Shown here: positions 1 to 33,211 of the stretch, in pieces
Layout: every line of letters starts with the position of its first letter
How positions within the stretch are numbered: the first letter of the stretch is position 1
Assembly (NCBI GenBank): GCA_027061855.1
Contig: JAMOVT010000082.1
Location: 1-33,211 of the forward strand
From: Flavobacteriales bacterium
GTDB lineage: Bacteria; Bacteroidota; Bacteroidia; Flavobacteriales; Flavobacteriaceae
Reading direction: 5' to 3'
DNA length: 33,211 nucleotides
The notes under the pieces: generated by a model
What the model was told of the DNA's origin: nothing
Seen by the model: only the letters and a program-made list of their open reading frames with translations
The model's database searches: none
Program-made: the position numbers and the translations under genes

Positions 1-107
1 CTTTCTCTACCACTTTGAATTAACCATGATAAATCACCTAAAAACCATTTGGTTTCATAATTTGATACTAAATTTTTTAATTGTTTAGATTTTTCTTCTA
101 GTCTCAT
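1..107 (-). CDS. Partial unrecognised protein, N-terminus only (runs off left edge)
   Basis: An open frame starts at an ATG at 105-107 on the minus strand and runs without a stop to the window edge, giving 35 visible residues beginning MRLEEKSKQL and including a WFLGDLSWLI stretch. I do not recognise the family. It lies on the far side of the tyrosine recombinase gene and is very AT-rich, so cargo of an integrated element is possible, but that is inference from position. A TATATTTG promoter element and an 8-bp inverted repeat sit upstream, which supports this being a real 5' end. The fragment is too short to assign a function. Confidence 0.5.
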   Translation of the reverse strand, partial: MRLEEKSKQLKNLVSNYETKWFLGDLSWLIQSGRE

Positions 108-139
108 TTTTTTTGCTTGTGGGTAACTATATTATATCA

Positions 140-162
140 CTACAAAACCCCAAATTTTGTAG
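140..162. repeat. Inverted repeat upstream of the partial left-edge gene
   Basis: CTACAAAA and TTTTGTAG form a perfect 8-bp inverted repeat around a 7-base spacer (CCCCAAA). It lies between the -7 element at 176-183 and the ATG at 107, so it would be in the 5' leader or act as an operator. It has no U-tract that would make it a terminator. An operator or a recombinase-related site are both possible. Confidence 0.4.
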
Positions 163-175
163 CCGTTTTCTGTCT

Positions 176-183
176 CAAATATA
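176..183 (-). promoter_or_regulatory. Bacteroidota -7 promoter element (TATATTTG) for the left-edge gene
   Basis: Read on the minus strand this is TATATTTG, an exact match to TAnnTTTG, about 70 bases before the ATG of the partial gene. No good -33 TTG is seen at the usual distance. Confidence 0.4.
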
Positions 184-310
184 ATATCATTTTTTTATTT
201 TTTATATCTTTTAAAAGAAAATTTAAACAATCTGATAGAATAAATAAAAAATCACGCTATAAACAATAAGGTATTTAAAAATTCATTAAAGTCATGCCAA
301 AATAATAATC

Positions 311-2068
311 TTACTTGCTTTTCTTTTTATTGTCGGTGCTTTTTAATCCCAAAAACTCAATGGGACTCGTAACCTGTTTTTTCATCCGGTTGCTCACATG
401 GGTATAAACCAAAGTTGTTTTAATATTGGAATGACCCAAAAGTTCCTGTATAACTCGCACATCAACACCTTTTTCTAATAAATGCGTAGCAAAAGAGTGT
501 CTTAAATCGTGCAACCGGTATCGGGCGTCCAGGCCTGCTTTTTGCTTTGCACGTCTAAAGACAGCATTTATACTCGATCGTGAATAGGGATCCTTAGAGC
601 TCTGACCTTCAAATAACCATGTTCCGGGACGGTATATACTTATATATTCCATTAAAATTTCCCGCATATACGGACTTAAATGCAGAATACGGTGCTTGCC
701 TCCTTTGGCATTCTCTATGCGGATTTCATCCCTCTCAAAATTTATATCTTTTGTCTTCAACATTCTAATTTCACTATTTCGCAAACCGTTAGCATAGGCC
801 AGAAATAACATAGAACGGTGTTTCAAGTTATCTAATTGCTCAAATAAAAGCCTCACCTCGCCAAGGCTCATAACACGTGGCAATGTCTCTCTTTTGCGAG
901 GACGATAAATTCCTTTTATTTCCAGTTTCCCCCTTTTCATTACCTTTTCATACCAAAACTGAATGGCACTATAATGCGCATTAATTGTACGCCAACCGAT
1001 ATTTCCTTCCGATAATTTATGTAAATAAATCTCAATTTGTTCGGACCCGATATCTCCCATATCAATACCACGGGACTGATTGAATTTTACAAAGCGCGCA
1101 TAATAATTTACATATTGACGAATAGTGTTTTTGCTATACCGCTCTTGAACGATCTTATCCAAATACGGAGCTATCGTTTTCCTTGCCGGCAAAGAATAAG
1201 ATTGCAAAATGTAATTTTTAAAAACCGGCCAACTTTTCTGGTGCATAGCCTTGTTATACGATACGCCTTTTTTTAGATGATTGATAAATTTAATATCATT
1301 CTCACGACAATGTTGTTCCAAACGGTGCAAATAGCTTGCCTCCTTATCAATTAGCCACGCCTTTTTGTTGGGCAAATATTTTCTAGACGGAATTTTCTTA
1401 ATAAATTCTATACTTAGGGGCGAATCCTGTATAAAAATCAATACTTTATCAGGATCTTCATACTCCACCGCTTTTATTTTTTTTCTTGGTGAATACTGTG
1501 CAGTATGTTGCAAAATATCCGTCCATTGCTCAGGGCTCCATAAATTAAATTTTTTCTGTAACAAATTGGCATTTTTCAAATCGGCCGTGCATATCCATTT
1601 TTTTTCTTGCGGATGCCAGTACGACTTATTCAAGGTTTTCATAAAATGCACCCGTTCCTTAGAGTAGGGGATGTCGATGACAAATTTCCCGCCTCTAAGG
1701 CTAACTTCTACCGATGACTTATTCCGGTTGATGATGCCGGTATCAGGATTTCCACCCGTTTTCTCCTTTCCCGGATGAGGTGTCGAAAGTTTTTCTGCAC
1801 GAAAACTTTCTATGCCCGCATTTTCCAAACTTTTCTGGGTTGCTTGGGTGCGGGAAACCCCGGAATCGATGCCATAAGGAAGTCCGGTTTGTTTAAATAA
1901 TTCAAAATACTTTTTTTCGTATGGCAAATACCAGCATTTTTTGGTTTGGCTGTACTTAATACCATCAATTTTTTTTATAACCTCTATCAAGTCCTTGTCA
2001 TATCGAAAAAACAGTCCGATACAATACCGGTTTCTGTGGTATATTTTTTTTACGGTTATTTTATTCAC
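311..2068 (-). CDS. Tyrosine recombinase/integrase with three N-terminal HARP-like repeats
   Basis: Site-specific recombinase of the XerC/XerD/phage integrase superfamily, 585 residues, much longer than the 300-400 usual for the family. The catalytic residues are visible: R430 (ANGLRNSEIRML), K458, H520 and R523 (HDLRHSFATHLL), H546 (LLGHSNIKTT) and nucleophile Y555 (LVYTHVS). A SAM-like core-binding domain lies at about 300-385. The first 260 residues hold three repeats of about 50 residues at 14-62, 128-176 and 207-255, each with a KxYxxxxKxW-type core (W46, W158, W238), resembling the HARP module of SMARCAL1. The start is a GTG at 2068; the overlapping ATG at 2070 is out of frame and hits a stop at once. 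No in-frame ATG occurs until about residue 143. It is probably the integrase of a mobile element to the left; no tRNA target or att duplication is visible. Confidence 0.92.
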   Translation of the reverse strand: MNKITVKKIYHRNRYCIGLFFRYDKDLIEVIKKIDGIKYSQTKKCWYLPYEKKYFELFKQTGLPYGIDSGVSRTQATQKSLENAGIESFRAEKLSTPHPGKEKTGGNPDTGIINRNKSSVEVSLRGGKFVIDIPYSKERVHFMKTLNKSYWHPQEKKWICTADLKNANLLQKKFNLWSPEQWTDILQHTAQYSPRKKIKAVEYEDPDKVLIFIQDSPLSIEFIKKIPSRKYLPNKKAWLIDKEASYLHRLEQHCRENDIKFINHLKKGVSYNKAMHQKSWPVFKNYILQSYSLPARKTIAPYLDKIVQERYSKNTIRQYVNYYARFVKFNQSRGIDMGDIGSEQIEIYLHKLSEGNIGWRTINAHYSAIQFWYEKVMKRGKLEIKGIYRPRKRETLPRVMSLGEVRLLFEQLDNLKHRSMLFLAYANGLRNSEIRMLKTKDINFERDEIRIENAKGGKHRILHLSPYMREILMEYISIYRPGTWLFEGQSSKDPYSRSSINAVFRRAKQKAGLDARYRLHDLRHSFATHLLEKGVDVRVIQELLGHSNIKTTLVYTHVSNRMKKQVTSPIEFLGLKSTDNKKKSK

Positions 2069-2178
2069 ATGAAAAAAAAATAAAAAATTTCACGCATAAA
2101 GTTAAAAAATATTAAGCCAACAGTCAAAAAAATAAAATTTTATATTATCAATTGCATTTTTTATATTCTGAAAAAAAT

Positions 2179-4737
2179 TTATCCGCATTTACTATACCCG
2201 CAGCTTTTGCATACCAGGCAGCCTTCTTCATAGACCAGTCCTTCGGGGTCGCCGCATTGGGGGCATTTCTTGTCTTGCGGGGTGGCGCCGTCTTTGATAT
2301 AGCGTTTTAAAGCGCGGGCAACGCCGTTTTTCCAGGTATTGATAAAATCGTCGTAGAGATTCAATCCTTCAATGAGCTTTACCACTTCGTGCATGGGCAT
2401 TCCGTGGCGCAATACGCCGGAGATGAGCTTGGCATAATTCCAATATTCCTTGTCAAACGAGCGCGAAAGCCCTTCAATGGTGATGCGGTAACCTTGTTTG
2501 TCGATAAACTGGAAATCATAACGGCTCTTGCCGTTTTCGTCTTTGTTTTTGATCACCCAGCCTTTTTTTACCCAGTTGGGAAGGTTAAAGACATCTTCCA
2601 TCTTTCCGGTAAAAATCTCGTAGGGAACACCGTCAATGAGTCCCACCACGGCAATCCAGTCTTCCATTTTGTTTTTAAACCGGATGATATCCGCTTCGAG
2701 CTTTTTGGGGCGTTTGGAAGGGAAGATATGATTCTTTTTCTTGTCTTCTTTTTTCTTTTTATCATCCGAGGAAACCAGAATTCCGCTGCGGGAGCCGTCG
2801 CGGTAAACCGTGATGCCTTTCAAACCTTGTTTCCAGGCTTCCACATAGATATCGCTCACTTTTTGCACGCTTACATCCGAGGGCAGATTGATCGTCGAGC
2901 TGATGGAATGCGTGGTATATTTCTGTACCAAGGCTTGCATCTCGATACGTTTTTTCCAGTCTATTTCGGGGGCAGTGGCTCCGGCATAGGGACTTTCTTT
3001 AATATCTTCCTTTCCGGTTACCTCCATCCATTTTTTCAAATTGTGATGATAGACGGTAAATTCTTCAAAAGCATCGCCCATATCGTCTATAAAATCCACT
3101 TTGGCATGCGGGTCGCCGGCATTTACCTTGCGTCGGCGTTTGTAGGAAAGCATAAAAACGGGTTCTATTCCCGAGGAAGTCTGTGCCAGCATACTCAACG
3201 AGCCGGTAGGGGCAACGGTGCTGATAGAGATATTTCGCCGCCCGTGTTTCATCATACGTTGATAGAGTTCCGGGAATTCTTTTTCGAGCATTTGCACGAA
3301 TTCGGATTCTTTTTCGATTTCGGGATCAAAAAGTTCAAATTTTCCTCTTTCAACGGCCATATCCACACTGCTGTCAAACTCGGCTTGGAGTTTGGTGCGC
3401 ATGATTTCATCCACTGTTTTCAAGGCTTCGTCCGAATCGAATTTCAATCCCAAAGCGGCGATGGTATCGGCAAGGGCGGTAAAACCCAATCCGGTTCTGC
3501 GTCCTGCTTTTCCGTTATCGCGAAGCAATTCCCAGGTTTCGCGTTCCACGCTTTTGATATTATCGGGTTCAGGGTCATTATCGATTTTTTCCAAAATGCG
3601 ATCCACGGATTCCAATTCGAGATCCACGAGATTATCCATTAAACGTTGGGTTTCATAAACCACTTCATAAAGCTTTTCAAAATCAAATTCGGCTTCCGGA
3701 GTAAACGGATTTTTCACAAAATTGAAAAAATTCACGGCTATTAAGCGGCAGCTGTCACCTCCTTGCATGGCAATTTCGCTACAAGGATTGGTCGATACGT
3801 TTTCAAATCCCGGATAGAGCGAAGAAGTGGAATATTTATGTTGGCGGTCCCAATAAATCAATCCGGGTTCGGCGGTATTATGGGCCGATTTCACGATTTT
3901 GTCCCAGAGTTTTTTGGCTTCTACCGTTTTGGTAATCTTGGGATTATCGCTGTCAATGGGCCAGCGTAAAGTAAAGTTTTTATCTTGGGTAACGGCTTGC
4001 ATAAATTCATCCGAAAGGCGCACGGAAATATTGGCTCCCGTTACCTTGCTGAGGTCTTGTTTGACGGTGATAAAATCTTCGATATCGGGATGGGCGATAT
4101 CCATGGTAAGCATCAAGGCACCGCGGCGTCCGTTTTGAGCCACTTCGCGGGTAGTGAAAGAGAAACGGTGCATAAAAGAAACCGCTCCCGTAGTGGTTCC
4201 CGCCGCATTGGAAACGCTGGCGTCTTTGGGACGCAATTTGGACAAATCGGTTCCTACGCCGCAACGTCTTTTGAAAAGTTGGGCCAATTGCTGGTCGGTA
4301 TAGAAAATTCCTCCGTAGGAATCATAAGGGGCGGGAATCACGACACAGTTTGACAGGGAAGCGATTACTTCGCGATTGCCCAGCCCGAACATGATGCTTC
4401 CTTGCGGAATGACATATTTAAAATTCTTGAAATAATTATAAATTTTTTCTTCGTTTAGTTTTTCTCTTTTTTGACCGTAATCCGACAGTTCTCCCGTTTT
4501 CACGGAAGGATATTTGTTTTCCACGCGGGCAAACTCCCGCGCCATGCGTTTGTGCATATCATCGGGGGTTTTTTCCAGGAATTTCCCGTCCGGAGTTTTC
4601 AAGGCATATTTATTAATCCAAGTGGTGGCAGCCAGTTCGTCGCCGTTAAAATAATCGACAGCCGACTTTAATACTTCGTCAAAAGTGTAAGTTTTTCTTT
4701 TTGTAGCAGCGGGTTTTTGTAAGGTCTTCATATTCAT
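2179..4737 (-). CDS. nrdJ: Vitamin B12-dependent ribonucleotide reductase (class II)
   Basis: Adenosylcobalamin-dependent reductase that converts ribonucleotides to deoxyribonucleotides independently of oxygen. About 852 residues from the ATG at 4737 (a TTG two codons upstream is less likely; another ATG lies at 4731). An N-terminal ATP-cone-like/NrdJ region is followed by the ten-stranded barrel: the radical-site cysteine pair partner in SLSNCVVI near residue 131, the NPCSE motif near 318-322 with the catalytic Cys and Glu, and GRRGALM and PTGSLSM motifs. The C-terminus has a zinc-ribbon-like CPQCGD...CKSCGYSKCG tail, which supplies the redox-active thiols in this family. It is monocistronic, with a 110-bp gap before the recombinase gene. 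I looked for a cobalamin riboswitch upstream and found no recognisable B12 box; an inverted repeat at 4839-4856 is the only upstream structure seen. Confidence 0.95.
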   Translation of the reverse strand: MNMKTLQKPAATKRKTYTFDEVLKSAVDYFNGDELAATTWINKYALKTPDGKFLEKTPDDMHKRMAREFARVENKYPSVKTGELSDYGQKREKLNEEKIYNYFKNFKYVIPQGSIMFGLGNREVIASLSNCVVIPAPYDSYGGIFYTDQQLAQLFKRRCGVGTDLSKLRPKDASVSNAAGTTTGAVSFMHRFSFTTREVAQNGRRGALMLTMDIAHPDIEDFITVKQDLSKVTGANISVRLSDEFMQAVTQDKNFTLRWPIDSDNPKITKTVEAKKLWDKIVKSAHNTAEPGLIYWDRQHKYSTSSLYPGFENVSTNPCSEIAMQGGDSCRLIAVNFFNFVKNPFTPEAEFDFEKLYEVVYETQRLMDNLVDLELESVDRILEKIDNDPEPDNIKSVERETWELLRDNGKAGRRTGLGFTALADTIAALGLKFDSDEALKTVDEIMRTKLQAEFDSSVDMAVERGKFELFDPEIEKESEFVQMLEKEFPELYQRMMKHGRRNISISTVAPTGSLSMLAQTSSGIEPVFMLSYKRRRKVNAGDPHAKVDFIDDMGDAFEEFTVYHHNLKKWMEVTGKEDIKESPYAGATAPEIDWKKRIEMQALVQKYTTHSISSTINLPSDVSVQKVSDIYVEAWKQGLKGITVYRDGSRSGILVSSDDKKKKEDKKKNHIFPSKRPKKLEADIIRFKNKMEDWIAVVGLIDGVPYEIFTGKMEDVFNLPNWVKKGWVIKNKDENGKSRYDFQFIDKQGYRITIEGLSRSFDKEYWNYAKLISGVLRHGMPMHEVVKLIEGLNLYDDFINTWKNGVARALKRYIKDGATPQDKKCPQCGDPEGLVYEEGCLVCKSCGYSKCG

Positions 4738-4838
4738 AGCCAAATCGTTTAGGTGGTCAGTTTAGGTTTTAGGTAAAAATTCGGATTATAAAATTAAGAG
4801 TACTTTAACAAATAGCAAGACCGAAAGAAGTTTTTTTA

Positions 4839-4856
4839 TTAACAGACTTTTGTTAA
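4839..4856. repeat. Inverted repeat TTAACA-N6-TGTTAA upstream of nrdJ
   Basis: A perfect 6-bp dyad with a 6-base spacer, about 100 bp upstream of the nrdJ start. The size suits a dimeric regulator operator. No regulator can be named, and such AT-rich dyads occur by chance. Confidence 0.3.
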
Positions 4857-4917
4857 AAAATATTTTTTCTCCTTTAAAATATAAGAAACAGAAGGATTTT
4901 TTTAATGGTTTTTTATT

Positions 4918-4934
4918 TAGGCACGGCTTTTGAT
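4918..4934 (+). promoter_or_regulatory. Sigma-54-like promoter element, upstream copy
   Basis: TAGGCACGgcttTTGAT keeps the GG at 4920-4921 and a G at 4932, exactly 12 bases from the first G, as in the consensus TTGGCACG-N4-TTGCW. The -24 half is strong, but the -12 half has A instead of C. The predicted start is near 4945. No gene begins downstream before tex at 5123. Confidence 0.4.
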
Positions 4935-5007
4935 TGTATGAATAAGCAATTCAAAATGAATTATTTAACACGAAATTAACATCGAAGGCGTCGTGAAGAG
5001 TTTGTTT

Positions 5008-5024
5008 TTGGCACGGTGTTTGTT
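5008..5024 (+). promoter_or_regulatory. Sigma-54-like promoter element, downstream copy
   Basis: TTGGCACGgtgtTTGTT matches the -24 half of the sigma-54 consensus perfectly. The -12 half TTGTT differs at one base from TTGCT. Spacing is correct: GG at 5010-5011, G at 5022. Predicted start near 5034, about 40 bases before a terminator hairpin and about 90 before tex. A sigma-54 activator is encoded in this window. Confidence 0.5.
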
Positions 5025-5033
5025 AATTAATAA

Positions 5034-5110
5034 GTGTGAGATTTTTTTCATAGTTGAGTTATTTTGGTTAAGGGAAAAACCGCTGTAAATTATTGCAGCG
5101 GTTTTTCTTA
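5034..5110 (+). ncRNA. Candidate sigma-54-dependent small RNA
   Basis: From the predicted start of the downstream sigma-54 element to the U-tract after the terminator hairpin is about 75 bases, with no start codon for a plausible protein. From the upstream element the transcript would be about 165 bases. This promoter-to-terminator unit without an ORF is the shape of a small RNA gene. The alternative is that the promoters serve tex and the hairpin is an attenuator. Confidence 0.3.
5075..5106 (+). terminator. Intrinsic terminator hairpin before tex
   Basis: AAAAACCGCTG (5075-5085) pairs perfectly with CAGCGGTTTTT (5096-5106) around a 10-base loop, followed by CTTATTTTT. Eleven paired bases plus a T-rich tail make a convincing terminator. 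There is no annotated plus-strand gene upstream to terminate, so it must end either an RNA starting in this gap or antisense transcription. Confidence 0.7.
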
Positions 5111-5116
5111 TTTTTG
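5109..5116 (+). promoter_or_regulatory. Bacteroidota -7 promoter element (TATTTTTG) for tex
   Basis: Exact match to TAnnTTTG ending only 6 bases before the ATG at 5123. It directly follows the terminator hairpin, and would give a nearly leaderless tex mRNA. Its position also argues against translation starting at a TTG at 5093. Confidence 0.5.
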
Positions 5117-5122
5117 CCGTCT

Positions 5123-7249
5123 ATGTCAGACAATATGATTTCTTTTATTTCACAAAAATTGGGTATTGCAGAGAAGCAAGTCAAAAATACCCTTCAATTA
5201 CTGGAACAGGAAGCGAGTGTTCCCTTTATAGCCCGTTACAGAAAGGAGGCTACCGGAAATCTCGATGAAATTCAAATTTTTGAAATCCGGAAATTAAAAA
5301 AATATCTCGAAGAGCTCGAAAAACGCAAAAAGAGTATTTTATCCGCCCTCGAAGAACAGGGAGTATTAACCGAAGATTTGAAAAAACGCATTGAGCAATC
5401 CATGGATTCCGTGGAAGTGGAGGACTTGTATTTGCCCTATAAAAAGAAGAGAAAAACCAAGGCCGATCATGCCAAGCAGGCAGGTTTGGAGCCTTTGGCA
5501 AAAATTATCATGGCTCAACGCACTACAAACCTCTACCGGCAAGCAAATTATTATATCACAAAAGAGTATCCCGATGAAGAAAAAGCCCTGGAAGGGGCTA
5601 CTTTTATTATCGCCGAATGGATCAATGAAAATCCATGGGTGCGTAATTTCCTGCGCCGGAATATGGAACAACGGGGACATATTCTCAGTCGTGTAGTCAA
5701 AAAGAAAGAAGAGGAGGAAAGCGCACAGTTATACAGAGATTATTTTGAATGGAACGAAGCCTTACAAAAATGCCCTTCTCATCGGTTTCTAGCCATGCAA
5801 CGAGGTGAAAAAGCCGGTTTTTTGCGGATTAAATTGGAAGTGGACGATGCCTTTGTACTTCAAAAAATTGAGGAGCGTTTTATAAAAAATAACTACGATA
5901 CAAGTAAATGGATTCAAAAAGCGGTAAAAGATGCTTATAAACGCCTATTGTTTCCTTCCATTCAAACGGAAATACTCAATAAATACAAGGAAAAAGCCGA
6001 TAAAACCGCCATACGTGTGTTCTCGGACAATCTAAAACAGCTTCTTTTGACGCCTCCACTGGGCGAAAAACGAGTTTTGGCGATTGATCCCGCTTTTCGT
6101 ACCGGTTGCAAAATCGCAGTGATTGATGAAAGAGGGGAATTTGTCAGCCATACGACCGTCTATCCGCATGCTCCTCATCATAAAATGGAGGAAGCAACTG
6201 CTACTATTAAAGAATGGGTAAAAAAATACGCTATTGATGCTTTTTCCGTCGGAAACGGAACGGCATCGAGAGAAACCGAGAAATGGATAAGGGAAATAGA
6301 ATTTGAAGAAGAAATACCCGTGTATCTTGTCAATGAAGCGGGAGCGAGTATTTATTCTGCTTCTGCTGTTGCACGGGAAGAATTTCCAGGTTTGGATGTA
6401 ACCGTTCGTGGGGCGATTTCCATCGGGCGCCGTTTGCAAGATCCCTTATCGGAATATGTGAAAATAGATCCCAAATCCATTGGAGTAGGGCAGTATCAGC
6501 ATGATGTGAATCAAAATATGTTACAAGAAGAATTAGAGCAAGTGGTGGTGTCCGTAGTAAATGCCGTGGGTGTAAACCTCAATACGGCGCATGCTTCTCT
6601 TTTGAAATATGTTTCGGGAATAGGAGAGTCCTTGGCAAGGAATATTGTTGAATACAGAAAGCAAAAAGGTACTTTTCGTTCGCGAGAAGACTTGAAAAAG
6701 GTAAAACGCCTCGGAGAAAAAGCTTTTGAACAATCCGCCGGATTTCTGCGTATTAAAAATGCTGACAATCCTTTGGATAATTCGGCTGTGCATCCCGAAT
6801 CTTATCCCGTAGTGCAACGGATTGCACAATCAACAGGGGTTAAAATACCTGATTTAATTGGGAACGAAAAACTGTTGAATGCGCTTAACCCGGAAGATTT
6901 TATCGATGAAAATACCGGAATACTTACCTTAAAAGACATTATTGCCGAACTCAAAAAACCGGGCTTGGATATACGAAAAAAAATAGAAGAATTTCACTTT
7001 GCCGAAAAATTAAAAAGCATCGAGGATTTAAAAATAGGGGAGGTATATCCGGGAATTATAAACAATATCACCGATTTCGGTTGTTTTGTAGATCTGGGTA
7101 TCAAAGAAAACGGGCTGATACATATTTCCAATCTCAGCGATCAATTTGTTTCAAATCCCCACGAAATCGTTTCGCTTAATCAAAAGATCAGGGTGAAAGT
7201 AATCAGCATTGACAAAGAGCGGAAACGCATCGGATTATCTTTGAAATAA
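5123..7249 (+). CDS. tex: Tex-family RNA-binding transcription accessory protein
   Basis: About 708 residues, the usual Tex length. Order of domains: N-terminal helical Tex region; a YqgF-like RNase H fold beginning at KRVLAIDPAFRTG (near residue 320); tandem helix-hairpin-helix around 490-550 (SGIGESLARNIVEYR, KRLGEKAFEQSAG); and a C-terminal S1 RNA-binding domain from GEVYPGIINNITDFG to the end. Tex proteins bind nucleic acid and associate with transcription complexes; no enzymatic activity can be deduced here. The start was set at the ATG at 5123 (MSDNMISF). The in-frame TTG at 5093 lies inside the terminator hairpin and would place the promoter element inside the gene. The gene stands alone, ending in its own terminator. 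Confidence 0.95.
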   Translation: MSDNMISFISQKLGIAEKQVKNTLQLLEQEASVPFIARYRKEATGNLDEIQIFEIRKLKKYLEELEKRKKSILSALEEQGVLTEDLKKRIEQSMDSVEVEDLYLPYKKKRKTKADHAKQAGLEPLAKIIMAQRTTNLYRQANYYITKEYPDEEKALEGATFIIAEWINENPWVRNFLRRNMEQRGHILSRVVKKKEEEESAQLYRDYFEWNEALQKCPSHRFLAMQRGEKAGFLRIKLEVDDAFVLQKIEERFIKNNYDTSKWIQKAVKDAYKRLLFPSIQTEILNKYKEKADKTAIRVFSDNLKQLLLTPPLGEKRVLAIDPAFRTGCKIAVIDERGEFVSHTTVYPHAPHHKMEEATATIKEWVKKYAIDAFSVGNGTASRETEKWIREIEFEEEIPVYLVNEAGASIYSASAVAREEFPGLDVTVRGAISIGRRLQDPLSEYVKIDPKSIGVGQYQHDVNQNMLQEELEQVVVSVVNAVGVNLNTAHASLLKYVSGIGESLARNIVEYRKQKGTFRSREDLKKVKRLGEKAFEQSAGFLRIKNADNPLDNSAVHPESYPVVQRIAQSTGVKIPDLIGNEKLLNALNPEDFIDENTGILTLKDIIAELKKPGLDIRKKIEEFHFAEKLKSIEDLKIGEVYPGIINNITDFGCFVDLGIKENGLIHISNLSDQFVSNPHEIVSLNQKIRVKVISIDKERKRIGLSLK

Positions 7250-7282
7250 AAAAAATTGCTCCGTAAGGAAGCAATTTTTTTT
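7250..7282 (+). terminator. Intrinsic terminator after tex
   Basis: AAAAATTGCT (7251-7260) pairs with AGCAATTTTT (7270-7279) across a short loop, followed by a T run. It starts one base after the tex stop codon. Confidence 0.85.
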
Positions 7283-7458
7283 AACAATTAACCAAAATTA
7301 TTTATTATGAAAATGATCAAGAGATTTATGGCGCTTAATCATAAGCAAAAATAAAACATACTCCTTTTAAAAAATATCGATAAACGAATTTTTTATATCG
7401 ATAGAAAACCTTTTGCACTTTTTTATCTTTTTTATTTCCTTATAATCATTGAAAAAGC

Positions 7459-7466
7459 TATATTTG
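7459..7466 (+). promoter_or_regulatory. Bacteroidota -7 promoter element (TATATTTG) for the AraC-family gene
   Basis: Exact TAnnTTTG match 18 bases before the ATG at 7485. No convincing -33 TTG at the normal spacing, which might mean that an activator is needed. Confidence 0.5.
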
Positions 7467-7484
7467 TAGCTTTGAAATTAAAAT

Positions 7485-8351
7485 ATGGATAGAATTTTTA
7501 ATTTGGTCGAAGTTGATAAAGGAATCCTGTTGGGGAGAACGGAAGAAACGATTAAGGAGACCTATAATTTCAATACGAGAAAAGGAGGTTTGAGCATACA
7601 ATTTCATTTTGTGATGGCGGGCCCGGTGGTTTTCAGTATTTTAAAAGGAACTTATAAATTACCTGTTCAAGAGAATGAATCGCTGTTTTTTTTCAATCCG
7701 AAAAATTTGATACCCATCAATGTTTCCATTCAACCGGGAATGAAAATGCTTTCCGTTCTTTTTTCCTTGGATGCTTTACATGATATTATCGATGATGAAT
7801 CCATCGATTTTACTTTTTTAAATCCGGGGAACAGTAAGAAAAAACTCTACGAAAAAAGACCTCTTTCCATTAATGAAATATTGATTGTCAAGGAGTTATT
7901 TAACAAAAAAATTCGAAATAAATTTGATAAATTGTTTGTCAAAGCCAAGATTATGGAATTTCTTTCCTACTATTTCAATACCCCCGAAGAAAAGAAAGAA
8001 AGATGCGAAGGCTTGGAAGACGAAAAAGTAGTGGAAAAAATCAAAAAAGCCAAACAAATCATGATCGATCAGATCAATGAGCCTCCTACGGTTGAGGAAT
8101 TGTCCGCAATGGTCGATTTGCCTATCAATCTCTTTAAAAAATCATTTAAGGCTTTCTATGGAGCGCCCGTTTATAAATATTTATTGAATTATAAACTGGA
8201 CTTGGCACGCCAACTTTTGTTAAGCGGGCAATACAGTGTAAAAGAAATCGCCTATCAAATGGGATATAGTGCACCGACACATTTTGTGGTGGCTTTTAAA
8301 AATAAATTTGGAGTAACCCCGAAAAAATACATAAAAAACAGTTCGATATGA
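7485..8351 (+). CDS. AraC-family transcriptional regulator
   Basis: 288 residues. The C-terminal third is a double helix-turn-helix AraC/XylS domain: first helix-turn-helix around PPTVEELSAMVDLPINLFKK and the second in YSVKEIAYQMGYSAPTHFVV, ending in the family signature KNKFGVTPKKYIK. The N-terminal half (about residues 1-150) is a sensory domain with beta-rich sequence; its ligand is unknown. Flavobacterial members of this type are not tied to arabinose. The stop codon overlaps the start of the DUF423 gene as ATGA, so the two are translationally coupled and the membrane protein may be part of the same response. A promoter element is present immediately upstream. Confidence 0.9.
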   Translation: MDRIFNLVEVDKGILLGRTEETIKETYNFNTRKGGLSIQFHFVMAGPVVFSILKGTYKLPVQENESLFFFNPKNLIPINVSIQPGMKMLSVLFSLDALHDIIDDESIDFTFLNPGNSKKKLYEKRPLSINEILIVKELFNKKIRNKFDKLFVKAKIMEFLSYYFNTPEEKKERCEGLEDEKVVEKIKKAKQIMIDQINEPPTVEELSAMVDLPINLFKKSFKAFYGAPVYKYLLNYKLDLARQLLLSGQYSVKEIAYQMGYSAPTHFVVAFKNKFGVTPKKYIKNSSI

Positions 8352-8725
8352 AAAAAGGAATTTTAGCCATCACCACATTTCTCGGCGGATTGGCGGTAGT
8401 GATCGGAGCCCTGGCGGCCCATGCTTTGAAATCAAAATTATCGGCCCATGATTTGGACAATGTACATACGGCGGTGCTGTACCAAATGATGCATGTATTG
8501 GCAATTTTGGGAATGGCAGCCATTCCTTTTCTTTCAGCAAAGGACAAAAACAGAATTGCCGGTTTGTTTCTTACGGGAATTTTGTTTTTCTCGGGCTCTA
8601 TTTACCTCATCAGCATTTTTGGTGTAAATGCCGGCTCCATTTGGTTTATTACGCCCTTGGGCGGCCTATTGTTTATTACCGGTTGGTTTTATGCTTTCTG
8701 GAAGATATTCCGTTCAAAAAATTAA
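8348..8725 (+). CDS. DUF423 family small inner-membrane protein
   Basis: 125 residues with four predicted membrane helices: near 5-25, 45-63, 72-92 and 98-118. The pattern GALAAHALKSKLS...YQMMHVLAI is typical of the DUF423/YgdD family, whose function is not known. The start overlaps the AraC-family stop by four bases, indicating translational coupling. Its stop codon (TAA, 8723-8725) overlaps the stop of the convergent gene at 8722 through a TTAA palindrome. No separate terminator is seen between them. Confidence 0.9.
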   Translation: MKKGILAITTFLGGLAVVIGALAAHALKSKLSAHDLDNVHTAVLYQMMHVLAILGMAAIPFLSAKDKNRIAGLFLTGILFFSGSIYLISIFGVNAGSIWFITPLGGLLFITGWFYAFWKIFRSKN

Positions 8726-9255
8726 GGGTACAGGGTTTCATCTAAGACTTTAAAATGCACTTTTCCATCGGGATCTATATCATAGCGTAAAATCATTTCT
8801 CCTTGGTAAGTTCCATCGGTAAAATGGGCCAATATCCATCGGTTATTCAGAATTTTTGCACGATCTATTTTCATTTTTCCTTCCATTCCGGCAAAAGGAA
8901 TCAGCGGATTATCGGTCTTTGTTTTATTGGTTTTCAGTAATTCTCTTAAAATATAAGCTTCCCAATCTTTTTCTTCATCGGGAAAACTCTTTTTAAAATA
9001 TTCCAAGGCTTTCGGGTTTCCTTTTAATGAAAAACGGTCGGATTCTTTGAGTTGGTTAATTTCCTTTTTCATTCGACCGATAGAATCTTCCAAGCGGATA
9101 TTGTACTGGATATTTTCATCATACAGCTGATTGGTTTCGGTCAATTCGCTTTGGATTTTCTTTTTTTCGGAGGCCAATTGAAAGGTTTTAAAAATAAATA
9201 AAGCGGTAAGCGTCAAGAGAAAAGTGAAAAGATAAATCAATATATTTTTTTTCAT
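8722..9255 (-). CDS. Membrane-anchored coiled-coil hypothetical protein
   Basis: 177 residues. An N-terminal membrane helix (about 4-24) is followed by a coiled coil (about 28-70, rich in E, K and regularly spaced I/L), then a compact C-terminal domain containing DNPLIPFAGMEGKM, LNNRWILAHFTDG and GEMILRYDIDPDG. This looks like a conserved flavobacterial protein of unknown function with the domain outside the cytoplasmic membrane. It is convergent with the DUF423 gene, sharing a TTAA stop overlap, and lies downstream of the transporter at 9341 but is separated from it by a terminator. I do not assign an activity. Confidence 0.75.
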   Translation of the reverse strand: MKKNILIYLFTFLLTLTALFIFKTFQLASEKKKIQSELTETNQLYDENIQYNIRLEDSIGRMKKEINQLKESDRFSLKGNPKALEYFKKSFPDEEKDWEAYILRELLKTNKTKTDNPLIPFAGMEGKMKIDRAKILNNRWILAHFTDGTYQGEMILRYDIDPDGKVHFKVLDETLYP

Positions 9256-9284
9256 TTTTTCTTTTAAAAGTACAAATAAAAAAT

Positions 9285-9313
9285 AAAACCCGAAGGATTT
9301 CCCCCCGGGTTTT
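9285..9313 (-). terminator. Intrinsic terminator after the POT-like transporter
   Basis: On the minus strand AAAACCC pairs with GGGTTTT, with additional G-C potential in the loop, followed by ATTTTTTATTTG. It lies 28-56 bases after the stop of the gene at 9341-11008. Confidence 0.75.
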
Positions 9314-9340
9314 AATTAAAAAATATCGGAATTGCTGAAA

Positions 9341-11008
9341 TTAAGCAACTTGTTTTTTGGCTCTTGCGGCAATTACTCTGTCATAAATAACCAAGCCTAC
9401 AATGGTAATCAAACCGATACCTGCAATGATATACCAAATATTACTTGGATGATAAGTTTCCCAAAGATATTGGGTCAGCTCATTTACGCTCATTCCCAAT
9501 TGTTTGGCCGCTTCGGCGATAAAATCGTTTTTGGAAAATTCTCCCGAAATCACCACGTTTTCGGCTCCGGGTACCAATGCTTGTTCTTTGATTTGTTTGA
9601 TAATCGGTCCCCAATCCTTTATATTTTCGGTAGGAGGAATAATTTTAAGGGCTTCTTCCAAGTGGATGGAATTAAGATTATATAATTTTTGAATAAATTC
9701 TTCCTTGCTCAGCGGGGTTCCGATTTCTTTTATATGAATTCCTTTTTCGGCCAAGAGCCGTTTGAGAAGACTCACTTTATCGGAGTATTTTTCATATAAA
9801 TCTCCGGTAATTAATTTGGTCAAGAAATTGGCTGCCGAAATGGGAAGGAAATAGGTTCCCATATACAGTGCTTCTTTTCCCTTGGGAGAAATTTTGGCAA
9901 TATAATCGGAGAACTTCGGATTGGAAGTCATCTCACCGATGGCAAAAATCAAAATTCCTAATATGGTATAAAAAACATTATTGGTATAAAAAGACAAAGC
10001 TATCCCGATAATGGCAATGAGAATACCGGTCATCATCGCATTTATTGGTTTCCATTTTAGTATAATGGTGGATACAGCCATTTGAAAAATCACGATAAAG
10101 AAAGCATCGAGATTGACAATCATTTCGGGATTTACACCTCCTTCTTTGTTTTTAAAGAAATCGGCAAACCACTGCGGAATAAAAGCCGCTTTATCCAAAA
10201 ATTCGCCCAGAGGTTTTGTATTTACCCAGTCTTCAATAAAAGTAGGGAGGGTATAAAAAAGCTGATTGAACATCAACCAAAAACCGATCATGATAATTAA
10301 CAGTAAAGTCAATTTCATATCGGATAAGGCTTCCCAAATATTTTTGAGGGATTTCATAATGGTTTGTCCGAAACTTTCATTGCTTTCTTCCCTGTCGGGT
10401 TCTTTAAAGAAAAACAATACCAGGATCATGTTGACTGCAATTGCCGAAGCAGCCATTATAAATACGATTTTCCATCCGTAAGTATCCCTTAATTTGGCAG
10501 AAAACAACGGCCCGAAAAATCCACCGATATTTACCATCATATAAAAAACTCCGAAACCAAAGGAGGAATTACGCTCATCGGTTGATTTGGTGACAATTGC
10601 AGAAGCCACAGGCTTAAACATCGCTGCTCCCAAGGCTACCCATAAAAACATGAGAAATACCGCCGTATAGGAAGTGACTTCTCCCATAAAATAGTAACCG
10701 GTTCCAAGGAGGATATAGGCAATAATCAAGGATTTTTTATATCCTATTTTATCTGCAATAGCTCCGGTGATGATAGGTAATAAATATAAAATTCCCGTTA
10801 CATAGGCCATTATCTCTCCTTTTTCCGTATGAGAGAAGCCCAAGGCACCGGTATCCGTAGATCCGGTTAAATAAAGGGCCAAAACGGCAAATAATCCATA
10901 CCATGCCCAACGTTCGAATAATTCCATCGCACTCGCTACCCAGAAAGGACGTGGAAAGGATTTGAGTAAGCCGATAAATCCTAAGTCTTCTTTGTTTTCT
11001 TTATTCAT
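9341..11008 (-). CDS. POT/PTR2-like MFS transporter, divergent paralogue
   Basis: 555-residue major facilitator protein related to proton-dependent oligopeptide transporters. The first helix carries ExxERWAWYG at 29-38, a variant of the POT signature ExxERFxYYG, and YMMVNIGGFFGPLF matches the second POT motif (FYxxINxGSL). Helices follow the usual 12-helix plan, but between about residues 400 and 515 there is a hydrophilic helical insert of over 100 residues (KRLLAEKGIHIKEIG through MSVNELTQYLWE) before the last membrane helix. The substrate is probably a peptide or peptide-like compound, but the altered signature makes this uncertain. It follows a POT gene on the same strand, separated by 0.9 kb of heptamer arrays, and has its own terminator. 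Confidence 0.85.
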   Translation of the reverse strand: MNKENKEDLGFIGLLKSFPRPFWVASAMELFERWAWYGLFAVLALYLTGSTDTGALGFSHTEKGEIMAYVTGILYLLPIITGAIADKIGYKKSLIIAYILLGTGYYFMGEVTSYTAVFLMFLWVALGAAMFKPVASAIVTKSTDERNSSFGFGVFYMMVNIGGFFGPLFSAKLRDTYGWKIVFIMAASAIAVNMILVLFFFKEPDREESNESFGQTIMKSLKNIWEALSDMKLTLLLIIMIGFWLMFNQLFYTLPTFIEDWVNTKPLGEFLDKAAFIPQWFADFFKNKEGGVNPEMIVNLDAFFIVIFQMAVSTIILKWKPINAMMTGILIAIIGIALSFYTNNVFYTILGILIFAIGEMTSNPKFSDYIAKISPKGKEALYMGTYFLPISAANFLTKLITGDLYEKYSDKVSLLKRLLAEKGIHIKEIGTPLSKEEFIQKLYNLNSIHLEEALKIIPPTENIKDWGPIIKQIKEQALVPGAENVVISGEFSKNDFIAEAAKQLGMSVNELTQYLWETYHPSNIWYIIAGIGLITIVGLVIYDRVIAARAKKQVA

Positions 11009-11021
11009 AATTTTTTCTTGT

Positions 11022-11378
11022 TTAGTGGTCTGTTATTAGTTGTCTGTTATTAGTTGTCTGTTATTAGTTGTCTGTTGTCAGTTGTTAGTTGTCTGTTGTC
11101 AGTTGTCTGTTATTAGTTGTCTGTTGTCAGTTGTTAGTGGTCTGTTTTTAGTTGTCTGTTGTCAGTTGTCTGTTATTAGTTGTCTGTTGTCAGTTGTTAG
11201 TGGTCTGTTTTTAGTTGTCTGTTGTCAGTTGTCTGTTATTAGTTGTCTGTAATTAGTTATCTGTTATTAGTTGTCTGTTATTAGTTATCTGTTATTAGTT
11301 GTCTGTTATTAGTTATCTGTTATTAGTTATCTGTTGTTAGTTATCAGTTATTGGTTGTTAGTGTTTAGTTGTCGGTTG
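11022..11378. repeat. Heptanucleotide array 1 (T[TC][AT]GTTN), 51 units
   Basis: The main units are TTAGTTG, TCTGTTA, TCTGTTG, TCAGTTG, TTAGTGG and TCTGTTT. The register is kept from 11022 to 11378, 357 bp or exactly 51 x 7, with no insertion or deletion that shifts it. Positions 1 and 4 are essentially invariant (T and G); variation is confined to the others. A higher-order unit of nine heptamers (63 bp) is duplicated: TTAGTGG occurs at 11134-11140 and again at 11197-11203 in the same context. The plus strand is G/T-rich. Confidence 0.92.
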
Positions 11379-11455
11379 TGTATGATAAGGTTGTGACTAA
11401 AAGTAAAGGCTGATAAAGCAATGTTTTTTATAAATTAAATATATAAATTCCTTTA

Positions 11456-11903
11456 CATCCGTCACCCGTCATCAAGCACCCAACATCCGGCATCAAGCAT
11501 CCGTCATCCGTCATCAAGCACCCAACATCGGTCACCCGTCACCCAACATCCAACATCGGTCACCCGTCACCCAACATCCATCATCCAACCTCCGTCATCA
11601 AGCATCCGACATCCGTCACCCGTCACCCGTCACCCAACATCGGTCACCCGTCACCCAACATCCATCATCCAACCTCCGTCATCAAGCATCCGACATCCGT
11701 CACCCGTCACCCGTCACCCAACATCGGTCACCCATCACCCATCATCCAACATCGGTCACCCGTCATCAAGCATCCGACATCCGTCACCCGTCACCCGTCA
11801 CCCAACATCGGTCACCCGTCATCCATCATCAAGCATCGGTCACCCGTCATCTATCATCAAGCACCCGACATCCGACCTCCGACATCAAACACCTAACATC
11901 CAA
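11456..11903. repeat. Heptanucleotide array 2 (CAYCVRN), 64 units
   Basis: The units are CATCCGT, CACCCGT, CACCCAA, CATCAAG, CATCGGT, CATCCAA, CATCCGA, CATCCAT, CCTCCGT and similar. The register is unbroken from 11456 to 11903, 448 bp or 64 x 7. A higher-order block of twelve heptamers (84 bp) repeats, starting at 11575 and 11659, with a shorter third copy near 11770. The array stops four bases before the stop codon of the POT gene. The minus strand is G-rich, with runs such as GGGTGACGGGTGACGGG. Confidence 0.92.
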
Positions 11904-11907
11904 ATCC

Positions 11908-13626
11908 TTAATGTATCCCCTTCATCGCTTTGTTTAACAAGGGAGAGAGCAATAATACGATCAATCCGGATCCGAGCATTACCCACATGATAAACGGATA
12001 AAGTTCAAGCTGATGTCCGCTTTCATTGAGTTTATGTAAAATACTTTCCAGCATACCGGCCAAATAATTTCCGGCGGCAAAACTCGCCATCCATAGTCCC
12101 ATTACAATAGAAATCAATTTTCTGGGAGCCAATTTGGTAATCATCGACAAACCGATAGGAGAAAGCATCAATTCTCCCAAGGTAAGAATGGTATAAACCG
12201 CAACCAGCCACATCGGAGAAACTTTTACTCCGGTTTTGGCAATATGATCCGCCTGGGTCATTACAAAGAAGGCCAAAGCACCAAGGAATAATCCGATGGC
12301 AAACTTGATAGGCGTACGCGGATTGAGTTTCATTTTATCCAATTTCAACCACATTACGGAGAAAATAGGAGCAAAAATCAAAATGGCGATAGGATTCACG
12401 TTTTGGAACCATGTAGCAGGAATTTCGGGACCTTCAGAGAAGTATTTCAATAGAGCCAATACTCCAAAAATAACTACTCCGTAACCGGTGTATTTCCCGA
12501 TTTTAGTAAATTTTTCGACTTTGTTCTCATCATCCGAATAAATTTTTATGTAAATACTGTAAATCCAGATTAATAAGGAGATTCCCGCTAAAATTCCCCA
12601 CACTTTGATATCTATATTCGTAAAGAAAGAAGGTAAATCAAAACCGGACATTTGTCGATCCGTATTATCCTTAGCGAAAAGGTTCATGGTTCCTCCCGCT
12701 TGTTCAAAACCGGCCCAAAAAGCAATATTAAAGAAAGCCAAGACCAAGATAACAATCATACGTGACCATTCTTCGGCACCGTTTGTTCCTTTGAAAATAA
12801 CATAGCCCAAAGCGAGAATACCGGCAGTAAAACCTATAATGGTAATGGCACTTGTTACTTTATCGGGTAAGGCTTTCCAAACAACCATGATAATCAATGT
12901 GCCGAGAATTAATCCGATGGCATAAATAATAATATCTTTCCAATCTTTTGCCGTTAAAACATTGGAGTTTCCTTCATAATTGGGAGGTAAACCTTTGTCT
13001 TCAAGAGTGTTTTCATGGAAGTAAAGCCAAACTACACTGAGTAACATTCCAATACCCGCAGCCAGATATCCCCAGCCCCAATCTACATTTTCTCCCAACG
13101 CACCGGCAATAAACGGCCCTAAAATGGCACCGAGATTGATACCCATATAGAAAATATTGAAAGCCGAATCTTTCCTCGGGTCATTATCATCATAAAAATC
13201 TCCTACAATGGTCGAAATATTGGGTTTAAAGAAACCGTTTCCGATAATAAGAACACCTAATCCGAGATTAAAAAGGAATAATCGGGTTTGAGGGTCCAAG
13301 GAATGGGCAAGAAAAGCACTGGCAGCCAGCAGGAACTGACCTACGGCCATAACCAATCCACCGATATAAACGGTTTTTCGTTTCCCTAAAAATTTATCGG
13401 CTACCCAACCTCCGATAATCGGAGTGAGGTAAACCAAACCGGTAAAGATGGCATAAATAGCCAAAGCTTCTTCTCGATTGAGTCCAAAACCACCTTCAAT
13501 TAAAGTAGCGGTCAGATATAAAGTAAGTAAAGCACGCATCCCGTAATAACTGAAACGTTCCCACATTTCGGTAGTAAACAGGGTATAGAGTGCTCTTGGA
13601 TGCTTTTGCTGTGTATTTTGTTCCAT
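11908..13626 (-). CDS. Proton-dependent oligopeptide transporter (POT/PTR2 family)
   Basis: 572-residue inner-membrane MFS symporter that imports di- and tripeptides with protons. The signature ExxERFSYYG is at residues 20-29 in the first helix; GLVYLTPIIGGWVADKFLGK follows, FYMGINLGAILGPF gives the second POT motif, and FWAGFEQAGG corresponds to the third. The length and 12-14 helix pattern are normal for bacterial POTs. The gene starts 44 bp after the dipeptidyl peptidase IV gene on the same strand, so the two are probably one operon: the peptidase would release dipeptides in the periplasm and this protein would take them up. Its stop codon is abutted by heptamer array 2. Confidence 0.94.
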   Translation of the reverse strand: MEQNTQQKHPRALYTLFTTEMWERFSYYGMRALLTLYLTATLIEGGFGLNREEALAIYAIFTGLVYLTPIIGGWVADKFLGKRKTVYIGGLVMAVGQFLLAASAFLAHSLDPQTRLFLFNLGLGVLIIGNGFFKPNISTIVGDFYDDNDPRKDSAFNIFYMGINLGAILGPFIAGALGENVDWGWGYLAAGIGMLLSVVWLYFHENTLEDKGLPPNYEGNSNVLTAKDWKDIIIYAIGLILGTLIIMVVWKALPDKVTSAITIIGFTAGILALGYVIFKGTNGAEEWSRMIVILVLAFFNIAFWAGFEQAGGTMNLFAKDNTDRQMSGFDLPSFFTNIDIKVWGILAGISLLIWIYSIYIKIYSDDENKVEKFTKIGKYTGYGVVIFGVLALLKYFSEGPEIPATWFQNVNPIAILIFAPIFSVMWLKLDKMKLNPRTPIKFAIGLFLGALAFFVMTQADHIAKTGVKVSPMWLVAVYTILTLGELMLSPIGLSMITKLAPRKLISIVMGLWMASFAAGNYLAGMLESILHKLNESGHQLELYPFIMWVMLGSGLIVLLLSPLLNKAMKGIH

Positions 13627-13670
13627 AATTTTTATTTTAATTTATTTTGTTTCTGATTGATTATTATTCG

Positions 13671-15830
13671 TTATAAATTATTGATAATATAGTTTAACAT
13701 TTTTTTGTATAAATGATGACGTGTTTTTCCTCCGTAAATACCATGATTTTTATCGGTATAAATCATTTCGTCAAAAGGTTGATCGTTTTCTTGTAAATTT
13801 TTTGCCAGTCGCATGCTGTTTTGCAAATGGACATTATCGTCGGCACTTCCGTGTATCAATAAAAATTTTCCTTTTAGCCCGTTAGTAAAAAATAAAGGTG
13901 AATTCTCATCATAACCTTCGGGATTTTCTTGTGGGGTTTGTAGATATCGTTCGGTATAGACCGTATCATAGAAACGCCAGTTGGTTACAGGTGCCACGGC
14001 AATGGCGAGAGAAAAGATTTCCGGCTTTTTTAAAATGGCATTACTGCTCATAAATCCGCCGAAGGACCATCCCCATATTCCTATTCTTTGAAGGTCGTTA
14101 TGGTGTGATTTTGCAAAACTCATCGTTGCTGCACTGACATCTTCGAGTTCCAATTTTCCCAATTGTTTGTAGGTGGACTTCTTGAAATCGGCTCCACGTC
14201 CTCCCGTTCCGTGTGGATCGACGGAGATTACCGTATAGCCTTTGTTGGCCAATAGAAAATGATAGTAATCATTGGAAGAGTTCCACGTGTTCCGTACGGT
14301 TTGTATATTAGGGCCACTGTATTGAAAAACAAACAAAGGCGTGTTTTTCTTTGCGTTTTTTGCCGGGATCACATACGCATTTAAAGGCGTGCCGTCAGCC
14401 GCAGGCAGAGTGATGAATTTCTTTTGGGGTAAATCATAAGCCGCCAGCTTTTCCAGCAGTTTATGGTTATCAATCAAGGTTTTAATGACTTTGCCGTCTT
14501 TTCCACGTCTTACGCTATAAGTATAAGGAGTGGAAATATTGGAAAAAGTATTGATAAAATATTTGAAATTTGCACTGAATTCCGCATTGGAAGTTCCGTT
14601 TTCGGGACTCAATAATTTTTTGTGTTTTCCTTTGATATCAATACTGTATATTCCGCGATTTATCGATCCGTTTTCGGTAGATTGGTAATAAAGGCGTTTC
14701 GTTTTCGGGTTATAGCCGTAGAAAGCGGTAATTTCCCAAGGTCCTTTGGTGATTTGTCTGATTTTTTTCCCTTTATAATTGTAAAGATAAAAATGATTAA
14801 AACCGTCTTCTTCGCTTGACCAAATAAAACTCCCGTCCGATAAAAAGCTGAGATTATCGGTAGCTTCCAGATCTACATATCTCGGATCTTTTCTTTCGAC
14901 AACTACTCCGGACTTGTCAAAGGTGGCATTGTATTTATAGAGTTTTAAGTCATTTTGTAAACGGTTAAGAGTGATAAAGGTCAGACAATCGTTTTTTTGT
15001 GTCCATTTTATGCGTGGGAGATATTCATATTCTCCTTCAAAAGAAACTTTTTTTGTTTCTCCTTCTTTTAAACGATAGAGATGTAAACTGACTTCGGAAT
15101 TTTTCTCTCCGGCTTTGGGATATTTAAAGGTTTCGACTTCGGGATAAAGTTTTTCTCCGTAACGAATCATTGAGAATTCCGGGACTTGCGATTCGTCAAA
15201 TTTTACAAATGCAATCATTGTTCCGTCGGGATTCCATTCATAGGCTTTTGAATAGCTGAATTCTTCCTCATAAACCCAATCGGGAATGGCATTGATAATT
15301 TTGTTTTTTTCTCCGTCGGTTGTGATTTGAACGGTCTTTCCGCTGAGGAGATCTTTGTAATAGAGATTATTGTCTTGAACAAAAGCCACTTTTGTATTGT
15401 CAGGACTAAAAGAGGGTTCCTGAATGGGTTTTTCATTGATTTTTATCAATTCTTTTGATTGACGATTATATACGTAAAATATTCCGGTCGACGAATGTCT
15501 GTAAATAGGTTTTCGGTTGGTTCCTATCAGAATTTTGCTTTCATCGTTTGAAAAGGTATAATTAAAATAATTAATTTCAGGAAAGTCTTGGGAAGAAAAA
15601 GCGGTACTTATTTTTTTTTGAGTGGGATAATCATAAATCCCGATTTCATAAGCTTTTGTTTTTGGGTTATAATCGATTTTTGAATAGTAATCTGATGAAG
15701 GTAAGGCGGTTAATCCGTATATATATTCGTAGCGAAAATTTCCGTTCCATATTTCGTCAATGGTAATTTGTTTTTTTTGAGCCGGAAGGCTTAGGCTGAT
15801 GAGCAAGAATAAAACCAATAATTTTTTCAT
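13671..15830 (-). CDS. Dipeptidyl peptidase IV, S9 family serine peptidase
   Basis: 719 residues with an N-terminal signal peptide (MKKLLVLFLLISLSLPAQ), so periplasmic or exported. It removes N-terminal dipeptides, typically X-Pro or X-Ala. The N-terminal beta-propeller contains WVYEEEF, the double-glutamate motif that binds the free amino terminus in DPP IV. The C-terminal alpha/beta hydrolase domain shows Ser589 in GWSFGG, Asp664/665 in HGSADDNVH and His696 in KNHGIYGG. All catalytic parts are intact. It is first in a minus-strand operon with the POT transporter. The gene is divergent from the lipoprotein gene at 16062; TTAATTTG on the minus strand near 15850 is a one-mismatch -7 element. 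Confidence 0.95.
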   Translation of the reverse strand: MKKLLVLFLLISLSLPAQKKQITIDEIWNGNFRYEYIYGLTALPSSDYYSKIDYNPKTKAYEIGIYDYPTQKKISTAFSSQDFPEINYFNYTFSNDESKILIGTNRKPIYRHSSTGIFYVYNRQSKELIKINEKPIQEPSFSPDNTKVAFVQDNNLYYKDLLSGKTVQITTDGEKNKIINAIPDWVYEEEFSYSKAYEWNPDGTMIAFVKFDESQVPEFSMIRYGEKLYPEVETFKYPKAGEKNSEVSLHLYRLKEGETKKVSFEGEYEYLPRIKWTQKNDCLTFITLNRLQNDLKLYKYNATFDKSGVVVERKDPRYVDLEATDNLSFLSDGSFIWSSEEDGFNHFYLYNYKGKKIRQITKGPWEITAFYGYNPKTKRLYYQSTENGSINRGIYSIDIKGKHKKLLSPENGTSNAEFSANFKYFINTFSNISTPYTYSVRRGKDGKVIKTLIDNHKLLEKLAAYDLPQKKFITLPAADGTPLNAYVIPAKNAKKNTPLFVFQYSGPNIQTVRNTWNSSNDYYHFLLANKGYTVISVDPHGTGGRGADFKKSTYKQLGKLELEDVSAATMSFAKSHHNDLQRIGIWGWSFGGFMSSNAILKKPEIFSLAIAVAPVTNWRFYDTVYTERYLQTPQENPEGYDENSPLFFTNGLKGKFLLIHGSADDNVHLQNSMRLAKNLQENDQPFDEMIYTDKNHGIYGGKTRHHLYKKMLNYIINNL

Positions 15831-16030
15831 AGACGCTAAAAAATATCTGCCAAATTAAGAATTTTTTTTCAAACCGGAGAATACCTATCTCTTAAAATAA
15901 TGAGAAAAAGAAGTGCTTAAAAAGGAATAGGAATTCTATTTTTTATAAAATTAAAGAAATGAGTTCTTTATTTTATCTAATCATCAGGGTTTTTTGTAGA
16001 ATTACCATTTATTATATATGAAATTGCCCA

Positions 16031-16038
16031 TACTTTTG
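16031..16038 (+). promoter_or_regulatory. Bacteroidota -7 promoter element (TACTTTTG) for the lipoprotein gene
   Basis: Exact TAnnTTTG match 23 bases before the ATG at 16062, in the 231-bp divergent spacer. No clear -33 partner. Confidence 0.5.
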
Positions 16039-16061
16039 ATTCAAAATTAAATTTTATAAAT

Positions 16062-17081
16062 ATGAAAAAATATTTACTACCTGTTGCTTTTTTGATTTTA
16101 TTGTTCAATTCTTGTGATACAGATGACAATAATAATCCGTCCCTTGCTTGTGATGCAAATTTCTATTCTATGGGTGTAACAAATTTTGATCCGTTATTAA
16201 CCGGCTTTGATTTTTATAAATATCCTAAATCAACCACCCTAAGCACACCTGTTTCTGTGAATACCGGAAACTCGTTTAATAATGTCGGGAATCCGCTTTA
16301 TCAAGTAAAAACTACCTCGGATCCTATTAATCAACATATCACTTATTATTTTCCTTTTACGGATGAATGGGCTGTTTTTGATACTCAAAATAATGCTTTG
16401 GTTTCTCAATCCTCTTTGGTTGGAGTGAGTACCCCGGAATATTTAAATGGAAATCTGCTTTTTTTACAGGAAAGTAACTCCATTATGTCTTCTTACAATA
16501 CTTTATCTGCTGATTTTAAAGTGGTCAATACAAATTTAACCGCTATAAGTTCAGTGTATAATTTGGATTTTACAGGCACGGGATATTTTGACGCCAATTA
16601 TTTGTTGTCTACCTCCGACAATCAAGAAAAAATATTTTATTTGGCCAATACAAAACTGATTATTTATAATAACAATACCGGAGTTTGGTCGGATTTTCTT
16701 TTGGAAACCTATGATAATAATACCAATAGAGTTTTTTATATAGGAGTGGAATATGTAGATGCAAATACACTTTTTGCTCTTCGTGGTAATGTGACAACGG
16801 GAAAACTCGAAATTGTGAAAATAGATTTGAGTGCGGGCCAGCCTTCTGTCAGTATAGAAAAAAATCTTACCGGATTGAGCATTCCCGTTTCTTCCATTAT
16901 CAATGCACATGATGGCATAAGTACCGAGTATGATGCTTGTGATAACAGTTTCTATTTTGTTTATAACGATATGGGCGGACAAATTAATACGGTTGTATTT
17001 GAAATAAAACTCAATTCCAATACCGTTTATGAATATCCCCAAAATACCAAGCTCCTTTTAGGCATGGATAAAATGAATTAA
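16062..17081 (+). CDS. Hypothetical lipoprotein
   Basis: 339 residues. A lipoprotein signal peptide ends in the lipobox LFNSC with Cys18 as the lipidated residue. The residues after it, DTDDNNN, are acidic, like the surface-export signals described in flavobacterial lipoproteins, so outer-membrane surface location is possible. The mature part is rich in N, T, S and Y with repeated short beta-like segments, which could form a propeller (for example YYFPFTDEWAVFDTQNN, LIIYNNNTGVWSDF, FYFVYNDMGGQINTVVFEI), but I recognise no named family. It is monocistronic, with a promoter element upstream and a terminator downstream. Confidence 0.8.
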   Translation: MKKYLLPVAFLILLFNSCDTDDNNNPSLACDANFYSMGVTNFDPLLTGFDFYKYPKSTTLSTPVSVNTGNSFNNVGNPLYQVKTTSDPINQHITYYFPFTDEWAVFDTQNNALVSQSSLVGVSTPEYLNGNLLFLQESNSIMSSYNTLSADFKVVNTNLTAISSVYNLDFTGTGYFDANYLLSTSDNQEKIFYLANTKLIIYNNNTGVWSDFLLETYDNNTNRVFYIGVEYVDANTLFALRGNVTTGKLEIVKIDLSAGQPSVSIEKNLTGLSIPVSSIINAHDGISTEYDACDNSFYFVYNDMGGQINTVVFEIKLNSNTVYEYPQNTKLLLGMDKMN

Positions 17082-17103
17082 TTTGTGGTTTGTGTGTGTA
17101 AAG

Positions 17104-17140
17104 AAAACCGTAAGAAGGATCGTTTGCTTACGGTTTTTTT
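17104..17140. terminator. Bidirectional intrinsic terminator
   Basis: AAAACCGTAAG (17104-17114) pairs perfectly with CTTACGGTTTT (17127-17137) around a 12-base loop, with T runs on the plus strand and A runs before the stem that give a U-tract on the minus strand. It serves the convergent lipoprotein and DUF389 genes. Confidence 0.9.
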
Positions 17141-17141
17141 A

Positions 17142-18593
17142 TCAGTTTAAACTTATGATTCTCAATGTATCGAGCTTTGCTCTTGTTTGAATCCATTTTT
17201 GCAGTTTTGACACTTCTTTTTTCTTGACACTATAAGGCAGACGCTTGTTCCATTTAATCAAGAATGTAGGGATAGTATCGGTTTTTTTGAAATTCGTATA
17301 AAGGTTTTCTCCATAACTGATTTCTTTGATTCGTGGAAACAATACTTTGGCTTCCTTTGAAATCTGTTGGAAAGGAATATCTCCTATTTCCAGTTTTTGC
17401 TGCAATTGTTGGATTTTCCTGCTCAAAGCTTGGATTTGCTCATCCTTGCTTTCCAATACTTTTTTGTTTTCGATAAAGAGTTTTTCAAGTATTTGCTCTT
17501 TGACTTTTTCAGATATATTTTGTTCGATTTCGTTTGTTTTATCGGCACTTTGATAGACATTAAGTTTTACATCTTGCAATCCGTATTCCGGCAATTTTTC
17601 TTTCCATACTTTAATAACGGATAGAGGGACCATTTCTCCGATAAGATACAGGTCTATTTCTTTATGTACCGGATCAACATTCGATTTGATTACCTGAGTA
17701 CCTTCATAAACGATTTCTTTATGGATAAAGTCGTTCGCTCTTTGTTTAAAAATTTCCTGCTGATAAATATTTATAAAGGTAAGAATACTCGGTATTACTA
17801 CCAGTATAGCCAAAAAATAAATAATGCGGCTGATACGTCTTCGTTTGACCGAATTGAGATAATGAGCTACCGGAAAGCGTAAATATTTGATCACCAGAAA
17901 TGTAGCCAGAGCGATAAAAAAGGAGTTGATAAAGAAAAGATACATAGCTCCATAGAAAAAATCAAATTGTGATGTGGCCAAGCCGAAACCGGCGGTACAT
18001 AACGGAGGCATCAAAGCCGTAGCAATCGCTACACCGGATATAACATTAAAAAAGCCTTTTTTTGTGATAGCAACAATTCCTGCCAAACCACCGAAAAAGG
18101 CAATTAATACATCAAAAAAAGTGGGAGTTTTACGCGCCAATAATTCATGTGATGCCGTATCGAAAGGGGAGATTTTGAAATACAAAAAAGAGGTTATTAA
18201 ACTCAAACTCACCATTACAAGAAAATTGATGGCGGATTTTTTAAAGGTTTCCACATCATTGGTTCCTATCGAGAATCCTGCACCCATTATAGGGCCCATC
18301 AGAGGAGAAATAAGCATCGCACCGATTACAACGGGAGTAGAATTTACATTCAATCCCACAGAAGCAATCATAATGGAAAAAATCAACAACCAAGCCGAAT
18401 GCCCGCGGAAAGGAATGCTTTCCAATATGGTTTGTCGGGTAAACTCCTTGTCGGCATACTTCCGTATATTAAACAACTCCTTTATAAAATCTATGGCTAC
18501 TTGCCAAAATTCTTTGAACTCTTTTTTTACGACTTTTTCCTTTTCTCGGATGAGCTTTTCTTCGGTTTCGAGTTGTTTCTTTCGTTCTTCCAT
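17142..18593 (-). CDS. DUF389 family (TIGR00341-like) integral membrane protein
   Basis: About 483 residues. After a charged N-terminus and the segment FTRQTILESIPFRGHSAWL, the protein has a run of about seven or eight membrane helices (roughly residues 55-285) including the family hallmark GAMLISPLMGPIMGAGFSIG. The rest is soluble, with a coiled coil around 365-395 (IQALSRKIQQLQQKLEI). The molecular function of DUF389 proteins is unknown. The start is the ATG at 18591-18593; the codon upstream is TTG. A TATATTTG element lies 28 bp upstream. The gene is divergent from the LptF/LptG-family gene and its 3' end shares the terminator with the lipoprotein gene. Confidence 0.9.
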   Translation of the reverse strand: MEERKKQLETEEKLIREKEKVVKKEFKEFWQVAIDFIKELFNIRKYADKEFTRQTILESIPFRGHSAWLLIFSIMIASVGLNVNSTPVVIGAMLISPLMGPIMGAGFSIGTNDVETFKKSAINFLVMVSLSLITSFLYFKISPFDTASHELLARKTPTFFDVLIAFFGGLAGIVAITKKGFFNVISGVAIATALMPPLCTAGFGLATSQFDFFYGAMYLFFINSFFIALATFLVIKYLRFPVAHYLNSVKRRRISRIIYFLAILVVIPSILTFINIYQQEIFKQRANDFIHKEIVYEGTQVIKSNVDPVHKEIDLYLIGEMVPLSVIKVWKEKLPEYGLQDVKLNVYQSADKTNEIEQNISEKVKEQILEKLFIENKKVLESKDEQIQALSRKIQQLQQKLEIGDIPFQQISKEAKVLFPRIKEISYGENLYTNFKKTDTIPTFLIKWNKRLPYSVKKKEVSKLQKWIQTRAKLDTLRIISLN

Positions 18594-18620
18594 CAATTGG
18601 AGGTCTTATCATTTAATTAA

Positions 18621-18628
18621 CAAATATA
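18621..18628 (-). promoter_or_regulatory. Bacteroidota -7 promoter element (TATATTTG) for the DUF389 gene
   Basis: Minus-strand exact match to TAnnTTTG, 28 bases before the ATG at 18593. The nearest TTG (18642-18644) is 13 bases away, shorter than normal spacing. Confidence 0.5.
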
Positions 18629-18675
18629 ATGATAATTTGGTCAATAGTTGATAAAGGCATTTCATTTAAAAAATG

Positions 18676-18683
18676 TATTTTTG
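18676..18683 (+). promoter_or_regulatory. Bacteroidota -7 promoter element (TATTTTTG) for the LptF/LptG gene
   Basis: Exact TAnnTTTG match, 31 bases before the GTG at 18715. It overlaps the longer in-frame candidate beginning at ATG 18673, which argues that this ATG is not the start. Confidence 0.55.
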
Positions 18684-18714
18684 TCCGGTAAACAAAAATA
18701 TTGAAGCGTCGCGC

Positions 18715-19794
18715 GTGAAAATTATCGATAAATACATATTAAAAAAATACTTTGCTACTTTTTTGGGATTGATGCTCTTGTTTATTCCCATTTCCATAAT
18801 ATTTGATTTGTCCGAACGGATTGATAAAATTTTTGAAAATGATATTCCATTGGGAGAAGTGATCAAATATTACGGCAATTTCACTCTTTATTTTTTCAAT
18901 CTTTTATTTCCTATTTTTTTATTCTTATCTATTATTTGGTTCACTTCCCGTTTGGCACAAAATACCGAGATTATTGCTATGCTCAATACGGGAATGCCTT
19001 TTATGCGTTTTTTAAGACCTTACTTGATCGGGGCGACAATCATTGCCATGACCGTTCTTTTTCTTAATTTTTCCATTATCCCCAAAGCACGCATCAGTTA
19101 CCATGATTTTTGGACCAAATACATAAAAAAATATAAAAAAGTTCGTGAAACCAACGATATCTATCGTAAAATCGATTCGATACACTATGTATATGCCAGC
19201 AATTTGAACCATAAAAATAAAACGGCTTATAATTTTATCTATGAAGAAATAAAAGACAATCAATTGAAATCCAGGATTTTTGCGGATAGAATTGTTTGGA
19301 TGCCCGAACAAAAAAAATACCGCTTGCATAATGTCAGAGAGCGAATTTATTTGGACCAAGACAAAGAAAAAATCAATACATATTCTGTCAAAGACACTAT
19401 CTTTCCCTTTACTCTCGATGATCTTACGCCCATTGTTTATGCAGCGGAAGGTTTAAATTATATCGAATTAAATAAATTCATTGAAAAAGAAAAAATACGA
19501 GGTTCCAAAAATATCAATGTTTTTCTGCTCGAAAAATACAAAAGAATAAGTCTGCCGGTATCTGCTTTTATTTTGACCTTTATAGCCGTGGCAGTGGCTT
19601 CACGTAAAAAACGAAGTGGAATAGGATACAGTATTTTATTTGGTATCGTTATTTCACTGATGTATGTATTTTTTGATAAAGTTTTCGGTATCCTATCCAC
19701 AAAATCAGGTTTTAACCCCTTCTGGGCGGCTTGGATACCCAATATTCTCTTCGGTTTGATCGCTATTTATTTAATTAATAAAGCGAGAAAATAA
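18715..19794 (+). CDS. LptF/LptG (YjgP/YjgQ) family lipopolysaccharide export permease
   Basis: About 359 residues. In the Lpt system LptF and LptG form the inner-membrane part of the ABC transporter that extracts lipopolysaccharide from the inner membrane. The expected architecture is present: two to three N-terminal helices (residues 9-100), a beta-jellyroll periplasmic domain (about 125-240, with the Y-rich IDSIHYVYASNLNH region) and three C-terminal helices (AFILTFIAVAVASRK onward). I cannot tell LptF from LptG with certainty. The GTG at 18715 gives VKIIDKYILKKY, the usual family N-terminus; the ATG at 18673 would add 14 unrelated residues overlapping the promoter element. Confidence 0.9.
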   Translation: MKIIDKYILKKYFATFLGLMLLFIPISIIFDLSERIDKIFENDIPLGEVIKYYGNFTLYFFNLLFPIFLFLSIIWFTSRLAQNTEIIAMLNTGMPFMRFLRPYLIGATIIAMTVLFLNFSIIPKARISYHDFWTKYIKKYKKVRETNDIYRKIDSIHYVYASNLNHKNKTAYNFIYEEIKDNQLKSRIFADRIVWMPEQKKYRLHNVRERIYLDQDKEKINTYSVKDTIFPFTLDDLTPIVYAAEGLNYIELNKFIEKEKIRGSKNINVFLLEKYKRISLPVSAFILTFIAVAVASRKKRSGIGYSILFGIVISLMYVFFDKVFGILSTKSGFNPFWAAWIPNILFGLIAIYLINKARK

Positions 19795-19821
19795 CGGTGT
19801 CAATTTGTCAGAAAAAGCAAG

Positions 19822-19837
19822 TGGCAACATATTTGCA
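19822..19837 (+). promoter_or_regulatory. Sigma-54 (-24/-12) promoter for grpE-dnaJ
   Basis: TGGCAacatatTTGCA matches the sigma-54 consensus TGGCAC-N5-TTGCW with one difference (A for C after TGGCA). GG at 19823-19824 and GC at 19835-19836 have the exact 12-base offset. Predicted start near 19848, giving a leader of about 23 bases to the grpE ATG at 19871. No TAnnTTTG box is present in this 76-bp gap. Confidence 0.7.
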
Positions 19838-19870
19838 TTGGGGGAGTTAGAACTAAAAATTTCTTTAATT

Positions 19871-20437
19871 ATGAAAAAAAAGAACCAAAAACATACACAA
19901 GACGAAAAAGAATTAAAACGAGATAAATCAACTCAAAATAATATTGAAACCAAAGATCATAAAGACGAAGAAATGAAAAAAGACAAAAAAAGCGAATTGG
20001 AGAGATTACAAGAAGAATTAAAACAGGAAAAAGACAAATACCTTCGTCTTTATGCCGAATTTGAAAATTTCAGAAAACGTACAGCCAAAGAAAAATTGGA
20101 ATTATTTGAAACAGCGGGAGAGAATCTGGTCAAAGAATTATTGCCCGTATTGGACGATTTTGAAAGAGCATTAGCCGAAATAAAAAAAGAGGGTAATGAA
20201 GCCCATTATAAAGGAGTGGAATTAATCTATGAAAAATTCAAAAATACTTTAAAAAAATCGGGATTAAAAGACATTGAAGTCAATAAAGGAGACCAATTTG
20301 ACCCCGAAACTCATGAAGCCATTGCTCAAGTTCCCGGCCAAGAAGATATGAAAGGCAAGGTTGTTGATGTAGTTGAGAAAGGATATGCAATGGGCAAAAA
20401 AACCATTCGCTATCCAAAAGTAGTGACCGGAAGTTAA
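19871..20437 (+). CDS. grpE: GrpE nucleotide exchange factor
   Basis: About 188 residues. GrpE releases ADP from DnaK. A charged, low-complexity N-terminus (KKKNQKHTQDEKELKRD) leads into the long coiled-coil stalk (LERLQEELKQEKDKYLRLYAEFENFRKRTAKE) and the beta-domain with GDQFDPETHEAIAQVPG and the C-terminal signature GKVVDVVEKGYAMGKKTIRYPKVVTG. The start was set at the ATG at 19871. A longer frame from a TTG at 19805 would contain the sigma-54 promoter inside the coding region. It is followed at 110 bp by dnaJ, with a hairpin between. Confidence 0.95.
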   Translation: MKKKNQKHTQDEKELKRDKSTQNNIETKDHKDEEMKKDKKSELERLQEELKQEKDKYLRLYAEFENFRKRTAKEKLELFETAGENLVKELLPVLDDFERALAEIKKEGNEAHYKGVELIYEKFKNTLKKSGLKDIEVNKGDQFDPETHEAIAQVPGQEDMKGKVVDVVEKGYAMGKKTIRYPKVVTGS

Positions 20438-20454
20438 TGTTTTAAATAAATGAT

Positions 20455-20462
20455 TAATTTTG
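20455..20462 (+). promoter_or_regulatory. Possible internal -7 promoter element (TAATTTTG) before dnaJ
   Basis: Exact TAnnTTTG match 18 bases after the grpE stop. It would give dnaJ a separate transcript whose leader contains the hairpin at 20491-20528. No -33 TTG is visible at proper spacing. Confidence 0.35.
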
Positions 20463-20490
20463 CATCGGTTTTTTTAAACAATAGATAGTT

Positions 20491-20528
20491 AAAAAGTTCT
20501 GCTAATCGATTTATTAGCTGAACTTTTT
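20491..20528 (+). terminator. Terminator-like hairpin in the grpE-dnaJ spacer
   Basis: AAAAAGTTC-T-GCTAAT pairs with ATTAGC-T-GAACTTTTT: nine plus six base pairs around one T-T mismatch and a six-base loop, followed by only CAT rather than a longer U-tract. It ends 19 bases before the dnaJ ATG. It could be a partial terminator that sets the grpE:dnaJ ratio, a leader structure acting on dnaJ translation, or an mRNA-processing site. Confidence 0.6.
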
Positions 20529-20547
20529 CATAAATAAAGAAAAGATT

Positions 20548-21681
20548 ATGAAAAAGGATTATTATGAAATTTTGGGAATCAGCCGCAATGCTACGGCAGC
20601 CGAAATAAAAAAAGCATACAGAAAGAAAGCAATACAATATCATCCGGACAGAAATCCCGGCGATGCCGAAGCCGAAGCCAAATTTAAAGAAGCCGCTGAA
20701 GCTTATGAAATTTTAAGTGATCCTGACAAAAAGGCACGTTATGACCAATTTGGCCATAATGCATTTGAAGGTCCCGGTGGATTTGGCGGTGGCCATCATA
20801 TGAATATGGAGGATATCTTCTCGCAATTCGGAGATATTTTCGGAGATATTTTCGGCGGAAGTTCGGGAGGATTCGGTGGTTTTTCATCGGGCAGAAGTAG
20901 TCGTGCCGCTCGTGTCCGTGGAAGTGATCTCCGGGTGAAACTCAAAATCAATTTGGAAGATATTATCAAAGGAGGAAAGAAAAAAATCAAAATTAAAAGG
21001 TTGGTCAAAGCGCCAGGTACGCAATATTCCACTTGTCACCAATGTGGTGGTAGCGGAAGAGTTTCTCGAATTACCAATACCATATTCGGACGTATGCAAA
21101 CTACCGGAACTTGCCCGGTTTGCCACGGTACAGGTCAAGTTTTGGAACGCCGCGGAGAAGGCTCCGATGCCAACGGAATGATCAAAAAAGAAGATATAAT
21201 AGAAATAAACTTGCCCAAAGGAGTACGTAACGGAGTGCAATTGAGAGTAGGAGGAAAAGGAAACGAAGCGCCCGGAACAAACGGTATCCCCGGAGATTTA
21301 ATAGTCCAATTGAAAGAAGTACCGGATCCGAAATTCAAACGGGAAGGCAATAATTTGCATTATGAAATGTATGTGTCTATGCCCGAAGCAGTGCTAGGAA
21401 CAGAAAAAATTATTGAAACTCCTCATGGAAAAATTAAACTTAAATTGGAAGAAGGTCTTCAATCCGGAAAAATTTTGCGTTTAAAAAACAAAGGAGTACC
21501 CGATATGAATACCCATCAATTGGGAGATTTACTTGTGAATGTAAATGTATGGACACCTAAAAAATTAACCTCCGAACAAAAAGAATTTTTCAAGAAGAAT
21601 TTCAATCATCCCAATTTTCAACCGGCTCCGTCCAAGGCGGAGAAATCTTTTTTTGAAAAAATACAAGACCTCTTTTCTTAA
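20548..21681 (+). CDS. dnaJ: DnaJ (Hsp40) co-chaperone with reduced zinc finger
   Basis: 377 residues. DnaJ delivers unfolded proteins to DnaK and stimulates its ATPase through the J domain; HPD is at 32-34. A Gly/Phe-rich region spans about 75-118. The zinc-finger region has only two CxxCxGxG motifs, CHQCGGSG (163-170) and CPVCHGTG (189-196), where standard DnaJ has four; the sites of the first and fourth are filled by other sequence (for example RRGEGSDANG after the second). The substrate-binding beta domains follow (LPKGVRNGVQLRVGGKG, then MPEAVLGTEKIIETPHG). My recollection is that this reduction is general in flavobacterial DnaJ proteins. It stands in the probable operon grpE-dnaJ-regulator; 15 bp separate it from the next gene. 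Confidence 0.95.
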   Translation: MKKDYYEILGISRNATAAEIKKAYRKKAIQYHPDRNPGDAEAEAKFKEAAEAYEILSDPDKKARYDQFGHNAFEGPGGFGGGHHMNMEDIFSQFGDIFGDIFGGSSGGFGGFSSGRSSRAARVRGSDLRVKLKINLEDIIKGGKKKIKIKRLVKAPGTQYSTCHQCGGSGRVSRITNTIFGRMQTTGTCPVCHGTGQVLERRGEGSDANGMIKKEDIIEINLPKGVRNGVQLRVGGKGNEAPGTNGIPGDLIVQLKEVPDPKFKREGNNLHYEMYVSMPEAVLGTEKIIETPHGKIKLKLEEGLQSGKILRLKNKGVPDMNTHQLGDLLVNVNVWTPKKLTSEQKEFFKKNFNHPNFQPAPSKAEKSFFEKIQDLFS

Positions 21682-21696
21682 TTTAATGCAAACAAA

Positions 21697-22860
21697 ATGA
21701 AAAAAATCTTACTAATAGAAGACGAAGAAGCCATCAGAAGAGTACTGAAACGTATTATTGAGCAGTTGGACAAAGAATATGTAGTTGAGGAGGCCGCGGA
21801 TGGAGTGGAAGGAATGGAAAAAATCAAAAAAAATGATTTTGATCTCGTACTTTGTGATATAAAAATGCCAAAAAAAGACGGGATTGAAGTATTGGAAGAA
21901 ACCAAAAAAATAAAACCCGAAATTCCTTTTTTAATGATTTCCGGCCACGGCGATTTGGAAACCGCTGTCGAAACCATGCGTAAAGGTGCGTTTGATTATA
22001 TCTCAAAACCACCGGATTTAAACCGCCTGATGACTTCCGTGCGCAATGCCTTGGAAAGAAAAGAACTTATTACGGAGAATATCCAACTGAAAAAGAAAGT
22101 AAGTAAAAAATATGAGATGATCGGGGATTCCCCGAAAATGCAAGAAATAAAAGAAATAATTGAAAAAGTAGCTCCTACCGATGCACGGGTATTAATTACC
22201 GGAGATAACGGGACAGGAAAAGAATTGGTTGCTCATTGGATTCATCAAAAAAGCAAACGCAGTAAAGGGCCGATGGTGGAAGTAAACTGTGCAGCCATTC
22301 CATCGGAATTGATTGAAAGTGAGTTATTCGGACATATCAAAGGTTCGTTTACAGGAGCCTATAAAGACAAAAAAGGAAAATTCGAGCAAGCCAACGGAGG
22401 AACGCTATTTCTTGATGAAGTGGGAGATATGAGTCTCTCGGCCCAAGCAAAAGTTTTGCGTGCTTTACAAGAAAATAAAATTAACCGTGTAGGCAGTGAC
22501 AAAAGCATTAAAGTGGATGTGAGAATCATTGCCGCTACCAATAAAGATTTGAAAAAAGAAATTCAAGAAGGGCGTTTCCGCGAGGATTTATATCACCGTT
22601 TGGCTGTTATTTTGATAAAGGTTCCCTCATTAGACGAGAGAAAAGAGGATATTCCGGCATTGGTAGAATATTTTGCCAAAAAAATTGTAGAAGAACAAAG
22701 CATGCCGCCCAAAAAATTCACTAAAGATGCTTATACCGAATTGCAAAAGTTCAATTGGTCGGGAAATATCAGGGAATTGCGAAATGTAGTGGAAAGATTA
22801 ATTATCTTGGGAGGAAAAGAAATTACGGGAAAAGATGTGAAAGCTTTTGCCGGTAAATAA
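21697..22860 (+). CDS. NtrC-type sigma-54 activator, receiver plus AAA+ domain, no DNA-binding domain
   Basis: 387 residues. The N-terminal receiver domain has E8/D9 and the phosphoacceptor Asp54 (LVLCDIKMPKKDG), with a conserved Lys in YISKPPDL near 104. The AAA+ domain has Walker A GDNGTGKE (169-176), a GAFTGA-loop variant GSFTGA (216-221) that contacts sigma-54, Walker B TLFLDEVGDM (236-245) and the sensor/R-finger region FREDLYHRL. The protein ends soon after WSGNIRELRNVVERL; the C-terminal Fis-type helix-turn-helix of NtrC is absent. It lies 15 bp after dnaJ, in the transcription unit preceded by the sigma-54 site, so it may activate its own operon. The sensor kinase is not in this window. 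Confidence 0.95.
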   Translation: MKKILLIEDEEAIRRVLKRIIEQLDKEYVVEEAADGVEGMEKIKKNDFDLVLCDIKMPKKDGIEVLEETKKIKPEIPFLMISGHGDLETAVETMRKGAFDYISKPPDLNRLMTSVRNALERKELITENIQLKKKVSKKYEMIGDSPKMQEIKEIIEKVAPTDARVLITGDNGTGKELVAHWIHQKSKRSKGPMVEVNCAAIPSELIESELFGHIKGSFTGAYKDKKGKFEQANGGTLFLDEVGDMSLSAQAKVLRALQENKINRVGSDKSIKVDVRIIAATNKDLKKEIQEGRFREDLYHRLAVILIKVPSLDERKEDIPALVEYFAKKIVEEQSMPPKKFTKDAYTELQKFNWSGNIRELRNVVERLIILGGKEITGKDVKAFAGK

Positions 22861-22872
22861 AAATCAAACCTT

Positions 22873-23028
22873 ATGAGTCTTGCCAATATTTTATTTATTA
22901 TTGTTATGCTGCATTTGGCGGTAGGATTCGGGTGGGTAATTTATAAATTGGAGTTTGAAAAAAACGAAGAAAAAATTATCGAGGAAGAAGAGAAATTTTT
23001 TGAAGAGGACGAAAAAACGGACAATTAA
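22873..23028 (+). CDS. Small single-helix membrane protein, 51 residues
   Basis: ATG at 22873, stop TAA at 23026-23028. One membrane helix (about residues 3-24, ANILFIIVMLHLAVGFGWVI) is followed by YKLEF and a very acidic tail (EEEEKFFEEDEKTD). It starts 12 bp after the sigma-54 activator stop and ends just before a strong terminator, so it is the last gene of the grpE-dnaJ unit. Length, composition and context support a real gene, with a small regulatory or assembly role possible; I do not know its function. Confidence 0.75.
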   Translation: MSLANILFIIVMLHLAVGFGWVIYKLEFEKNEEKIIEEEEKFFEEDEKTDN

Positions 23029-23036
23029 GAAAGTAT

Positions 23037-23064
23037 AAAACCGGACAGAAAAGTCCGGTTTTTT
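23037..23064 (+). terminator. Intrinsic terminator of the grpE-dnaJ-activator operon
   Basis: AAAACCGGAC pairs perfectly with GTCCGGTTTT around a six-base AGAAAA loop, followed by TTTATTTAT. It begins nine bases after the stop of the 51-residue gene. Confidence 0.9.
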
Positions 23065-23121
23065 ATTTATATAAACCCGGTTTTCCACTTATTTTTCCTA
23101 TTTTAGCATAAAAATTACTCT

Positions 23122-23859
23122 ATGTATTTTGAAGCCATAGGAAAATATATAATGATGTTAAAAGAGGTTTTTACACGACCTCAAAAACCCAAAATATTTT
23201 GGGAAAATTATTTTCGTGAAATCGAAGACTTGGGAATTAAGTCCATCGGATTAGTGGCTTTCATTTCCTTTTTCATCGGTGGTGTCGTAACCATTCAAAC
23301 CGCTAGAAATTTAAGCAATCCGTTAATCGATAAACTCTATATCGGTTATGCCACCATGAAATCCATTGTACTGGAATTTTCTCCTACTTTTATCTCTATT
23401 ATACTCGCGGGTATTGTAGGCTCTTACATCGCTTCTACCATCGGTACCATGAGAATTACGGAGCAAATCGATGCTTTGGATGTAATGGGAGTGAATTCAA
23501 AAAATTACCTGGTATTACCCAAAGTATTGGCGACGGTGACCTTTTATCCGTTGTTAATTGTGATCAGTATGTTTCTCGGAATATTAGGTGGATGGGTGGC
23601 CGGAAATTTAACCGGTATGGTACTCACCGAAGATTATTTAAGAGGAATACGTTATGATTTCGAGCCCTTTGATATTACCTATGCACTTATAAAAACCGTA
23701 GTTTTTGCTTTTTTTATCGCCACCATTCCCGCTTATTACGGTTACTATGTTAAAGGAGGAGCATTGGAAGTTGGACGTGCTGCTACACAAGCGGTTATAT
23801 GGACCAGTGTGACCATAATTATTTTTAATTATATACTTACTCAATTATTATTAAGCTGA
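23122..23859 (+). CDS. mlaE: MlaE-type ABC permease
   Basis: 245 residues, the standard length for MlaE/YrbE. It is the permease of an MCE-type lipid transporter that moves phospholipids between the inner and outer membrane. The signature LEFSPTFISIILAGIVGSYIASTIGTMRITEQIDAL is the family's conserved core, with about five to six membrane helices around it. The next gene, the ATPase, starts one base before this stop (TGATG), so they are translationally coupled. No MCE-domain (MlaD) gene is near, so that partner must be elsewhere. Confidence 0.93.
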   Translation: MYFEAIGKYIMMLKEVFTRPQKPKIFWENYFREIEDLGIKSIGLVAFISFFIGGVVTIQTARNLSNPLIDKLYIGYATMKSIVLEFSPTFISIILAGIVGSYIASTIGTMRITEQIDALDVMGVNSKNYLVLPKVLATVTFYPLLIVISMFLGILGGWVAGNLTGMVLTEDYLRGIRYDFEPFDITYALIKTVVFAFFIATIPAYYGYYVKGGALEVGRAATQAVIWTSVTIIIFNYILTQLLLS

Positions 23860-24635
23860 TGATCGAAGTAAAAGACCTATATAAATCCTTTAACGGAAAA
23901 CCGGTGCTCAAAGGCATCTCCGCTACTTTTGAGAAAGGAAAAACCAATATGATTATCGGAAGAAGCGGATCGGGAAAAACCGTTTTTCTGAAATCGATTT
24001 TAGGATTGATAAAGCCCGACAGGGGTATTGTTTCTTTTGACGGGAGAATCTTGGACCAACTCTCACTCAAAGAGCAACGAAAATTACGAATGGAAATGGG
24101 AGTGGTTTTTCAAGGTAATGCGCTTTTTGATTCCTTCACAATTGAAGAAAATATCAAATTTCCTATGCGGATGTTTACAAATATGTCCGAAGCCGAAATG
24201 AAAAAAAGGGTGGATGAAGTCTTGGAACAAGTGGAGCTGAGTGGAATAAATAATAAATATCCCGCAGAAATTTCGGGAGGAATGCAAAAACGAGTGGGAA
24301 TTGCAAGAGCCATTGTGTTAAAACCCAAATACCTCTTTTGCGATGAACCCAATTCGGGATTAGACCCGAAGACGGCTATCCTTATCGATAATCTGATTCA
24401 TGATTTAACCGTGCAATATGATACGACTACTTTGGTAAATACCCATGATATGAATTCGATTATGGAGATCGGGGAAAAAATTATATTGCTCAAAGACGGG
24501 AAAAAACAATGGGAGGGAACTAAAAAGGATATTTTTTATACAGATAATCCCGATTTAAATGATTTTGTCTTTTCATCGACTTTATTCAGAAAAATAAAAG
24601 AAATAGTGGTTAAAGAAGGAAAAATAGATTTTTAA
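23859..24635 (+). CDS. mlaF: MlaF-type ABC transporter ATPase
   Basis: 258 residues. Walker A GRSGSGKT at 34-41, Q-loop in VVFQGNALF near 83-90, signature ISGGMQKR at 138-145, Walker B YLFCDEP at 158-164 and the H-loop in VNTHDM near 200. The VFQGNALFDS and GGMQKRVGIARA sequences are typical of the MlaF subgroup. It powers the MlaE permease encoded just upstream. Its stop directly abuts the threonine aldolase start. Confidence 0.94.
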   Translation: MIEVKDLYKSFNGKPVLKGISATFEKGKTNMIIGRSGSGKTVFLKSILGLIKPDRGIVSFDGRILDQLSLKEQRKLRMEMGVVFQGNALFDSFTIEENIKFPMRMFTNMSEAEMKKRVDEVLEQVELSGINNKYPAEISGGMQKRVGIARAIVLKPKYLFCDEPNSGLDPKTAILIDNLIHDLTVQYDTTTLVNTHDMNSIMEIGEKIILLKDGKKQWEGTKKDIFYTDNPDLNDFVFSSTLFRKIKEIVVKEGKIDF

Positions 24636-25661
24636 ATGCATTTTAAAGACGATTACAGTGTAGGAGCACATCCTAAAATTCTGGAAGAAATCATACGCGC
24701 CAATGAAAGTTTGGAGATCTCCTATCAACACGATTCTTATTCCCTGAAAGCAGCCGGTTTATTACGCAAAGAGATCAATGATACCGAAGCTTTTATTCGT
24801 TTTGTATCCGGAGGAACTTTGGCAAACCTGTTGGTCATTGCTGCGGCATTAAAGCCTTATGAATCGGTGATTGCCGTAGAAAGCGGGCATATAAATTTAC
24901 ATGAAACAGGGGCGGTGGAATATACCGGACATAAGATAAATTCCGTAAAAGGCATAATGGGAAAAATTACCCCGGAAGAAATTAAAGACACATTAGAAAT
25001 GCACAATACACCACCACATATGGTAAAACCAAAAATGGTGTATATTTCCAATTCGACCGAGCTAGGAACGGTTTATACTGCCGAGGAGCTTAAAGCTATC
25101 TCGGAGGTTTGCAAGGAAAACGACCTTTATCTTTTTTTGGACGGTGCCCGTTTGGGAAATGCTTTGATGAGTGATGACAATGATCTGAGTTTAAGGGATA
25201 TTGCTGCTTTAACGGATGCTTTTTATCTGGGTGGAACCAAAAATGGCGGATTGATGGGAGAAGCGATTATCATTACTCGTGAAGAACTAAAATCCGGTTT
25301 TGATTTTCATTTAAAACAAAAAGGAGCTTTACCCGCAAAAACACGTTTTTTCGGGGCTCAATTTACGGCTTTTTTTAAGGACGGACTTTATTATGAATTG
25401 GCTCGTAAAGCCAATCTTTCAGCCAAAAAGCTCAATAAAATTTTAAAAGAGAAAGGAATTAAAACCAAATATCCTACCCGGACAAATCAAGTTTTTCCTG
25501 TTCTTCCAAATGAATTAATAGCCGAATTACAAAAAGAAGCGGCCTTTTATGTTTGGGAAAAAGAATCGGACAGTGAATCGGTAATCCGACTGGTTACTTC
25601 TTGGAAAACGGAGGAGAAGGAGATTGAAGAATTTGATGCTTTATTAAACAAATTATTGTAA
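24636..25661 (+). CDS. Threonine aldolase family PLP enzyme (beta-eliminating lyase fold)
   Basis: 341 residues. Low-specificity L-threonine aldolase cleaves threonine or allo-threonine to glycine and acetaldehyde; the fold type I PLP architecture is clear. The probable PLP lysine is K202 in YLGGTKNGG, with D169 in FLDGARLGNAL (PLP-nitrogen contact) and H85 in ESGHINLHETG as the ring-stacking histidine. The start ATG follows the mlaF stop with zero spacing, so the gene is transcribed and probably translated with the transporter, though no biochemical link is evident. Other beta-eliminating lyases of the family cannot be excluded by sequence alone. Confidence 0.85.
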   Translation: MHFKDDYSVGAHPKILEEIIRANESLEISYQHDSYSLKAAGLLRKEINDTEAFIRFVSGGTLANLLVIAAALKPYESVIAVESGHINLHETGAVEYTGHKINSVKGIMGKITPEEIKDTLEMHNTPPHMVKPKMVYISNSTELGTVYTAEELKAISEVCKENDLYLFLDGARLGNALMSDDNDLSLRDIAALTDAFYLGGTKNGGLMGEAIIITREELKSGFDFHLKQKGALPAKTRFFGAQFTAFFKDGLYYELARKANLSAKKLNKILKEKGIKTKYPTRTNQVFPVLPNELIAELQKEAAFYVWEKESDSESVIRLVTSWKTEEKEIEEFDALLNKLL

Positions 25662-25698
25662 AGAAGTTAGTTTTCCTTTCGATTTTTGATTTAATTCA

Positions 25699-25706
25699 TA
25701 CCTTTG
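25699..25706 (+). promoter_or_regulatory. Bacteroidota -7 promoter element (TACCTTTG) for mgsA
   Basis: Exact TAnnTTTG match 14 bases before the ATG at 25721. A TTTG at 25685-25688 is only 10 bases upstream, too close for a normal -33. Confidence 0.55.
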
Positions 25707-25720
25707 TAAAAAATATAAGT

Positions 25721-26089
25721 ATGGAAATAGCCTTAATATCTCATGATGGGAAAAAACCCGAAATGGTTCGCTTTGTAATGGAGCATAAAGACCAACTTTT
25801 ACGAAACGATGTAACGATTATCGCTACGGGAACTACCGGAAAGTATGTAGAAGAAACAGGTTTGAAAGTAGAAAGATTGCTCTCGGGACCATTAGGCGGT
25901 GATGCCCAAATCGGTGCACGCGTAGCCGAAGGAAAAACAAAAATGGTGATATTTTTTCGCGATCCGTTGGATAAACATCCACATGAACCGGATATTTCCA
26001 TGCTGATGCGTCTATGTGATGTGCATGATGTTCCTTTGGCAACGAATCCGGCTACCGCTAATTTACTTTTTAAAGCAGTTTTTAAATAA
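25721..26089 (+). CDS. mgsA: Methylglyoxal synthase
   Basis: 122 residues. It converts dihydroxyacetone phosphate to methylglyoxal and phosphate, a bypass of lower glycolysis used when phosphate is short. Visible residues match the E. coli enzyme with an offset of about ten: His8 (ALISHDG), the phosphate loop TGTTG, catalytic Asp61 in GPLGGDAQIG, Asp81 (FFRDPLDKHPHEPD), His88 and Asp91. The C-terminus is shorter than in E. coli. It has its own promoter element and a downstream hairpin, and appears monocistronic. Confidence 0.96.
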   Translation: MEIALISHDGKKPEMVRFVMEHKDQLLRNDVTIIATGTTGKYVEETGLKVERLLSGPLGGDAQIGARVAEGKTKMVIFFRDPLDKHPHEPDISMLMRLCDVHDVPLATNPATANLLFKAVFK

Positions 26090-26107
26090 ACAAAAAAATG
26101 ACTAAAT

Positions 26108-26139
26108 AAGTAAGGCTGCCCGAAAGAGCAGCCTTTACT
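26108..26139. terminator. Hairpin between convergent mgsA and PUR-alpha genes
   Basis: AAGGCTGC (26112-26119) pairs with GCAGCCTT (26128-26135), with AGTA/TACT extending the stem past one extra T. It probably terminates mgsA and may work in both directions; the U-tract is weak in each. Confidence 0.65.
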
Positions 26140-26160
26140 TGTATGAGTTATATCAAAAGA

Positions 26161-26574
26161 CTAAATATCATCAAAATTTACATCTGTAAAATCATTGGTA
26201 CTTAGATTTTGTTCTTTTTCTCCGGCGTCTTCTTTGGCAATCTCATTTTCTTCTGCTGCTTTTTCTTCGGCAACGGGATTGAAATCTTTTTGATGTTTTT
26301 CAGAAATTACTTCTTCGCCTTTTTCTCTGATGATAAAGTCAGTGACATCATCCAATAACTCTTTAAACTTTCCAAAATCTTCTTTGTAAAGATAAATTTT
26401 GTGTTTTTTGTAATGGAAAGTTCCGTCTTCATTCATGTTTTTCTTACTTTCAGTAATGGTAAGATAGTAATCTCCTGCTTTGGTTTCTCTTACATCAAAG
26501 AAATAAGTTCTCCTTCCTGCTCTAAAAACTTTAGAGTAGATTTCTTCGGGTTTGTTGTATTCTTTTTCAGTCAT
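26161..26574 (-). CDS. PUR-alpha/DUF3276 family nucleic-acid-binding protein
   Basis: 137 residues. The PUR domain (about 8-88) shows IYSKVFRAGRRTYFFDVRETKAGDYYLTITESKK and a second strand-rich half HKIYLYKEDFGKFKELL. Proteins of this family bind single-stranded DNA or RNA; the spirochaete homologue is a regulator. The C-terminal 45 residues are acidic and disordered (AEEKAAEENEIAKEDAGEKEQ). It has the best-formed promoter in this window, with both -33 and -7 elements, on the minus strand, and is divergent from nusB. Confidence 0.92.
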   Translation of the reverse strand: MTEKEYNKPEEIYSKVFRAGRRTYFFDVRETKAGDYYLTITESKKNMNEDGTFHYKKHKIYLYKEDFGKFKELLDDVTDFIIREKGEEVISEKHQKDFNPVAEEKAAEENEIAKEDAGEKEQNLSTNDFTDVNFDDI

Positions 26575-26605
26575 TTTCCAACGATCTTTTAGATTAATTA
26601 TGCTA

Positions 26606-26635
26606 CAAAGCTAATAAAAATAATTTTTAAACAAA
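26606..26635 (-). promoter_or_regulatory. Bacteroidota promoter (-33 TTTG, -7 TAGCTTTG) for the PUR-alpha gene
   Basis: On the minus strand TTTG (26632-26635) and TAGCTTTG (26606-26613) are separated by 18 bases, the textbook spacing for the primary sigma factor of this phylum. The -7 box ends 31 bases before the ATG at 26574. Confidence 0.7.
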
Positions 26636-26660
26636 AAATATTTTTTTAATAAATAAAAAC

Positions 26661-26668
26661 TAAATTTG
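26661..26668 (+). promoter_or_regulatory. Bacteroidota -7 promoter element (TAAATTTG) for nusB
   Basis: Exact TAnnTTTG match 26 bases before the nusB ATG at 26695. It is divergent from the PUR-alpha promoter, with about 25 bases between the two. Confidence 0.5.
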
Positions 26669-26694
26669 CAAAACATTTTGAATGATTTATAAGT

Positions 26695-27642
26695 ATGTTA
26701 AACAGAAGAAATATCCGGTCGAAAGTAATGCAAGGTGTATTTGCCTTTCAGAGTGCCGAGGAGGATAATATTCCCAAGAATGAAAAGCTCCTCTTTTTGA
26801 GTTTTGATAATATTTACAAGCTCTATGTCTTGATGCTTTTATTGCTTCTGGCCTTAAAAGAAAAAGCCAAAGAAGAAATAGAAGTGGGGTTGAACAAAAA
26901 TTTCCCTACCGAAGAGGATCTCAACCCCAATTATAAGTTTGTAAACAATAAAGTCTTGCAACTTCTTGAAAATAATAAGTTTATTCAAGAATTTAAGAAA
27001 AAATACAAGCTTGACAAATGGGAAGTAAACAAAGAATTGGTGGATTTGATTTGGAAAAAAATCAAGGAGTCGAAGCTTTATAAAGACTATATGGCGAGTA
27101 AATCCCACTCTTTCTCCGAAGACAAAGAGTTTATCTTGGAACTATATAAGAACTTTATCGCTCCCGAAGTAAAATTACATGAAACTTTGGAAGCGGATGA
27201 AAGTCATTGGGCAGATGATATTGCTATTGCCAATACATTGGTAATGAAGACGATAAGCAGTTTGAAAGAAGATGAAAGTTTTCAAGGATTACCTCCTTTA
27301 TTCAAAGACGAACAGGATCGGGAGTTTGCCAAAGAATTATTCCGAAAAGTGATTTTGAATGATGAGAAATTAACCAATCATATCAAAGGAAAGACACCCA
27401 ACTGGGATTATGATCGAATCTCAAATATAGATAAATTAATTTTGAAAATGGGGATTGGGGAATTTTTGTATTTCCCTTCGATTCCTCCTTCGGTGACCAT
27501 TAATGAATATGTGGAATTGGCCAAGGAATTTTCTACTCCGAAAAGTAATATTTTTATCAACGGAGTATTAAATAACATTTACAAAGAATTGGAACAGAAA
27601 GGAGAATTGAACAAAAACATCAGAGGCAGAAACAAAAAATAA
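26695..27642 (+). CDS. nusB: NusB transcription antitermination factor, long Bacteroidota form
   Basis: 315 residues, about twice the E. coli protein. It starts with the canonical NusB helix (RRNIRSKVMQGVFAFQSAE), then a Bacteroidota-specific helical insertion of roughly 150 residues, and ends with the conserved core: WDYDRISNIDKLILKMGIGEF, SIPPSVTINEYVELAKEFSTPKSNIFINGVLNNI. NusB with NusE (S10) binds the boxA RNA to prevent early termination in rRNA operons. It is followed after 5 bp by the DUF1573 lipoprotein gene, so the two form an operon ending at the terminator at 28191. Confidence 0.95.
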   Translation: MLNRRNIRSKVMQGVFAFQSAEEDNIPKNEKLLFLSFDNIYKLYVLMLLLLLALKEKAKEEIEVGLNKNFPTEEDLNPNYKFVNNKVLQLLENNKFIQEFKKKYKLDKWEVNKELVDLIWKKIKESKLYKDYMASKSHSFSEDKEFILELYKNFIAPEVKLHETLEADESHWADDIAIANTLVMKTISSLKEDESFQGLPPLFKDEQDREFAKELFRKVILNDEKLTNHIKGKTPNWDYDRISNIDKLILKMGIGEFLYFPSIPPSVTINEYVELAKEFSTPKSNIFINGVLNNIYKELEQKGELNKNIRGRNKK

Positions 27643-27647
27643 GAAAT

Positions 27648-28169
27648 ATGAAAAAAATAGTTTTACTTTTATTGGTCTTTACAGGTATTATTGCCTGTAA
27701 TAATGACAATCCGTCTTCTAAAATAAAAGATGAAAATGTGCAAAAAGCCAAAGAAAAAATGGCTGATTTGAACAAATTTCCCGTAATGGAATTTGAAACA
27801 CGGGAGATTGATTTCGGTACCCATGACGAGGGAGAAATTCTCGATACGGTTTTTCGTTTTACCAATACCGGCGACAATCCTTTGATTATTACCGATGTAA
27901 AAACAAGTTGTGGATGTACAACTCCCTATTGGCCCAAAAAGCCTATACAACCCGGAGAAAGCGATGTGATCAAAGTAAAATTCAACACTAATCGTAAACC
28001 CGGAAAACAAATCAAAACCATTACCATTCACGCCAACACAAAAAATTTGACCGAAGTAGTGCGAATCAAAGCCTATGTCAATCCGAAAAGCAAAGAAGAA
28101 AAAGAAAAATTGGATAAAGTAAATCAAATTCTAAAAAACAAAGTCAGTCCTGATGAAATCGGGCTTTAA
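27648..28169 (+). CDS. DUF1573 domain lipoprotein
   Basis: 173 residues. Signal peptide with lipobox GIIAC, Cys17 lipidated. The DUF1573 domain (about 45-145) is an immunoglobulin-like fold with the hallmark FGTHDEGEILDTVFRFTNTGDNPLIITDV and TSCGCTTP. The function is unknown, but the position next to nusB is a common one in Bacteroidota, where yajC often follows; here a terminator follows instead. Location periplasmic or membrane-associated. Confidence 0.9.
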   Translation: MKKIVLLLLVFTGIIACNNDNPSSKIKDENVQKAKEKMADLNKFPVMEFETREIDFGTHDEGEILDTVFRFTNTGDNPLIITDVKTSCGCTTPYWPKKPIQPGESDVIKVKFNTNRKPGKQIKTITIHANTKNLTEVVRIKAYVNPKSKEEKEKLDKVNQILKNKVSPDEIGL

Positions 28170-28190
28170 GACTTTATAAGCTATAATTGT

Positions 28191-28230
28191 TTAGCCTAAT
28201 CACCCTTTTCGTGTTAGGCTAACTTTTTTT
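28191..28230 (+). terminator. Intrinsic terminator after the DUF1573 gene
   Basis: TTAGCCTAA pairs perfectly with TTAGGCTAA around a 14-base loop, followed by CTTTTTTT. It ends the nusB-DUF1573 unit; the next gene starts at 28246. Confidence 0.88.
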
Positions 28231-28245
28231 CATAAAAACAGATAT

Positions 28246-29460
28246 ATGGAAGCCAAAAAACAGTTTATCGTCTCATTATATTTTTTCTTGGCCATTGCTT
28301 TGTTGGGATTGATTTTAAGAGCTGTTCCGGTATTTCATTTGCCCATCAATTTCAATAACTATTTACACGCACACTCTCATGTAGCTTTTCTGGGATGGTT
28401 GCACGGTGCATTTATCGCTTTTGTATCCTATATTTTTTTGAAAGACAAGCTGAATACGCGTTTTTTTAAATTTATCTATTGGTTTACGATTGCCAATGTA
28501 GCCGGAATGTATTTTTCTTTCCCTATACAAGGATATAAAGCTTTTTCCATAGCTTTCCTTTCCCTGTTTTTAATAGGAACCTATTTTTATTTATATTATT
28601 TCTTTAAAAACAAATCAGACACAGAAAAATATCCTGCCACTTATAAATTTGTAAAAGCCGGATTATGGTTGCAATTTCTTTCCAGTTTAAGTCCTTGGTC
28701 ATTGGTTTTTATCTTGAAATTATTTGGAAAAAATTCCGATTTCTACAAATTTGATATTTTTTATTATTTACATTTTCAATACAACGGCTGGTTTTTGTTT
28801 GCTTTGTTAGGATTAACTTTTTATTTGTTGGAACGCAGAGGGATTCATTTGAATACCAAGCAAATAAACCGGATTTATTATCTGATGTTGACAGCCGTAT
28901 TTCTCGGATATTTTTCCAATATTCTTTGGGCCAAACCCGGTTGGATTTTTAATCTTCTTGCTATGGCGGGAGGTTTTGCCGAGATTTTGGCTTTTTTGAT
29001 TTTGTTAAAAATCATTTTGCGCTACCATCGTTACCTTAAACATCAAATTTCTTCGTTTTCCTATCAGGTATTTATGATAGTCCTTTTACTGTTATTTACC
29101 AAAGCCACTTTACAATTTATCGGTTCATTGCAATATTATGCCGATTTGTCTTTTCAAATACGTGATTTTATCATTGGCTACCTTCATCTGATTATGCTGG
29201 GGATTTTCACTCCTTTTCTATTGATTCTGGGTGACGAATTGGACTTTTACAGATTGAATCGCAAGGGTTTCTATTTGTTTTTTGCCGGTTTTACAGTCAC
29301 CGAAACTTTGATTTTTTTACGTGGGATTTTTCAATGGTTTGAATGGACGTATAACGGGGTGTTAATGAATGAGCTTTTATTTTATTTCACTTTGTTGATG
29401 TTTGTAGGAATAGTATGGATTGTTATAAAAAAGAGATATGTCCACCAAGAAAAAATATAA
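28246..29460 (+). CDS. Polytopic membrane protein with conserved histidines (heme-copper oxidase subunit I-like?)
   Basis: 404 residues with about 12 membrane helices. Histidines lie in or at the ends of helices: H41, H43, H45 and H53 in YLHAHSHVAFLGWLHGAF, one in YYLHFQYNGWFLFALLG and one in IGYLHLIMLGIFTP. The pattern HxxxxxGW in the second helix resembles CcoN/NorB-type heme ligation, so it may be a distant heme-copper oxidase subunit I relative or a heme-binding relative of NnrS; the copper-site histidine set is not clearly complete. No subunit II or cytochrome c gene is near. The start of prmA lies 23 bases inside the 3' end, so they are co-transcribed. The function is uncertain. Confidence 0.75.
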   Translation: MEAKKQFIVSLYFFLAIALLGLILRAVPVFHLPINFNNYLHAHSHVAFLGWLHGAFIAFVSYIFLKDKLNTRFFKFIYWFTIANVAGMYFSFPIQGYKAFSIAFLSLFLIGTYFYLYYFFKNKSDTEKYPATYKFVKAGLWLQFLSSLSPWSLVFILKLFGKNSDFYKFDIFYYLHFQYNGWFLFALLGLTFYLLERRGIHLNTKQINRIYYLMLTAVFLGYFSNILWAKPGWIFNLLAMAGGFAEILAFLILLKIILRYHRYLKHQISSFSYQVFMIVLLLLFTKATLQFIGSLQYYADLSFQIRDFIIGYLHLIMLGIFTPFLLILGDELDFYRLNRKGFYLFFAGFTVTETLIFLRGIFQWFEWTYNGVLMNELLFYFTLLMFVGIVWIVIKKRYVHQEKI

Positions 29461-30268
29461 GGAGTATAGTTTTCACCTGAATCAACCAGAAGTTTTTCGC
29501 GATATTTTTATTGCCGAACTTTCCGAAAAAGGATTTGAAGGCTTTACAGAAACAGAAGATGGTTTTATCGCCTATACTTCCGAAGAGATATCTCCTGATT
29601 TTCTCAAAGAGAAATATCCGGTTTCATTTGAATATGAGGTGAAAGATATTCTTCCCAGAAATTGGAATAAAAAATGGGAAGAACAAATACATCCTTTGGT
29701 GATTGACAATAAAGTGTATATTCGAACTTCTTTTCATCCCGAGGAAAACTTTCCTTTTGTCATCACAATAGATCCAAAAATGAGTTTTGGCACGGGACAT
29801 CATGAAACGACCGAATTGATGATCAGACAAATGCTTGAAATGGATTTTCAAGAAAAAACGGTACTCGATATGGGTGCGGGAACCGGTGTATTGTCAATAC
29901 TTGCAGAAAAATTGGGAGCCAAAGAAATTACTGCCATTGATATTGACGAATGGGCCTATGAAAACATGATGGAGAATTTCGACTTAAATAACACAAAACA
30001 TATTACTCCTTATTTGGGAGGGGCAACTTTATTAAAAGATCCTGAAAAGTTTGATATTATTTTAGCCAATATCAACCTCAACATTCTTATGCAAGATTTT
30101 GAGAGCTATGCCAAATCTCTAAAAAAAGGAGGACAATTATTATTAAGCGGCTTTCTCAATCAAGACATTCCTGTTCTTAAAGAAAAAGCAAAAAAGTTTG
30201 GTATGTTATTTGAAAGACACCTTGAAAAGAATCAATGGAATAGTCTCAGATTTAAAAAAAGTGAATAG
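29438..30268 (+). CDS. prmA: Ribosomal protein L11 methyltransferase
   Basis: 276 residues. It methylates lysines and the amino terminus of ribosomal protein L11 with S-adenosylmethionine. Visible motifs: the N-terminal L11-recognition domain, RNWNKKWEEQIHPL, the loop FGTGHH (117-122), SAM motif I VLDMGAGTGVLS (142-153), the acidic turn IDIDEWA, and LANINLNIL (209-217) in place of the family LANI/NL catalytic segment. It overlaps the upstream membrane protein gene by 23 bases, and clpS follows after 42 bp. Confidence 0.95.
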   Translation: MSTKKKYKEYSFHLNQPEVFRDIFIAELSEKGFEGFTETEDGFIAYTSEEISPDFLKEKYPVSFEYEVKDILPRNWNKKWEEQIHPLVIDNKVYIRTSFHPEENFPFVITIDPKMSFGTGHHETTELMIRQMLEMDFQEKTVLDMGAGTGVLSILAEKLGAKEITAIDIDEWAYENMMENFDLNNTKHITPYLGGATLLKDPEKFDIILANINLNILMQDFESYAKSLKKGGQLLLSGFLNQDIPVLKEKAKKFGMLFERHLEKNQWNSLRFKKSE

Positions 30269-30310
30269 TATTCAATTTTTTTTTATCTTTAACTTTTAAA
30301 AGAATCATCA

Positions 30311-30580
30311 ATGACAGAAAAGTACCAACCAAAGGATTTTGAGCAAACCAATGAAACCGCATTGTTTAAAATCATTTTATACAATGATGATTTTAATACA
30401 TTCGATTATGTCATCGAGATGCTGATGAGATATTGCAACCATACTTTAACCCAAGCGGAACAATGTGCTTTGCTTACACACTATAAAGGAAAAAGTATCG
30501 TTAAGAAAGGTAGTATCGATATATTGGTGCCAATCGCCAATACATTGTTAGACAAAGGCTTGAGCGTTGAAATAATATAA
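30311..30580 (+). CDS. clpS: ClpS adaptor of the Clp protease
   Basis: 89 residues. ClpS binds N-degron substrates and hands them to ClpAP-type protease. The substrate-binding core LYNDDFNTFDYVIEML (about 23-38) is intact, with the N-D-D acidic pocket at 25-27, and LTHYKGKSIVKKGSIDIL matches the family's second half. A ClpA or ClpC partner is not encoded in this window. It follows prmA closely, and the LysM gene starts 11 bp after its stop, so the three may be one operon. Confidence 0.94.
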   Translation: MTEKYQPKDFEQTNETALFKIILYNDDFNTFDYVIEMLMRYCNHTLTQAEQCALLTHYKGKSIVKKGSIDILVPIANTLLDKGLSVEII

Positions 30581-30591
30581 TATATTCATTT

Positions 30592-32928
30592 ATGCACAGT
30601 ATTTTCCGGTTAAATAAATCCAATTTTTTTAAAAACAGCTTGTTTTTGGGACTTTTCCTCCTGAGCTTATCTTTATTTGCGCAAAATTTACGTGTGCATA
30701 CCGTGAAAGAAGGCGAAACCCTTAAAGATATTGCCAGTGAATACCGTATGGCTCCGTCGGATATTGTTTTATCCAATAAAAATATCAATTTTGACGAGGA
30801 ACTGAAACCGGGAACCGTTATTTTGATTCCTGTTCCTGGAGGAACACCCAATCAGGTTTTGGATTCCATTCAAACTACCGGACGTATAGTCGATTATAAA
30901 TACCATACCGTCGGTGAAAACGAAACCGTTTACAGCTTGTCAAAAAAGTACCATTCAAAAATTGAAAGTATTTTAAAACTCAATAATATCGAAGGATTTG
31001 ATATAAAATTAGGACAAATACTAATCATTCCCATTTATGCCGATGAAAATCAACCGCAGGCTATTGATTCCACCCGTTATACTTTTTATATTGTAAAACC
31101 CAAGCAAGGAAAATGGCGTGTGGCCTATGATCATGGTATTACGATAGACGAACTCGAACGTTTAAATCCCGAAATCAAAGACAATGAATTAAAAGTGGGG
31201 CAGAAGTTAATTGTACCAAAATATCGTGCCATTGAACCTACTGAAATAAGAGATGAGTCAAAATATATTTATCACGATGTATTGCCCAAAGAAACTTTGT
31301 TTTCTTTGTATAAACGATACAATATTCCGATTGATTCAATCATATCTTATAATCCCGAATTAAAAGACGGATTAAAAGCAGGACAAACCATCAAGATTCC
31401 ACGAAAAAAAGTGGAGTTGCCTGCGGAGACTGCTGTAAATCAACCCGTGGATTCCATTCAAATGAAAGAAGAATATCTTTATCATGATGTGATGCCTAAG
31501 GAAACCTTATTCAGTCTTGCCAAACAATACCAAGTTACCATAGATCAATTGATGGAGTTAAATCCCGAATTAAAAGACGGATTAAAAGAAGGCCAACGTA
31601 TCAAAATCAAAAAAATAAAAAGTATCGTAAAACCTGTGGATAATGCTTATGTTTATCATGAAGTACAACCCCAGGAAACACTTTTCTCTTTGGCCAAAAA
31701 ATACTATAATACAATTGATGAAATAAAGAGTTTGAATCCGGATTTGGAAGAAGGTTTAAAAACAGGACAAAAATTAAAATTGTACAATCGTCTCATGCAG
31801 ACCTATGGTTTTGAGGAAGCCGGAGAAGCGCAAATCCATATCAACTTACTGGATAGCTTAAATATAGAAAAGCCTTATCGCGTGGCGATCCTTTTGCCTT
31901 TCAAATTAAAATCTTTGGAAAAAATAAAAGAGAATGAAAAATGTGACGTATTGACAAATAATTCGGTTTTGGATTATTATTCCGGTGTGAAATTGGCCAT
32001 AGATTCATTGAAGCAACACGGCATGAATATCTCTTATGATGTATATGACACACAAGCTTCCGGCTGGGTTACCGATAAAATTATTGAAAATACCGACTTA
32101 TCGGAATACGATTTTGTAATCGGGCCGATTAAAAAAGAAAATATTGAAAAAGTTGCCTCTATTTTAGAACTCGACAATACTCCTCAGGTGGTGCATAAAT
32201 ACAAGGGCGACAAACAGTTTCGTAATTTGATTATTACCTCTGCCAACACAAAGGGTTTATCCGATCATATGATTCATTATTTAAACGAAAAGGCAGAAGG
32301 AAAAAATATTGTGGTAATTTATGATGAAAGCAAGCAAAATGAAGTGGATACTTTATTGACTAAATTTCAGTTTACGCCTCAGTTGGTCAAAGGAATGAAA
32401 ACCAAGCATGGCTTTAATGTTTATATGGATGATATTGCTAAAAAATTGGATAAGAATAAATCGAATTTTGTGATTGTCTTATCTGACAACGAACCCTTTA
32501 TTTTTACTACCTTATCCAGCTTGAATTCCTTGTTAAATAAATATCCGATTACTTTATTTACCTTGAATGATAAGAAACTGTATGAAGATGACACCAATGA
32601 TCGCACCAATACTTTTTTGGCGAATTTGAACTATCATTTCCCTTCCAAAATGATCCGTTTAATCGATCCCCAACTTAAAAAATCCTTTATTGATAAATAT
32701 CATTCCGTTCCGGGCTTTGCCGCAGTAAACGGTTTTGATTCCACTTTTGATATTTTATTACGGGCAGGTAATGCCGACAATCTTTTTGAAGGATTGCAAA
32801 AAATAGGCAAGACCAAACAAACTTCAAAAGTATTCCTGTATCAACACAAACCCGAAGAAGGTTTTAAAAATCAAGGTTCCGTGATTTTGAAACTTAATAA
32901 AGATTTGCAGTTGGAAGTAGTGGAATAA
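30592..32928 (+). CDS. Six-LysM peptidoglycan-binding protein with a periplasmic-binding-like C-terminal domain
   Basis: 778 residues. A signal peptide (about 1-31, ending LSLFAQ) exports it. Six LysM modules of about 45 residues follow, near 34-80, 100-145, 165-210, 223-268, 287-332 and 342-388, each with a GQxL/IxIP-type ending and NPEL or similar core; module 3 is the most divergent. The C-terminal 370 residues start RVAILLPFKLKSLE and resemble the type I periplasmic ligand-binding fold (DYYSGVKLAIDSL, DFVIGPIKKENI, IVVIYDESKQ). LysM binds peptidoglycan glycan; the second domain may bind a ligand or be a non-enzymatic scaffold. It is the last gene of the probable prmA-clpS unit and is convergent with the right-edge gene. 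Confidence 0.9.
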   Translation: MHSIFRLNKSNFFKNSLFLGLFLLSLSLFAQNLRVHTVKEGETLKDIASEYRMAPSDIVLSNKNINFDEELKPGTVILIPVPGGTPNQVLDSIQTTGRIVDYKYHTVGENETVYSLSKKYHSKIESILKLNNIEGFDIKLGQILIIPIYADENQPQAIDSTRYTFYIVKPKQGKWRVAYDHGITIDELERLNPEIKDNELKVGQKLIVPKYRAIEPTEIRDESKYIYHDVLPKETLFSLYKRYNIPIDSIISYNPELKDGLKAGQTIKIPRKKVELPAETAVNQPVDSIQMKEEYLYHDVMPKETLFSLAKQYQVTIDQLMELNPELKDGLKEGQRIKIKKIKSIVKPVDNAYVYHEVQPQETLFSLAKKYYNTIDEIKSLNPDLEEGLKTGQKLKLYNRLMQTYGFEEAGEAQIHINLLDSLNIEKPYRVAILLPFKLKSLEKIKENEKCDVLTNNSVLDYYSGVKLAIDSLKQHGMNISYDVYDTQASGWVTDKIIENTDLSEYDFVIGPIKKENIEKVASILELDNTPQVVHKYKGDKQFRNLIITSANTKGLSDHMIHYLNEKAEGKNIVVIYDESKQNEVDTLLTKFQFTPQLVKGMKTKHGFNVYMDDIAKKLDKNKSNFVIVLSDNEPFIFTTLSSLNSLLNKYPITLFTLNDKKLYEDDTNDRTNTFLANLNYHFPSKMIRLIDPQLKKSFIDKYHSVPGFAAVNGFDSTFDILLRAGNADNLFEGLQKIGKTKQTSKVFLYQHKPEEGFKNQGSVILKLNKDLQLEVVE

Positions 32929-32938
32929 GGAAGATGAG

Positions 32939-33211
32939 TTATTGTGGGCTTTTTGCTTTATTTGTTCCTGTTCCAATAAATATATTCCCGTAAAAATAGG
33001 TTTTGATGATCTTAAAATCCGGCATGAGTTGTCGGGCATATTGGGGAATATTCCTGGTGATATCGGCTTGTGCCAAGAAGTTTACTATTCTAGTTAAAAG
33101 ATCATTTTTGGGACGATACCAGTCCAAAATTCCTGTTTTTCCTCCTTGTTTTAATAATTGAAGACTTGTTTGCATTACTTTTTTCCAAGAAGGAATGACC
33201 GAAAAAGCCAA
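32939..33211 (-). CDS. Partial class I SAM-dependent methyltransferase (C-terminal part)
   Basis: Ninety residues are visible, beginning LAFSVIPSWKKVMQTS at the window edge (a TTG codon there is a leucine within the gene, not a start) and ending at the stop at 32939. FSVIPSWKK...LLKQGGKTGILDWYRP corresponds to the post-motif region of UbiE/BtaB-like methyltransferases (S-x-IPxW...LxPGGxxxxxD). The N-terminal part with the SAM motif lies beyond the window. It is convergent with the LysM gene, with ten bases between, and no terminator is visible. Confidence 0.7.
   Translation of the reverse strand: MAFSVIPSWKKVMQTSLQLLKQGGKTGILDWYRPKNDLLTRIVNFLAQADITRNIPQYARQLMPDFKIIKTYFYGNIFIGTGTNKAKSPQ

Follow-up and report, generated by a model that had tools for sequence, protein, structure and literature searches.

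Why should two long arrays of seven-base repeats, built from different units, face each other in a single gap between two transporter genes? The question is raised by a stretch of 33,211 nucleotides from a Flavobacteriales bacterium, hereafter the window, in which an intergenic gap of 899 bp (11009-11907) between co-directional POT/MFS genes is occupied by both arrays. The features of this region are listed below in window coordinates.

9341-11008, minus strand: divergent POT/MFS transporter, the downstream gene, 555 aa (MFS_1 2.2e-33, PTR2 6.4e-9)
11022-11377, minus strand: array 1, 50 heptamers, YAACWRA on the minus (coding) strand and TYWGTTR on the plus strand, a C/A-rich leader
11378-11455, no strand: spacer, 78 bp of A/T-rich unique sequence
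11456-11902, plus strand: array 2, 63 heptamers, CAYCVRN on the plus strand, G/T-rich on the coding (minus) strand
11908-13626, minus strand: canonical POT of the oligopeptide:H+ symporter family, the upstream gene, 572 aa (PTR2 E 4.5e-66)
13671-15830, minus strand: DPP IV-type peptidase, 719 aa, upstream of both transporter genes

Read in the direction of the genes, the order is the POT stop codon, G/U-rich array 2, the spacer, C/A-rich array 1 and the ATG of the MFS gene. Array 2 starts 5 nt past the stop codon, and the 3' end of array 1 on the coding strand lies 13 nt before the ATG (11008). The peptidase gene is possibly in one operon with the POT and MFS genes. An earlier note on this DNA had described two heptamer arrays of period seven, free of indels and of unrelated consensus, which separate a canonical POT gene from a divergent one. 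This description was borne out: each array runs in one register with 0 indels, and the PTR2 and MFS_1 profile scores distinguish the two transporters. The short unique spacer was likewise found, with a measured length of 78 bp instead of the 77 bp given. Lag-7 identity is 0.659 in array 1 and 0.686 in array 2, reached by 0 of 1000 base shuffles for either (highest values 0.458 and 0.375, respectively), and no further period-7 place was called by a lag-7 scan of the window. The unit profiles of the two arrays align at 0.687 at best over 7 rotations and 2 orientations, which is lower than in 99.5% of 3118 array pairs from other loci. A common skeleton YANCNRN in opposite orientation, attractive by eye, was rejected on account of this low similarity. 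No Rfam match at gathering score was obtained in the window; two tRNAs were found in one of the other loci (L197).

Internal duplications are evident in both arrays. In array 1, 14 consecutive identical units (98 bp) are repeated at an offset of 9 units (63 bp), and in array 2, 13 consecutive identical units (91 bp) are repeated at an offset of 12 units (84 bp). Tandem Repeats Finder gave 63 bp and 84 bp as higher-order units, the latter in array 2. In-register copying of blocks of tens of bases, which we infer from these duplications, can account for the constant period as well as for the lack of indels; since block copying preserves the period, a seven-base stepping enzyme becomes unnecessary.

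The favoured explanation, to which a probability of about 0.58 is assigned, is therefore that both arrays are lineage-specific heptamer expansions of a known class, grown by block duplication, and do not form a working hairpin around an S23p (PF05635) gene; the gap would hold a satellite expansion whose influence on the MFS gene is at most that of a leader. Heptamer repeats would have expanded in a pre-existing gap between co-directional genes, probably through in-register duplication of multi-unit blocks by slippage or unequal exchange. Both would belong to a class of arrays, heptameric and sometimes octameric, that occupy gaps between genes in this lineage; elsewhere in the same genome, members of this class make up the inverted arms of small elements built around an S23p gene and resembling 23S rRNA intervening sequences. 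If the genes are co-transcribed, array 1 is most likely no more than an extended 5' leader of weak structure ahead of the MFS gene, and array 2 most likely a G/U-rich trailer past the POT stop; the effect on expression may be mild or absent. Several observations weigh against this explanation. Three columns are invariant in 50/50 units of array 1 and two in 63/63 units of array 2, and such invariance, with variation confined to few other columns, is not expected of drift without homogenisation or selection. The others, described below, are the indirect link of YAACWRA arrays to S23p, the strand bias missing from stop-proximal arrays, the exclusions behind the start-proximal count and the many matches of a backward-reading control pattern.

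The age of the arrays can be judged from the orthologous locus, at which 44 of the 79 loci found were examined. The ORF preceding the MFS orthologue is POT-like in 40/44; the MFS orthologue itself was called in 42/44, with a gap to the previous ORF of 1-358 bp in 41 and of 1229 bp in one (L102). The prevalence of the POT-like neighbour and the mostly short gaps indicate that the gene pair is older than the arrays, which leaves little weight to the proposal that the gap was an insertion point between duplicated genes. The POT-MFS gaps of L067-L072 span 71-265 bp, and the scan called no array there. Triple YAACWRA units occur in 63/299 family genomes and in none of the 8 near-relative genome handles (the same-genus one and those of L067-L073), two of which, G234 and G303, share identical coordinates, so that 7 distinct genomes are represented. 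With orthologous gaps mostly short and YAACWRA arrays missing in near relatives, the array expansion is lineage-specific. Period-7 arrays of other units stand directly before the MFS orthologue in two loci of other lineages (L074:1170-1273 and L111:953-1075) and before a distant homologue of this gene (L130:2480-2589), indicating that the site has been recurrently colonised.

Other arrays exist in the same genome, on C40, C67, C68, C70 and C97/C98. The YAACWRA pattern gives 78 overlapping matches, on C40, C68, C70, C82 and C97/C98. A backward-reading control pattern matches many family genomes too, and CAACARA units satisfy both patterns; the YAACWRA unit itself may therefore not be special. 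On C70, arrays occupy several gaps of the hydrogenase maturation (hyp) cluster and are also found in the neighbouring Mbh/Mrp/complex I-like cluster on the opposite strand; over C70:1-40000 (L061, L062), heptamer arrays are concentrated in these NiFe-hydrogenase maturation and Mbh/Mrp/complex I-like clusters. The hypA-hypB gap (L061:7516-8213), nearly 700 bp long, has G/T-rich heptamers and octamers on its stop-codon side, a palindromic repeat in two copies at its centre and YAACWRA units on its start-codon side. Visual inspection shows a similar palindrome in L067 and L068, between the POT and MFS orthologues. The same hypA-hypB gap includes an octamer stretch (L061 7706-7770), an array of a different period, which the earlier note had named as evidence against its own reading. 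Contigs C97 and C98 (end of L065, start of L066) appear to overlap by ~127 bp within one heptamer array, and the arrays of C40 and C68 lie close to contig ends. Thus, the contig breaks of this assembly, which comprises 117 contigs, probably fall at arrays, and the genome may contain more of them.

Array 1 might do more than lengthen a leader. It could be a putative 5' untranslated regulatory leader by which an RNA-binding protein (S1, Csp or similar) adjusts how strongly the MFS gene is translated, a reading that we consider rather unlikely. In its favour, skewed arrays next to start codons are C/A-rich rather than G/T-rich on the coding strand by 8:1 in this genome and by 6:2, 23:6 and 7:1 in three other sets (44:10 in total), counts that exclude skewless arrays (1, 12, 20 and 15; 48 in total) and arrays without a gene end within 60 bp (4, 13, 2 and 8; 27 in total), and to which one set selected around S23p genes, many of them at one junction, contributes. 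Array-free leaders show no C/A bias on the coding strand, and stop-proximal arrays have no consistent strand bias (GT:CA 5:5, 12:10, 8:24 and 2:4). The same heptamer family in forward orientation is described in excerpts of PMC4679880, and array 1 RNA, which contains 29 G among its 356 nt, is only slightly structured (mfe -8.2). Against this reading, the leaders of the nearest orthologues are without called arrays, and array 1 is slightly more structured than its shuffles (-8.2 vs -3.0).

The gene partner of such arrays, for which a reverse transcriptase or recombinase had been suggested, points in another direction. The expectation of a co-occurring gene stands in spirit, with S23p (PF05635) in that place; no reverse transcriptase partner was found, RVT_1 (PF00078) giving 0 hits in the genome, which is 95% complete. 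PF05635 has three hits in this genome, all three with period-7 arrays on both sides:

C70:16788-17099 (L195): S23p gene in the Mbh/Mrp/complex I-like cluster, between heptamer arrays
C70:20331-20645 (L196): S23p gene in the Mbh/Mrp/complex I-like cluster, between heptamer arrays
C67:22326-22643 (L197): S23p gene between heptamer arrays

The left arm of the first (L195:1294-1343) was called at a relaxed threshold only and was also recovered by pattern. The two C70 genes are assigned to PF05635 (23S_rRNA_IVP) and NCBIfam TIGR02436 (four helix bundle protein), and the nearest solved structure of their products by sequence is 2GSC. The two proteins are 66% identical, and their arms come from different families, CATCC-like and CTTCC-like.

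This association was examined in 79 distinct S23p genes, the three above included, a set which is not a random draw and comprises the best-scoring hits (30 loci) and 40 hand-picked loci, one per genome. ORFs were called ATG-only and longest-first, and the family (Flavobacteriaceae) and phylum (Bacteroidota) were assigned from named relatives. Flanks of 250 bp around S23p genes have 7 as their best lag in 49% of cases upstream and 47% downstream, compared with 13% and 13% for 426 control genes. When a fixed score is applied to lag 7 or 8, 58/79 genes have a positive flank on one side or both. Since 21 of the 79 genes lie at the fadA junction, the counts were repeated without this and three other recurring junctions, presumably metH, hemE and rluA (33 elements together, 3 of them at hemE); junctions were assigned via short peptide motifs, the FadA (thiolase) and FadB-like names being checked for one locus. 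At the remaining sites, at least one flank carries an array in 35/46 S23p genes against 27/323 control genes located >1.2 kb from any S23p gene (Fisher p = 1e-22), and both flanks do in 21/46 against 3/323 (p = 1e-18), the independence of these 46 elements being incomplete because the remaining sites may share ancestry. In a phylum-wide draw, 16 of 26 elements have at least one positive flank and 6 have both; these are 26 of the 29 loci L281-L309, at least 4 of them from the family of the window, and the draw has no separate phylum control. Of the gaps measuring 80-1200 bp, the 32 that touch S23p genes have 7 or 8 as best lag in 97% of cases, versus 33% of 186 controls, and lag 8 is the best in 36% of 32 S23p-adjacent gaps of relatives. 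The S23p gene is co-directional with both neighbours in 42/46 cases, and adjacent control pairs agree in 325/419.

PF05635 was detected at E <= 0.001 in 113/149 family genomes, 157/198 phylum genomes and 0/14 control genomes. The median number of hits is 6 in genomes with YAACWRA arrays (n=30) versus 2 in those without (n=118; p = 1e-4, uncorrected for genome size). The idea that YAACWRA arrays sit directly beside S23p genes in relatives was rejected: no S23p gene was found within ~1.5 kb in 28/29 YAACWRA loci, and in the single exception the two are ~1 kb apart. The link is thus indirect, by class of array rather than by the YAACWRA unit.

The arms of S23p elements tend to be inverted copies of each other and specific to their locus. 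In the full set of 79 elements, upstream flanks match their downstream counterparts better in reverse complement than in direct orientation (Wilcoxon p = 1.5e-7). For the 46 elements at other sites, the arm match is 23.3 within and 14.4 between loci, and RNAduplex energy is -23.8 within and -15.4 kcal/mol between loci (0/2000 permutations each). The 26 phylum elements give an inverted match of 27.7 vs 16.1 (0/2000) and a weaker direct one of 16.3 vs 14.2 (0/2000); in 9 near-relative elements, the inverted (24.8 vs 16.7; 0/2000) and direct (24.6 vs 17.2; 25/2000) signals are equally strong. At the fadA junction (21 elements), sequence matching is significant (2/2000) and duplex energy is not (175/2000); the metH junction (5 elements) is borderline by both (100/2000 for sequence, 59/2000 for duplex), and at the rluA junction (4 elements) arm matching is not significant. 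In this genome, each of the three S23p elements was compared with 15 shuffles and folds better than these, with z of -3.1, -6.2 and -5.6. A palindrome at the upstream stop codon, seen by eye at fadB, was considered as the origin of the arms and rejected, as stems of at least 6 are not in excess before S23p genes (4/36, compared with 10/147 control gene ends).

The fadB-fadA junction was found in several states. Among 30 genomes (L310-L339), a clean gap of 3-13 bp is present in 11, an S23p element in 6 (429-526 bp in the five of six whose whole gap was measured) and a gene-less gap of 58-137 bp in 13. By inspection, 11 of these 13 (58-116 bp) contain inverted heptamers or octamers and 2 contain other repeats; the fold z of the 11 is below -3 in 4, from -1.9 to -2.7 in 4 and -1.5 or weaker in 3. 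These states resemble autonomous and gene-less forms of one element. More widely, 7/8-bp arrays are held by 33/265 co-directional, 2/50 convergent and 2/55 divergent gaps free of S23p. The inverted match between the halves of the 33 co-directional array gaps is modest (18.2 vs 14.5 between gaps, without a significance test), and array-free gaps give 16.0 vs 14.2.

As unlikely as a regulatory leader, in our judgement, is plain replication slippage of two chance seeds unrelated to S23p elements. Isolated arrays without partner or gene do occur (C68, C97/C98 and the hypE leader), and 7-bp repeats are the commonest long SSR class in most surveyed genomes (Mrazek 2007, cited in PMC4679880, in the excerpts available). 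Chance seeding sits poorly with their distribution: in a 205-kb sample of the genome, period 7 was called once and weakly (0 calls in 1.03 Mb of Markov-3 sequence), against arrays on both sides of 3/3 S23p genes. Moreover, the strongest duplex of array 2 is with an S23p arm, the downstream one at C70:16.8 kb (-99, vs -47 with array 1), which places array 2 in the same heptamer family as that arm.

This kinship could also mean that the gap holds a gene-less (MITE-like) or decayed S23p/IVS-like element, whose gene was lost and whose inverted arms expanded and drifted, a possibility that we rate slightly below the previous two. The layout is identical, from stop codon through G/U-rich arm, short core and C/A-rich arm to ATG, the 11 gene-less fadB-fadA gaps with inverted repeats (four with fold z < -3) provide precedents, and array 2 shares its family with a real S23p arm of the same genome. 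Several observations oppose it. The two arms belong to unrelated families; no S23p gene or remnant was found by a six-frame profile search of the window, nor an S23p gene in any of the 44 orthologous loci searched in the same way. As a stem, the arms reach an RNAduplex energy of -120, no better than the -134 +/- 5 of unit-shuffled arms, and the fold of the gap (z 0.10) is no better than shuffles, on which grounds a paired hairpin was rejected. With the gene absent and the arms unpaired, the window is kin to S23p elements by composition and not a working member of them.

The weakest alternative, that a reverse-transcriptase-like or recombinase machinery copies DNA in seven-base steps, could appeal to the period shared by two unrelated units and to the resemblance of PF05635 to Avd, the accessory protein of diversity-generating retroelements (excerpts of PMC10053308); it is very improbable and unsupported in view of the multi-unit block duplications, the octamer arrays and the lack of an RVT_1 hit, and the reverse-transcriptase version is largely refuted.

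The expansion by block duplication favoured here may be part of a larger phenomenon. It is conceivable, though we hold it only tentatively and at less than even odds, that a Bacteroidota-wide family of intergenic, IVS-like selfish S23p elements makes and homogenises its own arms, the window arrays being by-products. Such an element would consist of an S23p gene (Avd-like, four-helix bundle) between inverted arrays of a locus-specific heptamer or octamer. It would insert between the stop and start of co-directional genes, so that in the mRNA the arms could pair on either side of the S23p ORF. Creation and homogenisation of the heptamer arms would be the work of the element or its protein, and gene-less hairpins and giant unpaired arrays such as those of the window would be left as by-products. 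As isolated satellites, the arrays would be a mere curiosity. The bracket of arms around S23p genes supplies a gene partner for the unexplained intergenic heptamers of this lineage, and the poorly understood S23p/IVS family gains many members outside rRNA. In addition, one junction, fadB-fadA, occurs in all three states (clean, gene-less and filled), which makes the role of S23p testable in cultivable laboratory flavobacteria.

Short tandem heptamers in intergenic DNA are known from cyanobacteria as STRR. Direct repeats of TAACTGA before start codons have been reported in Beggiatoaceae, Cyanobacteria and five Bacteroidetes (MacGregor 2015, PMC4679880). According to the portions of that paper available, long arrays mixed with other heptamers occur in Gramella and Aequorivita and mixed assemblages in Elizabethkingia, and control by an RNA-binding protein was proposed for the repeats of Beggiatoaceae. 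Array 1 resembles this class in that YAACWRA contains TAACTGA and in its 7-bp units, intergenic location and forward orientation before a start codon; array 2 has 7-bp units too, yet its consensus does not fit TAACTGA. Unlike the class as portrayed in those portions, the window has degenerate units, and these belong to two unrelated families that face each other within a single gap. Sets of TAACTGA were counted in that paper, and a term search found S23 absent from its main text.

With diversity-generating retroelements, the likeness lies in the similarity of PF05635 to Avd (PMC10053308, in part), and the difference in the absence of an RVT_1 hit from the genome. In the excerpts of two further papers, PF05635 is merely listed in one figure legend (PMC10910872) and two four helix bundle genes are placed in phage regions (PMC5524665). 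Among the matches listed in the open-access literature, none describes S23p elements that lie between genes and carry heptamer arms.

The closest parallel to the intergenic S23p elements is the 23S rRNA intervening sequence of PMC4990558, which its available sections describe as a selfish element of 428 nt with an S23p ORF, complementary ends and excision by RNase III, and with tandem heptamers of strain-variable number just before the ORF. The elements differ from it in lying between protein genes rather than in rRNA and in having locus-specific heptamer or octamer arrays as arms. The window locus, whose gap likewise lies between two protein genes and not in 23S rRNA, differs further in having neither an S23p ORF nor pairing arms. 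In size and plan the likeness is close, the fadB-fadA gaps with an S23p element measuring 429-526 bp against the 428 nt of the intervening sequence, with an ORF between complementary ends in both.
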